A stretch of 64,000 nt of DNA from Streptomyces spinoverrucosus. GTDB taxonomy: Bacteria; Actinomycetota; Actinomycetes; Streptomycetales; Streptomycetaceae. Made by a program: the position numbers and the translations under genes. The notes below the pieces were generated by a model. That model saw only the letters and a program-made list of their open reading frames with translations, did not search any database and was not told the origin of the DNA. The stretch spans positions 1,674,001-1,738,000 of the forward strand of contig NZ_JADPZX010000001.1 of assembly GCF_015712165.1 (NCBI RefSeq), written 5' to 3'. This document shows, in pieces, positions 1-64,000 of the stretch. Each line of letters begins with the position of its first letter. Position 1 is the stretch's first letter.

Positions 1-118
1 CATCGAGACCAAGAGCTTCATGCCGTTCGTGCACTACCGCATCGCGCTCGGCGTGGTGATCATCGCCCTGGTGACCTTCGGAGTGATCAGCCCGCACGCG
101 GCCGAATCGGCCGGGTAA
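1..118 (+). CDS. uppP: Undecaprenyl-diphosphatase, C-terminal fragment
   Basis: Only the last 38 codons are inside the window, read in frame from base 2 to the TAA at 116-118. The peptide contains SFMPFVHYRIALG followed by a hydrophobic helix and a short polar tail. This is the usual last membrane segment of the BacA/UppP family, which dephosphorylates undecaprenyl diphosphate to recycle the lipid carrier of peptidoglycan synthesis. The family is assigned from this short tail only, so the call is reasonable but rests on little sequence. Confidence 0.7.
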   Translation, partial: IETKSFMPFVHYRIALGVVIIALVTFGVISPHAAESAG

Positions 119-189
119 CGCGTACGACCACCGAGGAACCCGGGTCGAGGGTATTCCCGTGACCCTGCGCCATGTGACATATTACTGCC

Positions 190-1341
190 GTGACCAAGCC
201 GCTGACCTGCGATGTCGTGGTAGTGGGGGCCGGCATGGTGGGCGCCGCCTGCGCCTTCCACGCGGCCCGGGCGGGCCTGGACGTCACGCTGGTCGACCGG
301 GGCCCGGTGTCCGGCGGCACCACCGGCGCCGGCGAGGGCAACGTCCTCGTCTCCGACAAGGAACCCGGCCCCGAGCTCCGACTCGCCCTGCTGTCCGCCC
401 GGTTGTGGGCGGAACTGGCGCAGGAGTTCGGCACCGCGGTCGAGTACGAGGCGAAGGGCGGCGTGGTCGTCGCCTCCTCGCCCGAGGACCTGGCCGCCCT
501 GGAGGAGTTCGCGACCGGCCAGCGGGCCGCCGGCGTCGACGCCGTACCCGTCGGCGAGCGGCAGCTCAAGGAGCTGGAGCCGCACTTGGCGCCCGGCCTC
601 CCGGGCGGAGTGCACTATCCGCAGGACGCCCAGGTCATGCCCGCCCTGGCCGCCGCGCACCTCGTACGGGCCTCCCGTGCCCGGCTCGAAACCGGCCGGA
701 CCGTGACCGGCGTCCTGCGCGGGCCGGACGGTGCCGTGCGCGGCGTGCGGACCGACCGGGGCGAGATCCACGCGCCCGCCGTCGTGAACGCCGCCGGGCC
801 CTGGGGCGGTGAGATCGCCGCACTGGCCGGGGTCCGGCTGCCCGTCCTCCCCCGCCGCGGGTTCGTCCTGGTCACCGAGCCCCTGCCGCGTCTGGTCAGG
901 CACAAGGTGTACGCCGCCGACTACGTGGCCGACGTGGCCAGCGACTCGGCCGCCCTGCAGACCTCGCCGGTCGTCGAGGGCACGGCGGCGGGCCCGGTGC
1001 TGATCGGCGCGAGCCGCGAACGCGTCGGCTTCGACCGGTCCTTCTCCCTGCCGGTGGTACGGGCGCTGGCGGCGGGCGCGGTCCGGTTGTTCCCGTTCCT
1101 CGGGCGGGTGCGGGCCATGCGGACGTACGTCGGCTTCCGGCCGTATCTCCCGGATCACCTGCCCGCCATCGGCCCCGATGCGCGCCTGCCCGGCCTGCTG
1201 CACGCCTGCGGACACGAGGGCGCGGGCATCGGGCTGGCGACCGGGACCGGACTTCTGATCGCCCAGGTGCTGACCGGACGGGCGCCGGAGCTGGACCTGG
1301 CGCCCTTCCGTCCCGACCGTTTCGCGGAGGAGGCCCCGTGA
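190..1341 (+). CDS. FAD-dependent D-hydroxyproline dehydrogenase-type subunit (DAO fold)
   Basis: 383 residues. The N-terminus has the Rossmann FAD motif VVVGAGMVGAACAFHAA (about residues 8-24) followed by an acidic strand end (LVDRG), and the C-terminus has the GHEGAGIGLATGTG FAD motif of the D-amino-acid oxidase/sarcosine oxidase fold. It is the first gene of an operon with a small 2Fe-2S protein and a second flavoprotein, the three-part layout of HcnABC-like D-hydroxyproline dehydrogenases. With the DapA-like deaminase and the epimerase downstream, the inferred role is oxidation of cis-4-hydroxy-D-proline. The start is GTG at 190. No clear Shine-Dalgarno is visible, and an AT-rich CATATT lies 6 bp upstream, so a leaderless transcript is possible. 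Confidence 0.8.
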   Translation: MTKPLTCDVVVVGAGMVGAACAFHAARAGLDVTLVDRGPVSGGTTGAGEGNVLVSDKEPGPELRLALLSARLWAELAQEFGTAVEYEAKGGVVVASSPEDLAALEEFATGQRAAGVDAVPVGERQLKELEPHLAPGLPGGVHYPQDAQVMPALAAAHLVRASRARLETGRTVTGVLRGPDGAVRGVRTDRGEIHAPAVVNAAGPWGGEIAALAGVRLPVLPRRGFVLVTEPLPRLVRHKVYAADYVADVASDSAALQTSPVVEGTAAGPVLIGASRERVGFDRSFSLPVVRALAAGAVRLFPFLGRVRAMRTYVGFRPYLPDHLPAIGPDARLPGLLHACGHEGAGIGLATGTGLLIAQVLTGRAPELDLAPFRPDRFAEEAP

Positions 1342-1378
1342 ACCCTGGCCCCGTGAACCCTTGCGTGGAGGGCGTCCG

Positions 1379-1678
1379 ATGAACCCCCTGGAGCTGACCG
1401 ACGCCCGGCCCGGTCCCGCCTTCACGGTCACCTTCGACGGCCGCGAGATCGACGCGCTGCCCGGCCAGACCGTCGCCGCCGCGCTCTGGGCGGCCGGTGT
1501 CACCTCCTGGCGCGGCACGCGCGGCGCCGGCCGGCCGCGCGGGGTGTTCTGCGGGATCGGCGTCTGCTTCGACTGCCTGGTGACCGTCAACGGCCGCCCC
1601 AACCAACGCGCCTGCCTGGTCCCGGCACGTCCCGGCGACGCGATCCGTACGCAGGACGGGACGGGGCACGATGACTGA
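1379..1678 (+). CDS. (2Fe-2S)-binding small subunit of D-hydroxyproline dehydrogenase
   Basis: 99 residues. A ferredoxin-like fold is indicated by the cluster-binding run GVFCGIGVCFDCLV, then a later Cys in NQRACLV, which matches the HcnA/sarcosine oxidase gamma type domain. It would carry electrons between the two flavoprotein subunits. ATG 1379 was chosen over the upstream TTG at 1361 because GGAGGG sits about 7 bases before it. Its stop overlaps the next ATG by 8 bases, so the two are translationally coupled. Confidence 0.82.
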   Translation: MNPLELTDARPGPAFTVTFDGREIDALPGQTVAAALWAAGVTSWRGTRGAGRPRGVFCGIGVCFDCLVTVNGRPNQRACLVPARPGDAIRTQDGTGHDD

Positions 1679-3116
1679 CCGTCCCCGCCTCGCGGTGATC
1701 GGCGCGGGCCCGGCGGGCCTCGCGGCGACACTGGCGGCCGCCGCCGAGGGCGTCCGGGTCACCCTCGTCGACTCCGCCCCTCAGGCGGGCGGCCAGTTCT
1801 ACCGGCAGCCCGCGTCCGGGCTCGGCGCCCGCCGCCCGCAGGCGCTGCATCACCAGTGGCGCACCTGGCGGCGACTGCGCGCGGGCCTCGACCGGCAGCT
1901 CACGGCGGGCCACGTCACGCACCTGACGGACCATCACGTCTGGTGCGTGGAACGGCACCCCGTCGGCATCACCGTGCACGCGCTGCGCGGTCCGCTCCAG
2001 GAGGACGGCGTGACGGTGGACGCCGACGCGGTCGTCCTCGCCACCGGCGGCTACGAGAAGGTGCTGCCGTTCCCCGGCTGGACGCTCCCGGGTGTGGTCA
2101 CGGCGGGCGGCGCCCAGGCCATGCTCAAGGGCGGGCTCGTGCTGCCCGGACGCACGGCCGTGGTCGCCGGGACCGGGCCGCTGCTGCTGCCCGTGGCGAC
2201 CGGGCTGGCCGCGGCGGGCACGCGGGTCGCGGCACTGGTCGAGTCCGCCGACCCGAAGGCCCTCGTACGCCACTCCCGCGCCCTGGCCGCGTTGCCGGTC
2301 AAGCTCGCCGAAGGTGCCGGATACGCGGCCCGGCTGCTGCTGCGCCACCGAGTCCCCCTGCTGGCCCGCCACACGGTGGTGGAGGCACACGGCGACGACC
2401 GGCTGGACGCCGTGACGGTCGCCGCCCTCGACGCCGGGGGCCGGGTCCGTCCGGGCACCCGGCGCCGTATCGCCTGCGACACGCTCGCCGTCGGCCACGG
2501 CATGCTGCCGCACACCGACCTCGCCGCCACCCTGGGCTGCCGCCTCGACGGGGTCGCCGTGGAAGTGGACGACGAACAGCGCACCGACGTGCCCGGCGTG
2601 TGGGCGGCGGGCGAAGCCACCGGCATCGGCGGCGCCGACCTCGCGCTCGCCGAGGGACACATCGCGGGCCGCTCCGCCGCCGCACGGCTGACCGGCCGGC
2701 GGCCCGACGCGCGGACGTGGACCGGGGCGGCGCGGAGCCGGGCGGCACTGCGCGGGTTCTTCGCCGCGCTGGACTCGGTGTACGCGCCGCCCGCGCACTG
2801 GACCGAGCAGGTCACCGACGACACGCTGGTCTGCCGCTGCGAGGAGGTGCCGGCGTGCGCCGTCCGGGCGGCCGTGCGCGAGCTCGGCGCCGGTGACGTA
2901 CGGACCGTGAAGCTGCTCACCCGCGCCGGGATGGGCTGGTGCCAGGGCCGGATGTGCGGGCCCGCCGTCGCCGCCCTCACCGGCTGCCCCCCGACCCCGG
3001 CCCGCACACCGTTCGCCAGGCCGGTGCCGCTCGGCGTGCTGGCCGGGCAGGGCCGCGACACCCAGACCGGACCACCCGACAACCCGCCGGACGGGAAGGA
3101 CCCCCATGACGACTGA
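1671..3116 (+). CDS. NAD(P)/FAD-binding oxidoreductase with BFD-like 2Fe-2S domain (HcnB-like)
   Basis: 481 residues. The N-terminal motif VIGAGPAGLAATLAAA is a dinucleotide-binding fold. A second GTGPLLLPVA loop lies near residue 165, and an ATGGYE motif is typical of two-dinucleotide-fold flavoproteins. Near residues 390-440 four cysteines occur as CRCEEV and WCQGRMC, the pattern of a bacterioferritin-associated-ferredoxin-like 2Fe-2S domain. This is the large alpha subunit of HcnABC-like D-hydroxyproline dehydrogenases. It overlaps both neighbours, so stoichiometric expression is expected. The exact substrate is inferred from the operon. Confidence 0.8.
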   Translation: MTDRPRLAVIGAGPAGLAATLAAAAEGVRVTLVDSAPQAGGQFYRQPASGLGARRPQALHHQWRTWRRLRAGLDRQLTAGHVTHLTDHHVWCVERHPVGITVHALRGPLQEDGVTVDADAVVLATGGYEKVLPFPGWTLPGVVTAGGAQAMLKGGLVLPGRTAVVAGTGPLLLPVATGLAAAGTRVAALVESADPKALVRHSRALAALPVKLAEGAGYAARLLLRHRVPLLARHTVVEAHGDDRLDAVTVAALDAGGRVRPGTRRRIACDTLAVGHGMLPHTDLAATLGCRLDGVAVEVDDEQRTDVPGVWAAGEATGIGGADLALAEGHIAGRSAAARLTGRRPDARTWTGAARSRAALRGFFAALDSVYAPPAHWTEQVTDDTLVCRCEEVPACAVRAAVRELGAGDVRTVKLLTRAGMGWCQGRMCGPAVAALTGCPPTPARTPFARPVPLGVLAGQGRDTQTGPPDNPPDGKDPHDD

Positions 3117-4002
3117 CCAGCACCGCCCCTGGCGCGGCGTCCTCGTCGCCACCGCGCTCCCGCTCACCGCCGACCTGTCCGTGGACTACGAGGCGTTCGC
3201 CGAGCACTGCGCCTGGCTCGTGGCGAACGGCTGTGACGGTGTCGTACCGAACGGCTCGCTCGGCGAGTACCAGGTCCTCACCCCCGAGGAGCGCGCCAGG
3301 GTCGTCGAGACCGCCGTCGCCGCGGTCGGCGGCGAGCGCGTGATGCCCGGGGTCGCCGCCTACGGTGCGGCCGAGGCCCGACGGTGGGCCGAACAGGCGC
3401 GCGACGCGGGCTGCGGCGCGGTGATGCTGCTGCCGCCCAACGCCTACCGTGCCGACGAGCGGTCCGTCCTCGCGCACTACGCGGAGGTCGCCCGGGCCGG
3501 CCTGCCCGTCGTGGCCTACAACAACCCGATCGACACCAAGGTCGACCTCGTACCGGAGCTGCTCGCGAGGCTGCACGGCGAGGGGCTGATCCGGGGCGTC
3601 AAGGAGTTCTCCGGCGACGTCCGGCGGGCGTACCGCATCGCCGAACTCGCCCCGGAACTGGACCTGTTGATCGGCGCCGACGACGTCGCGCTGGAGCTGG
3701 CGATCGCGGGCGCCAAGGGCTGGGTGGCCGGGTATCCGAACGCGCTGCCGAAGGCCTCGGTCCAGTTGTACCGGGCCGCGGTGGCCGGCGACCTGGGCAC
3801 CGCGCTGCCCCTGTACCGGCAGCTGCACCCGCTGCTGCGCTGGGACTCGCGCGTGGAGTTCGTGCAGGCCATCAAGGTGTCGATGGACATCGTCGGACGG
3901 TACGGCGGCCCGTGCCGGCCCCCGCGGGCGCCGCTGGCGCCGGAGCAGGAGGCGGCGGTGCGGGCGGCGACGGAGAAGGCCGTCGCGGCGGGACTGGCGT
4001 AA
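3106..4002 (+). CDS. DapA-family lyase, probable 1-pyrroline-4-hydroxy-2-carboxylate deaminase
   Basis: 298 residues, the normal length for the DHDPS/N-acetylneuraminate lyase family. Visible landmarks are NGSLGEYQ near residue 46, YNNP near residue 138 (catalytic Tyr region) and GVKEFSGD near residue 165, whose Lys forms the Schiff base. In hydroxyproline catabolism such enzymes deaminate the dehydrogenase product to 2-oxoglutarate semialdehyde. It starts inside the end of the preceding flavoprotein and is followed directly by the epimerase. A 2-oxoglutarate semialdehyde dehydrogenase is not present here and would have to be encoded elsewhere. Confidence 0.82.
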   Translation: MTTDQHRPWRGVLVATALPLTADLSVDYEAFAEHCAWLVANGCDGVVPNGSLGEYQVLTPEERARVVETAVAAVGGERVMPGVAAYGAAEARRWAEQARDAGCGAVMLLPPNAYRADERSVLAHYAEVARAGLPVVAYNNPIDTKVDLVPELLARLHGEGLIRGVKEFSGDVRRAYRIAELAPELDLLIGADDVALELAIAGAKGWVAGYPNALPKASVQLYRAAVAGDLGTALPLYRQLHPLLRWDSRVEFVQAIKVSMDIVGRYGGPCRPPRAPLAPEQEAAVRAATEKAVAAGLA

Positions 4003-4014
4003 AGGAGGTTGGTC

Positions 4015-5016
4015 GTGCGCAGCACTCTCGTCCTGCACGCCGTCGACTCGCACACCGAGGGCATGCCCACCCGCGTGATCACCGGCGGGATCGGCACCAT
4101 CCCCGGCGCGACCATGAACGAGCGGCGGCTGTACTTCCGGGAACACCGCGACGACATCAAGCGGTTGCTGATGAACGAGCCGCGCGGTCACGCGGCGATG
4201 AGCGGCGCAATCCTCCAGCCGCCCACCCGGCCCGACTGCGACTGGGGTGTCGTCTTCATCGAGGTCTCCGGCTATCTGCCGATGTGCGGGCACGGCACGA
4301 TCGGCGTGGCGACCGTGCTGGTGGAGACCGGCATGGTCGAGGTCACCGAACCGGTCACCACCGTCCGCCTCGACACCCCGGCCGGGCTCGTGGTCGCCGA
4401 GGTCGCGGTCGAGGGCGGCGCGGCCCGCAACGTCACCCTGCGCAACGTGCCGTCCTTCTCGGTCGGCCTCGGCCGCAAGGCCACGCTCGCCGACGGGCGC
4501 ACGGTGACGTACGACCTCGCGTACGGCGGCAACTTCTACGCCATCCTGCCGCTGGCGGAGTTCGGCCTGCCGTTCGACCGCGCTCGCAAGGACGACATCC
4601 TGAAGGCGGGCCTGGCGCTGATGGAGGCCGTCAACGCCGAGGAGGAGCCGGCCCATCCCGAGGACCCGTCGATCCACGGCCTGCACCATGTCCATCTGCT
4701 CGCCCCGGACGCCACCGCCCGCCACTCGCGCCACGCGATGGCGATCCACCCCGGCTGGTTCGACCGCTCCCCCTGCGGTACGGGCACCAGCGCCCGCATG
4801 GCGCAACTGCACGCCCGGGGTGAACTGCCGTTGCACACCGACTTCGTGAACGAGTCCTTCATCGGCACCCACTTCACCGGCCGTCTGCTCGGCACGACCG
4901 AGGTGGCCGGGATCCCGGCGGTGCTGCCCAGCTTCACGGGGCGGGCGTGGATCACGGGCACGGCCCAGTACCTGCTCGACCCCGACGACCCCTTCCCCGC
5001 CGGGTTCGTCCTGTGA
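4015..5016 (+). CDS. 4-hydroxyproline 2-epimerase / proline racemase family
   Basis: 333 residues from GTG 4015, chosen because AAAGGAGG ends about 6 bases before it. Both catalytic cysteines are visible: MCGHGTIG near residue 90 and SPCGTGTSA near residue 252. Family members with two Cys are epimerases or racemases, while trans-3-hydroxyproline dehydratases carry Thr at the second position, so this should interconvert trans-4-hydroxy-L-proline and cis-4-hydroxy-D-proline. It feeds the dehydrogenase encoded upstream in the same operon. Confidence 0.85.
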   Translation: MRSTLVLHAVDSHTEGMPTRVITGGIGTIPGATMNERRLYFREHRDDIKRLLMNEPRGHAAMSGAILQPPTRPDCDWGVVFIEVSGYLPMCGHGTIGVATVLVETGMVEVTEPVTTVRLDTPAGLVVAEVAVEGGAARNVTLRNVPSFSVGLGRKATLADGRTVTYDLAYGGNFYAILPLAEFGLPFDRARKDDILKAGLALMEAVNAEEEPAHPEDPSIHGLHHVHLLAPDATARHSRHAMAIHPGWFDRSPCGTGTSARMAQLHARGELPLHTDFVNESFIGTHFTGRLLGTTEVAGIPAVLPSFTGRAWITGTAQYLLDPDDPFPAGFVL

Positions 5017-5029
5017 GGAAGGAACGGCG

Positions 5030-5734
5030 ATGACGCACCCCACGACCACCCCCGGCCTGCCCACGCTCGGCGGCAGGCGGAGCAGTTACCGCGAGCGCGT
5101 CGCCGACGCCCTGCGTGCCGCCCTGATCGCCGGTGAGCTGCGCACCGGCGAGGTCTACTCGGCGCCCGCGCTCGCCGCCCGCTTCGGGGTCTCCGCGACG
5201 CCGGTGCGCGAGGCGCTGCTGGACCTGGCCAAGGAGGGCCTGGTCGACGCGGTGCCCAACAAGGGCTTCCGGGTCACGGCCGTCTCCGAGAGACAGCTCG
5301 ACGAGTACACCCACATCCGTGCGCTGATCGAGATCCCGACCACGGTCCAACTGGCCCGCACAGCCGACCCGGTGGCGCTCGCCGGGCTGCGTCCGGTCGC
5401 CGAGGAGATCGTCACCGCGGCCGTGGCCGGCGACCTGATCGCCTATGTCGAGGCCGATCTGCGGTTCCACCTCGGCCTGCTGGCCCTCGCGGGCAACGAG
5501 CACCTCGTCGAGGTGGTCCGCGACCTGCGCCGCCGCGCCCGCCTGTACGGCCTGACCGCACTCGTGGAGCAGGGCCGGCTCCAGGCGTCGGCCGAGGAGC
5601 ACCTGGAACTCCTCGACGCCCTGCTCGCCCGCGACGAGCGGGCCGTGCACGCCGTCATGACCCGCCATCTGGGCCATGTCCGCGGCCTGTGGGCCGCACC
5701 GCAACCCGAGCAGCGGCCGGCGCCGCACGCGTGA
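5030..5734 (+). CDS. GntR-family (FadR/FCD subfamily) transcriptional regulator
   Basis: 234 residues. The N-terminus (about 15-80) is a winged helix-turn-helix with the GntR signature (SAPALAARFGVSATPVREAL). The C-terminus is an all-helical FCD domain with FHLGLLALAGNEHL and the metal-binding His pattern ending in VMTRHLGHVRGLW. It is the last gene of the hydroxyproline operon, 13 bases after the epimerase, with AAGGAA before the ATG. The likely role is a substrate-responsive repressor of this operon. Confidence 0.85.
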   Translation: MTHPTTTPGLPTLGGRRSSYRERVADALRAALIAGELRTGEVYSAPALAARFGVSATPVREALLDLAKEGLVDAVPNKGFRVTAVSERQLDEYTHIRALIEIPTTVQLARTADPVALAGLRPVAEEIVTAAVAGDLIAYVEADLRFHLGLLALAGNEHLVEVVRDLRRRARLYGLTALVEQGRLQASAEEHLELLDALLARDERAVHAVMTRHLGHVRGLWAAPQPEQRPAPHA

Positions 5735-5853
5735 GAGCGGTCACACCCCGGCGTAGTACGGAATCCGCCGCCCCTTCAAGGCCCACCCGGAGAGGGCAAG
5801 GTCACAGCCGTGCCCTCTGCTGCTCCTTTGTCCACCTGGCCTAGCATCCGAGC
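5735..5853 (+). promoter_or_regulatory. mutA upstream region with start-proximal -10 (possible leaderless start)
   Basis: This 119-bp gap separates the GntR gene from mutA. TAGCAT at 5842-5847 resembles an actinobacterial -10 and ends only 6 bases before the mutA ATG at 5854, with no GGAG-like ribosome site between. That geometry predicts transcription starting at or next to the A of ATG. No convincing -35 is seen, so the promoter call is tentative. Confidence 0.4.
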
Positions 5854-7655
5854 ATGACGGTCCTGCCCGACGACGGGCTTACTCTGGCCGCCGAGTTCTC
5901 CGACGCGACCCGTGAGCAGTGGCAGCGCCTTGTGGCGGGCGTACTGCGCAAGTCGGGCAAGGACGTCGAGGGCACGGCCGCCGAGGACGCCCTGGCCACC
6001 ACGCTGGAGGACGGACTCCGCGTCCGCCCCCTGTACACCGCCCACGATGCCGCGCCCGAGCCCGGCCTCCCCGGTTTCGCACCCTTTGTACGGGGCGCCC
6101 GGGCCGAGGGGAACACCCTCGGCGGCTGGGACGTACGGCAGCGGCACGCGACCGTCGACGGCGGCGCGGTCCTCGCCGACCTGGAGAACGGCGTCACCTC
6201 GCTCTGGCTGGTCGTCGGCGAGAGCGGCCTGCCGGTGTCGTCGCTCGGCCGGGTCCTCGACGGCGTCTATCTCGACCTGGCACCCGTGGTCCTCGACGCC
6301 GGACGCGAGGTCGAGGACGCGGCGCGGGAGTTGCTGCGACTGTACGAGGAGCGGGGCGTCGCCGGTGAGGCGGCGCGCGGCAACCTGGGCGCCGACCCGC
6401 TGGGGTTCGAGGCCCGCACGGGGCAGTCGTACGACTTCTCGGTCGTGGCCGGGCTCGCGCGCCGGTGCGCCGACGAGTTCCCGGGGCTGCGGGCGCTGAC
6501 CGTGGACGCGCTGCCGTACCACGAGGCCGGTGGCTCGGCGGCGCAGGAACTGGGGTGCTCGCTGGCGACCGGAGTCGCGTATCTGCGGGCGCTGACCGAA
6601 GCGGGCCTGAGCGTCGAACAGGCCTGCGGGCAGCTGGAGTTCCGGTACGCGGCCACCGCCGACCAGTTCCTGACGATCGCCAAGCTGCGGGCGGCCCGCA
6701 GGCTGTGGGCGCGGGTCGCCGAGGTGTGCGGCGGGCCCGGGGCGCAGGTGCAGCACGTCGTGACCTCGCCGGTGATGATGACGCGCCGCGACCCGTGGGT
6801 GAACATGCTGCGCACCACCGTGGCGACGCTGGCCGCCGGTGTCGGCGGCGCCGACGCCGTGACCGTACTGCCGTTCGACCACGCGCTGGGCCTGCCGGAC
6901 GCCTTCGCACGCCGGATCGCCCGCAACACCTCCACGATCCTCATCGAGGAGTCGCACCTGTCCCGGGTGATCGACCCGGCGGGCGGCTCCTGGTACGTGG
7001 AGCGGCTCACCGACGAACTCGCCCACGCGGGCTGGGAGTTCTTCCGCACGATCGAGCGCGCGGGCGGTCAGGAAGCCGCCCTGCGCTCGGGGATGGTCCG
7101 CGAGCGGCTCGCCGAGACCTGGGCCGCGCGCGGCGCGAAGCTCGCCAAGCGCCGCGAACCCGTCACCGGCGTCAGCGAGTTCCCGCACCTGGCCGAGAAG
7201 CCCGTCGTCCGCGAGCCCGCCCCCGAGCCGCCCACCGGCGGCCTGCCCCGGGTCCGCCGCGACGACGCCTACGAGGCGCTGCGCGCCCGCTCCGACGCCC
7301 ACCTCGCCGCGACCGGCTCCCGCCCCCGGATCTTCCTGGCCACCCTCGGCCCGGCCGCCGCCCACACCGCGCGCGCCACCTTCGCCGCGAACCTCTTCCA
7401 GGCGGGCGGCATCGAGCCCGTCACGGAGGGCACCTTCGAGCAGAGCGGGGCGAGCGAGGCCTGCCTGTGCTCCAGCGACGAGCTGTACGCGGAGCAGGCC
7501 GAGGACCACGCCCGCGAGCTGACGGCGGCGGGCGCCACGCACGTGTTCCTCGCGGGGAAGCCGGGGCAGTACACGGGTGTCGACAGTTACGTCTTCGCGG
7601 GCTGTGACGCGGTCGCCGTGCTCTCCGCGACCCTCGACCGGATGGGAGTGTCCTG

Positions 7656-7656
<1 letters not shown>
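5854..7656 (+). CDS. mutA: Methylmalonyl-CoA mutase small subunit
   Basis: 600 residues. The N-terminal two thirds are a mutase barrel. Sequences such as [30 protein letters not shown] are shared with the next gene product. The C-terminal cobalamin-type domain starts near residue 490 ([20 protein letters not shown]) but lacks the DxHxxG cobalt-ligand motif, as expected for the non-catalytic alpha subunit of the heterodimer. Its TGA overlaps the mutB ATG as TGATG. It acts with mutB and meaB in converting methylmalonyl-CoA and succinyl-CoA, which in Streptomyces also supplies polyketide precursors. Confidence 0.95.
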
Positions 7657-9826
<2,170 letters not shown>

Positions 9827-9830
<4 letters not shown>

Positions 9831-10819
9831 TCGATCTCGACGCGTATGTGAAGGGCGTGCTCGACGGGAAGCGGGCGATCGTGGCGCGCGCGATCACGCT
9901 CGTCGAGTCCACCCGGCCGCAACACCGGGTGCTGGCCCAGCAGTTGCTGACCGAACTGCTGCCGTACAGCGGCAAGGCGCGGCGGATCGGCGTCAGCGGG
10001 GTGCCGGGGGTCGGGAAGTCGACGTTCATCGACGCGTTCGGCACCCTGCTGACCGGGCTCGGCCACCGGGTCGCCGTGCTCGCCGTCGACCCGTCGTCGA
10101 GCCGGACCGGAGGCTCGATCCTGGGCGACAAGACGCGCATGGAGCGGCTGGCCGTGGACCCGGCGGCCTTCGTGCGCCCCTCCCCCACGGCCGGCACGCT
10201 CGGCGGCGTCGCCAAGGCCACCCGTGAGTCGATCGTGGTGATGGAGGCGGCGGGCTACGACGTGGTCCTCGTCGAGACGGTCGGCGTGGGCCAGTCGGAG
10301 ACCGCCGTCGCCAACATGGTCGACTCGTTCCTGCTGCTCACCCTCGCCCGCACCGGCGACCAGCTGCAGGGCATCAAGAAGGGCGTCCTGGAACTGGCTG
10401 ACGTGATCGCCGTCAACAAGGCGGACGGCCCGCACGAGCGCGACGCGCGGGCGGCGGCACGCGAGCTGTCGGGCGCACTGCGGCTGATGCACGGCAGGGA
10501 CGCCGCCTGGACCCCGCCCGTGCTGCACTGCAGCGCCCGCGAGTCGACCGGCCTGGACACCGTCTGGGAGCGCCTCGAACAGCACCGCACGCTGCTCGAC
10601 TCCACCGGCCGCCTCGCCGCCAAGCGCCGCGACCAGCAGGTCGACTGGACCTGGACCATGGTCCGCGACGACCTGCTGGGCCGCCTGCATGCCCACCCGG
10701 CGGTACGCGCCCTCGCGCCCGCCCTCGAACAGCAGGTGAGGGACGGTGAGTTGACGGCGACGCTGGCGGCGGAGCGGATCCTGGGGGCGTTCGAGGGCAA
10801 GGACGACCCGACGGAATGA
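9827..10819 (+). CDS. meaB: Methylmalonyl-CoA mutase-associated GTPase/chaperone
   Basis: 330 residues. The G domain has a Walker A loop GVPGVGKST near residue 60, [18 protein letters not shown] (switch region and the SxxTGGxxLGD signature of the ArgK/MeaB family), ETVGVGQSE and NKADG for guanine recognition. MeaB guards adenosylcobalamin loading and protects the mutase from inactivation. The GTG start overlaps the mutB stop, so the three genes form one coupled operon. Confidence 0.95.
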
Positions 10820-10825
10820 CCTCGC

Positions 10826-12232
10826 TCAGGCGCCCGGTCGCTCCGGTGCCGCCGGCGGCTCGGTGGGCGACGGCGCGGGCGGGCCGAAGAGGACGGCCCG
10901 GGCCACGGGCGCGGCGAACAGGGCGCTGACGGGCGCGGAGAGGGTCAGCACGGAGCGGAACGCGCGCCCCACGACCGGGTCGCCGGGGGATCGCTCCTGG
11001 ACCCGGCCCAGATACCAGCCGGCGACACGGTCCGCGGGCCCGCCGGCGACCGCGTTGCCGACCGCGCCGGGCATCGCGCGGTCCGCCCCGGCGGAGATGT
11101 CCCACGCCTGCCGGGACGCCGCGAGGAGCGCCCGGAGCACGCGCCGCGTCGTGGGTGCCCGGCGTGGATCGGCCAGCGCGTCGCGCAGGGCGACCGCGCT
11201 CATCGCGGCGACGGCCATGCCCTGCCCGTAGATCGGGTTGAAGGTGCACAGGGCGTCGCCGGTGGCGAGGAATCCGGCCGGTCGGCGGCCGGACAGGTCG
11301 TAGCGGCGGCGGATGTTCGCGGTCCGCCGGTAGCCGAACGCCGGCGTGAGCGGTTCGGCCTCGTCCAGCCACCGGTGCAGGAGCGGATGCGGCAGCCTCT
11401 TGGTGTACGTCACGAACTCGTCGTCGTCCGTGGGCGGTTCGTCGCCGCGCAGCCCGGAGACGATGACCAGATGGCTGCCGTCCTCCAACGGCAGCGCACC
11501 GCCGCCGTGCACCTGGTCGGGGTTGGGATAGACGAAGTAGCCGAGGGCCTCGCCGTCGAGGACGCCGCTGCTGCCGCGGTAGACGCGGGAGGCGTAGGCG
11601 AGCCCGGTGTCGATGGTCTCCTCGTGCGGGGCCTCGGCGCCGATCGCCGCGAGCCACTGCGGAGCCTTGGTGCCGCTGCCGGAGGCGTCGACGACCAGGT
11701 CGGCCTCAAGGGCCCGGGGCTCTGCGCGGCTGTCGCCGGAGCGGTCCCGCAGCAGCACGCCCCGCACGCGCGAGGCGTCGCCGAGGAGCCCGACGACGTC
11801 GGTCCCCTGCACCGCGCTGATCACCGGATTGGCGAGAACCCGCCGCCGCACGAGCTCTTCGAGCTGCGCGCGGGACCCGGTGTAGATGTGCGTCGTGGTG
11901 GGCGACCGGCGGATCCAGCGGCCGTCCTGCCACAGCACCATGTCGGCCGGCATGCCCACCCGTGGTGCCCCCGCCGCCCGCAGCTCCGTCAGGAAGCCCG
12001 GCAGCAGCGACTCCAGGGCCACCTGCCCGCCCTCCAGGAGGACATGCGGATGCCGCGCCTGCGGTACGCCGGGCCGCGCCTTCGTGCCGTCCGGGAACCG
12101 GTCGCGCTCGACGACGGTCACCCGGTCGGCGTGCCCGGCCAGGACGTGCGCCGCGAGGAGCCCCGCGACGCTTCCGCCCACGACGACCGCGTGCCGGCCG
12201 CCCCGGCCACCTGTTTCTCCCGCAGAGTTCAC
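10826..12232 (-). CDS. FAD-dependent monooxygenase/oxidoreductase of the PHBH-like group
   Basis: 468 residues from GTG 12232, preceded by GGGGAGTGAG. The N-terminal FAD site is HAVVVGGSVAGLLAAHVLAG, followed by VTVVERDRFPDG. The second FAD motif is FLATGDALCTFNPIYGQGM near residue 320. These indicate a class A flavoprotein such as those hydroxylating aromatic or polyketide substrates. No biosynthetic partner genes adjoin it and the substrate is unknown. It lies convergent to meaB with only 6 bp between stops. Confidence 0.7.
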   Translation of the reverse strand: MNSAGETGGRGGRHAVVVGGSVAGLLAAHVLAGHADRVTVVERDRFPDGTKARPGVPQARHPHVLLEGGQVALESLLPGFLTELRAAGAPRVGMPADMVLWQDGRWIRRSPTTTHIYTGSRAQLEELVRRRVLANPVISAVQGTDVVGLLGDASRVRGVLLRDRSGDSRAEPRALEADLVVDASGSGTKAPQWLAAIGAEAPHEETIDTGLAYASRVYRGSSGVLDGEALGYFVYPNPDQVHGGGALPLEDGSHLVIVSGLRGDEPPTDDDEFVTYTKRLPHPLLHRWLDEAEPLTPAFGYRRTANIRRRYDLSGRRPAGFLATGDALCTFNPIYGQGMAVAAMSAVALRDALADPRRAPTTRRVLRALLAASRQAWDISAGADRAMPGAVGNAVAGGPADRVAGWYLGRVQERSPGDPVVGRAFRSVLTLSAPVSALFAAPVARAVLFGPPAPSPTEPPAAPERPGA

Positions 12233-12320
12233 AGACTCACTCCCCTGGTCGCCGCATCCTGAGAGGCACCAGTATCCGGCGTCCGGGGGCGAGTTGACCG
12301 AGTTTCGGCCCTGCCCCGCG

Positions 12321-12728
12321 TCAGTCCTCGTCCGGCGTCAGCCGCAACGAGATGCTGTTGATGCAGTACCGCTGATCCGTCGGCGTCGGATACCCCTCAC
12401 CCTCGAACACATGTCCGAGGTGCGAACCGCACCGCGCGCACCGCACCTCGGTGCGCACCATGCCGTGCGAGCGGTCCTCCACCAGCTCCACCGCGTCGCT
12501 GTCCCTGGGGTCGTAGAAGGACGGCCAGCCGCAGTGCGACTCGAACTTGGTGTCCGAGGTGAACAGCTCGGCACCACAGGCGCGGCACGCGTACACGCCC
12601 TTGGTCTTGGTGTCGGTGTACTCACCGGTGAACGCGGGCTCCGTCGCGGCCTGGCGCAGCACGGCGTACTCGGCCGGCGTCAGCTCCACGCGCCACTGCT
12701 CGTCCGGCTTCTCGACGTCGTACGACAT
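12321..12728 (-). CDS. msrB: Peptide-methionine (R)-S-oxide reductase
   Basis: 135 residues. Zinc-binding CxxC pairs are seen at CRACGAELF and CARCGSHLGHVF, and the catalytic Cys is in RYCINSISL near the C-terminus, so this is a zinc-type MsrB that repairs methionine-R-sulfoxide. The ATG at 12728 is preferred over longer upstream starts because the protein then begins at the normal family position and a GAGGGG site lies at the murC stop. It sits 13 bp after murC on the same strand, so co-transcription is likely. Confidence 0.93.
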   Translation of the reverse strand: MSYDVEKPDEQWRVELTPAEYAVLRQAATEPAFTGEYTDTKTKGVYACRACGAELFTSDTKFESHCGWPSFYDPRDSDAVELVEDRSHGMVRTEVRCARCGSHLGHVFEGEGYPTPTDQRYCINSISLRLTPDED

Positions 12729-12741
12729 GGGTGTCAGCCCC

Positions 12742-14133
12742 TCACTTCGACAGGCGGTCCAGAATGCGCGGTCCGAGGTCGGTGACATCGCCCGCGCCCA
12801 TGGTGAGAACGAGATCACCGGCCCCGGCCATTCCCGCCACCACCTGGGGAACCTCGCCCTTGTCGTGCACCGCCGTCACGTCCGCGCCCGCCGCCCGGGC
12901 CGCCTCGATGATCAGCTCGCTGGTCACGCCCGGGATCGGGTCCTCACGGGCCGGGTAGATGTCCAGCACCACGGAGGCGTCCGCGAGGGCGAGGGACTGG
13001 CCCATCTCCTTGCCCAGCTCCTGCGTCCGCGAGAACAGGTGCGGCTGGAAGACCACCAGGATCCGCGCGTCGCCGGCCGCCGCCCGCATCGCCTCCAGGT
13101 CCGCGGTCATCTCGGTCGGGTGGTGGGCGTAGGAGTCGATCACCTGCACCCCGGCCGCCTCGCCCTTCAGCTGCAGCCGCCGCTTCACGCCGGTGTACGC
13201 CGCCAGCGCCGGCGCCAGCTCCGTGGCGGGGATCCCGAGGGCCGCTCCGGCCGCGAGGGCGGCGACCGCGTTGTGGGCGTAGTGCCGGCCGGGGACCGAG
13301 ACCGCGAAGGTGAGCTCGCGGCCCTCCAGCAGGACGGTGACCTCGCTCTTCAGCCCCTGCGGCACGACCGACAGCACCCGCACGTCGGCGTCGTCCGCCG
13401 CGCCGTACGTCACGACCTTGACGCCGGAGGCCGCCACCCGCCGGGTCAGCTCCCGCGCGCCCTCGTGGTCCGCCGAGATCACCAGGGTGCCGCCGGGCAC
13501 GATGCGGCCGACGAAGGTCTCGAAGGACTCGTAGATCTCGTCCATCGACGCGTAGTTGGCGTGGTGGTCGAGCTCCACGTTGAGGACGATGGCGACCTCG
13601 GGCGCGTACTTGTGGAAGCTGCGGTCGCTCTCGTCCGCCTCGGCGACGAAGATGTCGCCCTCGCCGTGCAGCGCGTTGGAACCGGGCGCGTCCAGGTCAC
13701 CACCGATCGCGTACGACGGCCGCAGCCCGAGCTCGGACAGCGACACGGCCAGCATCGAGGTGGTCGTGGTCTTGCCGTGCGTACCGGCGACCGCGATCGG
13801 CCGCAGCCCGTCCATCAGGGCGGCCAGCGCGTCGGACCGGTGGACCACCGGGATGCCCAGCTCGGCCGCGCGGGCCAGCTCGGGGTTGTCGGCCCGGATC
13901 GCCGACGACACCACCACACAGCTGGCGTCGTCCGCGAGGTGCTCCGCAGCGTGCCCGATGTGCACGGTGGCGCCGAACGCCCGCAGCGCCTCGACGGTCT
14001 CCGACTCCTTGGCATCACTGCCGGCGACCTTGGCCCCCCGCTGCGCCAGAATCTTGGCGATACCGGACATCCCGGCCCCACCGATGCCGATGAAGTGCGG
14101 TCGATCCATGGCGGTAGGAAGGCCGGGTGCCAT
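12742..14133 (-). CDS. murC: UDP-N-acetylmuramate--L-alanine ligase
   Basis: 463 residues. N-terminal Rossmann region HFIGIGGAGMSGIAKILA, ATP-binding P-loop VAGTHGKTTTTSML near residue 115, the Mur ligase ELDHHANY region near 190, and a C-terminal ligase domain with the YAHHPTEM motif near 320. It adds L-Ala to UDP-MurNAc in cytoplasmic peptidoglycan precursor synthesis. It stands alone here, outside a division/cell-wall cluster, upstream of msrB. Confidence 0.96.
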   Translation of the reverse strand: MAPGLPTAMDRPHFIGIGGAGMSGIAKILAQRGAKVAGSDAKESETVEALRAFGATVHIGHAAEHLADDASCVVVSSAIRADNPELARAAELGIPVVHRSDALAALMDGLRPIAVAGTHGKTTTTSMLAVSLSELGLRPSYAIGGDLDAPGSNALHGEGDIFVAEADESDRSFHKYAPEVAIVLNVELDHHANYASMDEIYESFETFVGRIVPGGTLVISADHEGARELTRRVAASGVKVVTYGAADDADVRVLSVVPQGLKSEVTVLLEGRELTFAVSVPGRHYAHNAVAALAAGAALGIPATELAPALAAYTGVKRRLQLKGEAAGVQVIDSYAHHPTEMTADLEAMRAAAGDARILVVFQPHLFSRTQELGKEMGQSLALADASVVLDIYPAREDPIPGVTSELIIEAARAAGADVTAVHDKGEVPQVVAGMAGAGDLVLTMGAGDVTDLGPRILDRLSK

Positions 14134-14249
14134 GCGTGTTCTCCCAAGATCCGTTACGACGATCAGCGCGCCCCGGCGGGGAGGCGCGGCCCCAGCCTAT
14201 TCCGTACGGCGGGGGGCGCCTTGTAAGGGGGCGGCACGGTCACGCCGCC

Positions 14250-14309
14250 AGGGGCGCGGGGCTGTATTCATATGCGGCTCCGCCGCGTGGGCGCGACCAG
14301 CCCCCACGC
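14250..14309 (+). repeat. Dispersed GC-rich intergenic repeat, copy 1
   Basis: The block begins AGGGGCGCGGGGCTGT and continues with ATGCGGCTCCGCCGCGTG, a self-complementary core, then GCGCGACCAGCCCCCACG. An inverted, nearly identical copy lies at 23543-23602 and a shorter relative at 33297-33342. All three sit in intergenic DNA beside gene ends. The family resembles the palindromic intergenic elements common in Streptomyces; function unknown. Confidence 0.6.
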
Positions 14310-14342
14310 ACCCCCGCACCCGCCGACACCCAGCAACCGCCC

Positions 14343-14816
14343 CTACACCTTGCTGTGCGAAAAAAGCTTCAGCACCGGCACCCCCACCTTGTGCCGAGCC
14401 CGAGAAGCCCAGTCCCGATGGAAGAACTCCTCGACGTAATGGGGATCCGTGAGCACGATCACCTCGTCGGCCCCGACCTCCTCCACCACCCCCTTCAGCG
14501 CGTCCAGCGGATGATCCTCGATCAGCCGCCCCTCCGCCGCACTGCCGGAGGCCCGCAGCGCCTGCAGGGACACGTCCAGCGCCCGCTGCCCCTCACTCTT
14601 CGCCGCCTCGCCCTCCGGCGTCTCCCGCTCCCGCGCCGCCTCGTCGAGCGCCCCCATCGCGAGGTCGTCGATGGCGCGCAGCAACCGGTCCGCCTGCTCG
14701 CCGCGCGGCTGGAGCAGCACATGGAAGGTGACCGACTCGTCCCCGTGCAAGGTGGTGACGAACTCCACGTCGGCGGACGTGAGGGCCTTCTCGATCATCA
14801 AAACGCTTGTGAACAC
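14343..14816 (-). CDS. Conserved actinobacterial hypothetical protein, 157 aa
   Basis: I do not recognise a characterised family. The start is GTG 14816 with AGAAGGGG just upstream, rather than the longer frame to 14909. The protein is mixed alpha/beta, rich in acidic residues in the middle (AARERETPEGEAAKSEG), and carries VGADEVIVLTDPHYVEEFFHRDWASRARHK, reminiscent of the core strand-helix pattern of small nucleotide- or stress-type alpha/beta folds. Homologues are sometimes labelled indole-3-glycerol phosphate synthase, which the sequence does not support because TIM-barrel motifs are absent. Confidence 0.6.
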   Translation of the reverse strand: MFTSVLMIEKALTSADVEFVTTLHGDESVTFHVLLQPRGEQADRLLRAIDDLAMGALDEAARERETPEGEAAKSEGQRALDVSLQALRASGSAAEGRLIEDHPLDALKGVVEEVGADEVIVLTDPHYVEEFFHRDWASRARHKVGVPVLKLFSHSKV

Positions 14817-14970
14817 AAGGCGCCCCTTCTGCTTCGAGGGCCCACGGGCCCTCTGTCCTCCGTGGGCCGTACCTGGCCCTGCGGAAACCATCCTGCCCCG
14901 CGATCGCACGGGTAGTGCGAGTCCTAGTGTGCCCGCCGAAAGCTAAACGGAACGGTAGATTCCGTCGATC

Positions 14971-15747
14971 TCAGGACCGACGGTAGCGGGAGAACAGAAA
15001 TCCGGCCTCTTCCAGCAGGGAAACCAGTTCGAACCGCTGCGGAACCGCCACCGACGGGCCCCCGGCGATCCGCTGCGCGCCCCCCGCGGTGAGCATCGGG
15101 GAGACGGTCAGGCACAGCTCGTCGAGCACCCCGGCCGCCACCAGCTGGCCCAGCAGCCGCGGCCCGCCCTCGGTGAGCAGCCGGGTGTGGCCGAGCTCGG
15201 CGAGCGCCCGGACGGCCCGTGCGGGCTCCACGCCGACGCCGTCGCCCGCGATCACCACCCGCGCGCCGGCCTTCTCGGCCGCGGCCACCCGGTCGGGCGC
15301 CGCCGCCGCGCCGGTGAGGATCAGCGTGGGGACCACCGGTGAGGTGAACAGGGGCATCGAGAAGTCCAGGTCCAGGCTGGCGCTGACCACGGCGATCGCG
15401 GGCGCCGGGTCCTGTCCGGCGGCTTCCCGCCGCGCCGCGAACTCCGCACGCGCGCGTGCGGGGCGGTACCCCTCCTGGCGGACCGTTTCGGCACCGACCA
15501 GCACCACGTCCGCGAGTCCTCGCAGTGTGCCGAAGATCCGCATGTCGGTGGCGTTGGAGATGGGCTGCGACTTCCCGTCGTGCTGGGCGGCTCCGTCGAG
15601 CGTGGAGACCATGTTGGCCCGCAGCCACGCCACCGGCTCGCCCGGCTCCGGTTCGGGATAGGCATAGGCCTCGGCCAGCTCCGCAAGCTCCCACTCACGG
15701 CCGGCCGGATCCGCTGTCGTATCGGTCACAGGAAACAGGCGTCGCAT
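14971..15747 (-). CDS. RibD-type pyrimidine reductase family protein
   Basis: 258 residues from ATG 15747. It matches the RibD C-terminal/dihydrofolate-reductase-like fold: NMVSTLDGAAQHDGKSQPIS near residue 40, RIFGTLRGLADVVLVGAETVRQEGY near 70, and LLTEGGPRLLGQLVAAGVLDELCLT near 205. There is no deaminase domain, so it is a stand-alone reductase that could act in riboflavin synthesis or on another ribosyl-pyrimidine substrate. It is divergent from zapE with about 80 bp between starts. Confidence 0.78.
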   Translation of the reverse strand: MRRLFPVTDTTADPAGREWELAELAEAYAYPEPEPGEPVAWLRANMVSTLDGAAQHDGKSQPISNATDMRIFGTLRGLADVVLVGAETVRQEGYRPARARAEFAARREAAGQDPAPAIAVVSASLDLDFSMPLFTSPVVPTLILTGAAAAPDRVAAAEKAGARVVIAGDGVGVEPARAVRALAELGHTRLLTEGGPRLLGQLVAAGVLDELCLTVSPMLTAGGAQRIAGGPSVAVPQRFELVSLLEEAGFLFSRYRRS

Positions 15748-15826
15748 GCCGTGCAGTGTTCCACGGGGCGGGGAACTATCCCCGTGGCCGAAACCGCCCC
15801 CGAAGCACCCCTTAGCATGGGTAAGC

Positions 15827-16927
15827 GTGTCCTCCTCCACCGCCGCCGGCCGAAGCCCGATAGCCGCCGAAGCCGCCCCCCTCTCCCTCTGCGCGCGCGA
15901 GCCGCACGTCCCCGCGGACCGCCTGGTGGCCGAGATGGTGCCCCCGCCCCGCTTCGACTCGGTGCGCTTCAGCACGTACATCCCGGACCCGAACCAGCCC
16001 AGCCAGACCGAGGCGGTCCAGGTCCTGGAGGGCTTCGCGGCCGGCCTCGGCCCGGCCCCCGGCGCGGGCAGGCGCGGATTCTTCGGCTTCGGCAGGGCCA
16101 GGGCACCCAAGCCCCCGGCAGGGCCCCGCGGCGTCTACCTCGACGGCGGCTACGGCGTGGGCAAGACCCACTTGCTCGCCTCCCTCTGGCACGCCACCCC
16201 GGCCGAACCCGCCCTCAAGGCGTTCGGCACGTTCGTCGAGCTGACCAACCTGGTCGGCGCCCTCGGCTTCCAGAAGACCGTGCAGACGCTCTCCGGGCAC
16301 CGTCTGCTGTGCATCGACGAGTTCGAGCTGGACGACCCCGGCGACACCGTCCTGGTCTCCACCCTGCTCGGCAAGCTGGTCGACGCGGGCGTCGCGCTCG
16401 CCGCCACCTCGAACACCCTGCCGGGCAAGCTCGGCGAGGGCCGCTTCGCGGCGGCCGACTTCCTGCGCGAGATCCAGGGCCTGTCCGCCCACTTCCGCGC
16501 CCTGCGCATCGACGGCGAGGACTACCGCCACCGCGGCCTGCCCGAGGCGCCGGCGCCGTACAGCGGCGAACAGGTGACCCGGACGGCGCACGCCACCGAG
16601 GGCGCCTCGCTCGACGACTTCCCGCAGCTGCTCGACCACCTCGCCCGGGTTCACCCCAGCCGGTACGGCGCGTTGACGGACGGCGTCAAGGCAGTGTGCC
16701 TGACCGACGTGCGGCCGATTCCCGACCAGTCGACGGCGCTGCGGCTCGTGGTGCTCGCGGACCGGCTCTACGACCGTGAAGTCCCCGTCCTGGCCTCGGG
16801 GTTGCCCTTCGACCGGCTCTTCAGCGAGGAGATGCTCAAGGGCGGCTACCGGAAGAAGTACTTCCGGGCCATCTCCCGGCTGACCGCGCTGGCCCGGGAC
16901 GCCCAGCGTCTGACCGAACCTCAATAA
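15827..16927 (+). CDS. zapE: Cell division protein ZapE / AFG1-like ATPase
   Basis: 366 residues. Walker A GGYGVGKTHLLASLWH near residue 105, Walker B LLCIDEFELDD near 160, and the AFG1 continuation VLVSTLLGKLVDAGV. Actinobacterial members have this N-terminal RFSTYIPDPNQPSQ segment. ZapE family ATPases act with the divisome at the inner membrane. GTG 15827 was chosen for family length; TAGCAT lies 9 bases upstream and no strong Shine-Dalgarno is seen, so a leaderless start is possible. Confidence 0.85.
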   Translation: MSSSTAAGRSPIAAEAAPLSLCAREPHVPADRLVAEMVPPPRFDSVRFSTYIPDPNQPSQTEAVQVLEGFAAGLGPAPGAGRRGFFGFGRARAPKPPAGPRGVYLDGGYGVGKTHLLASLWHATPAEPALKAFGTFVELTNLVGALGFQKTVQTLSGHRLLCIDEFELDDPGDTVLVSTLLGKLVDAGVALAATSNTLPGKLGEGRFAAADFLREIQGLSAHFRALRIDGEDYRHRGLPEAPAPYSGEQVTRTAHATEGASLDDFPQLLDHLARVHPSRYGALTDGVKAVCLTDVRPIPDQSTALRLVVLADRLYDREVPVLASGLPFDRLFSEEMLKGGYRKKYFRAISRLTALARDAQRLTEPQ

Positions 16928-17041
16928 CGCCACGCCGCCCCAAAGATCAAGAGGCGGATTGCGCCAGCTCACCCTCACTTTTGAGGCTCTCTTCGGTTCG
17001 AAACGCCAAGTTAACCGTGCAAACAACTTTGCAGGGTTACT

Positions 17042-17094
17042 GTCTTTCTTGACCAACCGTTGACCAATCGTTGGTACGGACTAGAGGTGCGCCG
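17042..17094 (+). promoter_or_regulatory. Paired inverted repeats upstream of the carbonic anhydrase locus
   Basis: Within an unusually AT-richer gap are two adjacent palindromes: CAACCGTTG and ACCAATCGTTGGT (arms ACCAA/TTGGT around TCG). A TTGACC -35-like hexamer overlaps them and TAGAGG lies about 16 bases downstream. The pattern suggests a promoter with an overlapping operator controlling the secreted orphan, carbonic anhydrase and SulP genes. The binding protein is unknown. Confidence 0.45.
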
Positions 17095-17110
17095 AACCGG
17101 AGGGAGGCTC

Positions 17111-17509
17111 ATGTTTCCAGGTACGACGACCCGGACCCTGTTCGCGGTCCTCATCACCGTCCTGTTCGCCCTCCCGTTCTTCGCACCTCCCGCGTCCTTC
17201 GCAGCTGTGTACACGGCCCGTCACGTCGAGGCCAAAGCTCAGCCCGGAACAAACCCCTCCGGCGAGGCACTGCGTGCCGAAGGCGCCGCGGCCCACAGCT
17301 GCACGCACCCGGGGGACCCGACCGGTCCCCTGCGCATACCCGACCGCCGCCGCGCGGTCGACTCCGCGTCCTGCGCGCCCCAGTGCCCGCAGTCGGCGCG
17401 GGACAAGGGGGCCGCATCCGACGCGGTCGTGCCCAGCGCCGCGTACGACCGTATGTCGAGACCCTCGACCGCCCACTCTCCGGCCGCACTTGAGGTCTTC
17501 CGCTGCTGA
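17111..17509 (+). CDS. Secreted hypothetical protein with Cys-rich tail, 132 aa
   Basis: The start is ATG 17111 after GGAGGGAGG. Residues 1-30 form a signal peptide: Arg near position 9, then a hydrophobic run (LFAVLITVLFALPFF) and ASFAA as a likely signal-peptidase site. The mature region is low-complexity and polar with Cys in SCTH, SCAPQC and at the C-terminal residue, which may allow disulfides. No family is recognised. It precedes the carbonic anhydrase gene by 85 bp on the same strand, so it may be part of the same transcript. Confidence 0.6.
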   Translation: MFPGTTTRTLFAVLITVLFALPFFAPPASFAAVYTARHVEAKAQPGTNPSGEALRAEGAAAHSCTHPGDPTGPLRIPDRRRAVDSASCAPQCPQSARDKGAASDAVVPSAAYDRMSRPSTAHSPAALEVFRC

Positions 17510-17594
17510 GAGCAGAGCAGTCCCCCCACTTCTTGACCCTCTGTCATGCACGTCCGACGCGCCCCCACGGCGCGCCAGGAGGAATCACCACGCC

Positions 17595-18176
17595 ATGCAG
17601 CCCCTCATCGACAACGCCCGCATGTTCGGACAGCGCCCTGAGGAGTTCGCCCAGTTCGCCAAGGGACAGTCCCCCGAGGTCCTGTTCATCACCTGCTCCG
17701 ATTCCAGGGTCGTACCTGCCCTGATCACCGGCGCCCGCCCCGGCCAGCTGTTCGAGCTGCGCACCGCGGGCAACATCGTCCCCGTGTACACCTCCGCCAC
17801 CCCCGCGGGGGAAGCGGCCACCATCGAGTACGCCGTGGAGGTGCTCGGCGTCCAGCACGTCGTGGTCTGCGGCCACTCGCACTGCGGCGCCGTCGGCGCG
17901 GTGGTGCGCCACGACGACCTGACGGCCGTACCCGCCGTACGCGACTGGCTCGCACACGCCGCGGACGAGCCCAAGTGCTCCGACCCCGGCGACCCGACGG
18001 TCGCCGAGGCCGTGCAGAACCACGTGCTCACTCAGCTGGAGCGACTGCGCTCCTACCCGGGCATCGCCAAGCGCCTCGACGCGGGTGAACTCCGGCTGCA
18101 CGGCTGGTACTACGAGGTCCACACCGGCATCACGCGCGAACACCGCGCCGAGTCCGGCACGTTCGAGACGCTTTGA
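17595..18176 (+). CDS. Beta-class carbonic anhydrase
   Basis: 193 residues from ATG 17595, with AGGAGGAA upstream. Zinc ligands and the active-site dyad are clear: ITCSDSRVVP (Cys and Asp-Arg) near residue 37 and CGHSHCGAVGA (His, Cys) near 97, with AGNIVP between. It interconverts CO2 and bicarbonate in the cytoplasm. The gene is directly followed by a SulP transporter, a pairing that points to inorganic carbon supply. Confidence 0.93.
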   Translation: MQPLIDNARMFGQRPEEFAQFAKGQSPEVLFITCSDSRVVPALITGARPGQLFELRTAGNIVPVYTSATPAGEAATIEYAVEVLGVQHVVVCGHSHCGAVGAVVRHDDLTAVPAVRDWLAHAADEPKCSDPGDPTVAEAVQNHVLTQLERLRSYPGIAKRLDAGELRLHGWYYEVHTGITREHRAESGTFETL

Positions 18177-18184
18177 GGGAGCTG

Positions 18185-19648
18185 ATGACCGTGCTGTCGA
18201 AGTTCCCTTACCTGAGGCAGGACTTCCTCGCCTCCATCGTCGTCTTCCTGGTGGCGGTGCCGCTGTGCGTCGGCGTGGCCGTCGCCTCCGGCGTCCCGGC
18301 GGAGCTGGGTCTGGTGACCGGCATCGTGGGCGGCATCGTCACCGGGCTCATGCCCGGCAGCAGCCTTCAGGTGTCCGGTCCGGCCGCCGGCCTGACCGTG
18401 CTGGTCTTCGAGGCCGTCAGCGAGTTCGGGGTGGCCACGCTCGGCGTGATCGTGCTGATGGCCGGCCTGCTCCAGCTCGCCATGGGCTTCCTCGGGATAG
18501 GCCGCTGGTTCAGGGCGATATCGGTCTCGGTCGTCGAGGGCATGCTCTGCGGGATCGGCCTGGTGATCATCGCCGGTCAGATCTACGCGGCGGCGGGCCT
18601 GAAGGCCCCGCAGAGCGGTATCGACAAGATCGTGGGACTGCCCGGGGCGTTCGCCGACGCGTTGGGCGACACCGAGGCCTTGGCCTCCCTCGCGATCGGC
18701 GTCGGCACCATCGCCGTCATCGTGCTGTGGAAGAAGCTGCCGAAGGCGGTGCAGTCCGTGCCGGGCGCCCTCGCGGCGGTGGTCCTGGCCACGGTGACCT
18801 CCCTCGCCTTCAGCCTGCCGGTCGCCACCGTCCAGGTGGAGGGCCTGCTCAGTGTCGTCCAGCCGCCGGGCGCCGAGGCCTTCGGTGAGCTGGCCGGGCC
18901 TGCCATCTGGGGCACCATCATCGCCTTCGCGCTGATCTCCTCCGCGGAGAGCCTGTTCAGCGCGGCGGCCGTGGACCGGCTGCACGACGGTCCGCGCACC
19001 CAGTACGACAAGGAGACGATCGCCCAGGGCACGGGCAACACCGTCTGCGGACTGCTCGGCGCCCTGCCCATGACCGCGGTCATCGTGCGCAGCTCCGCCA
19101 ACGTCAACGCGGGCGCGAAGACCAAGGCCTCGCGGGTGCTGCACGGAGTGTGGCTGCTGCTGTTCGCCGCCGCGATGCCGTGGGCCCTGGCGCTGATCCC
19201 GATCCCCGCCCTGGCCGGCATCCTCGTGCACGCGGGCTGGAAGCTGATCCCGTTCCGCCAGATCGGAGCCCTGTGGCGGGGCCACAGGGGTGAGGCACTG
19301 ATCCTCGTGGTCACGGCGGTGGCGATCGTCACCGTGAACATGTTCGAGGGCGTCCTGATCGGCCTCGCCCTGTCGGTCGTCAAGACCGCCTGGGCGGCCT
19401 CGCACCTGAAGATGGAGGTCATAGACAAGGGCGCCGGCCCGATCCAGGTCTACCTGTCGGGCAACGCGACCTTCCTCAGGCTGCCGAAGATACTCGACAG
19501 CCTGGAGTCACTCCCCCAGGACCGGCCCATCGTGCTGGACCTGTCCGGTCTGCACCATCTGGACCACGCGTGCCGTACGGCGCTGGACAGCTGGGCCGAG
19601 CGGCACAGCACCTCCGGCACCGAACCGGTGAAGCTCACCAGCCCCTGA
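18185..19648 (+). CDS. SulP-family inorganic anion transporter (probable bicarbonate transporter)
   Basis: 487 residues with about 10-12 hydrophobic segments; the N-terminal SulP core has LPAELGLVTGIVGGIVTGL-like sequence and LQVSGPAAGLTV. A short C-terminal STAS domain follows (IVLDLSGLHHLDHACRTAL). SulP members carry sulfate, bicarbonate or other anions. Linkage to the beta-carbonic anhydrase, whose stop lies 9 bp before this start, argues for bicarbonate rather than sulfate. A later GTG (18191) is an alternative start, as the GAGGGAG site is very close to the ATG. Confidence 0.85.
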   Translation: MTVLSKFPYLRQDFLASIVVFLVAVPLCVGVAVASGVPAELGLVTGIVGGIVTGLMPGSSLQVSGPAAGLTVLVFEAVSEFGVATLGVIVLMAGLLQLAMGFLGIGRWFRAISVSVVEGMLCGIGLVIIAGQIYAAAGLKAPQSGIDKIVGLPGAFADALGDTEALASLAIGVGTIAVIVLWKKLPKAVQSVPGALAAVVLATVTSLAFSLPVATVQVEGLLSVVQPPGAEAFGELAGPAIWGTIIAFALISSAESLFSAAAVDRLHDGPRTQYDKETIAQGTGNTVCGLLGALPMTAVIVRSSANVNAGAKTKASRVLHGVWLLLFAAAMPWALALIPIPALAGILVHAGWKLIPFRQIGALWRGHRGEALILVVTAVAIVTVNMFEGVLIGLALSVVKTAWAASHLKMEVIDKGAGPIQVYLSGNATFLRLPKILDSLESLPQDRPIVLDLSGLHHLDHACRTALDSWAERHSTSGTEPVKLTSP

Positions 19649-19756
19649 CCGGCGCCTTCCGCCCGGTGTCCGCTCCGTCGCCCCATGGCCCCGGACCGGA
19701 CACCGGGCATATCGTTGCAGGAGCAGACATCGCGGGCCTCTGGTGAGGAGGTCGTC

Positions 19757-21124
19757 ATGCTCGAAGATCTCCTGGCGGCGGCCGCCGCGGCCGGTTCCGT
19801 GGGTGTGGTCTACCTCGCCGCGGCGGCTCGGGTCGTCAAGCAGTACGAACGCGGAGTGGTGCTGCGCCTCGGCCGGCTCAGGGGCGAGATACGGTCGCCC
19901 GGATTCACGCTGATCATTCCGTTCGTGGACCGGCTGCACAAGGTCAACATGCAGATCGTCACGATGCCGGTGCCGGCCCAGGAGGGCATCACCCGCGACA
20001 ACGTGACCGTACGCGTGGACGCCGTCGTGTACTTCAAGGTGGTCGACGCGGCGAGCGCGCTGATCAAGGTCGAGGACTACAAGTTCGCGGTCTCCCAGAT
20101 GGCCCAGACGTCACTGCGTTCGATCATCGGCAAGAGCGAGCTGGACGACCTGCTGTCCAACCGCGAGAAGCTCAACGAGGGCCTGGAACTGATGATCGAC
20201 AGCCCGGCCGTCGGCTGGGGCGTACAGGTGGACCGGGTCGAGATCAAGGACGTGTCGCTGCCGGAGACGATGAAGCGCTCCATGGCCCGCCAGGCCGAGG
20301 CCGACCGCGAGCGCCGGGCCCGCGTCATCAACGCCGACGCCGAACTCCAGGCGTCGAAGAAGCTCGCCGAGGCGGCCCAGCAGATGGCGAACACACCAGC
20401 CGCGCTCCAGCTGCGGCTGCTCCAGACGGTCGTGGCGGTCGCCGCCGAGAAGAACTCCACGCTGGTGCTCCCGTTCCCGGTGGAGCTGCTGCGCTTCCTG
20501 GAGAGGGCACCCCAGGTCGCGGACCACACGCACACCCACGCCCAGGACCCGAACCACCCGCCGCTTCCCACACCGGAGCCTGGCCCCACCCCGGACGCGA
20601 CCCAGCAGCCCGGCCTCACCCCGGGGGTGACACAGCCACCCGCTCCCACCCCGGGCCTCACCCAGCAGCCCGGCCCCACCCCGGGGGTGACACAGCAGCC
20701 GGGCCCCACCCCGGACGCGACCCAGCAGCCCGCTCCCGCCCCGGGCCTCACCCAGCAGCCCGGCCCCACCCCGGACGCGACCCAGCAGCCCGCTCCCACC
20801 CCGGGCCTCACCCAGCAGCCCGGCCCCACCCCGGACGCGACCCAGCAGCCCGGCCCCACCCCGGACGCGACCCAGCAGCCCGGCCTCACCCCGGGGGTGA
20901 CACAGCCACCCGCTCCCACCCCGGGCCTCACCCAGCAGCCCGGCCCCACCCCGGACGCGACCCAGCAGCCCGCTCCCACCCCGGGCCTCACCCAACTGCC
21001 GGGCCCCGCTCCAGGCCTCACGGCGCAGCCGGACGAAACCGCGAGCCTCACGCGGCAGTCCGACGGCAACCCGGCCCACGCACAGGAACCGCACCCCACC
21101 CCGGGCCCCACCGACGGTCCGTGA
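19757..21124 (+). CDS. SPFH/slipin (stomatin-like) membrane protein with 10-residue repeat tail
   Basis: 455 residues from ATG 19757 after GAGGAGG. Residues 1-22 are an Ala-rich membrane anchor; about 25-250 are a slipin-type SPFH domain (YERGVVLRLGRLRGEIRSPG, then DNVTVRVDAVVYFKVVD), with a helical PHB end (MARQAEADRERRARVINADAE). From residue 276 the tail is 14-15 copies of a Pro/Thr/Gln decapeptide of the type GPTPDATQQP. Slipins normally end near residue 270, so the tail adds about 180 residues. The SPFH part probably scaffolds membrane microdomains; the role of the tail is unknown. Confidence 0.85.
   Translation: MLEDLLAAAAAAGSVGVVYLAAAARVVKQYERGVVLRLGRLRGEIRSPGFTLIIPFVDRLHKVNMQIVTMPVPAQEGITRDNVTVRVDAVVYFKVVDAASALIKVEDYKFAVSQMAQTSLRSIIGKSELDDLLSNREKLNEGLELMIDSPAVGWGVQVDRVEIKDVSLPETMKRSMARQAEADRERRARVINADAELQASKKLAEAAQQMANTPAALQLRLLQTVVAVAAEKNSTLVLPFPVELLRFLERAPQVADHTHTHAQDPNHPPLPTPEPGPTPDATQQPGLTPGVTQPPAPTPGLTQQPGPTPGVTQQPGPTPDATQQPAPAPGLTQQPGPTPDATQQPAPTPGLTQQPGPTPDATQQPGPTPDATQQPGLTPGVTQPPAPTPGLTQQPGPTPDATQQPAPTPGLTQLPGPAPGLTAQPDETASLTRQSDGNPAHAQEPHPTPGPTDGP
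20582..21001 (+). repeat. 30-bp tandem repeat array coding for decapeptides
   Basis: Fourteen in-frame 30-bp units run from 20582 to 21001, with a degenerate fifteenth to about 21031. Three unit types alternate: GPTPDATQQP, APTPGLTQQP and GLTPGVTQPP. The near-identity of units at DNA level suggests recent expansion and probable length variation between strains. Confidence 0.9.
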
Positions 21125-21212
21125 CAGGTGCTACGCGCGTGGTTCCGGCGACCGGCGGTAGCTGATAGACACGGCGAGGTCACTGTCCTGTCCGCCAGCA
21201 GGAAGGTTTCCC

Positions 21213-22592
21213 ATGTCCGTGACACGCCGTCACGTCCTCGCCCGCACCGGTGCCCTGGGAGCGGGCATCGCGTTCTCCGGCGCCCTGTCCGAGCTGTTCA
21301 CCGGTACGGCCGCCGCCCAGCACCTGGGCCACACCGGCTACGGCCCCCTCGTACCCGACCCGAAGGGTCTGCTCGACCTGCCGGAAGGTTTCCGCTACCG
21401 GGTTCTCTCCCGTGAGGGCGACCCACTGCCCTCCGGCGAGGGCCGTGTCCCCTCCAACCACGACGGCATGACGGCCCTCCCCGGCCGCCACGGCCGGGTC
21501 CACCTCGTCCGCAACCACGAGAACCGCGCCACGGCGAAGATCCCCGTCCCGGTGGTCGAGGGCCTGACCTACGACCCGGCGGCCAAGGGCGGCTGTACGG
21601 CGCTGACGCTGGACTCCGGCGGCCAAGTCCGGTCCGAGCGGGTCGCCCTCGCCGGTACGGCCGTCAACTGCGCGGGCGGCCCCACCCCCTGGCGCACCTG
21701 GCTGACCTGCGAGGAGACCGAGGAGAGAGCGGGCACCGGCGGCTACGCCAAGGACCACGGCTTCGTCTTCGAGGTCGACCCGGCCGACCCGCGCCGCACC
21801 GGCGCGGTCCCGTTGACCGCGATGGGCCGCTTCCAGCACGAGGCGGTCGCGATCGACCCCCGCACCGGAGTCGTCTACGAGACGGAGGACGCCTTCGTCA
21901 AGCCCTTCGGCCTCTTCTACCGGCTCCTGCCCGAGAAGCCGCTCGGCGGGACGGGTTCCCTGCGGGCGGGCGGCCGGTTGCAGGCGATGCGCGTGCCCGG
22001 CGTACCCGACCTGTCGTCGATCCAGGAGACCGGCGCGTGCTTCGACGGCGTCGAGTGGGTGGACGTACCGGACCCGCTCGCCGCCGAGACCCCCGTCCGC
22101 CTCCAGGACTACGGCCCGAGGGGCATCACACGCGCGCAGAAGCTGGAGGGCTGCTACTGGGGTGGCCGCGGCGTGTACTTCGTCTCCTCGTACGCCCGCA
22201 GCAGGGACGGCTCGGCGGCCGACCACTTCGGCCAGGTCTGGCGCTACGACCCGGCGGCGCGCCGCCTCACCCTGGTGATCGTGTTCGGTCCGGACACCGA
22301 CGTCCGGCTCCCCGGCGAGTCCCCGGACAACGTCTGCCTCGCGCCCGGTGGTGGCCTGATGGTCTGCGAGGACGGCAGCGGCGCTCAGCACGTCTTCGGT
22401 GTCACCCGCCGGGGCGAGGTGTACACGCTGGCCCGCAACCGGCAGAACACCGGCACCCCCGAGGCGCCGGAGTGGGGTGAGTTCGCGGGCGTCACGTTCT
22501 CGCCGGACGGCGAGACGATGTACGTCAACTGCTACAGGCCGGGCACGACGTTCGCGGTGCGCGGTCCGTGGCGGAGGCCGCCGGCCGGGTGA
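21213..22592 (+). CDS. Tat-exported PhoX/DUF839-family protein
   Basis: 459 residues from ATG 21213 with GGAAGG upstream. The N-terminus carries a twin-arginine signal (TRRHVLARTGALGAG). The mature protein shows DUF839/PhoX features: GFRYRVLSREGDPL, PSNHDGMTAL, LVRNHEN, TWLTCEET and SPDNVCLAPGGGLMVCEDG. PhoX enzymes are Ca/Fe-dependent alkaline phosphatases at the cell exterior. This member is shorter than classical PhoX, so the phosphatase activity is inferred only from family membership. Confidence 0.8.
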   Translation: MSVTRRHVLARTGALGAGIAFSGALSELFTGTAAAQHLGHTGYGPLVPDPKGLLDLPEGFRYRVLSREGDPLPSGEGRVPSNHDGMTALPGRHGRVHLVRNHENRATAKIPVPVVEGLTYDPAAKGGCTALTLDSGGQVRSERVALAGTAVNCAGGPTPWRTWLTCEETEERAGTGGYAKDHGFVFEVDPADPRRTGAVPLTAMGRFQHEAVAIDPRTGVVYETEDAFVKPFGLFYRLLPEKPLGGTGSLRAGGRLQAMRVPGVPDLSSIQETGACFDGVEWVDVPDPLAAETPVRLQDYGPRGITRAQKLEGCYWGGRGVYFVSSYARSRDGSAADHFGQVWRYDPAARRLTLVIVFGPDTDVRLPGESPDNVCLAPGGGLMVCEDGSGAQHVFGVTRRGEVYTLARNRQNTGTPEAPEWGEFAGVTFSPDGETMYVNCYRPGTTFAVRGPWRRPPAG

Positions 22593-22644
22593 CCCGCCCG
22601 TCGCGTCGACACTCGCTCCGCCCCGTTTGTCATATTTTCATACG

Positions 22645-23496
22645 GTGATCCCTTACGCACGAAGAGTCATCACCGTCTGCGTACTGGGGGCCGGCCTGGC
22701 TGCCTGCGGCACCGCGGAGGCGCCGCAGGGCAGCCGGGTGGTGGTCCCCTCGACGCCCACTCCCTCCCCCTCGGCGCCTCCCACGCTCGCCCCCGGCCCC
22801 GCGGGCCTCACGCCGGTGTTCACCAACGGCCCACGGGCCAACGGCAAGATCGTCGCCCTCACCTTCGACGCCGACATGACCGCCGATCAGGGACGCCGGG
22901 CAGCCAAGGGCGAACGCTTCGACAATCCGCAGCTGATCGCGACGCTGCGGGCACTGAAGGTGCCGGCGACCGTGTTCATGACCGGCCGCTGGGCGGAGGA
23001 GTACCCGATCCAGGCCCGAAGCATCGGCCGGGACCCGCTCTTCGAGGTCGCCAACCACTCCTACAGCCACTACGCCTTCACCGGCGACTGCTACGGGCTG
23101 CCGACCATCGACGAGGACCGGATGCGGGCCGACGTGGAGCGGGCGTACACGGCGTTCCGCCGGGCGGGCGTGCCGGACGTGAAGCCGTACTTCCGGTTCC
23201 CCGGCGGCTGCTACGACCAGCGGGCGCTGCGGGCGCTGAGTGCCACCGGTGTGACGGCGGTGCAGTGGGACGTGGTGGGCGGGGACGCGTTCGCGACGGA
23301 TGCGGACGCGGTGGCCCGGCAGGTGCTTGAGGGGGTGCGGCCGGGGTCGGTCGTCGTGCTGCACTGCACGCGCAGCGCGGCGCCGACGACCGAGCGGGCG
23401 GTTCGGGCGATCGTGCCGGAGCTGCGGCGGCAGGGGTATCGGTTTGTGAAGGTGTCCGAGCTGATCGGGGCGGTGGCCTCCGGCGGGGTTTCGTGA
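22645..23496 (+). CDS. Polysaccharide deacetylase (NodB homology) lipoprotein
   Basis: 283 residues from GTG 22645. The signal peptide ends in a lipobox (GLAACG), then a Pro/Ser-rich linker. The NodB domain has VALTFDADMT (the Asp pair is DAD rather than the usual DDG), NHSYSHYAFT for the metal His pair, FRFPGGCYD, and VVLHCTRSA. These enzymes de-N-acetylate glycans such as peptidoglycan or chitin oligomers on the surface. No Shine-Dalgarno is visible and an AT-rich TATTTT lies 7 bases upstream, so it may be leaderless. Confidence 0.82.
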   Translation: MIPYARRVITVCVLGAGLAACGTAEAPQGSRVVVPSTPTPSPSAPPTLAPGPAGLTPVFTNGPRANGKIVALTFDADMTADQGRRAAKGERFDNPQLIATLRALKVPATVFMTGRWAEEYPIQARSIGRDPLFEVANHSYSHYAFTGDCYGLPTIDEDRMRADVERAYTAFRRAGVPDVKPYFRFPGGCYDQRALRALSATGVTAVQWDVVGGDAFATDADAVARQVLEGVRPGSVVVLHCTRSAAPTTERAVRAIVPELRRQGYRFVKVSELIGAVASGGVS

Positions 23497-23542
23497 GGAC
23501 GGCTTGTTTCGGGGTAGTGCCGTTTGAGTTCGGGGTGCGGGT

Positions 23543-23602
23543 GGTGGGGGGCTGGGCGCGCCCACGCGGCGGAGCCGCATATCGACACAGCCCCGCGCCC
23601 CT
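23543..23602 (-). repeat. Dispersed GC-rich intergenic repeat, copy 2 (inverted)
   Basis: On the minus strand it reads AGGGGCGCGGGGCTGTGT, then the ATGCGGCTCCGCCGCGTG core and GGGCGCGCCCAGCCCC, almost identical to the copy at 14250-14309. It lies between the deacetylase stop and the PTH2 gene. Confidence 0.6.
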
Positions 23603-23623
23603 GGGGTTGGCACACTGGACGGC

Positions 23624-24337
23624 GTGAATAGTGAACCGCCTGTTGATCACCATCCCGAAACCAACGCTCGTGATGCCGCGCCGCAGTTTGTGTTGCCTCT
23701 TGTCGTGCGGATCGAAAAGGGGGCGCCTCCCGCGCGGACCGATGCCCTGGAGACCGCCGCCCGTGCCGTGCTCGTCATGCTCGGTGATGAGCGGTCGGTG
23801 GGTGACGGGGAGTGGGCGCAGGCCGTGCGGGACTGGCAGGACGCGCGGATTCGGAAGGTGGTGCGGCGGGCCCGGGGGGCCGAGTGGCGGCGGGCCGAGG
23901 CGTTGCCCGGGATCACGGTGACGGGGAAGTCGGCGGAGGTGAGGGTGTTTCCGCCGGTTCCCCTGGACGGGTGGCCCAAGGAGCTGGCGCGGCTTCAGGT
24001 CTCCGGCACCGATCTCGACGATCCGGAGCCGCCGGTCGAGGCGGACCCGGGTGCGCCGGTGCTGTGGCTGAATCCGCAGGTCGAGATGTCGGCCGGCAAG
24101 GCGATGGCCCAGGCCGGGCACGGCGCCCAACTCGCCTGGTGGGAACTGTCGGAGGAGGAGCGCGCCGTCTGGCGCGACGCGGGGTTCCCCCTCGCGGTCC
24201 GGACCGCGGAGCCGACTCGCTGGCGTCGACTCACCACGTCCGGGTTGCCGTTGGTGCGCGATGCCGGATTCACCGAGATCCCCGCCGGTAGCTGCACCGT
24301 CGTCGCCGATCATCCGGCGCTGCGCGGGGGTGTTTGA
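23624..24337 (+). CDS. PTH2-domain protein (peptidyl-tRNA hydrolase-like)
   Basis: 237 residues from GTG 23624. The C-terminal third has the PTH2 pattern: [26 protein letters not shown] near residue 145, then [21 protein letters not shown] and CTVVADHP. The N-terminal 130 residues are not part of the bacterial Pth fold and include a conserved-looking [12 protein letters not shown] segment. Hydrolysis of peptidyl-tRNA is the family reaction; whether this extended actinobacterial type does this is not established. Confidence 0.75.
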
Positions 24338-24527
24338 ACAACCGGGGCGTGTGCCGCGTACCTCCAGGCGGCGGCCCGTCGCAACCTCAAATGTTCCTCT
24401 GAAGGCACACGCGGCAGGGTTCGGGCCCCGGTGGCGGGGCCATACCCCCCTCACGCCGGAAACAGCGGTCCGTCGAAGGAGACGACACAGCGGATCCAGG
24501 TGCATGACAGCGGTGAAGGAGGGGGTC

Positions 24528-25844
24528 ATGGAGCGACTGGGAACCGGAATCGGGTGGCGGCCGGAGATCGCGGACGCCGTGGAGGGTATGCCGGGCATCG
24601 ACTGGGTCGAGGTCGTCGCCGAGAACGTCTGCCCCGGCCACCTTCCCGACTCGCTGCTGCGGCTGCGCGAGCGCGGGGTGACCGTCGTCCCGCACGGCGT
24701 CTCCCTCGGCCTCGGTGGCGCCGACCGGCCCGACCCGGCGCGTCTCACGGCCCTCGCCGAACGGGCGGAGGCGCTCGGCTCGCCGCTGGTCACCGAGCAC
24801 ATCGCGTTCGTCCGGGCGGGCGGCCCGCTCACCGCGTCCCCGCGCCTGGAGGCCGGACACCTGCTGCCCGTGCCGCGCACGCGGGACGCCCTCGACGTGC
24901 TGTGCGAGAACGTCCGCATCGCGCAGGCGGCGCTGCCGGTGCCGCTCGCCGTGGAGAACATCGCCGCGCTCATCTCCTGGCCGGGCGAGGAGATGACCGA
25001 GGGGCAGTTCCTGTACGAGCTGGCCGACCGGACCGGCGTACGGCTCCTGATCGACGTGGCGAACCTGCACACCAACCACGTCAACCGGGGCGAGGACCCG
25101 GCCAAGGCGCTCGCCGAGCTGCCACTTGAGGCCATCGCGTACGTCCATGTCGCGGGCGGCTTCGAACGCGACGGCGTCTGGCACGACAGCCACGCCCACC
25201 CGGTCCCCCGGCCGGTCCTCGACATCCTGACCGACCTCGCCTCCCGCGTCTGCCCGCCCGGCGTCCTGCTGGAACGGGACGAGAACTTCCCGGAACCGGC
25301 CGAGCTGAAGCGGGAGTTGGCGGAGATTCGGGCGGCGCTGGAGGAGGGAGGCCGGGCCCGGACGGCGATACCGGCGGCTTCCGTGGAGTCGGCCGCCACG
25401 GCTCGCGCGGCCGCGCGCGGTGCCGCGGACTCCACCGGGGAACCCGCCCGTCAGCGCCTCGCCCTCGCCCAGGCCGCGCTGCTCTCCGCGCTGGTGGCCG
25501 GTACCCCCGTGCCCGAAGGGTTCGACCGGGTGCGGCTCGGGGTGCAGGCGCGGGCGCTGTCCGGGAAGCGGGCGGATGTGGTGGCGAAGGTCGCGCCGGA
25601 GCTGCCCGAGATACTGGGGGCCGCCTACCGGCCCGCCTTCCTCGCATACGCCCAGCGGCAACCGATGACCGGGGGCTACCGGCGGGACGCGCTGGACTTC
25701 GCCGAGCGGTTGCTGCTGGCCGGCCGGCCGCAGGAGGCGCGGGCGCGGCGGGAGTTGCGGGAGTGGTGGCTGGAGCGGTCCGGTTCTGCGCCGCGTCCGC
25801 GCTCGCGGATGGCGCGGGCCCGCCGGGTGCTGCTGCGCCGCTGA
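24528..25844 (+). CDS. DUF692 multinuclear non-haem iron enzyme with C-terminal partner-like domain
   Basis: 438 residues from ATG 24528, preceded by GGAGGGGG. Residues 1-270 form the DUF692 barrel, with all expected metal-ligand stretches: [59 protein letters not shown] and ERDENFP. MbnB and TglH, the best-known relatives, modify cysteine in peptides using two or three irons. A second domain (about 300-438, helical, with [26 protein letters not shown]) resembles the separate partner subunits of such enzymes, here fused. The next gene is a TIGR04222-type membrane protein. No obvious precursor peptide adjoins it. Confidence 0.85.
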
Positions 25845-25974
25845 GCGGATCGCACCATCCCGGTTCCCTTGCAGGGCCCCGCAGATTAAACGGAACGTCA
25901 CATACCGACAACGCTCGGTCCCGAAATGTGAACAAGGCATGGAGTTTCCCAGTCGGTTGGCATAGAAACGCGGC

Positions 25975-26751
25975 ATGTTCTGGGTCCTCCTTCTGTTGTT
26001 GGCCTGGGCCGTGGCCGGCCTGGCCTGCACCCGGCTGTGCCTGGCCGCCGTACGGGCCGCGGGCGTCGACACGGAAGCGGGCGGGACACACGATCTGACG
26101 CTGTACGAGGCGGCGTTCCTGTCGGGCGGTCCGGCGCGGGTCGCCGATCTGACGCTGGTGTCGATGGCGCGCCAGCGGCGGCTGCTCCTCGCGCACACGG
26201 GCTGGGCGACGGTCGTGGACCCGCGTGGGCGCGACGACATCGAGCGGTCGGTGATAGGGGTGATCGGGCCGGAGGGGCAGTCGCCCATCGCTCCGGTACG
26301 GGCCGCGGCCGCCGCCACCGACGCGATGCACGGCCTCGCCGACCGGCTCGTCAGGGCCGGTCTCGCCGTGCCGGCCGGGGCGGGGACCACCGTCGGGGCC
26401 GGGGTGCGCCGGGTGCGGCTCGCCGCGCTGACCGTGTCGGCGCTCGGGGTGGCCGCGCTGCTGATGCCGGCTCAGGACGAGGTGCCGCGGCATCTGATCG
26501 CCCTCTGGTTCGCCCTGCCGCTGGTCCTCTGCCTGAGCTGCCTCGCCCTGGCCCGGATCGAGGCCCACCCGTACTCGCGCTGGGCCTCACCGGCCGGTCA
26601 GCGGCTGCTGGGTGCGCTGGCCCGGCACCCGGCCGACGCCGGGGACGAGCGCGCCTACCTCACCTCGGTCGCCGTACGCGGCATCCGCGCGGTCGGTGAG
26701 CCGGACCTGCGGGCGGCCTTCGCGCATCGCGGCCCGTACCGGCGCGGCTGA
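25975..26751 (+). CDS. TIGR04222-type membrane protein
   Basis: 258 residues. The first 20 residues are a membrane helix ending in LACTRLCLAAV. The middle (about 40-115) is the TIGR04222-like part: LYEAAFLSGGPARVADLTLVSMARQRRLLLA followed by a winged-helix-like segment. Two further membrane helices lie near 143-193, the second containing LVLCLSCLALA. Cys pairs sit in the first and third helices. Many relatives carry a Gly/Cys/His-rich tail, which this one lacks. It is 130 bp after the DUF692 gene on the same strand and may be its partner or substrate; function unknown. Confidence 0.7.
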   Translation: MFWVLLLLLAWAVAGLACTRLCLAAVRAAGVDTEAGGTHDLTLYEAAFLSGGPARVADLTLVSMARQRRLLLAHTGWATVVDPRGRDDIERSVIGVIGPEGQSPIAPVRAAAAATDAMHGLADRLVRAGLAVPAGAGTTVGAGVRRVRLAALTVSALGVAALLMPAQDEVPRHLIALWFALPLVLCLSCLALARIEAHPYSRWASPAGQRLLGALARHPADAGDERAYLTSVAVRGIRAVGEPDLRAAFAHRGPYRRG

Positions 26752-26880
26752 CGCGGACTCCGGGGGTTCCCGAAGGGCGTATGGGCGCATTGGGGCCGAC
26801 ACCGGCCGCCTGTGCTTGCCTTTGCCAACAATCGTACGAAACATCCCTTCTGTCGCTGCCGCGCACCGAAGGGATACGCG

Positions 26881-28467
26881 ATGAGAGCTGCCGCCCTCTA
26901 CACGGCCGCCGGTTCCCTGCTCCTCACCACCCTCGCCGCCACCCCGGCCGGCAGCGCACCGGCCGGCCCGGACGCGGCGGCCGAGCTGCGCGGCACCGCC
27001 GTGGCCGCCGCGCGTGCCGCGACGGCCGGGATCGACTTCGGTCGGTGCGCCGACCCGCAGGGCCTGCTGAAGGACATGGAGTGCGGCACGGTCACCGTCC
27101 CGCTCGACTACGCGCGGCCCGACGGCAAGCAGATCCGGCTCGCCGTCAGCCGGGTGCGGGCCACCCATCGGGATCCGCACAACAGCAAGCGCAGGGTGCC
27201 CCGTCAGGGCGCCCTGGTCTACAACCCGGGCGGTCCCGGCTCCTCCGGCCTGCTCTTCCCGCTGGTCGACGTGCTCCCCGAGTGGAAGCGCCTGACCGCC
27301 GCGTACGACCTGGTCGGCTACGACCCGCGCGGGGTCGGCCGCTCCGCGCCGCTGTCCTGCCAGGACCTCAAGGAGCACGTCAAGGGCCCCACGGCCGCGC
27401 CGACTTACCCCTCGGAGTCGTTCAAGAAGGAGCGCATCGCGCAGGCGAAGGCCTACGCGCGCGGGTGCGCGCAGCGGTCGGGCAGCGCGCTGAGGCACTA
27501 CCACTCCCTGAACAACGCCCGCGACCTGGACGTGCTGCGCGCCGCGCTGGGCGAGGAGAAACTGACGTTCGTGGGCTCGTCGTACGGCAGCTACTTCGGG
27601 GCGCTGTACGCGACCCTGTTCCCCTCGCACGTACGGCGGATGGTGTTCGACGCGGCGGTGAACCCCGACCCGGCGCAGATCTGGTACCGCAACAACCTCG
27701 ACCAGTCGGCCGCGTTCGAGGGGCGCTGGGCGGACATGAAGGAGTGGATCGCCAGGCACCACGGCGTGTACGGGCTGGGCGCCACACCCCGGGAGGTGCA
27801 GCGCGGCTACGACACCGCGCGGGCGCGGCTCGCCCGGAACCCGGCGGGCGGGAAGGTCGGGCCGGGGCAGTTGCAGAGCGCGTTCCTGGAGGCCGGTTAC
27901 TACGACGACCACTGGCCGCTGCGGGCCGAGGCGCTGTCGGCGTATCTGAAGGGTGACCCGCAGCCGCTGATCGACCTGGCGGCGCCGCGCGAGGAGGCGG
28001 CGGCGGAGGCGGAGAACTCCCGCGCCGTCTACACGGCCGTCGAGTGCAACGACGGGCCCTGGCCGACGCAGTGGAAGGTGTGGAACCGGGACAACACGCG
28101 GCTCGCGCGCGTGGCGCCGTTCGAGACGTGGCACAACGTGTGGCTGAACCTGCCGTGCGCGTACTGGCAGGCCCCGCGTCAGCGGCCGCTCGATGTGCGG
28201 ACCGGGCCGGGCGAGCTGCCGCCGACGCTGATCCTGGCCGCCGAGCGGGACGCCGCCGCCCCCTACGACGGCGCCCTCGAACTCCACCGCCGGCTGTCCG
28301 GCTCGGTCCTGGTCACCGAGCGGGACTCCGGAACGCACGGCATGGCGGGCGGCCCCAACCCGTGCGTCAACGCCCACCTGGACGCCTACCTGCTGCAGGG
28401 CCGCCTCCCGGAGCGCCGGGCGTCCTGCGGACCGCGCCCGGAGCCCGAGCCGTCGGTTGCCGGGTGA
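26881..28467 (+). CDS. Secreted alpha/beta-hydrolase, tripeptidyl aminopeptidase family
   Basis: 528 residues from ATG 26881 (AAGGGA upstream). A Sec signal (about 1-24) is followed by a mature enzyme with the oxyanion motif LVYNPGGPGSSG near residue 115, YDPRGVGRS near 145, the nucleophile elbow FVGSSYGSYFG near 245, and a C-terminal TAP-like domain ending in GTHGMAGGPNPCVN with the catalytic His. The family (Streptomyces Tap, SlpD/SlpE) trims N-terminal tripeptides from exported proteins. Confidence 0.87.
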   Translation: MRAAALYTAAGSLLLTTLAATPAGSAPAGPDAAAELRGTAVAAARAATAGIDFGRCADPQGLLKDMECGTVTVPLDYARPDGKQIRLAVSRVRATHRDPHNSKRRVPRQGALVYNPGGPGSSGLLFPLVDVLPEWKRLTAAYDLVGYDPRGVGRSAPLSCQDLKEHVKGPTAAPTYPSESFKKERIAQAKAYARGCAQRSGSALRHYHSLNNARDLDVLRAALGEEKLTFVGSSYGSYFGALYATLFPSHVRRMVFDAAVNPDPAQIWYRNNLDQSAAFEGRWADMKEWIARHHGVYGLGATPREVQRGYDTARARLARNPAGGKVGPGQLQSAFLEAGYYDDHWPLRAEALSAYLKGDPQPLIDLAAPREEAAAEAENSRAVYTAVECNDGPWPTQWKVWNRDNTRLARVAPFETWHNVWLNLPCAYWQAPRQRPLDVRTGPGELPPTLILAAERDAAAPYDGALELHRRLSGSVLVTERDSGTHGMAGGPNPCVNAHLDAYLLQGRLPERRASCGPRPEPEPSVAG

Positions 28468-28498
28468 CGCCGGCCGCGGCTCCGCCGCGACGGAGGCG

Positions 28499-29230
28499 TC
28501 AGGCCAGCCCGGCGACCAGGTCGGCGACGGACTTGCGGCGGCCGGTGAAGAACGGCACCTCCTCGCGGACGTGCAGCCGGGCCTCCGAGCCACGCAGGTG
28601 ACGCATGAGGTCGACGATGCGGTACAGCTCGTCGGCCTCGAAGGCGAGGAGCCACTCGTAGTCGCCGAGGGAGAAGGAGGCGACCGTGTTGGCGCGCACG
28701 TCCGGGTAGCCGCGGGCCATCTTGCCGTGGTCGGCGAGCATCCGGCGGCGGTCCTCCTCCGGCAGCAGGTACCAGTCGTAGGAGCGCACGAACGGGTAGA
28801 CGCTGACGTAGGCGCGGGGCGTCTCGTCGGCGAGGAACGCCGGGATGTGGCTGCGGTTGAACTCGGCGGGGCGGTGCAGCGCCATGTTCGACCACACCGG
28901 CTCCAGGGCGCGGCCCAGCCTGGTGCGGCGGAAGAGGTTGTACGCCTCCTGCAGCTGGTCGCTGGTCTCGGCGTGCCACCAGATCATCAGGTCGGCGTCG
29001 GCGCGCAGCCCGGAGAGGTCGTAGGTGCCGCGGACGGTGACGTCCTTGGCGGCGAGCTGGTCGAACAGCTCCTGGACCTCTTCGGCGTAGCCCGCGCGGT
29101 CCTCGGGCAGCACGTCCTTCAGCTTGAACACGGACCACAGGGTGTAGCGGATGACCTCGTTGAGGTCCTTGGCCAGCTTGCCCTTGTTCGGGATCCGGTC
29201 GGGGGCGGGGGTGGAGGCGTCGTCACTCAT
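28499..29230 (-). CDS. hemQ: Coproheme decarboxylase (HemQ/ChdC)
   Basis: 243 residues from ATG 29230. It is a chlorite-dismutase-fold protein: [14 protein letters not shown] near the start, [19 protein letters not shown], and [25 protein letters not shown], which holds the catalytic Tyr region of actinobacterial ChdC. It converts Fe-coproporphyrin III to haem b with peroxide. It lies 5 bp downstream of the coproporphyrinogen oxidase gene, so the last two porphyrin-stage steps of the Gram-positive pathway are paired. Confidence 0.93.
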
Positions 29231-29235
29231 GTCCC

Positions 29236-30690
29236 TTATTCTCCCGCTCCGCCGTGCAGGCTCTGCACCGGGTGGGCGGTGAGCTCCTGCACAGCCGCGA
29301 GATCGCCGTGGATCCGGTCGACCGCCGCGTACGCGCCGGCGACGCACGCCGGGATGCCCACCCCGTCGTACACCGCGCCGCACACGGCGAGGCCCGGGAG
29401 CTTGGCGACGTGCTCGCGGATGCGGGCCACGCGCGCGTGGTGGCCGACGGGGTACTGGGGCAGGCCCGCGTCCCAGCGCGTGACGCGGGTGGCGACGGGC
29501 GTGGCGTCCAGGCCTGTGGCCGCTTCGAGGTCGCGTCGGGAGACGGCCACCAGGTCGGCGTCGTCACGGCGGAGGATCTCCGTCTCGCCGTACCGCCCGA
29601 CGGAGGTGCGCAGCACGATCAGGTCCGGGTCGTCGTCGGCGATCCAGCCCCACTTCTGGGAGGCGAACGTGGATGCCTTGATGGTCCGCCCGTCGACCGG
29701 CGGCACCAGGAAGCCGCTGCCCTCGGGCAGCCGCGCCTCGGACCTGCGGTAGGCGAGGGTGACCAGCGCCATCGACGCGTACTCCACGGCGGCCAGCTCG
29801 GTCGCGGCCGCCGGGGCCTCCGCGCGCAGCAGCTCGGCGGCGGCCGGCGCGGGCGCGGCGACGATCACCGCGTCGGCGTGCAGGACCCGGTCGCCGGCCA
29901 CGACCCGCCAGCCCGTACGGCCCGCCCGGCGCAGCTCCGTCACGCGGGCTCCGGTCACGATCTCGCCGCCGCGTGCCCGCACCGACTCGGCGACGGCGAC
30001 CGGCAGGCTGCCCACTCCGCCCTCGATGCCCATGAACACCGGACCGGTCTGGGGGGCGGCCGCCGCCTTGGCCTGGATCTCCCGGACCGCCTCGGTGAGC
30101 GAGTCGTGCTCCTGCGCGGCCTGGAACAGCTGGGGGACGGCCGAGCGCATCGAGATGCGGTACGCGTCGCCCGCGTAGACACCGCCCAGCAGCGGCTCCA
30201 CCAGCCGGTCGACGACCTCGCGGCCGAGGCGCGCCGCGACGAACCCGCCCACCGCCACGTCGTCGCCGACCTCCGTGCGAGGCAGGTCGGCGTCGCGCTC
30301 GATGCGCGCCAGGCCCTCCTCGGACAGCACGCCGGCGAGCGCCACCGCCGTGCCCGGCACGCCCATGACGTGGCCCTTGGGCATCGGGCGCAGGGCGCCG
30401 CGGGTCCACAGGGCGGCGGTCGCGGTGGCCGGTGGCTGGAGCCGGTCCTCGAGGCCCACCTCGCGCGCGAGGGTGACCGCCTCGGGCCGGCGGGCCAGCA
30501 TCGACTCCGCGCCCAGGTCCACGCGCACGCCCGCGATCTCGCCGGGCAGCAGCTTGCCGCCGATCCGGTCGGAGGCCTCCAGCACGGTCACCCGCGCCCC
30601 GCGCCCCAGCAGCCGGTGAGCGGCGGCCAGGCCGGCGATTCCGGCTCCGATGACGACGACCTGCCCGGCGTCCGTGCGTGCTGCGTTCAT
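29236..30690 (-). CDS. hemY: Coproporphyrinogen III / protoporphyrinogen oxidase (HemY/CgoX)
   Basis: 484 residues from ATG 30690 with AGGTGGA upstream. The N-terminal FAD motif is [22 protein letters not shown] followed by [14 protein letters not shown]; further family blocks include [15 protein letters not shown] and the C-terminal [21 protein letters not shown]. In actinobacteria this flavoenzyme oxidises coproporphyrinogen III to coproporphyrin III ahead of CpfC and HemQ. It forms an operon with hemQ. Confidence 0.92.
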
Positions 30691-30849
30691 GGATCCACCT
30701 TCTCAGACACCACTGACAGTCACCCCTGCCGCCCCGTGGCCGCGCCGAGTCCCGACCGTGACCGCATCGGGACCGCACGGGTCCAACGTCCCGGCCCGCC
30801 CCGGCGTCGAAGGAGCGTCAGTTGTCACGACCCTCGGGGGTACGCCCAC

Positions 30850-31872
30850 ATGCGCGCATCACGTTCCGCACGACACTCCGCGCCACGCCCGGTCCGGGCC
30901 CTGGCGGGGATCCTGCTCGCCGCCGCTCTCGCACTGACGGGATGCAGCGGCGCGGACGACACCACCTCCTCCGCCGCCGGGGGTGACGCGGGCGCCGCCC
31001 AGGACCGGGCCGTGGCACCCGGCGCCAAGGAGGGCGCCTTCGACAGCGGCAGCCAGTCCGGCGCCGACAGGGCCCCGGACGCGCCCCGGCCGCCCGCGAG
31101 CCACATCATCCGCACCGCTTCCCTGACCGTGCAGGTCAAGGACGTGCCCAAGGCCCTGGACGAGGCCCGTACGACCGCCGAGACCGCGGGCGGCTTCGTG
31201 GGCAGCGAGACCACCACCCGGGACGAGCGCGGCAACGAGCGCACCCGGGTCGTCCTGCGGGTGCCCGTCGACAAGTACGAGGACGTCCTCACCGATCTGG
31301 AGGGCGCGGGCAAGCTCCTCGACCGCGCCGCGAAGGCGACGGACGTCACCGACCAGGTCGTCGACGTGGAGAGCCGTATCAAGACCCAGCGCGCCAGCGT
31401 CGCCAGGATCCGCGAGCTGATGGACCAGGCGACCCGGCTGAGCGACGTGGTGGAGCTGGAGGGCGAGCTGAGCAGCCGCCAGGCCGACCTGGAGGCGCTG
31501 CTCGCCCAGCAGGCGTCCCTGAAGGACCGCACGAGCCTGGCCACCATCACCCTGTCGCTGTCCGAGACGCCGGTGAAGAAGGCCGCGAAGGAGGACGAGG
31601 ACCCCGGGTTCACGGACGCGCTGGCGGGCGGCTGGGGCGCGTTCGTGACGATGCTGCGCTGGATCGTCGTGGCCCTGGGCGCGGTGCTGCCGTTCGCGGC
31701 CCTGGCGGCGCTTGTCGTCCTGGTCTGGCTGCGTCTCGTACGGCCCCGCAGGACGCGCCGCACGGCCACGGCGTCCGCGACGACCGCGCTGGGGCCGCTG
31801 CCGACGGCACGGCAGGCTCCGGAGCCGACGACCGGCTCCGCGCGGGCGGAGGAGCGGGGCGAGCAGGACTGA
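30850..31872 (+). CDS. DUF4349 lipoprotein with C-terminal membrane helix
   Basis: 340 residues from ATG 30850. The signal peptide ends in the lipobox ALTGCSG. The DUF4349 part (about 90-290) includes IRTASLTVQVKDVPKALDEART, RVVLRVPVDKYEDVL and a predicted coiled coil (VVELEGELSSRQADLEALLAQ). A membrane helix near 270-300 is followed by a basic tail (RPRRTRR). Both ends are therefore membrane-attached, with the coiled coil outside. Function is unknown. Confidence 0.8.
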   Translation: MRASRSARHSAPRPVRALAGILLAAALALTGCSGADDTTSSAAGGDAGAAQDRAVAPGAKEGAFDSGSQSGADRAPDAPRPPASHIIRTASLTVQVKDVPKALDEARTTAETAGGFVGSETTTRDERGNERTRVVLRVPVDKYEDVLTDLEGAGKLLDRAAKATDVTDQVVDVESRIKTQRASVARIRELMDQATRLSDVVELEGELSSRQADLEALLAQQASLKDRTSLATITLSLSETPVKKAAKEDEDPGFTDALAGGWGAFVTMLRWIVVALGAVLPFAALAALVVLVWLRLVRPRRTRRTATASATTALGPLPTARQAPEPTTGSARAEERGEQD

Positions 31873-31899
31873 AATGCCCGGCGGCCGTAGCGTGTTCGC

Positions 31900-33297
31900 A
31901 TGAACATGAGCGGCGCGAGCGGTACCAGAGAGCGACTGGTCGTGGTCGGCGGCGACGCCGCGGGCATGTCCGCGGCGTCCCAGGCCCGCAGGCTGAAGGG
32001 CCCGGACGAGCTGGAGATCGTGGCTTTCGAGCGCGGCCACTTCACCTCCTACTCGGCGTGCGGCATCCCGTACTGGGTGGGCGGCCAGGTCTCCGACCGC
32101 GACGAGCTGATCGCGCGCACGCCCGAGGAGCACCGCGCGCGGGGCATCGACCTGCGGCTGCGCACGGAGGTCGTGGAGATCGACGTCGACGCGGGGCGGG
32201 TACGCGCGCGTGACGTCGATTCGGGGGCCGAGTCCTGGACGTCGTACGACAAACTCGTGATCGCCACCGGCGCCCGGCCGATCCGCCCCGACATGCCCGG
32301 CGTCGACGCCCCCGGCGTGCACGGGGTGCAGACCCTGGACGACGGCCAGGAGCTGCTGGACACCCTCACACGCGCGCGTGGGCGGCGTGCGGTGGTCGTC
32401 GGGGCCGGGTACATCGGTGTCGAGATGGCCGAGGCGCTGATCAACCGCGGCTACGAGGTGACGGTCGTCAACCGGGGCGCGGAGCCGATGTCCACGCTCG
32501 ACGCGGACATGGGGCGGCTGGTGCACCGGGCCATGGAGGGCATGGGCATCGCCATGGTCAACGACGCCGAGGTCACCAAGATCCTCACCGGGGACGACGG
32601 GTGGGTGCGGGCGGTGGCCACGGAGGACGCCGAGTACCCGGCGGACGTGGTGGTGCTCGGCATCGGCGTACGCCCCGAGACGACGCTCGCCGAGGCGGCG
32701 GGGCTGCCTCTCGGGGAGCACGGCGGGCTGCTCACCGATCTGGCGATGCGGGTGCGCGGTCACGAGAACATCTGGGCCGGCGGTGACTGCGTGGAGGTTC
32801 TCGACCTGGTCGCCGGGCGGGAGCGGCACATCGCCCTCGGCACGCACGCCAACAAGCACGGACAGGTCATCGGCATGAACGCCGGCGGCGGATATGCGAC
32901 GTTTCCCGGGGTTGTCGGGACCGCGGTGAGCAAGGTGTGCGACCTGGAGATCGCGCGGACCGGGTTGCGGGAGAAGGACGCGCGGCGGGCGGGGCTGCGG
33001 TTCGAGGCGGTCACCATCGAGTCCACCAGCCGGGCCGGGTACTACCCCGGCGCGTCCCCGATGACCGTGAAGATGCTCGCCGAACGCCGCACGGGGCGGC
33101 TGCTCGGCGTGCAGATCGTCGGCCGGGAGGGGGCGGGCAAGCGGGTGGACGTCGCGGCGGTGGCGCTCACGGCCGGGATGACGGTGGAGCAGATGACGGC
33201 ACTGGACCTGGGGTACGCGCCGCCGTTCTCGCCGGTGTGGGATCCGGTGCTGGTCGCGGCCCGCAAGGCATCAAAGGCGGTAGGGCAGCGAACCTGA
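31900..33297 (+). CDS. CoA-disulfide reductase / NADH oxidase-like flavoprotein
   Basis: 465 residues. The N-terminal FAD site is LVVVGGDAAGMSAASQARR, the redox Cys is in SYSACGIPYWVGG near residue 50 (the single-Cys signature of CoA-disulfide reductases and Npx/Nox), and the NAD site is VVVGAGYIGVEMAEAL near residue 168. A dimerisation domain follows. Likely roles are low-molecular-weight disulfide reduction or oxygen/peroxide reduction. TAGCGT lies 6 bases before the ATG with no Shine-Dalgarno, so a leaderless transcript is probable. Confidence 0.82.
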   Translation: MNMSGASGTRERLVVVGGDAAGMSAASQARRLKGPDELEIVAFERGHFTSYSACGIPYWVGGQVSDRDELIARTPEEHRARGIDLRLRTEVVEIDVDAGRVRARDVDSGAESWTSYDKLVIATGARPIRPDMPGVDAPGVHGVQTLDDGQELLDTLTRARGRRAVVVGAGYIGVEMAEALINRGYEVTVVNRGAEPMSTLDADMGRLVHRAMEGMGIAMVNDAEVTKILTGDDGWVRAVATEDAEYPADVVVLGIGVRPETTLAEAAGLPLGEHGGLLTDLAMRVRGHENIWAGGDCVEVLDLVAGRERHIALGTHANKHGQVIGMNAGGGYATFPGVVGTAVSKVCDLEIARTGLREKDARRAGLRFEAVTIESTSRAGYYPGASPMTVKMLAERRTGRLLGVQIVGREGAGKRVDVAAVALTAGMTVEQMTALDLGYAPPFSPVWDPVLVAARKASKAVGQRT

Positions 33298-33342
33298 GGG
33301 GCGCGGGGAACTGCGCGACCAGCCACAGACAACCCGCACCCG
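33297..33342 (+). repeat. Dispersed GC-rich intergenic repeat, copy 3 (short form)
   Basis: AGGGGCGCGGGGAACTGCGC then GACCAGCCACAGACAACCCG. It shares the first half and the GCGACCAGCC part with the copies at 14250 and 23543 but lacks the ATGCGGCTCCGCCGCGTG core. It starts at the stop codon of the flavoprotein. Confidence 0.5.
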
Positions 33343-33362
33343 GCAAACCACCCGCACACCCT

Positions 33363-33683
33363 CTACGCCGTCCCGTTGATCCGGTCGATCGCCTGCCGCG
33401 CCTGCTCGGACGGCGGCCTGGACGGCAACGACGACACCGACGCAGCCGCCGGCATGGCACTCGGCTGCGCCCCCGCCGGTTTCGCGTGCGCCCCCGGGGA
33501 AACGGACCGCAACCGGTGGCTCACCGCCTCGTCCAGCGTCACCGGTCGCTGCAACTGCGCCGCCATACGGCCGGCCTCCTGGCCGAGTCGGGCGACGTCC
33601 TCCCAGGGGAGGTGGACCACCAGCGCGAGCTGCGCCTCGCCGTCGGGGGTGGCTTGCATCGGAGGAGTAACTCGGTCGTTCAT
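33363..33683 (-). CDS. Small conserved hypothetical protein, 106 aa
   Basis: ATG at 33683 with GAGGTGAGGA upstream. Residues 20-60 form a compact segment (AQLALVVHLPWEDVARLGQEAGRMAAQL) that looks folded; the rest is Pro/Ala/Ser-rich, ending EQARQAIDRINGTA. No domain is recognised. It is encoded between the flavoprotein and rhomboid genes, on the opposite strand. Confidence 0.55.
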   Translation of the reverse strand: MNDRVTPPMQATPDGEAQLALVVHLPWEDVARLGQEAGRMAAQLQRPVTLDEAVSHRLRSVSPGAHAKPAGAQPSAMPAAASVSSLPSRPPSEQARQAIDRINGTA

Positions 33684-33766
33684 CGCCTGTCCTCACCTCG
33701 TCCCGCGACGCGCCTCGCCGTGCCGCGGCCGGTCGAGGAGACATACGCACACCCGGGCGGCCGCGT

Positions 33767-36046
33767 TCACCGGTTCGGCGGGCGCATCGAGGGCACTACT
33801 TCCTTGTGGTGATCCCCGTCCATGACGTGAACCCCGCGCGCCGCACGCCCTGGGTGACGTACGCGCTGATCGCGACGAACGTCGTCGTGTTCCTGTTCAT
33901 GCCCGGCCTCGCGGGTTCGGTGGCGGGTGACAGCAGTCTGGCGCAACTGTGCCATCTCCAGGCGTTCCTGGACCGGTACGCGGTGGTGCCCCAGGAACTG
34001 ATTCACCATCAGTTGCCACGCCTGGTGCCCACGGGCGACATCGCGGTCGGCCCGCAGGGCCCGGGCTGCGTGGTGGGCCCGCCGACGTACGACAAGTCGC
34101 CCGAACTGAGCGTGCTCACGGCGATGTTCCTGCACGGCAGCTGGCTGCATCTGCTGGGCAACATGCTCTTCCTGCTGATCTTCGGCAACAACATCGAGGA
34201 CCGCATGGGGCATGTGCGCTTCGCGCTGTTCTACGGCGTCTGCGGCTATGCGGCGTCGTACGGCTTCGCGCTCCTGAACTCCGAGTCCGGCGAGCCGTTG
34301 ATCGGCGCCTCGGGGGCGATCGCCGGTGTACTGGGCGCCTATCTGGTGCTGTACCCGAAGGCCAGGGTGTGGGTGCTGGTCCCGTTCCTGATCTTCCTGC
34401 CGCTGAGGTTGCCGGCCTGGCTGGTGCTGGGCGGCTGGTTCGGGCTCCAGGCGGTGTACTCCGCCGGCGAGGGCGTCTCCGACGCGGGCACCGTGGCGTA
34501 CGCGGCGCACATCGTCGGCTTCCTGGTCGGCATGCTGCTCGCCTGGCCCCTGAAGCCGGGCACGCCCCCGCCGCCGGAACCGCGCGGGCTGCTGTTCGGC
34601 AGGCGCGCGCGACCGGGTTGGTGAGGAGAAGGGCCCGGACGATGGTGGTGGTCCCGGGTCATGGGTGCGGAGGCGGTGGGCGTGGGCGAGGCCGGCCGCC
34701 GCGGTGACCGGCAGGAGCCAGGGCAGGTTGTTGACGACTGCGGAGGTGGAGCCCGTGACCAGGGAGAACTTCGACAGCAGAAGCACCAGCGTGCCGGTCA
34801 GACCGGCGGTGGCCAGGAGCGGGGCGACGACGGTCCGCCACCAGTGGCGCTCGGGGTCGTGGCGGAAGTAGGCGATCACGGAGAGGCTCACCGCGACCTG
34901 GAGCGCGACGATCCCCACCGTTCCGAAGCCGAGCATGGTGGTGGCGAGGTTGGTGTAGGGGTGGGCGCCGGCGAGCGCGAAGGCCGCGCAGACCAGGGCC
35001 GTCACCGTGATCTGGGCCAGGCTCGCGAGGTGCGGGGAGGCGTGCCGCGGGTGGGTCCGGGCCAGCGCGCCCGGCAGGATCCGCTCACGGCCGAGGGCGA
35101 ACAGGTAGCGGTTGGCCGCGGTGTGCAGGCCCAGCAGGGCGCCGAACAGGCTCGTGCACAGCAGGATCTGCATGACGGTGGTGATCCCACCGCCGAGGTA
35201 GTGGCCGGCGAGGTTGAAGAAGAGGTCGCCGAGCTGGGTCCCGGCCGCCCCGCTGAGGCCGTCCGCACCGACCGCGCCCACCCCCACCCAGCTCATCAGG
35301 GCGAAGAAGACGGTGATGAGGACGACCGAGGAGTACGTCGCCACGGGCACGCTGCGCCGGGGCGTACGGCTCTCCTCGCCGTACAGCGCCGCGGCCTCGA
35401 ACCCGACGTACGAGATGAGGGCGAACATCAACGCCACGCCGAGTCCCGGGGCGACCACGGTGTGCGGGGCGAAGGACGTGGCCGGGAAGGCGGCGGTGCC
35501 GTGGTCGGCGACGACGGCGACGCCGAGCACGAGCAGGACGGCGACCTCGGCGATCATCAGGACGGCGAGCAGCCGGGCGCTGAGGTCGATGTGCCGGTAC
35601 CCCATGAGGCCGGCCAGCGCGATGCCCGCCGAGGTCCACACCGTCCACGGCACATGCCAGCCGTGGGAGGCGGCGGCCAGTTCGGCGAAGTAGCCGAGGG
35701 CGCCGGCGACGCCGGCCACGGCGGCGCTGTAGGACAGCACCGCCACCAGCCCGCCCGCCACGGCGAGGTGCCGTCCCAGTCCGCGTTCGATGTAGGCGTA
35801 GAAGCCGCCCGTGTTCACCACCCTGCGGCTCAGGGCGGCGTAACCGACCGAGAAACAGAGCAGGGTGAGTCCGGCCAGTACGAAGGCCGCCGGCACGCCG
35901 GCCCCGTTGCCGATGGCGTAGGCGAGGGGGACGGACCCGACGACGCCGGACATGGGGGCCGCCGCCGCGGCCACCAGGAACACGATCTTCGGCGTCGTCA
36001 GGGAGCCCCGCAGCGGCGTCGTCCCGTGCGCGGCCATCCGGGTCAC
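33767..36046 (-). CDS. APC-family amino acid permease, with anomalous C-terminal read-through frame
   Basis: The family-like part is about the first 470 residues (roughly 34630-36046): 12 hydrophobic helices, with AAAAPMSGVVGSVPLAYAIGNG near residue 30 and SYVGFEAAALYGEESRTPRRSVP near 215, typical of APC transporters. After LRTHDPG the frame does not stop but runs about 280 residues antisense to the rhomboid gene, giving a Gln/Arg/His-rich tail with no family resemblance. In a neighbouring frame a stop exists at 34659, so a one-base error or mutation near 34665-34690 would restore a normal end. GTG 36046 overlaps the stop of the diiron gene (GTGA), making this the last gene of the azoxy-type operon. 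Confidence 0.75.
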   Translation of the reverse strand: MTRMAAHGTTPLRGSLTTPKIVFLVAAAAAPMSGVVGSVPLAYAIGNGAGVPAAFVLAGLTLLCFSVGYAALSRRVVNTGGFYAYIERGLGRHLAVAGGLVAVLSYSAAVAGVAGALGYFAELAAASHGWHVPWTVWTSAGIALAGLMGYRHIDLSARLLAVLMIAEVAVLLVLGVAVVADHGTAAFPATSFAPHTVVAPGLGVALMFALISYVGFEAAALYGEESRTPRRSVPVATYSSVVLITVFFALMSWVGVGAVGADGLSGAAGTQLGDLFFNLAGHYLGGGITTVMQILLCTSLFGALLGLHTAANRYLFALGRERILPGALARTHPRHASPHLASLAQITVTALVCAAFALAGAHPYTNLATTMLGFGTVGIVALQVAVSLSVIAYFRHDPERHWWRTVVAPLLATAGLTGTLVLLLSKFSLVTGSTSAVVNNLPWLLPVTAAAGLAHAHRLRTHDPGPPPSSGPFSSPTRSRAPAEQQPARFRRRGRARLQGPGEQHADQEADDVRRVRHGARVGDALAGGVHRLEPEPAAQHQPGRQPQRQEDQERDQHPHPGLRVQHQIGAQYTGDRPRGADQRLAGLGVQEREAVRRRIAADAVEQREAHMPHAVLDVVAEDQQEEHVAQQMQPAAVQEHRREHAQFGRLVVRRRAHHAARALRADRDVARGHQAWQLMVNQFLGHHRVPVQERLEMAQLRQTAVTRHRTREAGHEQEHDDVRRDQRVRHPGRAARGVHVMDGDHHKEVVPSMRPPNR
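33806..34624 (+). CDS. Rhomboid-family intramembrane serine protease
   Basis: 272 residues, six or seven hydrophobic segments. The active-site Ser is in LIGASGAIAGVLGAYL near residue 170 (GxSG), the catalytic His in AYAAHIVGFLVGMLLAW near 230, and HGSWLHLLGNMLFLLIFGNNIEDR is the conserved family block. It cleaves membrane proteins in the bilayer. Tandem GTG codons at 33806/33809 serve as the start. The whole gene is covered on the other strand by the open continuation of the permease frame (see 33767-36046). Confidence 0.9.
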   Translation: MVIPVHDVNPARRTPWVTYALIATNVVVFLFMPGLAGSVAGDSSLAQLCHLQAFLDRYAVVPQELIHHQLPRLVPTGDIAVGPQGPGCVVGPPTYDKSPELSVLTAMFLHGSWLHLLGNMLFLLIFGNNIEDRMGHVRFALFYGVCGYAASYGFALLNSESGEPLIGASGAIAGVLGAYLVLYPKARVWVLVPFLIFLPLRLPAWLVLGGWFGLQAVYSAGEGVSDAGTVAYAAHIVGFLVGMLLAWPLKPGTPPPPEPRGLLFGRRARPGW

Positions 36047-37017
36047 CGCGTGGTGCGGATCAGCTCGACGGCTTCCGGGATGCCCATGTACGGCAGCCGT
36101 ACCTCGGCCATGTCGTCGGTCCAGCGCTCGGCGAGGTCGTAGCGCTGCTTCGGGGTGGTCTCCAGAAGCCTGCAGCCGGGGAAGACCTCGTAGTCGCGCA
36201 GCAGTTCGGCGTGGGCGCCCATGCCCTGCTGGAACAGTTCCTCGCGTTCCAGGACGAACTCCTCCGCGGGCAGCTCGTCCCAGAGCGCGCGGCCGCGGCG
36301 GATGAGTTCGATCAGGCGCGGCCGGTACTCGGGGCAGCGCGCCAGGTGCTCACGGACGATGGAGCTGCCGACGGTGAGGTGACGGATCTCGTCGATCGAC
36401 GCGCCGCGGGCGATCTCGGCGGCGGCCGGGTCGAGCAGGGTCCACTTGCGCTCGCTCAGTTCGGCGGCCGGCGCGAGCACGCCCTCGATCACGATGGTGA
36501 ACACGGCGACCGCGCCGATGAAGTCGCCCTCGTCACGCACGACGGAGGTGGCGAACTCGGCGATGGGGTTGAGCACGCGTCGGGTGTAGTCGGTGCCCTG
36601 TTCGGCGATGAAGTCGAGCAGGCCCTCGGCGGGGACGCCCAGGTCTGTCAGGTGGTCGCGGAAGATCAGGGCGTGGCGGGCCTCGTCCACCACCTGGGTG
36701 ACGAAGAACTCCTGCTCGACGACGCCGGGGGCGCCGATGACGTAATTGGACAGGACGCTCACGGCGCGGGACTCGGCGAGCGAGCGGTTGCCGAGTTCCA
36801 GGACGAGCGCGTCGCGCAGCGGGCCGGGCTCGCGCATGTGGTCGGGGGTGGTGGTGGCGTGCCCGCGGCGGGCGCGGCCGCGCAGGGTGCCCTGGGCCAC
36901 CGCCGACAGCCAGTAGGCGAGGTCGCACTCTTCGGCGGTCAGGGTCATCTCCTGCGCGCCGTCGAGCAGGTTCGGAGCGCGGTCCCAGTCGGCCTCGACG
37001 GGTATCTCGACAGTCAT
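36043..37017 (-). CDS. Ferritin-like diiron protein, VlmB-like (candidate azoxy synthase)
   Basis: 324 residues. Two ExxH helices carry the likely iron ligands: VVDEARHALIF (E112, H115) and SIDEIRHLTVG (E210, H213), with carboxylates E101/E103 and E178 on partner helices. This is the ribonucleotide-reductase R2/AurF-like four-helix arrangement. In valanimycin biosynthesis VlmB is a non-haem diiron azoxy synthase acting after a membrane hydrazine synthase. Gene order beside VlmH-, VlmO- and VlmR-like genes supports that role here. Its ATG overlaps the flavin reductase stop (ATGA) and its stop overlaps the permease GTG. Confidence 0.78.
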   Translation of the reverse strand: MTVEIPVEADWDRAPNLLDGAQEMTLTAEECDLAYWLSAVAQGTLRGRARRGHATTTPDHMREPGPLRDALVLELGNRSLAESRAVSVLSNYVIGAPGVVEQEFFVTQVVDEARHALIFRDHLTDLGVPAEGLLDFIAEQGTDYTRRVLNPIAEFATSVVRDEGDFIGAVAVFTIVIEGVLAPAAELSERKWTLLDPAAAEIARGASIDEIRHLTVGSSIVREHLARCPEYRPRLIELIRRGRALWDELPAEEFVLEREELFQQGMGAHAELLRDYEVFPGCRLLETTPKQRYDLAERWTDDMAEVRLPYMGIPEAVELIRTTR

Positions 37018-38207
37018 GACACCTCACTGCGGGAAGGGGTGGTGGACGGAGCGGGGGCGGGCACGGACGGTGACGGGGTGACCTCCGCGTCGTGCAGCCG
37101 GCCGGCGAAGCTGAGCATGGGAGAGCCGGTGGCGTGGGAGCCGCCGGTCACCTCGGCGAGCAGCAGGTCGTGGTCGCCGACCCGGTGGCGGTGCAGCACC
37201 CGGCAGGAGAGGTGGGCGAGGCTGCCGGAGAGCAGGGGGGCGCCGCTGGACGCGTCGGTGGACCAGTCCAGCTGCTCGAACTGGGCGCGGCCGAGCGGGC
37301 GTTGCGGGTCGGCGAAGTGACGGGCCACGGCCGTCTGGCCGGAGCCGAGGACGTTGACGGAGAAGGTTCCGGTCCGGCGGACGATCGAGCCGAACGAGGA
37401 CTGCGGGCGCAGGCAGACGCCGATGACGAGCGGATCGCGGGAGACCGCGACCACGGCGCTCGCCGTGGTGCCGTGCGGGACGCCGTCCCGGCTGACGGTC
37501 AGCACGGTGACCCCGGAGGCGACCTGGCGCAGCGCCCGGCGGGCGGCGTCGACGGGCGGGTTCCCGACGGGGCCGGCACGGCGGGAGTCCGACGCCGGGG
37601 CGGAGTGACGGCGCCCGGGGTCGGCGGGGGTGCGGTCGGTACCGCCGGCGAGCCGGCGCCCGGGGTCGGCGGCGGTGCGGTCGGCACCGCCCGCGAGCCG
37701 GCGCCCGGGGTCCGCGGCGGTGCGGTCGGCACCGCCCGCGAGCCGGCGCCCGGGGTCGGCGGCGGTGCGGTCGGCACCGCCCGCGAGCCGGCGCCCGGGG
37801 TCCGCGGCGGTGCGGTCGGCACCGCCCGCGAGCCGGCGCCCGGGGTCGGCGGCGGTGCGGTCGGCACCGCCCGCGAGCCGGCGCCCGGGGTCGGCGGCGG
37901 TGCGGTCGGCACTGCCCGCGAGCCGGTCCCCCTCCCCCGAGGCACCCCCCGCCCCGACCCCGGCCCGGTCGGCTCCGTCCGGCACCTGGGCCGCGTCCGC
38001 CACGGCACCCTCGGCACCCACCGCCGACCGGAGCCCATCCGACACAGCGTCCTCGGCACCCACCGCCGACCGGAGCCCGTCCGACACGGCACCCTCGGCA
38101 CCCACCGCCGGACGGAGCCCATCCGACACGGCACCCTCGGCGCCCACCGTCGGGCGGGGCGGGTTCTTGGTCGTGGGGGTTGCCAGGTGGGGGGTGGGGC
38201 GGGTCAA
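37014..38207 (-). CDS. Flavin reductase (VlmR-like) with long repetitive N-terminus
   Basis: 397 residues. Only the C-terminal 170 are the flavin reductase/FMN-binding split barrel: RALRQVASGVTVLTVSRDG, GTTASAVVAVSRDPLVIGVCL, GTFSVNVLG and FEQLDWSTDASSGAPLL. It should supply FADH2/FMNH2 to the adjacent N-hydroxylase. The first about 220 residues are low complexity: four copies of a 14-residue VGAEGAVSDGLRPA unit, then seven 15-residue units of type GGADRTAADPGRRLA. The TTG at 38207 overlaps the upstream stop (TTGA); a later start inside the repeats is possible. Third-position G/C bias is retained in the repeats, which fits coding. Confidence 0.8.
   Translation of the reverse strand: MTRPTPHLATPTTKNPPRPTVGAEGAVSDGLRPAVGAEGAVSDGLRSAVGAEDAVSDGLRSAVGAEGAVADAAQVPDGADRAGVGAGGASGEGDRLAGSADRTAADPGRRLAGGADRTAADPGRRLAGGADRTAADPGRRLAGGADRTAADPGRRLAGGADRTAADPGRRLAGGADRTAADPGRRLAGGTDRTPADPGRRHSAPASDSRRAGPVGNPPVDAARRALRQVASGVTVLTVSRDGVPHGTTASAVVAVSRDPLVIGVCLRPQSSFGSIVRRTGTFSVNVLGSGQTAVARHFADPQRPLGRAQFEQLDWSTDASSGAPLLSGSLAHLSCRVLHRHRVGDHDLLLAEVTGGSHATGSPMLSFAGRLHDAEVTPSPSVPAPAPSTTPSRSEVS
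37615..37935 (-). repeat. 45-bp tandem repeats inside the flavin reductase gene
   Basis: Seven in-frame copies of a 45-bp unit encode GGADRTAADPGRRLA with few changes (one GSADRT, one GGTDRTP). A second array of four 42-bp units coding VGAEGAVSDGLRPA lies at about 37990-38150. High DNA identity suggests recent expansion by slippage or unequal recombination. Confidence 0.85.
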
Positions 38208-38719
38208 CGGCTTGCTCCGACGACGGGTTCGCCGCTGTCCTCGCTCAACGGCAGCGGGACGCGGCCGGTGGTGGCGCCCCGGCGGCGCAGCATCGCGGTG
38301 ACCTGGTCGACGAGCGGCGTGGAGACCGGTTCGAAGGGGAGCCCGAACGGCTTGAGGAAGTTACCGAAGACGCCTCGGTCGCCGAACACGTGGAACGGCA
38401 GCGCGAGCAGCGCCCATTCGGCACCGACCAGCCACCACCACAGGACGCCGACCGCGGCCACGCTGATGAGACTGTGCATGCTGTTGTAGAGGACGTAGTA
38501 GGCCTTGTGGATCCGCCCGTCCGGGCTGCGCCGGTAGGCGATCGCGCCGGGGATGTAGCCGATGACGTCGATGTAGAGGAAGAGCGCGATCGCCGGGATC
38601 CAGCGAATGTCCTGGAAATGTACGAGGATCAGCACGATCGTCACGGCGAACGCGATGAGGTACTCGGCCCGGTGGAGATTGAAGGTGACGGGTGACTCGA
38701 CCGGATTCTTGATGTCCAT
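38204..38719 (-). CDS. Small polytopic membrane protein, VlmO-like (candidate membrane hydrazine synthase)
   Basis: 171 residues from ATG 38719 (AAAGGGG upstream). Hydrophobic helices lie at about 18-36, 40-62 and 84-108. Polar metal-binding candidates face the membrane: D51 (LFLYIDVIGY), H71 (GRIHKAYYVLYNSMH), H82 and H110-D114 (PFHVFGDRGVFGN). It sits between the VlmH-like gene (36 bp) and the flavin reductase (TTGA overlap). Valanimycin-type pathways need a membrane-bound metallo hydrazine synthase, and this is the only cluster protein of that shape. The assignment is by context and features, not by recognised domain name. Confidence 0.6.
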   Translation of the reverse strand: MDIKNPVESPVTFNLHRAEYLIAFAVTIVLILVHFQDIRWIPAIALFLYIDVIGYIPGAIAYRRSPDGRIHKAYYVLYNSMHSLISVAAVGVLWWWLVGAEWALLALPFHVFGDRGVFGNFLKPFGLPFEPVSTPLVDQVTAMLRRRGATTGRVPLPLSEDSGEPVVGASR

Positions 38720-38755
38720 GAGGGTGCCCCTTTGACGGGAGTGCGTGCTGCGGGA

Positions 38756-39895
38756 TCAGGACAGGCGCAGCGGGCCGCCGGCGAAGTACTCGGCCAGCTC
38801 CGCCGCGACGCTCGTGCGCGAGGGCGGGTGGAAGGCGAGCGCGCGGACGGACGAGGCCAGGTGCGCCGTCTCCGGGGAGCGGATGAAGGCCATGCCGCCG
38901 AGCATCTCCACGGCCTGGTCGACGGTGGCGGTGAGGAGATCCTGGGTCGCGTAGCGCGCGGTGAGCACCGCCGCCACGGCCGCGTCGCCGTCCAGTCCGT
39001 CCGCCAGGGCCCGCGCGGTGCCCTCCACCAGCCCGACCGCCGCGTCCATCCGTACGGCGAGTGCGGCACGGTCGTGCGCGCTGCCCCGGCCGGCGGCGAG
39101 CACCTGCGCCACGAGCGCGGACGCGGCGCCGGTGTACGCGGAGGTGGCGAGGAGTTCGAACCAGCTGAAGCCGGCGGTCTGCAGGTCGTCGAGCCGGTCG
39201 TGGGCCTCGGGAGTGCTGCGGATGACGAGGTCCTCGGGCACTTCGACGTCGGTGAGGCGCACCTCGTCGCTCTGCGCCGCGGCCAGGATCGGCGTGGCCC
39301 AGAACGGCCGTGTCTCGATGCCGGGGGACGTGGCGGGGATGAGCATCAGGGCCAGGCCCGACGTGCCGTCGGCGTCCCTGACCATGACGCTGGCGGTGAG
39401 CACGTCCATGGAACGGGAGAGGCTGCACGGCTTCTTGGAGCCGTTGACCCGGTAGCCGGCGGTGCTGCGCTCGGCCACCACGGCCGGGGCCAGGATGTTC
39501 TGGTCGGTGCGGCCCTCCGCCCATCCGGAGGCGAGCAGCAGCCCGTCGGCGGCCACCGAGGTGAGCACCTTCAGCTGGGCCGGCGTGAGCCGCTCGGCCG
39601 CCTCCGCCAGCCGGAACAGCATGGCGACGGTGAAGTGGTGCATCGTCGTGGCGACACCGAGGGACGGTGAGCAGGAGGCGATGGCCCGCTGCACCCGTAC
39701 GGCGTCCAGTGGGCCGGCGGCCCTCCCGCCGTAGGAGGCGGGGACCAGGAGGCCGGGGCCGCCGTGCCGGCGGTAGAGCTCCACGACCGGGCTGTCGGGT
39801 GCCTCCCGGGTCATGAGCGGGATCTCTTCGAGAGCCGTGAGCAGCCCCGGGTGAAATCGTTCGCAGGTCTCGCGCGCTACGGTGAGGGAACGCAT
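38756..39895 (-). CDS. Acyl-CoA dehydrogenase-fold flavin monooxygenase, VlmH-like amine N-hydroxylase
   Basis: 379 residues from ATG 39895 with GAGGAGAA upstream. Acyl-CoA-dehydrogenase fold: PASYGGRAAGPLDAVRVQRAIA, LLASGWAEGRTDQNILAP, YRVNGSKKPCSLSRSMDVL and VDQAVEMLGGMAFIRSPE near the C-terminus. The usual catalytic Glu base of true dehydrogenases is not evident. With a flavin reductase in the same operon it fits the two-component N-hydroxylases (VlmH with VlmR makes isobutylhydroxylamine). It is the first gene of the operon, so it follows the repeat-rich leader and SARP-type promoter. Confidence 0.75.
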   Translation of the reverse strand: MRSLTVARETCERFHPGLLTALEEIPLMTREAPDSPVVELYRRHGGPGLLVPASYGGRAAGPLDAVRVQRAIASCSPSLGVATTMHHFTVAMLFRLAEAAERLTPAQLKVLTSVAADGLLLASGWAEGRTDQNILAPAVVAERSTAGYRVNGSKKPCSLSRSMDVLTASVMVRDADGTSGLALMLIPATSPGIETRPFWATPILAAAQSDEVRLTDVEVPEDLVIRSTPEAHDRLDDLQTAGFSWFELLATSAYTGAASALVAQVLAAGRGSAHDRAALAVRMDAAVGLVEGTARALADGLDGDAAVAAVLTARYATQDLLTATVDQAVEMLGGMAFIRSPETAHLASSVRALAFHPPSRTSVAAELAEYFAGGPLRLS

Positions 39896-39912
39896 GAAGA
39901 GAATTCTCCTCG

Positions 39913-39960
39913 CTTACCGAGAACATTACTTACGGAGAACATTGCTTACCGAGAACGTTG
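39913..39960 (-). repeat. Three tandem 16-bp repeats in the VlmH-like operon leader
   Basis: Three direct copies are CTTACCGAGAACATTA, CTTACGGAGAACATTG and CTTACCGAGAACGTTG (plus strand). They lie directly upstream of the ribosome site, next to a GAGAATTCTC palindrome (39899-39908). The inferred promoter -10 (40023-40028) is upstream, so the repeats would lie in the 5' untranslated RNA. Function unknown; an operator or RNA element are both possible. Confidence 0.8.
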
Positions 39961-40022
39961 GGGAATGCCGGGCGGGGCTGCCGGGAGAAGGATCCTCGGG
40001 GACATCCCGCGCATTCGCAGGA

Positions 40023-40066
40023 ATTCTTGCACCCGCCGCCTGACTCATCCCTGACACTGCCCTGAC
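40023..40066 (-). promoter_or_regulatory. SARP-type promoter of the VlmH-like operon
   Basis: On the plus strand CCTGAC occurs at 40039, 40050 and 40061, exactly 11 bp apart (minus strand GTCAGG). From the last GTCAG, 16 bp lead to AAGAAT (minus strand, 40028-40023), a -10-like hexamer. Direct heptamers at 11-bp period just ahead of the -10 are the known layout of SARP activator sites. Confidence 0.65.
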
Positions 40067-40087
40067 CAGGAGATCCGCCCAGGCGGT

Positions 40088-40115
40088 ACTGATATTTCAC
40101 TGACCCGGTACTGAC
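40088..40115. promoter_or_regulatory. Second SARP-type triple repeat in the divergent intergenic region
   Basis: ACTGA(T/C) occurs at 40088, 40099 and 40110, again at an exact 11-bp period. It lies between the VlmH-like operon promoter and the DUF2156 gene. No -10 with the spacing seen at the other sites was found, so which promoter it serves is not clear. Confidence 0.55.
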
Positions 40116-40205
40116 CTGCGGGGTGGTCGGTCTTGTGGCCGGGAGCAGGGAATGTGATAACCGGTATGGGCGAACCTGGCCGGCTAGCGAGACGGGACCT
40201 CTCAC

Positions 40206-41201
40206 ATGACCGAGACAATTCCGGAGACGGACATCGCGCTGGACGCGATCCGGCGTTATCCGGACGCGGACAATCCGAGTGCGTATTTCGCGTTCAACGA
40301 GGGCAACAGCTATTTCCGGCTGCCGGATGCACCCGGCGTGATCGTCTATCGGGAGGTGGGCCGCTACTTCGTGCAGTTCGGCGGGCCGTTCGCACCCGCG
40401 GAGAGCCGGGCACGCCTGCTCGCCGCGTTCGTGGCGCTCGCCGCCCGCAGCGGGCGGGAGATCGTCTCCGTGCAACTGCAGGGCAAGGACGCCGACATCT
40501 ATGTGGAGCAGGGGTTCACGGTCAACCAGATGGGCGCCTCGTACGTCGTGGACCTGGACGGCTTCACCTTGGCGGGCACCCGGTTCATGCAGCTGCGCAA
40601 CAAGATCTCGCGGGCACTGCGTTCGGGCCTGACGATCCGTGAGGCGCCGTTCGAGGAGTGGGAGAAGGCCGTGTGCGCGCTGGACGCGGCCTGGCTGACG
40701 ACCAAGGGGGACGGGGTGAAGCCGCTGGAGTTCCTGGTGGGACAGACCGGGGGGCGGTACCAGTCGCTGCGCCGGCTGTTCGTCGCCGAGCGCGAGGGGG
40801 GGCTGATCGGGTACGTGTCGTACGCGCCGGTGTACGGCTCCCGGGCGGGCTGGATGCACGACCTCAGCCGGCGGCAGCCGGACTCCCCGCCGGGAGTGAT
40901 GGAGGCGGTGAACAAGGCGGCGATCGAGGTGTTCCGCGCGGAGGGGACGCGCTGGCTGCACTTCGGGTTCACCCCTTTCACGTCACTGACCGCCCCTCAG
41001 TTCCCGGGTTACAGCAAGGCGTTCCACTGGTTCATGAGCCACCTGTGGGAGCACGGGGCGCACATCTACCCCGCCCGTACGCAGCTCGACTACAAGGAGA
41101 AGTGGGCGCCGAGCGTCGTCCTGCCCGAGTACATCGCCTTCCAGCGCCGCGCGAGCCTGCCGGCCCTGGTGCACGTGTTCCGCGCCTGCAACGCCGTCTG
41201 A
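40206..41201 (+). CDS. DUF2156/VlmA-like aminoacyl-tRNA-dependent transferase
   Basis: 331 residues from ATG 40206. It is a DUF2156-type double-GNAT protein, as in the C-terminal domain of MprF: YFAFNEGNSYFRLPDAPGVIVYREVGRYFVQFGGP, NKISRALRSGLTIREAPFEEW, GYVSYAPVYGSRAGWMHDLSRR and HFGFTPFTSL. There is no membrane domain. VlmA, of this family, moves serine from seryl-tRNA to isobutylhydroxylamine in valanimycin synthesis. Here it is divergent from the N-hydroxylase operon and 2.3 kb from a serine-type tRNA-like gene, which strongly suggests the same chemistry. Confidence 0.8.
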   Translation: MTETIPETDIALDAIRRYPDADNPSAYFAFNEGNSYFRLPDAPGVIVYREVGRYFVQFGGPFAPAESRARLLAAFVALAARSGREIVSVQLQGKDADIYVEQGFTVNQMGASYVVDLDGFTLAGTRFMQLRNKISRALRSGLTIREAPFEEWEKAVCALDAAWLTTKGDGVKPLEFLVGQTGGRYQSLRRLFVAEREGGLIGYVSYAPVYGSRAGWMHDLSRRQPDSPPGVMEAVNKAAIEVFRAEGTRWLHFGFTPFTSLTAPQFPGYSKAFHWFMSHLWEHGAHIYPARTQLDYKEKWAPSVVLPEYIAFQRRASLPALVHVFRACNAV

Positions 41202-41279
41202 ACGGGTCGGATGCGTCCGTCTTCGCAGCAAGTCGCAGTACGTCAGAGACTCACGGACTCAGAGAGTCGAGGTGATCCC

Positions 41280-41453
41280 GTGTCGGAGGAGAACTCCGAG
41301 GAGATCGAGGTCCAGGGCAGGAAGGTCGTCGAGCTGTTCACCGCGTGCGCGGCGGCTCCCGACGACCTGGCCGCGGCCGAGGCGGCCGACGCCGCGCTCG
41401 CCGAGCTGGAGGTGCTGTTGCGGGACGCGGAGGAGGAAGAGCTGGCTGGGTAG
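41280..41453 (+). CDS. Small acidic helical protein, 57 aa
   Basis: GTG 41280 with GAGGTGA upstream at good distance. The peptide is highly acidic and helical (EENSEEIEVQGRKVVELFTA, then Ala/Asp/Glu-rich to LLRDAEEEELAG). It follows the DUF2156 gene by 78 bp on the same strand and ends just before a strong hairpin, so it is probably co-transcribed. No family is recognised; an adaptor or small regulatory subunit is conceivable. Confidence 0.6.
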   Translation: MSEENSEEIEVQGRKVVELFTACAAAPDDLAAAEAADAALAELEVLLRDAEEEELAG

Positions 41454-41474
41454 CGCCCGAGGATCTCGAAACGC

Positions 41475-41505
41475 CGACGGCCCGTCCGATGGGGACGGGC
41501 CGTCG
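41475..41505. terminator. Hairpin terminator between convergent genes
   Basis: Perfect 13-bp inverted repeat CGACGGCCCGTCC / GGACGGGCCGTCG with a 5-base loop. No T-run follows, as is usual in Streptomyces. It separates the 57-residue protein gene (+) from the 41554-42048 gene (-) and may serve both. Confidence 0.75.
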
Positions 41506-41553
41506 ACGTGCGTGAGGGACCACCGACGCACATTGCGGTGCCCGCGGGTTCTC

Positions 41554-42048
41554 TCAGGCCGCGGGCACCCTCGTGGCGCGCTCGCGGGTCAGCACGGCGA
41601 CCAGGAGATCCTGTACGCCCGGTCCCGGGCCGGTGGCGTGGAGGTGGTGGACGTCGGGGTTGACAGTTCGGCAGTCGATCAGGAGGGCGCGGCCGGGCGG
41701 GAGGTCCGCCGTCCAGCAGGGGTCGGTGGCGCCGGCGGGGACCAGGCGCGGGCCGCCACCCCTCGCGCCCTCCTGGCGTATCACGGCCAGCAGCAGGAAC
41801 TCGCAGTCGTCCCACCGGGGCAGCCGGGCCCGGACGGGCTCGCCCACGGGCACCACGGTCTGCAGTCGATGGGCCTCGATGCGCCAGTCCGCGTCCACGT
41901 CGATCCACGGACCCACGAGCAGCCGGCGCAGCAGCCCGGCGACGTCGGACGCCGACGGCCGACCGGGGCCGTCGGGTCCGACGGTCACCGGTCGTGCCTG
42001 GTCCACCGCGAAGAACCAGTCGTCGTCGGCCGTCCAGGTCATCCGCAT
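41554..42048 (-). CDS. Hypothetical protein, 164 aa (start uncertain)
   Basis: No recognised family. The sequence looks folded: TADDDWFFAVDQARPVTVG, LLRRLLVGPWIDVDADWRIEAHRLQTVVPVGEPV, and CEFLLLAVIRQEGARGG. ATG 42048 is the first start in frame, but the frame also reads sensibly upstream (GYVLADLPPLPAGLLDG) without any ATG/GTG/TTG, while a GTG with a GGGAGA site exists near 42155 in another frame. A one-base change in the G-run near 42140 would join them, giving a protein about 36 residues longer. It follows the diiron oxidase gene on the same strand. Confidence 0.55.
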   Translation of the reverse strand: MRMTWTADDDWFFAVDQARPVTVGPDGPGRPSASDVAGLLRRLLVGPWIDVDADWRIEAHRLQTVVPVGEPVRARLPRWDDCEFLLLAVIRQEGARGGGPRLVPAGATDPCWTADLPPGRALLIDCRTVNPDVHHLHATGPGPGVQDLLVAVLTRERATRVPAA

Positions 42049-42169
42049 CCGGAGCCCCCGGGCCCCCGGCGCCGGGCTGCCGCAACCGTCCAGCAGGCCC
42101 GCCGGCAGGGGCGGGAGGTCGGCGAGGACGTAGCCCCCGCGGGGCGGGGCACGGCACGCTCTCCCGGAC

Positions 42170-43240
42170 TCAGCTCGCGCCGGCGTGCGCGGGCCCGGCG
42201 GACCGCCCCACCCGGGCGAGCCGCTCGTCGAGGTGCCGGGCGGAGGAGTTGACCCGCCACAGGGCGCCGCGGGCTATGCCGCGCCGCATGTAGGGCGAGC
42301 CGGCCGACGGGACGACCACGTTGTGGAACCAGCCGGCGGCGTGCTGGGAGTCGATGGTGATGTGCAGCCGGTGGTAGGTGATGCCGACCTCGGGCAGGCC
42401 GAGCCGCTCCCAGGCCCGCACCACGTTGCGGAACCGGTCGGGTGCCAGCCACTCGGTCATGCCGAGGAATCCGACGGCCTCGGGGTAGAGGTGCCGGTAG
42501 CGGCACAGCAGCACGGCCAGGTTCCCGGAGAGCAGGTCGGTCGCGGTCATCGCGCTCTCCAGCTCGGCCTCGCCGATGTCGAACACCTCGTAGATCTTGT
42601 TGAAGAGGTGCGTGTGGACGTTCTCGGGTTCGCCGTTGCCCATCTCGTCCCAGTAGTTGCCGGCGATCTCCATCTTGCTCGGCCCGACCGTACCCACCTG
42701 CATCATCGCGAGGAAGTCGTCGAACCTGCCGTCGACGAGGGACTCCTGGATGACGTAGGTGCGCAGGTCGTCGCGGTCGGCGTCGCGGTTGATGAAGTCC
42801 AGGTAGTAGGGGTGCTTGTAGGCCCGGTGGGACCGCACCAGCCCCTTGAGCCAGGACAGGAACTGCTTGGGGTCGTCGGGCGCCTCCTCCAGGGTGCCCG
42901 GTTCGATCCAGCCGTCCTCAGCAGCGATCGTCGCGGTCTCCAGCAGCCGGGTGACCTCGTGGAGCACGACGGATCCCTCGGCGCTGGGCCGCTCGGGAAT
43001 CTGCATGATCGTCTGGTAGATGCGCGACAGCAGCAGCTGCTGTGCGTGGTGCGCCTCGGCGGAGCCCTTGGCGGCCGCCTCGTTCAGCTCGGTCACGGCC
43101 GCGACCACGCGCTCGCGCTCGCTCCGGCGGGTCCGGTCGATCTCCTCGGCGGGGACCGACAGCCAGGACGAGACCTCGTCCACGATCTCCGCGTGGCCTG
43201 ACGCGCCGGTCGCCGCCAGGGCGGTGTCATTGCTGAGCAC
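42170..43240 (-). CDS. Haem-oxygenase-like diiron oxidase (HDO) family protein
   Basis: 356 residues from GTG 43240 with GGAG 5 bases upstream. All-helical iron-containing redox enzyme family: VVLHEVTRLLETATIAAEDG, SHRAYKHPYYLDFINRDADRDDL, GEPENVHTHLFNKIYEVF, and a final YHRLHITIDSQHAAGWFHNVV helix with His/Asp/His typical of the HDO metal site. HDO enzymes include N-oxygenases such as SznF, so a role in N-oxidation of the cluster product is plausible. It lies downstream of the tRNA-like gene on the same strand, beyond a terminator-like hairpin. Confidence 0.75.
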   Translation of the reverse strand: MLSNDTALAATGASGHAEIVDEVSSWLSVPAEEIDRTRRSERERVVAAVTELNEAAAKGSAEAHHAQQLLLSRIYQTIMQIPERPSAEGSVVLHEVTRLLETATIAAEDGWIEPGTLEEAPDDPKQFLSWLKGLVRSHRAYKHPYYLDFINRDADRDDLRTYVIQESLVDGRFDDFLAMMQVGTVGPSKMEIAGNYWDEMGNGEPENVHTHLFNKIYEVFDIGEAELESAMTATDLLSGNLAVLLCRYRHLYPEAVGFLGMTEWLAPDRFRNVVRAWERLGLPEVGITYHRLHITIDSQHAAGWFHNVVVPSAGSPYMRRGIARGALWRVNSSARHLDERLARVGRSAGPAHAGAS

Positions 43241-43407
43241 GCCTACTCCAATCTTTGGGTCTCTCGGGATTCGACGCTCGATCGCATCGCGCCGGGACGT
43301 GGATTGAATACGGCACCGTCGACGGGAATCCATGGGCACCTGGATCGGAGGCGGTGCGCGAAACGGTAGGCCAACTGGCCTGTTCCGTCCGGCCGTCACG
43401 CCAAAGA

Positions 43408-43440
43408 CACGCGCATCCTGAGAAATTCGGGATGCGCGTG
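43408..43440 (-). terminator. Terminator hairpin just downstream of the tRNA-like gene
   Basis: Perfect 11-bp arms CACGCGCATCC (43408-43418) and GGATGCGCGTG (43430-43440) with an 11-base loop. It begins 17 bases after the tRNA 3' end (minus direction), and on that strand is followed by GTCTTTGG, a weak T tract. This would end the tRNA transcript before the diiron oxidase gene. Confidence 0.75.
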
Positions 43441-43456
43441 CCTGGGTGAGCGCCAG

Positions 43457-43545
43457 CGGAGAGGGCAGGATTCGAACCTGCGCGGGCATAACCCGACCGG
43501 TGAGTACCCCACCGGACCCCATTCGGCCGCTTTGGGTACCTCTCC
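43457..43545 (-). tRNA. Serine-type class II tRNA-like gene with aberrant anticodon arm
   Basis: Minus strand, 89 nt. Acceptor stem GGAGAGG/CCTCTCC is a perfect 7 bp with G73 (the serine discriminator). TA at 8-9; D arm CCCA-AAGCGGCCGAA-TGGG with the conserved GG; long variable arm CGGG-TTATG-CCCG; T arm GCAGG-TTCGAAT-CCTGC perfect. CCA is not encoded. The anticodon arm is abnormal: CCGGTG/CACCGG pairs six bases around GGGTACT, lacking U33 and any serine anticodon in register. A T-ACT (serine) reading is possible only with a mispaired stem. Seryl-tRNA synthetase reads the acceptor and variable arms, so charging is plausible but decoding is not. It could alternatively be a degenerate pseudogene. 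Confidence 0.75.
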
Positions 43546-43565
43546 AACGGCCTTTCGTTGCTCAT

Positions 43566-43609
43566 AGCTTGGCACACCCGTACTGACACGCCCCTGATAG
43601 AAAACTGAG
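43566..43609 (-). promoter_or_regulatory. SARP-type promoter of the tRNA-like gene
   Basis: CTGAC 43583, CTGAT 43594 and CTGAG 43605 (plus strand) are at an exact 11-bp period. On the minus strand the last GTCAG is 16 bp before CAAGCT (43571-43566), the same spacing as at the VlmH-like operon. The inferred transcript start is about 14 bases before the tRNA 5' end at 43545. Confidence 0.65.
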
Positions 43610-43637
43610 CGGCGAGCGGCATCTCGGAAGGTCCGAT

Positions 43638-43669
43638 ATCAGGAGGCCATCAGTGGCGCCTGGGATAGT
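43638..43669 (+). promoter_or_regulatory. SARP-type promoter of the cupin gene
   Basis: ATCAG at 43638 and 43649 are 11 bp apart, and GATAGT (43664-43669) follows the second by 15 bp. The cupin start is 76 bp downstream. The site is back-to-back with the tRNA promoter. Confidence 0.55.
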
Positions 43670-43744
43670 GGCGGCAAGGCAGGGCCCGCGGCCCGGTGGA
43701 TTCGCCGCGCGGGCGCCGAGGTTTCACCACAGAGGAGATGTCCG

Positions 43745-44125
43745 GTGAGCGCTGAGACCCGCAAAATACCCGTGTCGCGGCTCTACAACGACGAGCACGG
43801 GGAATCGCACTTCATCGAGGAGACCCTGGAGGTGACCGCGGCTAATTTCGCTCCGCCGGCGCCGCCGATCTACGTCTCCGAGGGCGTGCCGGCCAAGCAG
43901 ACCGTCTACCTGTTCCTGCCGGCCGGCTACGAGGGGGACTTCCACCCCGCGCCGCGCCGCCAGATCATGACCCTCATCAGCGGCTCGCTGGAGTGCAGCG
44001 TCAGCGACGGCACGACGCGCCTGTTCTCGCCGGGCAACACCCAGCTGGTGGAGGACACCGTGGGCAAGGGGCACGCCACCAAGGCGCTGGAGGACTGCGT
44101 GATGGTGGTCTCCCAGCTGGACTAG
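43745..44125 (+). CDS. Cupin-domain protein
   Basis: 126 residues from GTG 43745, preceded by AGGAGATG. A single small beta-barrel: FLPAGYEGDFHPAPRRQIMTLISGSLECSVSDG then FSPGNTQLVEDTVGKGHATKAL. The His in DFHPAPRRQ and in GKGHATK could bind metal. Cupins take part in N-N bond formation in other pathways, but usually fused to a MetRS-like domain; this one stands alone. Its role in the cluster is not known. Confidence 0.75.
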   Translation: MSAETRKIPVSRLYNDEHGESHFIEETLEVTAANFAPPAPPIYVSEGVPAKQTVYLFLPAGYEGDFHPAPRRQIMTLISGSLECSVSDGTTRLFSPGNTQLVEDTVGKGHATKALEDCVMVVSQLD

Positions 44126-44153
44126 GTGCGCTGTCCGCTGTCCTGGGACGGCC

Positions 44154-44193
44154 GACCGGGCGGGTGCCGCGGCTGCGCGGCGCCCGCCCGGTC
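44154..44193. terminator. Long hairpin between convergent cupin and SnoaL-like genes
   Basis: Outer arms GACCGGGCGGG (44154-44164) and CCCGCCCGGTC (44183-44193) with an inner GCCGCG/CGCGGC stem form a nearly continuous 17-bp hairpin with a 4-base loop. It lies in the gap between the two gene ends and is likely a bidirectional terminator. Confidence 0.75.
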
Positions 44194-44212
44194 GTCGTGC
44201 CCGTCGGGCGAC

Positions 44213-44569
44213 TCAGCCCTTGACGTAGCCGAAACTCTCCACGATCCGGCCGTTCTTCAGCCTGGTCACGTTGACGCCCCGGACGAAGTCCTGCGGGCCG
44301 GAGCCCCAGCGCAGCGTCCAGCGGCACACGGCCCGTTCACCGGCCGCCCACACCTCCTCGGGCACGAACTCCAGGTTCTTGTTGCCGGCGATCTGGGACC
44401 AGAATTCCAGGCACTCGGCATAGCCCTTGTGCCGTGAACCGTCCGGCGCCGGACCGGAGTTCTCCAGGTAGCAGTCCTCGGCGAGCAGATCCCTCAGAAG
44501 ACTGGGATCGTGTTCCCGGAACGCCCGATTGAACTGATCGATAACGGCAAGCGTCTGCTCATCTGACAT
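44213..44569 (-). CDS. SnoaL-like / NTF2-like protein
   Basis: 118 residues from ATG 44569 (GAGGGG upstream). NTF2-like fold: AVIDQFNRAFREHDPSLLRDLLAEDCYLENSGPAPDG, then YAECLEFWSQIAGN and FVRGVNVTRLKNGRIVESFGYVKG. Such proteins act as small cyclases, isomerases or ligand-binding subunits in secondary metabolism. Another NTF2-like protein is encoded at 61989-62441, so the cluster has two. Confidence 0.78.
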   Translation of the reverse strand: MSDEQTLAVIDQFNRAFREHDPSLLRDLLAEDCYLENSGPAPDGSRHKGYAECLEFWSQIAGNKNLEFVPEEVWAAGERAVCRWTLRWGSGPQDFVRGVNVTRLKNGRIVESFGYVKG

Positions 44570-44745
44570 TGCCCCTCGTACACCCTCCTGTCGGTCCGGC
44601 ACAGCGCCGGAATGACCGAACACCGCTACGACCGCGAAACGGCTGTGGGGGGTGCCGTGCGGGCACGTCTCACATTGTCCGAACGCGGTCGCAGGAAAGT
44701 CATACCGCGCCGGACGCGATCTCGTCCAAGCCCAAGTGCCCGACG

Positions 44746-44778
44746 GTCAGCCGGTTGTCAGCCAATACGCCATACCGT
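44746..44778 (+). promoter_or_regulatory. SARP-type promoter of the PLP decarboxylase gene
   Basis: GTCAG at 44746 and 44757 are 11 bp apart; TACCGT (44773-44778) follows the second by 16 bp, the same distance as at two other cluster promoters. The ATG at 44785 is only 6 bases past the hexamer, so the mRNA is probably leaderless or nearly so. Confidence 0.65.
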
Positions 44779-44784
44779 GAGGTC

Positions 44785-46191
44785 ATGACCACTGCGGACA
44801 GGGCACCACTCGACCTGGCATATCAGCAGGCGACGGAATATCTGGATGGGCTCGCCCGACGACCGGTGGGCGCCACGGCAAATGCCGAACAATTGCTGAA
44901 AATGTTCGGTGGCCCGCTGCCCGGCGGGCCCACCGACGCCGCCGACACCATCGCCCTGCTGGGCCGGGCCGTCGCGGAGGGCGGTATTCCGACGGCGTCC
45001 GGTCCGCGCTACTTCGGCTATGTCACCGGCGGCACCCTGCCGGTGGCGATCGCCGCGGACTGGCTCGTCGCGGCCTGGGACCAGACCGCGAGCCTGTACA
45101 ACCTCTCGCCCGCGATCGCCGTCGCCGAACACGTCGCCGGCCAGTGGGTGCTGGAGTTGCTCGGGCTGCCGCGGCACGCCTCGGTGGGCTTCCCGACCGG
45201 CTGCACCATGGCCCATCTGACCTCGCTCGCCGCCGCCCGCCACCAACTGCTCGGCGCGATGGGCTGGGACGTCGAGCGCGACGGCCTGCCGGGGGCACCG
45301 CGCGTGCACCTCGTGGCCGGGGCGCAGCACCACATGACCATCGACCTCGCGGCGCGCTACCTCGGCTTCGGCAGCGGCGGCATCCACAACGTGCCGGTCG
45401 ACGAGCGGGGCCGGATGCGGCCCGACGCCCTGGCGGACACGCTGGCCGGTCTGGAGGGGCCGGTCATCGTCTGCGCGCAGGTCGGCGACGTCAACTCCGG
45501 TGCGGTGGACCCGGTCGGCGAGATCTGCGACATCGCCCACCGGCACGGCGCGTGGGTCCATGTCGACGGGGCGTTCGGGCTGTGGGCCGCGGCCAGTCCC
45601 CGGCTGCGGCCGCTGGTCGACGGGGTCGAGAAGGCGGACTCCTGGGCGCTGGACGCCCACAAGTGGCTCAACGTGCCCTACGACTGCGGCATCGTGGTCG
45701 TGGCGCACCCCGAGGCGCACCGGACCGCGATGCTCGGCGGACGGGCCGGCTATCTGCCGGCGGGCGCGGTGGGCGAGCGGGACGCCATCGAGTGGGTGCC
45801 GGACTTCTCCCGGCGGGCGCGGAGCCTGCCGGTGTGGGCCGTGCTGCGCAGCCTGGGCCGCGACGGTGTGGCCGAGCTGGTGGAGCGGTGCTGCGACCTC
45901 ACGGCCCGGTTCGCCGAGCGCCTCTCCGGTATACCCGGCGTGGAACTCCTCAACGAGGTCGTGCTGAACCAGGTGATGGTGCGCTTCGGCGACGACGACG
46001 CGACGACCCGGCGGGTGATCGGCCTGATCCAGGACAGCGGGGTCTGCTGGTTCGGCGGCACCGTCTGGCAGGGCAGGGCCGCGATGCGGGTGTCGCTGGT
46101 CAACTGGCGGACCACCGAGCACGACGTGGACCGCAGTGTGGAGGTCATCCGGGAGGCGGTCCTCAAGGCCGTCCCGACGGCGCGGACGTGA
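44785..46191 (+). CDS. PLP-dependent group II amino acid decarboxylase (VlmD-like role)
   Basis: 468 residues from ATG 44785. Fold-type I decarboxylase: GFPTGCTMAHLTSLAAARHQLL near residue 135 for phosphate binding, WVHVDGAFGLWAA near 265 (His-Asp of the PLP site) and SWALDAHKWLNVPYDCG near 295 with the Schiff-base Lys. It should decarboxylate an amino acid to the amine that the N-hydroxylase uses, as valine decarboxylase VlmD does for valanimycin. The amino acid substrate cannot be read from the sequence. Confidence 0.82.
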   Translation: MTTADRAPLDLAYQQATEYLDGLARRPVGATANAEQLLKMFGGPLPGGPTDAADTIALLGRAVAEGGIPTASGPRYFGYVTGGTLPVAIAADWLVAAWDQTASLYNLSPAIAVAEHVAGQWVLELLGLPRHASVGFPTGCTMAHLTSLAAARHQLLGAMGWDVERDGLPGAPRVHLVAGAQHHMTIDLAARYLGFGSGGIHNVPVDERGRMRPDALADTLAGLEGPVIVCAQVGDVNSGAVDPVGEICDIAHRHGAWVHVDGAFGLWAAASPRLRPLVDGVEKADSWALDAHKWLNVPYDCGIVVVAHPEAHRTAMLGGRAGYLPAGAVGERDAIEWVPDFSRRARSLPVWAVLRSLGRDGVAELVERCCDLTARFAERLSGIPGVELLNEVVLNQVMVRFGDDDATTRRVIGLIQDSGVCWFGGTVWQGRAAMRVSLVNWRTTEHDVDRSVEVIREAVLKAVPTART

Positions 46192-46208
46192 CGTCCGCGG
46201 AACACGGG

Positions 46209-46243
46209 TCCGGCCCGGTGCGCGGTCTGCGCACCGGGCCGGA
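46209..46243. terminator. Hairpin terminator between decarboxylase and sulfite reductase genes
   Basis: Perfect 15-bp arms TCCGGCCCGGTGCGC and GCGCACCGGGCCGGA with a GGTCT loop. It lies in the 67-bp gap between convergent stops. Confidence 0.8.
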
Positions 46244-46258
46244 TCTCGTGGCCGCGGC

Positions 46259-47950
46259 TCACCTCAGGTCGTCGTCGGCCGCCCGCGCCACCCACCGGCC
46301 GAACGTCTCCGCCTCGTCGCGGCGGCCCTCCAGGTAGCGGCGGGAGAGCCGTTCGACATAGTCGGGAAGGTCGGCCGCGGTGGTCTTCAGACCGCGCAGC
46401 TTGCGGCCGAACACGCTGTCCTGGTCCTCCGCGAGGGTCAGCCCCCCGCCGAGGTGCACCTGGAACCCCTCCACGGGAGTGCCGTCGGGACCGGGCACCA
46501 GCTGGCCCTTGAGGCCGATGTCGGCGACCTGGGTGCGGGCGCAGGAGTTGGGGCAGCCGTTGACGTTCACGGCGAGGTCCAGCGGTTGACCGGCGAGCCG
46601 GCGCTCCAGTTCGGCCACGAGAGCGGCGGCCCGCTCCTTCGTCTCGACGATGGCGAGTTTGCAGTACTCGATGCCGGTGCACGCCATGGTGCCGCGCCGC
46701 CAGGACGAGGGATCCGCCTCCAGACGGATCTCTCGCAGCGCGCCGACGAGCGGCTCGGGATCGGCGACATCGAGGACGAGCAGTTTCTGATAGGGCGTCA
46801 GGCGGACCCGTCCGCTGCCGTGTTCCTCCGCCGCGTCGGCGAGGGCGGCCAGCCGGGTGCCGGAGATGCGGCCGACGACCGGCGCGGCCCCGACGTACCA
46901 CCGCCCGTCGCGCTGCGGGTGGACGCCGACATGGTCGACGGGCCGCTCGGGCAGTTGTGGGGGCGGTCCGTCGTGCAGCGGCCGGTGCAGGTACTCCTTC
47001 TCGAGGACCTCGCGGAACCGGTCCACTCCCCAGTCGGCGACGAGGAACTTCAGCCGGGCCCGGTTGCGCAGCCGCCGGTAGCCGTAGTCCCGGAACAGCC
47101 GGGCCACCCCCAGCCACACGTCCGGGACCTCGGCCAGTGGCACCCACACGCCCAGCGACTTGGCCAGCATCGGCTGGGCGGACAGGCCGCCGCCCACCCA
47201 CACCCCGAACCCGGGTCCGTGCTCGGGGTGCACCGCGCCGAGGAAGGCGATGTCGTTCACCTCGTACGGCACGTCCGGCAGCCAGGCGACGGCCGACTTG
47301 AACTTGCGCGGCAGGTTCGACAGCGAGGGGTCGCCCACCGAGCGGTCGACGATCTCCTGCACGGCCGGGGTGGCGTCGAGGAGCTCGGTGGCGGCGACGC
47401 CGGCGACGGGGCTGCCCATGACGACCCGCGGGCAGTCGCCGCACGCCTCGGTGGTCGACAGGCCCACCGACTCCAGCCGGCGCCAGATCGCGGGCACGTC
47501 CTCGATGCGCACCCAATGCAGTTGGATGTTCTGCCGGTCGGTGATGTCGGCGGTGTTGCGCGCGAAACGCATGGAGACGTCCGCCACGGCCCTGAGCTGA
47601 GCCGCGTCCAGCCGTCCGCCGTCCACACGGACCCGCAGCATGAAGTACTCGTCCTCCAGCTCCTCGGGTGCCAGTACGGCGGTACGGCCGCCGTCGATGC
47701 CCGGCTTGCGCTGGGTGTACAGGCCCCACCAACGGAAGCGGCCGCGCAGGTCGTCGGGGTCGATGCCGGCGAACCCGGTGCGGGAGTAGACCGTTTCGAT
47801 CCGCTCCCGCACGCGCAGCGGGTCCTCGCGCTGTTTGAACTCTTCGTTGGCGTTGAGGGGCGCGCGCTCGCCCAGGGCCCACTGGCCCTCGCTGCGTGCG
47901 CCCGGCGACCGGGCCGGTGGCGGCACGGACGTCGTGACGGACTCACTCAT
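46259..47950 (-). CDS. Ferredoxin-dependent nitrite/sulfite reductase (probable sulfite reductase)
   Basis: 563 residues from ATG 47950, AAGGAG 8 bases upstream. Two repeated siroheme-Fe4S4 halves: MRFARNTADITDRQNIQLHW near residue 110, ACGDCPRVV near 150, and the cluster ligands ACTGIEYCKLA with NVNGCPNSCARTQVAD near 420-465 (Cx5C and Cx3C). It reduces sulfite to sulfide with six electrons. Linkage to cysHCDN and a CbiX-like chelatase favours sulfite over nitrite. Confidence 0.88.
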   Translation of the reverse strand: MSESVTTSVPPPARSPGARSEGQWALGERAPLNANEEFKQREDPLRVRERIETVYSRTGFAGIDPDDLRGRFRWWGLYTQRKPGIDGGRTAVLAPEELEDEYFMLRVRVDGGRLDAAQLRAVADVSMRFARNTADITDRQNIQLHWVRIEDVPAIWRRLESVGLSTTEACGDCPRVVMGSPVAGVAATELLDATPAVQEIVDRSVGDPSLSNLPRKFKSAVAWLPDVPYEVNDIAFLGAVHPEHGPGFGVWVGGGLSAQPMLAKSLGVWVPLAEVPDVWLGVARLFRDYGYRRLRNRARLKFLVADWGVDRFREVLEKEYLHRPLHDGPPPQLPERPVDHVGVHPQRDGRWYVGAAPVVGRISGTRLAALADAAEEHGSGRVRLTPYQKLLVLDVADPEPLVGALREIRLEADPSSWRRGTMACTGIEYCKLAIVETKERAAALVAELERRLAGQPLDLAVNVNGCPNSCARTQVADIGLKGQLVPGPDGTPVEGFQVHLGGGLTLAEDQDSVFGRKLRGLKTTAADLPDYVERLSRRYLEGRRDEAETFGRWVARAADDDLR

Positions 47951-47980
47951 CCCGGGTGCTCCTTCGATGGCCGGGCCGGT

Positions 47981-48029
47981 CGCCCGTCGGCAAGGGGCGG
48001 CCATGGACGCCGCTCCCCGCCGACGGGCG
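47981..48029 (-). terminator. Inverted repeat ahead of the sulfite reductase gene
   Basis: Arms CGCCCGTCGGC (47981-47991) and GCCGACGGGCG (48019-48029) are exactly complementary, with inner GGGG/CCCC pairing possible. It lies in the 88-bp gap between the 48039 gene end and the reductase start on the same strand. It could end the upstream transcript or attenuate read-through into the reductase. Confidence 0.6.
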
Positions 48030-48038
48030 GTCCGGCTG

Positions 48039-49289
48039 TCAGGCGGGCTCTTTCAGCGGGCCCGTCACGGGAACGATCATGCCGTCGGGCAGCCAGTCCG
48101 TCCGTGCGGCGTGGTGGTGCCCGCCGCCCTGCCCACCGCTGCCGGGCACGTACGGCACGGCGACGGCGTAGAGCTTGGCGGGTGACCGGTCGTGGGTGCC
48201 GCCGACCGACCGCCAGGCCCGGTAGCCGGCCGCGGCGGGCGGCTCGCCGGGGAGCCGTTCGCCCAGGGCGGTGAGGTAGCGCGTCGCGTCGGGTCCCCGT
48301 GGCACGTACCGCAGCGGGATGATCTGGCCCGCGCCGGGGCTCAGCAGCGGCGGGGTCAGCAGCCAGGGCGCGAGGTAGGTGCCCTGGGCCGTGGTCCGTC
48401 CGCCGGCCACACCCTCCACGGCCGCGGCGGCGCGTTCCCAACCGGCCACGACGATCAGCGGGTGCCTGCCGGTGCCGGGCCGCGTCACGTCGAGGCCGGC
48501 CCGCCGGGCGGCGTCACGCACCACCTCGGCGGCCGCGACGGAACGGGCCGAGTCGTCGCCGGCCAGGGCGACGGCGCGTTCGCCGCGGCCGGCCAGGAAC
48601 CCGACGACGGACCGCAGATCGGCCGCGTCCGCCGGGTCGAGCCGGTCGGCGGGGCACTCCTGGAGCGGCCGGCTGCCGCCCGCCAGGAGGGCACCGACCG
48701 CGGCCGCGGCGCACTCCGGTCCGTCGCTGCCGCTCAGCGAGGCGGGGACGGAGGCGCGCTCCTTGCCGGTGTCGACCGCTACGGTCGCGGTCGTCCCGGC
48801 GGCCGACACCCACAGCCGGCTGCGCCCCTCCGGCAGCCGCACCGTCACCCAGGTCTGCTCGCTGCCCGGGTACACCCGGCCCGCGGTCAGCCGGTCCTGC
48901 CGCACACCTGCCGAGGCACCGTCGGCGGCGACCCCGACCAGGTTGAGGCCGGGCCGGCCCGGCACCACGGTGACGGGGACGCTCCGGCCGCCCAGCGTGA
49001 CCGGGCTCAGCAGCGGCGCACCGGGGCGCGCGGCCGCCTCGCTCGGCTGCGTCGGGCCCGCCGCGACCGCCGTACCGGCCACCACGGCGCCGGCCACGGT
49101 GGCGGCGAAGTAGCCGCATGCGGCGGCCCTGCGGCGCAGCACTCCGCGCCGCAGCAGCCACAGGCCGAGGACGAGCGCGACGCTCAGCACGAGCGCGCCC
49201 AGTACGAGGCCCCCGTACAGGGAAGGCAGGTGTCCGGGGCCGGTGGGACCCGCGGCCCCGGACACCGCCGTCGAGAGGTCCGCCCTCAT
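48039..49289 (-). CDS. Membrane-anchored protein partner of the SBP56-like gene, function unknown
   Basis: 416 residues from ATG 49289, which overlaps the upstream stop (ATGA). Two hydrophobic helices near 25-45 and 58-78 precede a long extracytoplasmic part with Rossmann-like features (RSVVGFLAGRGERAVALAGDDSARS and PLIVVAGWERAAAAVEGVAGG), reminiscent of type 1 periplasmic-binding folds but not firmly assigned. Near the end is GGGHHHAARTDW, a His cluster. Translational coupling implies it works with the SBP56-like protein, perhaps as anchor or metal-delivery partner. Confidence 0.6.
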   Translation of the reverse strand: MRADLSTAVSGAAGPTGPGHLPSLYGGLVLGALVLSVALVLGLWLLRRGVLRRRAAACGYFAATVAGAVVAGTAVAAGPTQPSEAAARPGAPLLSPVTLGGRSVPVTVVPGRPGLNLVGVAADGASAGVRQDRLTAGRVYPGSEQTWVTVRLPEGRSRLWVSAAGTTATVAVDTGKERASVPASLSGSDGPECAAAAVGALLAGGSRPLQECPADRLDPADAADLRSVVGFLAGRGERAVALAGDDSARSVAAAEVVRDAARRAGLDVTRPGTGRHPLIVVAGWERAAAAVEGVAGGRTTAQGTYLAPWLLTPPLLSPGAGQIIPLRYVPRGPDATRYLTALGERLPGEPPAAAGYRAWRSVGGTHDRSPAKLYAVAVPYVPGSGGQGGGHHHAARTDWLPDGMIVPVTGPLKEPA

Positions 49290-51040
49290 CGCAGGACGCG
49301 GTCGCTCACCGCGAACAGCACACCGTGGGGCTGGGCGTCGCCGTGGTCGCCGTGCGGCCAGGACGTGCGGTCGAAGGCGACACAGGGCTCGCCGGTGTGC
49401 TCGTCGCGGAAGCCGCGGTCGAGCGCGGGACGTCCCTTGCCGTTCAGGGTGAACATGCACACGCGGTGGTCACCGCCGCCGCCGAAGGAGCCGGAGACGA
49501 AGTAGTTGGCGACGGCGATCCGGCTGACGCGGTCGGTCTCCCGGTAGATGCCGCCGTGGCCGCGCTGGAAGACGTCCATGGTGCCCCAGTGCGGGCCGCC
49601 CGCGGTGACGTCCCGGATCGGCACCACTCCGGCCAGTTCGGGGCAGTCCCGCTCCGAGCCGCCGGTGTAGGCCTCGTTGAGCTCGTCGACCGAGCAGCGG
49701 GTCTTCGGGCCGGCGGCCAGCAGCTTGCGGATGTCGAGGACGTACAGCATGCCGGTGGTGGCGTCGAGCGGCGCGCCGAACGGCACGGACTGGCCCATGA
49801 CCGTGTGGAAGAGGTAGCGGTCGTCGGGGCTGACGGCCAGCCAGCTGGAGTTGTCGCCGCTGCCGGTGACGGAGTCGTCCTTCTGGAAGGCACGGTAGGA
49901 GGTGGTGTCGTCGAACACCTCGCGCCACTTGGGGTTCCTGGCGGTGATGTCGGGCGTGTAGAAGACCGCGCCGCCCGCCATCGAGGAGACGAAGGCGCCC
50001 CGGTGGCCCGGCTTGTTGGTGGTGGCCACCTCCATCACCACGCGGGACTCGCGGAAGAACGGGCGCTTCTCGAGCGCGCCGCGCGGCCCGTCGTGGACCT
50101 TGGAGACGGACCGCAGCTTCGGGTTGTTGCGGTCCTTGATGTCGAAGACACGCACGGTCTGGCGGGCGAGCTCCTCGCGCAGCGGCGAGTCCGGCGTCAT
50201 GAAGTTGCGGGCCTCGGCGAAGTCGCTGGCCACCATGATGTCCAGGTCCTCGCGCACCGCCAGTCCATGCGGGTTGGAGCAGCTGGCCGCCGGCAACTGG
50301 GGCACGTTGCCGCACTGTTCGGCGGACTCCCCGTCCTCCGTCGCGGCGGGGATCTCGGCGAGGGTACGGCCGTCCTTGCCGATGCGGACGATCTCACCCG
50401 GGGAGCCGGCGGCGCCGTTGCCGACGCGCACCTCGCCGTTGGTGTACGTACAGGGCCCGGACACGTCCGGTCCGCCCATGTACGTGCCGTACGCGGTGCC
50501 GTCGCTGAGCACCTGGTAGGCGTCGGGCAGCGTGCCGCACGGCGTCTCGGCGGGCGTGTTCACGCCCACGAGCCGGACGGCGGGCAGGGCACGCGTGTCG
50601 AAGACGAACGTGGTGTCCGACAGGATGCCACCGGCGTAGATCCGGTCGCCCTTGTGCCACATGTACTGCAGGTGGTGCGGTTCGTTGCCGGTGCCCGGCC
50701 CCATCGTCACCGTGTTGACCACGTCGCCGTAGGTGGGCGACTTCGGCTCGGCGTCGATGACGGCGAGGAAGTCGGGCGCCGGCTGCTTGCTGGGACCCGC
50801 CCAGGCCAGCAGCCACTTGCGGCCCTGGCCGTCCGCGGCCTTGGTCAGGTGGTTGGTCGCGGTGTACGTGACGCCGTCCGCGGCCTTGACGGCAGACGTC
50901 CACTCGCGGGGGGTGTCCGCCGCGGCGGTGCCTCCTCCGGCGAGCAGACCGGCGGTCACCGAGAGGACCAACGCGCCGAAGAAGGCGCGCCGTGCCGTGG
51001 CGACTTGTCGTAACCGGTGAAATCTCATTGTCGGCCCCAT
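49286..51040 (-). CDS. Secreted SBP56 / methanethiol oxidase-like protein
   Basis: 584 residues. A signal peptide (RRAFFGALVLSVTAGLLAGGG, cleavage near AAADTPRE) precedes a selenium-binding-protein-56-like beta-propeller: NEPHHLQYMWHKGDRIYAGG near residue 120, CSNPHGLAVREDLDIMVASDF near 255, GDNSSWLAVSPDDRYLFHTVMGQ, and GPHWGTMDVFQRGH near 495. The repeated His residues fit the metal site of methanethiol oxidases, which turn methanethiol into formaldehyde, sulfide and peroxide. Position between sulfite reductase and cysH supports a sulfur role. Its start lies about 75 bases downstream of a SARP-type promoter. Confidence 0.7.
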   Translation of the reverse strand: MGPTMRFHRLRQVATARRAFFGALVLSVTAGLLAGGGTAAADTPREWTSAVKAADGVTYTATNHLTKAADGQGRKWLLAWAGPSKQPAPDFLAVIDAEPKSPTYGDVVNTVTMGPGTGNEPHHLQYMWHKGDRIYAGGILSDTTFVFDTRALPAVRLVGVNTPAETPCGTLPDAYQVLSDGTAYGTYMGGPDVSGPCTYTNGEVRVGNGAAGSPGEIVRIGKDGRTLAEIPAATEDGESAEQCGNVPQLPAASCSNPHGLAVREDLDIMVASDFAEARNFMTPDSPLREELARQTVRVFDIKDRNNPKLRSVSKVHDGPRGALEKRPFFRESRVVMEVATTNKPGHRGAFVSSMAGGAVFYTPDITARNPKWREVFDDTTSYRAFQKDDSVTGSGDNSSWLAVSPDDRYLFHTVMGQSVPFGAPLDATTGMLYVLDIRKLLAAGPKTRCSVDELNEAYTGGSERDCPELAGVVPIRDVTAGGPHWGTMDVFQRGHGGIYRETDRVSRIAVANYFVSGSFGGGGDHRVCMFTLNGKGRPALDRGFRDEHTGEPCVAFDRTSWPHGDHGDAQPHGVLFAVSDRVLR

Positions 51041-51120
51041 CCATTTCGGGAAACAGCGTTCTGCACCAAATCGAATTTCTGACGCGCGCGGGGCCCCGTC
51101 CCCCCGTGACTCATCCGGAA

Positions 51121-51175
51121 CTATCCCAAGAGGTCACTGACTCAGAGCTGATCCGGAGCTTGCCGCACGCTGACA
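51121..51175 (-). promoter_or_regulatory. SARP-type promoter of the SBP56-like gene
   Basis: On the plus strand CTGAC 51138, CTGAT 51149, CTTGC 51160 (degenerate) and CTGAC 51171 are at an exact 11-bp period. On the minus strand 16 bp separate the last GTCAG from GATAGT (51126-51121). The same geometry occurs at the azoxy operon and the tRNA promoter. Confidence 0.6.
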
Positions 51176-51193
51176 TCCGGGCCGGGAAAGAGG

Positions 51194-51236
51194 GTCAGCG
51201 ATCGGTCAGCGCGCCATCCGCCGCCGTTGGTAACGT
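51194..51236 (+). promoter_or_regulatory. SARP-type promoter of the cysH operon
   Basis: GTCAGCG at 51194 and 51205 are 11 bp apart; a poor third copy (ATCCG) falls at 51216, and TAACGT (51231-51236) follows it by 15 bp. The cysH ATG is at 51349. It is back-to-back with the SBP56-like promoter in a 308-bp gap. Confidence 0.5.
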
Positions 51237-51348
51237 CATTCGGGCCACGCGTTCGGCGTGCGTCGAAATCGCCACCGAGACCATTCGGCATCGCGTTTCG
51301 CGATGGTTTCCGAAATGTTCTTTCCGGTACCGACGAAAGGGCACCCGG

Positions 51349-52050
51349 ATGACAGTGGCTCAACGGAAACATGACGGGAGGGCGCTCGCCGAGCGGGCGG
51401 GCCGCGACCTGGAGGACGCTTCCGCGCCGGAGATTCTCCGGTGGGCGGCGGAGACTTTCGGCAAGCGGTTCTGTGTGACGTCCTCGATGGAGGACGCGGT
51501 GGTCGCCCACCTCGCCTCCCGCGCGATGCCCGGGGTCGACGTCGTCTTCCTCGACACCGGCTACCACTTCGAGGAGACCATCGGCACCCGCGACGCCGTC
51601 GAGGCCGTGATGGACGTCAACGTCATCACCCTCACCCCCGTCCAGACCGTCGCCGAGCAGGACGCCGAGTACGGCCCGAAACTGCACGACCGCGACCCCG
51701 ACCTGTGCTGCTTCCTGCGCAAGGTCAAACCGCTTGAGCAGGGGCTGACCAACTACGACGCGTGGGCGACCGGACTGCGCCGCGACGAGTCCCCCACCCG
51801 CGCGAACACCCCCGTCGTCGCCTGGGACGACAAGCGCCAGAAGGTCAAGATCTCCCCGATCGCCCGCTGGAGCCAGGACGACGTCGACGCCTACGTCACC
51901 GAACACGGCGTGCTGACCAACCCGCTGCTGATGGACGGCTACACCTCCGTCGGCTGCGCCCCCTGCACCCGCCGCGTCCTCGCCGGCGAGGACGCCCGCG
52001 CCGGCCGCTGGGCCGGACGAGCCAAGACCGAGTGCGGACTGCACGGATGA
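51349..52050 (+). CDS. cysH: Adenylyl-sulfate (APS) reductase, Fe4S4 type
   Basis: 233 residues from ATG 51349, AAAGGG upstream. The PAPS/APS reductase fold shows VTSSMEDAVVAHLASR and FLDTGYHFEETIGTRD. Cys pairs DLCCFLRKVKPL and GCAPCTRRV are the four iron-sulfur ligands that mark APS reductases, and the C-terminal KTECGLHG holds the catalytic Cys. It reduces APS to sulfite. The TGA overlaps the cysC ATG (ATGA). Confidence 0.93.
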   Translation: MTVAQRKHDGRALAERAGRDLEDASAPEILRWAAETFGKRFCVTSSMEDAVVAHLASRAMPGVDVVFLDTGYHFEETIGTRDAVEAVMDVNVITLTPVQTVAEQDAEYGPKLHDRDPDLCCFLRKVKPLEQGLTNYDAWATGLRRDESPTRANTPVVAWDDKRQKVKISPIARWSQDDVDAYVTEHGVLTNPLLMDGYTSVGCAPCTRRVLAGEDARAGRWAGRAKTECGLHG

Positions 52051-52616
52051 CCACCACAGCGACCCCTCAGGAGAAGCACGTGACGAGCGGAGCCACCGTC
52101 TGGCTCACCGGCCTGCCCAGCGCCGGCAAGACCACGATCGCGTACGAGCTGGCCGGCCGCCTGCGCGAGGAGGGCCACCTCGTCGAGGTGCTCGACGGCG
52201 ACGAGATCCGCGAGTTCATCTCCGCCGGCCTCGGCTTCAGCCGCGAGGACCGGCACACCAACGTCCAGCGCATCGGCTACGTCGCCGAACTCCTCGCCCG
52301 TAACGGTGTGAAGGCCCTCGTCCCGGTCATCGCGCCGTACACCGACAGCCGTGACGCGGTGCGCAAGCGGCACGAGACGAACGGCACGTCGTACCTGGAG
52401 GTGCACGTGGCCACCCCGGTCGAGGTGTGCTCCGTGCGCGATGTGAAGGGGCTGTACGCCAAGCAGGCCGCGGGCCAGCTGACGGGACTGACCGGCGTGG
52501 ACGACCCCTACGAGGAGCCCGAAGCGCCCGACCTGCGCATCGAGTCCCAGAACCAGACCGTGCAGGAATCCGCCGCGTCGCTGCACGCGGTCCTCACAGA
52601 AAGAGGGCTCGCATGA
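52047..52616 (+). CDS. cysC: Adenylyl-sulfate kinase
   Basis: 189 residues. P-loop TGLPSAGKTTIAYELA near residue 20, LDGDEIREFISAGLGFSREDRHTN, and YLEVHVATPVEVCSVRDVKGLYAKQ. It phosphorylates APS to PAPS. Because CysH here is of the APS-reducing type, the PAPS may serve sulfation or buffering rather than reduction. It is coupled to cysH and cysD by ATGA overlaps. Confidence 0.93.
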   Translation: MTTTATPQEKHVTSGATVWLTGLPSAGKTTIAYELAGRLREEGHLVEVLDGDEIREFISAGLGFSREDRHTNVQRIGYVAELLARNGVKALVPVIAPYTDSRDAVRKRHETNGTSYLEVHVATPVEVCSVRDVKGLYAKQAAGQLTGLTGVDDPYEEPEAPDLRIESQNQTVQESAASLHAVLTERGLA

Positions 52617-53515
52617 CGGAACGCACTCCATCACACCTGGACGCGTTGGAGTCGGAGGCGGTGCACATCTTCCGCGAGGTGGCGGGCGAGTTCGAGCGGC
52701 CGGTGATCCTCTTCTCCGGCGGCAAGGACTCCATCGTCATGCTGCATCTGGCACTCAAGGCGTTCGCGCCCGCGACGGTGCCCTTCTCGCTGCTGCACGT
52801 CGACACCGGCCACAACTTCCCCGAAGTCCTCGACTACCGCGACCGTGTGGTGGCCGCACATGGGCTGCGCCTCCATGTGGCCTCCGTACAGGACTACATC
52901 GACCGCGGTGTGCTACGCGAACGCCCCGACGGCACCCGCAACCCACTCCAGACACTGCCGCTCACGGAGAAGATCCAGGCCGAGCGTTTCGACGCCGTGT
53001 TCGGCGGCGGACGCCGCGACGAGGAGAAAGCGCGGGCCAAAGAGCGCGTCTTCTCGCTGCGCGACGAGTTCTCCCAGTGGGACCCACGCAGGCAACGCCC
53101 CGAGCTGTGGAACCTGTACAACGGACGGCACGCCCCCGGCGAACACGTCCGCGTCTTCCCCCTGTCCAACTGGACCGAGCTGGACATCTGGCAGTACATC
53201 GCCCGCGAAGACATCGAACTACCGTCCATCTACTTCGCCCACTACCGCGAAGTCTTCCAACGCGACGGCATGTGGCTCACCCCCGGCGACTGGGGCGGAC
53301 CACGCGACACCGAGACCGTCGAGAAACGCCAGGTCCGCTACCGCACCGTCGGCGACATGTCCTGCACCGGCGCCGTCGACTCCGACGCCAGAACCCTCAA
53401 GCAGGTCATCGCCGAGATCGCCGCCTCCCGCCTCACCGAACGCGGCGCCACCCGCGCCGACGACAAACTCTCCGAGGCCGCGATGGAAGACCGCAAGCGC
53501 GAGGGGTACTTCTAG
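52613..53515 (+). CDS. cysD: Sulfate adenylyltransferase subunit 2
   Basis: 300 residues. The PP-loop ATP pyrophosphatase motif is LFSGGKDSIVMLHLALKAF near residue 30; FDAVFGGGRRDEEKARAKERVFS and TELDIWQYI are strongly conserved family blocks. With CysN it makes APS from sulfate and ATP. The stop is 2 bases before the cysN ATG. Confidence 0.95.
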   Translation: MTERTPSHLDALESEAVHIFREVAGEFERPVILFSGGKDSIVMLHLALKAFAPATVPFSLLHVDTGHNFPEVLDYRDRVVAAHGLRLHVASVQDYIDRGVLRERPDGTRNPLQTLPLTEKIQAERFDAVFGGGRRDEEKARAKERVFSLRDEFSQWDPRRQRPELWNLYNGRHAPGEHVRVFPLSNWTELDIWQYIAREDIELPSIYFAHYREVFQRDGMWLTPGDWGGPRDTETVEKRQVRYRTVGDMSCTGAVDSDARTLKQVIAEIAASRLTERGATRADDKLSEAAMEDRKREGYF

Positions 53516-53517
53516 CC

Positions 53518-54822
53518 ATGACCACCGACACCCTCCGCCTCGCCACCGCCGGCTCCGTCGACGACGGCAAATCCACCCTCGTCGGCCGACTGCTGCACGA
53601 CTCCAAATCCATCCTCACCGACCAACTGGAAGCGGTCACCCGCGCCTCCCGCGGCGACAGCCCCGACCTCGCCCTGCTGACGGACGGCCTGCGCGCCGAG
53701 CGCGAACAGGGCATCACCATCGACGTCGCCTACCGCTACTTCGCCACACCCCGACGCCGCTTCATCCTCGCCGACACCCCCGGCCACGTGCAGTACACCC
53801 GCAACATGGTCACCGGCGCCTCCACGGCCGAGCTGACCGTCATCCTCGTCGACGCCCGCAACGGCATCGTCGAACAGACCCGCCGCCACGCCGCCATCGC
53901 CGCCCTCCTCCGCGTCCCCCACATCGTCCTCGCCGTCAACAAGATGGACCTCACCGGATACCAGCAACCCGTGTTCGAGCACATCGCCGAGGAGTTCACG
54001 GCGTACGCCACCGAACTCGGCGTCCCCGAGGTCACCGCCATCCCGATCTCCGCGCTCAACGGCGACAACGTCGTCGAACCGTCCGCGCACACGGACTGGT
54101 ACGGCGGCCCCACCGTCCTGGAACACCTGGAAACCGTGCCGGTGAGCCACGACCCGGCGCACTGCCACGCCCGCCTGCCCGTGCAGTACGTGATCCGGCC
54201 GCAGACCGCCGAGCACCCCGACTACCGGGGCTACGCGGGCCAGATCGCCGCCGGCACCTTCCGCGTCGGCGAGCAGATCACCGTACTCCCCTCCGGTCGC
54301 ACCACCACCATCACCGGAATCGACCAGCTGGGCACACCGGTCGACGCGGCCTGGAGCCCGCTGTCGGTGACCCTGCTGCTCGCGGACGACGTGGACGTCT
54401 CGCGCGGTGATCTGATCGTGCCCAGCCAGGGCGCGCCGACGGCCACCAGGACCATCGTGGCCACCCTCTGTCACCTGCACGAACGTCCGCTGCGGGACGG
54501 GGAGCGCCTGCTGCTGCGGCACGGCGCCCGCACCGTCCGTGCGGTGGTCGAGCGGATCACGCATCAACTCCGGCTCCACGACCTGTCGTTGTCCCCGGCC
54601 CCCGTGGAACTGCCCATGAACGCCATCGGGCAGGCCGTCCTGCGCACGGCGGAGCCGGTGCACGTGGATCCGTACGCCGTGTCCCGGCGGACCGGCGCGT
54701 TCCTGCTCGTCGACGCGGCGGACGGGAGCACCCGCACCGCCGGAATGGCCGGCGAGGCGTTCATCGCTCCCGGGACGAACAGGGCGAGCGGCGGACTCGG
54801 CAGGGAGCATGTCGCCTCATGA
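53518..54822 (+). CDS. cysN: Sulfate adenylyltransferase subunit 1 (GTPase)
   Basis: 434 residues, no fused APS kinase. EF-Tu-like G motifs: TAGSVDDGKSTLVGRLL, FILADTPGHVQYTRNM and AVNKMDL, then two beta-barrel domains. GTP hydrolysis drives APS formation by CysD. The TGA overlaps the ATG of the next gene. Confidence 0.95.
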   Translation: MTTDTLRLATAGSVDDGKSTLVGRLLHDSKSILTDQLEAVTRASRGDSPDLALLTDGLRAEREQGITIDVAYRYFATPRRRFILADTPGHVQYTRNMVTGASTAELTVILVDARNGIVEQTRRHAAIAALLRVPHIVLAVNKMDLTGYQQPVFEHIAEEFTAYATELGVPEVTAIPISALNGDNVVEPSAHTDWYGGPTVLEHLETVPVSHDPAHCHARLPVQYVIRPQTAEHPDYRGYAGQIAAGTFRVGEQITVLPSGRTTTITGIDQLGTPVDAAWSPLSVTLLLADDVDVSRGDLIVPSQGAPTATRTIVATLCHLHERPLRDGERLLLRHGARTVRAVVERITHQLRLHDLSLSPAPVELPMNAIGQAVLRTAEPVHVDPYAVSRRTGAFLLVDAADGSTRTAGMAGEAFIAPGTNRASGGLGREHVAS

Positions 54823-55913
54823 GGGTGCGCCATGGTGTCGTCCGCGCCGTTGTCCCGTACCTGCTGCTCGCCGCCGTCACCGCGTGCGGCTACGGCTCCC
54901 GCGCCGCCGAGGACGACGGCAGGCCCGTCGCCGCGCACGGCAGGAAGCTGTCGGTCGACTCCGTACGGATCGGCTACTTCCCCAATCTGACGCACGCGAC
55001 CGCCCTCGTCGGGGTCGAACAGGGCTTTATCCAGGAGGAGTTGGGCGGCACCCAGCTCAAGGCGGTGGCGTTCAGCGCCGGGCCGTCCGAGATCGAGGCC
55101 CTCAACGCGGGCGCCATCGACATCGGGTTCATCGGCCCCTCCCCCGCCGTCAACGGCTACACGAGGTCCGGCGGCCGCAATCTGCGGATCGTGTCGGGGG
55201 CCGCGTCCGGGGGCGTGAGCCTGGTCGTCGACCCGCGCAAGATCAGGACGCCCGGTGACGTCAAGGGCAGGCGGATCGCGACGCCGCAGTTGGGCAACAC
55301 GCAGGACGTGGCGTTCCTGAACTGGGTCGCGGAACAGGGCTGGAAGGTGGATCCGCGGGGCGGCGACGGCGACGTGTCGGTCATCCGCACCGACCCCAAG
55401 GTCATCCCGGACGCCTACAGATCGGGGGCCGTCGACGGGGCGTGGGTGCCGGAGCCGACCGCGTCCCAACTGGTGGCCGAGGGCGCGAAGGTGCTGCTCG
55501 ACGAGGCGACGCTGTGGCCGGAGCAGCAGTTCGTGATCACGAATGTCGTCGTGTCGCAGCGCTTCCTGCGGGAGCATCCCGACGTCGTGGAGGCCGTCCT
55601 GCGCGGCACGGTGCGCACCAACCGCTGGATCCGCGCGCACCCGGCCGACGCCGGACGCGCCGCCAACGCCGCGCTGGAGGAGCTGACGGGCAAGGAGCTA
55701 CCGGCCCCGGTGCTGGCGCACGCCTGGCCCCGCATCCGCTTCCTGGACGACCCGCTGGCCGGCACGCTGCGCGCCCAGGCCGGGCATGCGGCGAGGGCCG
55801 GGCTGCTGGAGGACCCGCAACTGGACGGCATCTACGACCTCGCGCTTTTGAACAAGGTTCTGCGGGCCGAGGGCGAACCCACCGTCGACGACGCCGCCCT
55901 CGGCGTCGAGTAG
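54819..55913 (+). CDS. ABC transporter substrate-binding lipoprotein (SsuA/NrtA-like)
   Basis: 364 residues. The signal ends in a lipobox (AAVTACGYG). SsuA/TauA-like fold: VRIGYFPNLTHATALVGVEQGFIQEELG, FSAGPSEIEALNAGAIDIGFIGPSPAVNGY and DAYRSGAVDGAWVPEPTASQLV. Ligands are probably sulfonates, sulfate esters or sulfate, given the cys genes. It is coupled to cysN by an ATGA overlap. Confidence 0.87.
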   Translation: MRVRHGVVRAVVPYLLLAAVTACGYGSRAAEDDGRPVAAHGRKLSVDSVRIGYFPNLTHATALVGVEQGFIQEELGGTQLKAVAFSAGPSEIEALNAGAIDIGFIGPSPAVNGYTRSGGRNLRIVSGAASGGVSLVVDPRKIRTPGDVKGRRIATPQLGNTQDVAFLNWVAEQGWKVDPRGGDGDVSVIRTDPKVIPDAYRSGAVDGAWVPEPTASQLVAEGAKVLLDEATLWPEQQFVITNVVVSQRFLREHPDVVEAVLRGTVRTNRWIRAHPADAGRAANAALEELTGKELPAPVLAHAWPRIRFLDDPLAGTLRAQAGHAARAGLLEDPQLDGIYDLALLNKVLRAEGEPTVDDAALGVE

Positions 55914-55949
55914 ACCCCGACACCCGAGTTTTCCCAGGAGGTGACGACC

Positions 55950-56729
55950 ATGAGCACGACCCTCGCCCCGGCAACCGAGTCGGTGGGGTACGCCGCCCGG
56001 ATCGAGCACGTCTCGAAGTCCTTCGCCGGGCCCACGGGGCCGCAAGTCGTCCTGGACGACATCACCCTCGATGTCGCGCCGGGCGAGTTCGTCACCCTCC
56101 TCGGGGCCTCCGGCTGCGGCAAGTCCACCCTGCTCAACCTCGTCGCCGGCCTCGACGCCCCGACCGCCGGGTCCATCACCACCCACGGGCGCCCGGCCCT
56201 GATGTTCCAGGACCACGCCCTGTTCCCCTGGCTGACCGCCGGGCGGAACGTCGAACTCGCCCTGAAGCTCCGGGGAGTCGCCCGGAGCGATCGTCGCGCC
56301 CGCGCCGAGGAGCTGCTCGGACTCGTCCGGCTGGAGGGCTCGTACGGCAAACGCGTGCACGAACTCTCCGGCGGTATGCGCCAGCGCGTCGCCCTCGCCC
56401 GCGCGCTGGCGCAGGACAGCCGGCTGCTGTTGATGGACGAGCCGTTCGCGGCGCTCGACGCGATCACCCGTGACGTGCTGCACGACGAGCTGATCCGGAT
56501 CTGGAACGAGACCCGGCTTTCCGTGCTGTTCGTGACGCACAACGTGCGCGAGGCCGTGCGCCTCGCGCAGCGCGTCGTCCTGCTCTCCTCCCGGCCCGGT
56601 CGTCTCGCCCGCCAGTGGAGCGTCGGGACGGCGCAGCCGCGCCGTATCGAGGATGCCCCCGTGGCCGAACTGTCCCTGGAGATAACCGAAGCCCTGCGTG
56701 GGGAGATCCGCCGTCATGGCCACCACTGA
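55950..56729 (+). CDS. ABC transporter ATP-binding protein (SsuB/TauB-like)
   Basis: 259 residues from ATG 55950, well placed after AGGAGGTGA. Walker A LLGASGCGKSTLLNL, signature LSGGMRQRVALARAL, Walker B LLLMDEPFAALD, and the H-loop FVTHNVREA. It powers the importer formed with the flanking lipoprotein and permease. Confidence 0.93.
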   Translation: MSTTLAPATESVGYAARIEHVSKSFAGPTGPQVVLDDITLDVAPGEFVTLLGASGCGKSTLLNLVAGLDAPTAGSITTHGRPALMFQDHALFPWLTAGRNVELALKLRGVARSDRRARAEELLGLVRLEGSYGKRVHELSGGMRQRVALARALAQDSRLLLMDEPFAALDAITRDVLHDELIRIWNETRLSVLFVTHNVREAVRLAQRVVLLSSRPGRLARQWSVGTAQPRRIEDAPVAELSLEITEALRGEIRRHGHH

Positions 56730-57612
56730 GACCACCGGGACCACGGCCGGCGCCCCCGTCACGGACGTGCCCCGGCCGGCCGGGGCGGGCTCACCGGCGC
56801 CAGGGCGGAGCGGGCGTGGCGCCCTGCGGGCCGTCCTGCGCCGCACCGTGCTGCCGCCCCTGCTGGCCGTGGTACTGGTGGGGGCGGTGTGGCAGACGCT
56901 GGTGTGGGCGAAGGTCACGAGCGACTACAAGCTGCCCCCGCCGTCCGCGGTGTGGCACAGCCTGTCCGACATGTGGCTGCGGGGCACCCTGTTCGAGGTC
57001 ATCTGGACGAGCGTCTCGCGCGGTCTGCTCGGCTTCTTGCTCGCACTCGCCATCGCCACTCCGCTCGGGCTGCTGGTGGCCCGGGTCCGCCCGCTGCGGG
57101 CGGCGCTCGGCCCCGTCCTGGCGGGTCTGCAGTCGCTGCCGTCGGTGGCGTGGGTGCCGCCGGCCGTGATCTGGCTGGGTCTGAACAACTCGATGATGTA
57201 CACGGTGATCCTGCTCGGTGCGGTCCCCTCCATCACCAACGGCCTGGTCTCCGGGATCGACCAGGTGCCCCCGCTGCTGCTGCGGGCGGGCCGCACGATG
57301 GGCGCGACCGGGGTCAGCGGGACCTGGTACGTCGTCCTGCCGGCGGCGCTGCCGGGCTATCTGGCCGGTCTCAAGCAGGGCTGGGCGTTCTCCTGGCGGT
57401 CCCTGATGGCGGCGGAGATCATCGCCTCCTCGCCCGATCTGGGCGTCGGGCTGGGTCAGTTGCTGGAGCACGGCCGCAACAACGCCGACATGCCCGGGGT
57501 GTTCCTGGCCATCATGCTCATCCTGGTCGTCGGCATCGCCATCGACCTGCTCCTGTTCAGCCCGCTGGAGCGGCGGGTGCTGCGCGGCCGCGGCCTGACC
57601 GGCCGCACCTGA
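56716..57612 (+). CDS. ABC transporter permease (SsuC/TauC-like)
   Basis: 298 residues from ATG 56716. Six hydrophobic helices and the EAA-type loop RAGRTMGATGVSGTWYVVLPAALPGYLAGLKQG characteristic of nitrate/sulfonate/taurine permeases. The start lies inside the end of the ATPase gene. It is the last gene of the cysHCDN-transporter operon. Confidence 0.9.
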   Translation: MATTETTGTTAGAPVTDVPRPAGAGSPAPGRSGRGALRAVLRRTVLPPLLAVVLVGAVWQTLVWAKVTSDYKLPPPSAVWHSLSDMWLRGTLFEVIWTSVSRGLLGFLLALAIATPLGLLVARVRPLRAALGPVLAGLQSLPSVAWVPPAVIWLGLNNSMMYTVILLGAVPSITNGLVSGIDQVPPLLLRAGRTMGATGVSGTWYVVLPAALPGYLAGLKQGWAFSWRSLMAAEIIASSPDLGVGLGQLLEHGRNNADMPGVFLAIMLILVVGIAIDLLLFSPLERRVLRGRGLTGRT

Positions 57613-57621
57613 CGACAGGGC

Positions 57622-58428
57622 CTACGACGAGGCGTCGGCCCCCGCCGTCAGGGGGGCCGACGCCTCGTCGTGGCGCAGCAGCACGAGCCGGGCGAGTTCC
57701 GGTGCGGGGCCCAGTACCCCCGCCACCACTTCGGCGCCCCCGTCGTGGGCCGCCCGGAAGATTCGGTCGGGCAGTATGCCGGGGGCGATGACGTACGGGG
57801 CGACGGCCACGCGCCGGGCGCCGCCCGCCCGCAGGGCCCGTACCGCTTCGACCACGCCCGGCACACCGGCCGGACGGCAGGACGGGGAAGCGGCCGCGGG
57901 GCGCACGGAGCACCAGCCGGTGCGCGCCCACTCCTGCCTGGTACGGGCGATCTGCGCGATCGCCGCCGCGTCGGTGGAGCCCGCGAACGCCAGCACCACG
58001 CCCGTGGACGACCGGTCCTCGGGCCGGAGCCCGGCCTGTGCCAGCCGGCGCTCCAGCGCGGCGTGCAGCAGGGGCGAGGGGCCCAGAACGGCGGCCCGGC
58101 GCATCCGCAGCGGCAGTGCGCCGACGTCGTCCAGCACGGCGGGCAGGTCGGTCCTGGCGTGGAAGGCCCGGGTGAGCAGCAGGGGCAGGACCACCACCTC
58201 CGCCACGCCCTCGGCGGCCAGCCGGTGCAGGGCCTCGCGCACGGTCGGGGTGTCGAAGTCGAGGAAGGCGGTCGTCACCCGGAGCGCGGGCCGGCGCGCG
58301 CGGACCAGCCCGGTCAGGGCGTGCACCGTCGCCGCGTGTCGCGGGTCGCGGCTGCCGTGGGCGACGACGAGCAGGGCGCGGCCGACCCTGGCGGGCCGGC
58401 CGGCGGTCGCTGCGGACGACGGTCTCAC
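57622..58428 (-). CDS. Sirohydrochlorin chelatase family protein (CbiX-like)
   Basis: 268 residues from GTG 58428. The first half has LLVVAHGSRDPRHAATVHAL with the metal-inserting His, and AEVVVLPLLLTRAFHARTDLP; the second half repeats the fold (RRVAVAPYVIAPGILPDRIF). It would insert iron into sirohydrochlorin to make siroheme for the sulfite reductase. Its GTG overlaps the stop of the SARP gene (GTGA), so it is translated with the regulator. Confidence 0.82.
   Translation of the reverse strand: MRPSSAATAGRPARVGRALLVVAHGSRDPRHAATVHALTGLVRARRPALRVTTAFLDFDTPTVREALHRLAAEGVAEVVVLPLLLTRAFHARTDLPAVLDDVGALPLRMRRAAVLGPSPLLHAALERRLAQAGLRPEDRSSTGVVLAFAGSTDAAAIAQIARTRQEWARTGWCSVRPAAASPSCRPAGVPGVVEAVRALRAGGARRVAVAPYVIAPGILPDRIFRAAHDGGAEVVAGVLGPAPELARLVLLRHDEASAPLTAGADASS
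57624..57671. terminator. 20-bp perfect hairpin between permease and CbiX-like genes
   Basis: Arms run 57624-57643 and 57652-57671, perfectly complementary over 20 bp (ACGACGAGGCGTCGGCCCCC in the left arm), with an 8-base loop. It overlaps the last codons of the CbiX-like gene (minus) and probably ends both convergent transcripts. Confidence 0.85.
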
Positions 58429-59267
58429 GGTGCCGACGCCATGGTGGCGACCGGAGGTGCCGTCGGCCGGGCCGGCTCGTCGCTGAGCAGCATGGGGTCG
58501 TGGGTGAGGATGGCTTGTTCGTACTGGCGCAGGACCGGCGACGGCTCGATGCCCAGGGACTCGACCAGGTCGTGCCGGCACTGCCGGTAGACGTTGAGCG
58601 CGTCCAGCTGGCGTCCGGACCGGTACAGGGCGCGCATCAGCAGCAGGCAGAATTGTTCCTGCAGCGGGTTGCGGGCGTGGAGCTCCATGAGTTCCGGCAG
58701 GATGCGTTCGTGTCCGCCGACGCGCAGTTCGAGCTCGTAGAGCAGGGCCTGGGCGAAGTTGCGTGCCTCCAGATAGCGCGCGGAGGCCGCCTGGCAGAGC
58801 GGGCCTCCGGTGAGGCCGCCGAACACGGGTCCCTGCCACAGCGAGAGCGCCGCGCGCAGGTTGGCGATGTCGTGGGTGATGTCCTGGGTGACGTCGGGCC
58901 GGCCGGCGCGGCCGTGCCGGGCGTGGATCGCCTCCACGGCGTCGAGGAAGACGTAGGAGTCGAGTTCCGATCGCTCCAGGGTGAAGCCGTAGCCCGACAT
59001 GCTGGTGACCACTCGGGAGGTCTCCCGCTCGGGTTCGAGCGCGGCGAGTGTACGACGGATTCTGCTGATCTGTGCCTGGAGGGCGTTGTCGACCTTGGCC
59101 GGTGGGGTGGTTCCCCAGAGTTCGACGATGAGGGAATCAACGGTGACCAGCGAACCGCCGGTTACCAACAGGGTAGCCAAAAGCGTCTGCTGAATGGCGC
59201 CACCAAGTTTTACGGGTTCTTTGCCGGGATCTATTTCTATGCGGCCCAGTAGTGAAAATTTCAACAC
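58425..59267 (-). CDS. SARP-family transcriptional activator
   Basis: 280 residues from GTG 59267 (GGGGGAGAGAAGG upstream). The N-terminal OmpR-like winged helix (about 1-95) includes LGGAIQQTLLATLLVTGGSLVTVDSLIVELWG and NALQAQISRIRRTLAALEPE; the bacterial transcriptional activation domain follows (FLDAVEAIHARHG, RNFAQALLYELELRVG, LLLMRALYRSGRQLDALNVYRQCRHDLVESLGIEPSP). Small SARPs activate biosynthetic clusters by binding direct repeats at 11-bp period. Such repeats are found at six or more promoters in this window. Its own promoter carries a TetR-type operator. Confidence 0.92.
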   Translation of the reverse strand: MLKFSLLGRIEIDPGKEPVKLGGAIQQTLLATLLVTGGSLVTVDSLIVELWGTTPPAKVDNALQAQISRIRRTLAALEPERETSRVVTSMSGYGFTLERSELDSYVFLDAVEAIHARHGRAGRPDVTQDITHDIANLRAALSLWQGPVFGGLTGGPLCQAASARYLEARNFAQALLYELELRVGGHERILPELMELHARNPLQEQFCLLLMRALYRSGRQLDALNVYRQCRHDLVESLGIEPSPVLRQYEQAILTHDPMLLSDEPARPTAPPVATMASAP

Positions 59268-59468
59268 AAGCCTTCTCTCCCCCGCAAAATGAACGTTCAC
59301 CAGAGCTGGCTTGAACCCGACCGTGAACACTCGCAACTTGTACGGGTTCCCGCCATTTACAGGATGACCAGAAACGATCGCCGTCGTACGAGAAGGGCCG
59401 CACGTCCACGCAACCCTATGTCTCCCCTGGTCAGAGGCCAGGGCGGCAGATCCAGAATCCTGCTATAT

Positions 59469-59515
59469 GGACCGATCGGTCTCAGAAACTACTAGGCCAG
59501 ATCTCAATATGTCAA
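59469..59515 (-). promoter_or_regulatory. SARP gene promoter with TetR-type operator
   Basis: Minus strand TTGACA (59515-59510), 18-bp spacer, TAGTTT (59491-59486). The predicted +1 falls in the palindrome GGACCGATCGGTCT (59469-59482), whose core GACCGATCGGTC is perfect and matches the operators at 61215-61243 next to the tetR gene. This implies repression of the SARP gene by the nearby TetR protein. The untranslated leader would be about 210 bases. Confidence 0.65.
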
Positions 59516-59614
59516 CGTCGGCACGCCCAGAAAGCGCTGCCCCTGTCGCGGTGACCTAAAACAGTCGACGCCGTCCATGAAATCGGACGGCGAGATTCCC
59601 TTTGACCGGCAAAT

Positions 59615-59722
59615 CCGACTCCGTCGCCCACAGGGGCGGGCGACGGAGTCGGGAGAGGGGCCGTACGGCACGGCCGGCGACAATACGGGGGATTATTGGA
59701 AGCCGCCACCGTGCCGTACGGC
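59615..59722. terminator. Two hairpins downstream of the MFS gene
   Basis: First: CCGACTCCGTCGCCC (59615-59629) pairs with GGGCGACGGAGTCGG (59638-59652), a perfect 15 bp. Second: GCCGTACGGCACGG (59660-59673) pairs with CCGTGCCGTACGGC (59709-59722), 14 bp with a 35-base loop. They lie in the non-coding gap between the MFS gene end and the SARP promoter and probably insulate them. Nothing gene-like is seen in 59516-59741. Confidence 0.7.
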
Positions 59723-59741
59723 TGACAGGTGGCCGAAGGCC

Positions 59742-61169
59742 TCAGGCGGCATTCCGGCGGTACTTCGCGGCGCCCGCGAGGGCGACGAGGGTCACGGCCA
59801 GCGTGATGGCCGTGACGGTCCACAGGCCCGCCCGGTAGGGCTCCAGCCCGGCGCCGGAGACGGAGGCGAAGACGGTGGCCGTCACGGCGATCACGATGCC
59901 GTTGCCCACCTGCGCGCCGGCGTTGAACAGGCCGGAGGCCAGGCCCTGTTCGTCCGCGGACGCGCTGCCGACGGCGGCGATGTTCAGGGCCGGATAGACG
60001 GCCGCGAAGCCGAAGCCGCCGAGCAGCTGCTGGGCGAGCAGGGTGACGAGCGGATCGACGTGCCCGATCAGCAGCACCCACCCCAGGTAGCCGACGACCA
60101 TCATCACCAGGCCGACCGTGGCCACGGGCCAGGCACCATATTTGGTCACGAGCGCGGCGCCGTAGCGAGCCGTGCCGGCCGTCAGCACACCGCCGAGCAG
60201 GAAGGCCAGACCGGCCTGCATCGGCGACCAGTCGAGCGTCTGCTGGTAGTACAGCGTCAGCACGAACTGGAAGGAGACGTACGCACCGAAGAAGAGCATG
60301 CAGATGTTGGCCCGCACGAGCTGTCCGCGCCGGAAGATGGACAGCGGCACCAGGGGCGCCGAGTGCCGGCTCTCGACCAGGACGAACAGCGGCAGCAGCA
60401 CGGCGGCCGCCAGCAGCGAGGCGAGCGTCAGGCCGTCGCCCCAGCCCTCACTGGAGGCACGGCTGAGCCCGTAGACGAGCGCGATGGCCCCCGCGGTGAC
60501 CGTGACCGCGCCGAGAACGTCCACGTTGCCGCGCTCGGTCCGGCGCCGGCCGGCGGGTACGACGTAGGCCGCCAGCAGCGCGACGAGCACACCGGCGAGC
60601 GCCGGCAGGAACAGGATCAGGCGCCAGGAGGCGCTGGCCAGGACACCGCCGAGCAGCAGGCCCAGCGAGTACCCCGCCGAGGCGACGGCGAGGAAGGTGC
60701 CCAGGGCCCGGTTGCGTGCCCGCTCGTCACGGAAGGCGTCGAGGAGGATGGCCATCGCGGCGGGCGCCGTGATGCCGGCGCTGATGCCCTTCACCAGCCG
60801 GGCCGCGACCAGCAGCAGACCGTCGTCGGCGATGCCGCCCAGGCAGCTGGCGACCACGAACACCAGCAGCCAGCCGATGAGCAGCTTCTTGCGGTCGAGT
60901 AAGTCGGCCAGCCGTCCGCCGAGCAGCAGGAAACCGCCGAAGCCCAGCGCGTACGCGGACACCACCCACTGCAGCGCCGCCGGGGACATGTTCAGGTCGT
61001 TCTCGATGAGCGGGAGCGCCGGGCCCATGCTCGCGATGTCCATCGCGTCGAGGAACTGGACCGCGCACACGACCAGGAGCAGCAGAGGCAGGCTCCGGAC
61101 CGCGGGGGCGCCGACGTCCGCCGGTGCGGCCGAGGCCGCGGGCGGGGAGGTGGAGGACGCCTCAGTCAT
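59742..61169 (-). CDS. MFS multidrug/metabolite exporter (14-TMS DHA2-like)
   Basis: 475 residues from ATG 61169. Hydrophobic throughout with MFS signatures GGRLADLLDRKKLLIG near residue 85 and LALLLG-type helices; LDAMDIASMGPALPLIENDL in helix 1 is the DHA2/EmrB type pattern. It probably exports the cluster product or gives self-resistance (VlmF role in valanimycin). The ribosome site GGAG lies inside a perfect palindrome CTCCGATCGGAG. Confidence 0.88.
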   Translation of the reverse strand: MTEASSTSPPAASAAPADVGAPAVRSLPLLLLVVCAVQFLDAMDIASMGPALPLIENDLNMSPAALQWVVSAYALGFGGFLLLGGRLADLLDRKKLLIGWLLVFVVASCLGGIADDGLLLVAARLVKGISAGITAPAAMAILLDAFRDERARNRALGTFLAVASAGYSLGLLLGGVLASASWRLILFLPALAGVLVALLAAYVVPAGRRRTERGNVDVLGAVTVTAGAIALVYGLSRASSEGWGDGLTLASLLAAAVLLPLFVLVESRHSAPLVPLSIFRRGQLVRANICMLFFGAYVSFQFVLTLYYQQTLDWSPMQAGLAFLLGGVLTAGTARYGAALVTKYGAWPVATVGLVMMVVGYLGWVLLIGHVDPLVTLLAQQLLGGFGFAAVYPALNIAAVGSASADEQGLASGLFNAGAQVGNGIVIAVTATVFASVSGAGLEPYRAGLWTVTAITLAVTLVALAGAAKYRRNAA

Positions 61170-61176
61170 GATCAGA

Positions 61177-61188
61177 CTCCGATCGGAG
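61177..61188 (-). promoter_or_regulatory. Palindrome containing the MFS ribosome-binding site
   Basis: CTCCGATCGGAG is a perfect 12-bp palindrome; on the minus strand its GGAG is 7 bases before the exporter ATG. It shares the CCGATCGG core with the TetR operators, so it could be a third weak operator or simply an RNA fold masking the ribosome site. Confidence 0.45.
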
Positions 61189-61214
61189 GGCGACGAGGTC
61201 GCAAACAAGATCAC

Positions 61215-61273
61215 GGACCAATCGGTCCGGGACCGATCGGTCCATTTCTAGCGTCCACAACTGGCGCTGTCAA
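61215..61273 (-). promoter_or_regulatory. MFS promoter with two tandem TetR operators
   Basis: Minus strand TTGACA (61273-61268), exact 17-bp spacer, TAGAAA (61250-61245). Directly downstream are GGACCGATCGGTCC (61230-61243) and GGACCAATCGGTCC (61215-61228), one base apart. The first covers the expected +1. The tetR gene is divergent from here, so both genes are probably controlled from these sites. Confidence 0.75.
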
Positions 61274-61316
61274 ACGTATGCTTGTGACCACGGGGGTAGC
61301 TCGGAGGGAGTACTAC

Positions 61317-61916
61317 ATGGCACGCACGCCTGCGCCCGGCACCCGTCGACGAATCCTCAACGTCGCTTCCCGGCTCTTCAGCGAGAACGGTGTGCGCGCG
61401 GTCGGCATGCAGCAGGTGATCGAGGAGACGGGAGTGGGCAAGAGCCTGCTCTACCGCGAGTTCCCGAGCAAGGACGAACTGGTCGCCGCCTGGATCCGAC
61501 AGAGCGACGAGGAGTGGTGGGCCCAGGCCCGCAAGGTCACGCAGCCCCACGAGGGGGACCCGGTCGGTCAGATCCTGGCGCTGATGCGGTTCTTCTACGA
61601 CAGCGTCGATCAGCCGGACTTCCGCGGCTGCATCTACTACAACACCTCGAGCGAGTTCCGCGACCCCACCCACCCCGGCCGCCGCGAGGCCCGGCAGCAC
61701 CTTCAGAAGCTGCGCGACTGGCTGCGCGACCTCGCGGTGAGCGCCGGTGCGGACGACCCCGACGCCATGGCCGACGCCCTGATGCTGCTGATCGGCGGGA
61801 TGCTCGCCAACGGCGAGGTGCTGGGGCCCGCCGGCCCCGCCCGCATGGCCATCGCGACAGCGGAGACCATCGTCCGCCAGTACTGCCCCGGCGCGGTCGG
61901 CTCGGCCGCCGCCTGA
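61317..61916 (+). CDS. TetR-family transcriptional repressor
   Basis: 199 residues from ATG 61317, GGAGGGAG 7 bases upstream. Helix-turn-helix at about 10-55: RRRILNVASRLFSENGVRAVGMQQVIEETGVGKSLLYREFPSKDELV. The C-terminal ligand domain has FRGCIYYNTSSEF. Divergent from the MFS exporter with operators between, the classic layout for a product- or intermediate-sensing repressor. The same operator upstream of the SARP gene suggests it also gates the pathway activator. Confidence 0.9.
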   Translation: MARTPAPGTRRRILNVASRLFSENGVRAVGMQQVIEETGVGKSLLYREFPSKDELVAAWIRQSDEEWWAQARKVTQPHEGDPVGQILALMRFFYDSVDQPDFRGCIYYNTSSEFRDPTHPGRREARQHLQKLRDWLRDLAVSAGADDPDAMADALMLLIGGMLANGEVLGPAGPARMAIATAETIVRQYCPGAVGSAAA

Positions 61917-61926
61917 CATGACGCAA

Positions 61927-61958
61927 CGGCCTCGCGGCGGGAGCGCGCCGCGAGGCCG
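61927..61958. terminator. Hairpin between tetR and the second SnoaL-like gene
   Basis: Perfect 13-bp arms CGGCCTCGCGGCG (61927-61939) and CGCCGCGAGGCCG (61946-61958) with a 6-base loop, in the gap between convergent gene ends. Confidence 0.8.
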
Positions 61959-61988
61959 ATGCGTGGTCGCCGGCCGGGAGCCGAACGG

Positions 61989-62441
61989 TCAGCGAGCGAT
62001 ACGTTCCGGGCGCGCCGGGCGGACCGCCACCCCGTGCTCCTCGTAGCCGTCGTTGTAGACGAAGGACGTGGGCAGCCGGTCGTGGAACTGGTAGTCGAAC
62101 CGGATCAGGCCACTCTCGTCCAGCACCAGGACGTCCTGCCCCGCCATCTCCATCTCACCGGTCGCGGCCACGACCATCACCCAGTTCATACGGACCACGT
62201 CGTGGTGCCCGGTCGCGTTGTTCCCCGACCGGAACTCATAGCCCATCGGCCCGTAGATCTCGTGCGTGTACGCCATCTGCGCGGCGATCGCCTCCCGGCC
62301 GCGGACGGGGTCGCGCCGGTAGAAGACGTACGTGGCGTCGGGGGCGTACAGCGCCGCCACGCCGGCGCGGCGCCGTTCGGGATCCTTCTCGTTCCACAAC
62401 GTCACGTAACGGTCGGCGAGTTCATTCGGTCCAGGCAGCAT
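61989..62441 (-). CDS. SnoaL/NTF2-like protein, second copy in the cluster
   Basis: 150 residues. NTF2-like fold: ELADRYVTLWNEKDPERRRAGVAALYAPDATYVF, VRGREAIAAQMAYTHEIYG and VRMNWVMVVAATGEMEMAGQDVLVLDESGLIRFDYQFHD. Some family members are enzymes, others only bind ligands; the activity cannot be told. The ATG lies 20 bases inside the thioesterase gene end, so it belongs to the acyl ligase-thioesterase operon. Confidence 0.78.
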   Translation of the reverse strand: MLPGPNELADRYVTLWNEKDPERRRAGVAALYAPDATYVFYRRDPVRGREAIAAQMAYTHEIYGPMGYEFRSGNNATGHHDVVRMNWVMVVAATGEMEMAGQDVLVLDESGLIRFDYQFHDRLPTSFVYNDGYEEHGVAVRPARPERIAR

Positions 62442-63255
62442 GATCTGTCTCCCGGGTCGGTGGGCGGTCCACCGCGTACCGCCGCAGCAGCTGGACGAGG
62501 TCGGCGGTGACGGCGGCGACCTGCGTACGGATGAAGAAGTGGCCCTCCGGGAAGACCCGGCAGCCCAGGTAGCGGTCCGTGCGCCGGCCCCACGACGCCA
62601 TCGCCGCGGGGTCCAGCAACGGATCGGCGCGCCCGGCGTAGGCCACGACCGGGCAGTCGACGACGGCGCCGTCGTCCACGTGGTCCCGGCACACCGCGCT
62701 GTCCGCGGCCATCGCGCGCGCCGCCGCGGCCAGCATCTCCGCGTCCTCGCCGACCCGTTCGGGCAGCCCGCCGAGGTCGCGCATCGCGGCCACCGCGGCC
62801 GCGTCCCCGGCCCCGCCCGCGCCCCCCGGTCCGTCCGCCGGCAGCCCCCGGAACCCCTCCGGGGCCCAGCCGGAGACGGCGAGCAGCGCGGGCGGACGAC
62901 CGCGGGACCGCAGGGCGACGGCGGTGCGATAGGCGAGCAGTGCCCCCATCGAGTGGCCGAACAACGCGTAGGGCCGCTCGTCCCACTGGGCCGCCAGGAC
63001 GTCGGCGACGGCGTCGACGAGCGGCGTCAACCGGGTGAACGGCTTCTCGCCCCGCCGTTCCTGACGGCCCGGCAGTTGTACGGCGTGGGCGCCGACGTCG
63101 CTGGGCAGCAGGCCCGTCCAGTCCCGGTAGGCGGTGACGCTGCCACCGCTGTGATGGAAGAGGAACAGCCGGACCGCCGCGTCCGGTTCCGGGTCCGGCG
63201 GGTGCAGCCAGCGCTCGGGAGCGGTCGGCCGGGTGGCGTCGGGCACCGTGTTCAC
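62422..63255 (-). CDS. Type II thioesterase (GrsT-like)
   Basis: 277 residues from GTG 63255. Alpha/beta hydrolase: RLFLFHHSGGSVTAYRDW near residue 30, ALFGHSMGALLAYRTA near 98 with the nucleophile Ser, and a late FPEGHFFIR His. Such enzymes release or edit acyl groups on carrier proteins of polyketide or peptide assembly. The GTG overlaps the acyl ligase stop (GTGA). A carrier protein is not in the window. Confidence 0.87.
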   Translation of the reverse strand: MNTVPDATRPTAPERWLHPPDPEPDAAVRLFLFHHSGGSVTAYRDWTGLLPSDVGAHAVQLPGRQERRGEKPFTRLTPLVDAVADVLAAQWDERPYALFGHSMGALLAYRTAVALRSRGRPPALLAVSGWAPEGFRGLPADGPGGAGGAGDAAAVAAMRDLGGLPERVGEDAEMLAAAARAMAADSAVCRDHVDDGAVVDCPVVAYAGRADPLLDPAAMASWGRRTDRYLGCRVFPEGHFFIRTQVAAVTADLVQLLRRYAVDRPPTRETDHAAWTE

Positions 63256-64000
63256 CTCCCGGCCGGCTGCTCCGCGCCGGCCGTGTGGCGTTCCCGGAGT
63301 ACCCGGCGCAGCACCTTTCCGGTCGGGTTGCGGGGCAGGGCGTCGACGATCTCGTACCCCGTGGGGATCTTGAAGTTCGCGACGCGTCCGTTCATGAAGC
63401 GCAGGAAGTCCCGGGGCTTGGCGTCCGCGTCCGGGCGCAGTACGACGGCGGCGCGCACGGCCTCGCCCCAGTGGGTGTCCGGGACGCCGTAGACCGCCAC
63501 GTCCTCGACCGCCGGGTGCTGCCGCAGCGCGTTCTCCACCTCGGTCGGGTAGATGTTCTGACCGGCCACGATGATGGTGTCGTTGACGCGGTCGACGAGG
63601 AAGAGGTAGCCGTCCTCGTCGAGACAGCCCATGTCTCCCATGGCGAGCCAGTCGCCGCGCACCGCCTCGGTCGTGGCCTGGGGCAGCCGCCAGTACTCGA
63701 GGAACCGTGCGGGACTCTTGATCCGCACCCGGCCGACACGGCCGGCGGGGAGCACGTTCCCCTCGTCGTCGACGATCTGGATGTCGTTGCCCGGGCAGAT
63801 CCGGCCGGCCGAGCCCAGCACCTGACTGTCGGGCCGGTGGTCGGCCGGGGCCAGGCAGGTGACGAAACTGCCCGCCTCCGCCGAGGAGTAGCCCTGGGCC
63901 AGTTCACAGTCCAGGACGTCGATGCAGGTCAGCAGCAGGTCGCGGTCGATGGGTGAGCCGCTGTAGACCACTTTGCGCAAGGAGCGGAAGGTGTCCCGCG
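63252..64000 (-). CDS. AMP-dependent acyl-CoA/acyl-ACP ligase, C-terminal part
   Basis: Cut by the window edge; about 249 C-terminal residues are seen. ANL-family motifs: YSGSPIDRD, LAQGYSSAEAGSFVT (A5 region), GDWLAMGDMGCLDEDGYLFLVDRVNDTIIVAGQNIYPTEVE (A7-A8) and NPTGKVLRR with the catalytic Lys (A10). It would activate a carboxylic acid, perhaps the fatty chain of an azoxy lipid. It is coupled to the thioesterase gene. Confidence 0.88.
   Translation of the reverse strand, partial: RDTFRSLRKVVYSGSPIDRDLLLTCIDVLDCELAQGYSSAEAGSFVTCLAPADHRPDSQVLGSAGRICPGNDIQIVDDEGNVLPAGRVGRVRIKSPARFLEYWRLPQATTEAVRGDWLAMGDMGCLDEDGYLFLVDRVNDTIIVAGQNIYPTEVENALRQHPAVEDVAVYGVPDTHWGEAVRAAVVLRPDADAKPRDFLRFMNGRVANFKIPTGYEIVDALPRNPTGKVLRRVLRERHTAGAEQPAGR

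Follow-up and report, generated by a model that had tools for sequence, protein, structure and literature searches.

In this study, we analysed a stretch of 64,000 nucleotides from the genome of Streptomyces spinoverrucosus (the window; its genome is called the host), in which a gene for a small tRNA-like RNA lies among the genes of a putative VlmA-type biosynthetic cluster (Table 1). A sequence-only reading of this DNA had placed a DUF2156 transferase gene about 2.3 kb from the RNA. This gene was recovered with Pfam PF09924 (211 bits), and the RNA lies 2.26 kb downstream of it on the opposite strand. With VlmH-, VlmR- and VlmB-like neighbours beside the PF09924 gene, the gene set corresponds to that of a VlmA-type cluster, the VlmB match being weak and VlmO being placed by gene order only. 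In the relative G401, the place of the permease is taken by a 493-aa gene, probably an amino-acid permease as judged from gene order, and a SerRS gene follows directly. A scan for promoter and terminator consensus sequences at the RNA called nothing, the downstream hairpin included.

Table 1. Features of the window around the RNA gene, with the basis of each label
Feature	Position	Strand	Basis or remark
Amino-acid permease	33767..36037	minus	Adjoining SerRS gene absent here, unlike G401
AurF/R2-like diiron protein, VlmB position	36043..37017	minus	Weak match, below Pfam cut-off; putative label
Flavin reductase domain protein, VlmR-type	37014..38003	minus	Putative label
171-aa protein, VlmO position; common to the G038, G026 and G035 clusters	38204..38719	minus	No family match; putative label from gene order
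Acyl-CoA-dehydrogenase-like flavoprotein, VlmH position	38756..39895	minus	Putative label; gene set from PMC9379638 (excerpt)
Two triple TCAG repeats (40040-40065, 40089-40114), between DUF2156 gene and VlmH-like operon	40040..40114	minus	Pattern search
DUF2156/PF09924 VlmA-type aminoacyl-tRNA-dependent transferase, 331 aa	40206..41201	+	Putative function, from family
Haem-oxygenase-2-like iron redox enzyme, also in G038 cluster	42170..43240	minus	Family match
Stable GC-rich hairpin just 3′ of the RNA, also in G208, G038 and G401	43406..43442	minus	Possible terminator
Non-decoding serine-type tRNA (G73 at 43457; acceptor GGAGAGG/CCUCUCC; long variable arm)	43457..43545	minus	Sequence, fold, ARAGORN, Rfam
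Three TCAG in direct repeat (11-bp period), 38 nt before the RNA	43583..43608	minus	Putative SARP-type operator
PLP-dependent decarboxylase near the RNA, also in G038 cluster	44902..46191	+	Family match
SARP-family regulator homologue	58425..59270	minus	47-48% identity to SARPs of two relatives' clusters

The window RNA folds as a class-II tRNA with a 7-bp acceptor stem, G73, a 3-bp D stem, G18-G19, a long variable arm and a T arm with a 5-bp stem (GCAGG-UUCGAAU-CCUGC). The serine-type tRNA with perfect acceptor and T arms that the sequence-only reading had described was thereby confirmed, as it was by the Rfam tRNA model RF00005, which gave 33.9 bits (cut-off 29) both on a short stretch and across the whole genome. 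A fast scan over the whole window missed the RNA, and among the 68 matches above the cut-off in the host genome it is the lowest-scoring. In the ARAGORN output it appears as tRNA-???, its 'anticodon' being 4 nt long (gggg). Drawn as in the sequence-only reading, the anticodon arm has 6 bp around GGGUACU; the minimum-energy fold closes it to CCGGUGGG-GUA-CUCACCGG, with 8 bp and a 3-nt loop. This arm offers neither U33 nor a serine anticodon (NGA or GCU), and the 5-bp anticodon stem with 7-nt loop and U33 that characterises RF00005 is not formed. The serine tRNA identity set consists of G73, G1-C72, G2-C71, A3-U70, C11-G24 and the long variable arm, all of which the window RNA has. Besides it, the host carries four ordinary tRNA-Ser genes (GCU, UGA, CGA and GGA), all with G73, versus A73 in the host Leu and Tyr tRNAs shown. 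Elsewhere in the host genome lie two more odd tRNAs: in L088 (G000:C1:5505589-5505659), called Leu|Pro(ag), the anticodon loop is short, and in L089 (G000:C1:5395509-5395581), a tRNA-Leu(UAG), the variable region is short.

For the detection of relatives, BLAST was run in 100 genomes, host included, and returned full-length relatives of the RNA in four other genomes of the genus and many partial ones. Most partial matches were full copies with diverged anticodon arms, and four (L007-L010) were other tRNAs; two of these (L008 and L010, in G010 and G020 of the same genus) are of type tRNA-???, the anticodon being 4 nt long (ctga), and their T arm resembles that of the RNA family. A covariance model built from 20 copies of six genomes was run over 392 same-genus genomes, in 51 of which it detected at least 145 copies scoring 71 bits or more. 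This threshold was placed, after inspection of the scores, in the gap from 71.5 to 59 bits, the next scores being one at 59 and then about 54 bits; in-genus matches below 71 bits (about 54 and less) and one in G732 (55.9 bits, no DUF2156) were taken as ordinary tRNA-Ser by score, and five sub-threshold class-level matches that were inspected were all tRNA-Ser(UGA). Since full-length homologues occur in 4 of the 99 other relatives searched by BLAST and further copies in 51/392 genomes, the window RNA is more than a chance sequence. A DNA-pattern search in named genomes gave at least 120 stretches, 119 of which yielded at least 144 parsed copies. Among the matches listed, the taxa include Salinispora (4 species), Micromonospora matsumotoense, Kitasatospora, Embleya, Saccharothrix, Streptacidiphilus, Wenjunlia, Parafrankia and a Streptosporangiaceae MAG. 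A class-wide search (394 genomes) added four RNA genomes above 71 bits, three of the same genus and one Parafrankia. In a plasmid collection, 11 records match the RNA with no feature annotated beneath, its feature table omitting RNA genes. By sequence and model score, the window RNA is a member of a large, widespread actinobacterial family of serine-type tRNAs.

Copies of the RNA stand alone, in tandem arrays of two to four with a spacing of mostly 96-156 bp, or dispersed, and many lie far from any cluster gene. In S. coeruleorubidus ATCC 13740 (L315), an array of three adjoins DUF2156. Four genomes (G003, G321, G366 and G404) hold at least 10 copies each, 10 being the maximum number of candidates scored per genome. 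Together with G033 and G427, these genomes have at least eight copies each, mostly dispersed and many with SARP-type repeats; the gene surroundings of dispersed copies were viewed in G003, G033 and G038. The high copy number of the six genomes possibly reflects gene dosage for a carrier pool.

Conservation of the stems was analysed in 182 distinct copies, counted after leaving out four: L229 and L293 (incomplete at the stretch end), L285:4693 (N-masked) and L306:5168 (broken). L254 and one copy of L321, incomplete and unparsed, are also outside this count. The acceptor stem is complete (7 pairs) in 179/182 and G73 is present in 182/182 copies, figures that give no unbiased rate because intact copies are more readily found by both the model and the 5′ pattern. 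U33 together with a serine anticodon was found in none of the 182 copies in any register; U33 with a non-serine triplet occurs in 15 registers of 13 copies. The loops of the anticodon arm measure 3-6 nt in 176 copies, among them GNRA tetraloops in 22 and UNCG tetraloops in 16, and the arm of the Saccharothrix copy reads UCCGG-GAAA-CCGGA. Of eight ordinary host class-II tRNAs used as control, seven gave a 7-nt loop; in this comparison the fold of the RNA family covered position 26 to the T arm, that of the control tRNAs the anticodon arm alone.

The sequence-only reading had proposed to look for compensatory changes in the stems. In an alignment of 83 distinct rows, including two low-score model matches (L046:2036 and L092:1512 minus), 96.6% of the cells are paired, and slid controls fall to 38-59%; two-sided changes were found at 9 pairs versus 4.9 in shuffles (0/500 as high). 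Absence of the RNA from other clusters and decaying stems had been named as marks of a pseudogene; this check did not refute the reading, for the stems are kept and all 51 RNA genomes have a DUF2156 gene. In 11 close pairs of copies, a 53-nt core is 91-100% identical and 21 of the 22 flanks of 100 nt are 63-91% identical, the exception being the downstream flank of G207/G339, which is 100% identical. The anticodon-plus-variable region is 69-97% identical and lies above both flanks in 9 of the 11 pairs; therefore, the hairpin appears to be kept while its letters and length drift. This conservation fits a kept hairpin and could hide another role. G18-G19 is invariant in 20 aligned rows of the family. 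The pair A51-U63 occurs in 178/182 copies and in 0/4 host tRNA-Ser; in staphylococcal tRNA-Gly it is named as a weak EF-Tu pair (PMC4052509, excerpt), and by this analogy its presence in the RNA family fits, without proving, an escape from EF-Tu.

Occurrence of the RNA was compared with that of homologues of the window DUF2156 protein at ≥50% identity, which are present in 70 of the 392 genomes. Both were found in 49 genomes, the RNA only in 2, the homologue only in 21 and neither in 320, that is, a close DUF2156 in 49/51 RNA genomes versus 21/341 RNA-less ones (Fisher p 5e-43, the related genomes not being independent). After removal of the six genomes used for building the model, 43/45 RNA genomes have a close DUF2156. 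The two remaining RNA genomes, G207 and G339, encode a distant DUF2156 (34-35% identity) 2.3 kb from the RNA, so that all 51 RNA genomes have a DUF2156 protein, 49 of them a close one. In the four further RNA genomes of the class-wide search, it lies on the same contig in 4/4, 0.2 to 24.5 kb away. RNA and DUF2156 gene lie within 30 kb of each other in 42/51 genomes (G404, G366, G207 and G339 included) and are divergent at a distance of 186-319 bp in 24/51; they are on different contigs in eight genomes and 31.8 kb apart in G260. Among the at least 119 pattern-search loci listed, 33 have a DUF2156 gene in the same stretch (≤8 kb). Together with the shared SARP-type repeats described below, these data support the sequence-only reading's proposal of a dedicated non-decoding tRNA-Ser tied to DUF2156.

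In a tree of 60 DUF2156 proteins, drawn from 72 DUF2156 genes and labelled by genome, the RNA label needs 2 changes versus 12.8 in shuffles. The second DUF2156 of the RNA genome G342 was labelled RNA-less because the RNA adjoins the other copy, a choice that lowers the change count. The 14 RNA-less rows come from 12 of the 21 RNA-less genomes, whose DUF2156 loci were viewed, and from this second G342 copy. Eleven of the 14 form one clade, and 8 of these 11 have an azodyrecin-type methyltransferase, acyl reductase and transaminase; the RNA is thus missing where DUF2156 falls in a mostly azodyrecin-type clade. For azodyrecin, alanyl-tRNA from the cellular pool has been proposed as donor, with a cluster without synthetase (PMC9379638, excerpt). 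The azodyrecin-type methyltransferase was not found among the RNA-locus proteins compared, many of these loci comprising only 3-4 kb. G376, G125 and G112 lack the RNA and group with 35 RNA-bearing rows (branching unresolved), with triple repeats in the locus; the RNA is therefore not indispensable in every such cluster. At three DUF2156 loci among RNA-bearing relatives (L170, L172 and L173), a SARP homologue and triple repeats were seen with no RNA, for which recent loss of the RNA or a different donor is possible.

Upstream of 121 of 199 distinct RNA copies, a perfect TCAG-N7-TCAG-N7-TCAG is present (shuffles 0), and a TCAG pair precedes 158 of them (shuffles 0.00025). Among the matches listed, many copies without the triple are second or later in tandem arrays, and the repeats also stand before dispersed copies. 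The 8.85-Mb host genome contains six perfect triples, three of them in the window cluster (one preceding the RNA, the other two in the gap that separates the DUF2156 gene from the VlmH-like operon), and the reversed control gave 0. Heptameric direct repeats with an 11-bp period, located upstream, are the classical form of a SARP site (PMC10972967 and PMC7040171, excerpts), and the repeat at the RNA has this form. VlmI sites with three heptamers precede vlmJ and vlmA-vlmH (PMC10972967, excerpt). Genes for SARPs (BTAD plus Trans_reg_C, Pfam) were identified in the G404 and G035 clusters, with homologues in many other loci, and none of the azodyrecin-type loci checked (L174, L176 and L178) has a triple TCAG. 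At L184, L186, L188 and L189, no RNA stands beside DUF2156, a triple TCAG precedes the neighbouring SARP gene, and RNA copies lie elsewhere in the genome. Another perfect triple of the host (G000:C1:4442372-4442397) lies about 80 bp from the tRNA-Ser(CGA) gene (4442478-4442562), in opposite orientation.

SerRS genes were surveyed with PF02403 in the 72 RNA or DUF2156 genomes. The best SerRS per genome scores 82-95 bits, the extra ones near clusters 26-41 bits and 80 in G412. An additional SerRS no more than 30 kb from DUF2156 or the RNA was found in 25/51 RNA genomes versus 0/21 RNA-less DUF2156 genomes, above the Pfam cut-off in 24 of the 25 and below it in G154. In 18/25 it lies 5.0-6.4 kb from DUF2156, and in G412 it lies 172 bp from the RNA. 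Three extra SerRS that were tested are serS (NCBIfam TIGR00414; 391-423 bits versus a cut-off of 302). The azodyrecin-type clusters have neither the RNA nor a SerRS. A search of the window for a cluster SerRS (VlmL-type) found none, and the host genome has the housekeeping SerRS only, which therefore must serve here if the model set out below holds.

We regard it as highly probable that the RNA, predicted to be charged with serine, donates the seryl group to the VlmA-type DUF2156 enzyme, likely in azoxy synthesis, and does not serve the ribosome. At the level of sequence, this rests on its structure with a conserved core and without a serine anticodon, on its occurrence together with DUF2156, often closely linked, and on SARP-type repeats before both the RNA and the biosynthetic operon. 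From these features we infer that a SARP drives its expression, that SerRS charges it, that it is kept out of translation and that it donates to DUF2156. A SARP would switch on the RNA together with the enzymes, and SerRS would charge it, the cluster-linked one where present and the housekeeping one in the window's genome. Such charging is expected because bacterial SerRS reads the acceptor end and the long variable arm and not the anticodon. Without a usable anticodon, the Ser-tRNA would escape translation and form a private pool. DUF2156 would take the seryl group from it to form an O-seryl-hydroxylamine, as described for VlmA. With less confidence, we lean towards the broader picture of a carrier RNA, that is, a tRNA-Ser stripped of decoding, amplified, SARP-switched, often provided with its own SerRS and used only to bring serine to DUF2156, like a carrier protein with acyl groups.

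A regulatory tRNA mimic, charged or uncharged, could instead bind SerRS or another protein and control cluster expression or serine sensing with no donation. The SerRS-like surface and the SARP-type repeats fit such a mimic equally well, and a pseudo-tRNA with regulatory effects is on record (PMC3399842, excerpt). Yet the RNA is absent from azodyrecin-type clusters, which use the same enzyme family with a proposed alanyl donor (PMC9379638, excerpt), a cluster-linked SerRS occurs only together with the RNA, and the amplified copy number would suit a consumable carrier better; we therefore consider a mimic improbable. Similarly improbable, or slightly more so, is a family of mobile repeats or decaying pseudogenes that derives from a tRNA and is only carried along with the clusters. 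High copy number with dispersal, tandem arrays, variable anticodon arms and one clearly broken copy (L306:5168) would agree with this. However, decay would strike all stems, yet the acceptor stem is almost always complete in a search that favours intact copies. Two-sided changes, A7-U66 among them, are present, the core exceeds nearly all flanks in conservation, SARP-type repeats precede dispersed copies too, and presence of the RNA follows the DUF2156 tree in part.

That the RNA decodes through an unusual anticodon, in recoding or mistranslation, is very improbable. The 13 copies with U33 and a non-serine triplet in a 7-nt loop register (e.g. L151 with CUU and L167 with UCA) would allow it, but the triplets differ among relatives (CUU with U33 in L151, UCU without U33 in its close relative L029), 176/182 arms have loops below 7 nt, GNRA and UNCG tetraloops included, and the host already has four tRNA-Ser isoacceptors. 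A cis-acting leader of the next gene, T-box-like or an attenuator, is just as improbable, since, despite the position of the window RNA 217 bp upstream of the haem-oxygenase-2-like gene on the same strand, the downstream gene varies by locus, copies occur in tandem or at a distance from the cluster, and the downstream hairpin suggests a separate transcript in the window.

Donation of serine to DUF2156 can be set against several known tRNAs. Allo-tRNAs and other non-canonical serine tRNAs accept serine and have an unusual shape; allo-tRNAs decode and have altered acceptor/T lengths, whereas the RNA family has 7/5 and no serine anticodon left. The pseudo-tRNA tRNA-Other of Bacillus cereus is not known to be of serine type. 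The non-proteinogenic tRNA-Gly of Staphylococcus aureus keep the glycine anticodon, whereas the RNA family has lost the serine anticodon and its genes lie in, or co-occur with, biosynthetic clusters. Like the RNA family in the reading preferred here, the staphylococcal tRNA-Gly are extra isoacceptors reserved for an aminoacyl-tRNA-dependent transferase (FemXAB); unlike it, they are without G18-G19, and they serve the cell wall (PMC4052509, excerpt). tRNA-Other is likewise said to be non-functional in translation; it flanks a genomic island, and no linked transferase family is named in the excerpt (PMC3399842).

Closest is the valanimycin system of Streptomyces viridifaciens with VlmA and the SerRS VlmL. 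VlmA uses seryl-tRNA to form O-seryl-isobutylhydroxylamine (PMC12945691, excerpt). Shared are the transferase family DUF2156/PF09924, homologues of A, H, R and B by family or position, the seryl-tRNA donor (PMC12945691, PMC9379638; excerpts), a SARP with three-heptamer sites (PMC10972967, excerpt) and, in many RNA-family members, the linked SerRS. The difference is the dedicated tRNA, unmentioned in these excerpts. In 2014, the diversion of Ser-tRNA from translation in valanimycin-type pathways was stated as unknown (PMC4052509, excerpt). Thus, tRNAs reserved from translation have a precedent in staphylococcal tRNA-Gly, and for an anticodon-less family of biosynthetic-cluster tRNAs neither a precedent nor a description was found in the open-access literature searched.

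If the proposed role is true, a dedicated non-coding RNA would be a working part of biosynthetic gene clusters; in the broader carrier-RNA picture, natural-product biosynthesis would have an orthogonal aminoacylation system of its own. The RNA opens to experiment the question of how valanimycin-type pathways prevent the use of Ser-tRNA in translation. The family would be a natural tRNA in which serine charging is uncoupled from decoding, a marker for serine-type azoxy clusters and a source of candidate SerRS-tRNA pairs for engineering.

Some sequences at the margin of the family deserve mention. Two ARAGORN calls, L183:14584 and L154:11166, were considered as further copies; they are without a tRNA acceptor and were excluded from later counts. 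The copies of Salinispora mooreana (L235) and S. cortesiana (L336) have an odd T arm, GCAGCGTTCGAATCCTGC, in which the usual 5-bp stem is not formed. In L306:5168 of Streptomyces sp. DHE7-1, the 3′ half, with T arm and acceptor strand, is missing, and the genome has other intact copies; by its sequence this is a broken copy, which indicates that surplus copies can decay.
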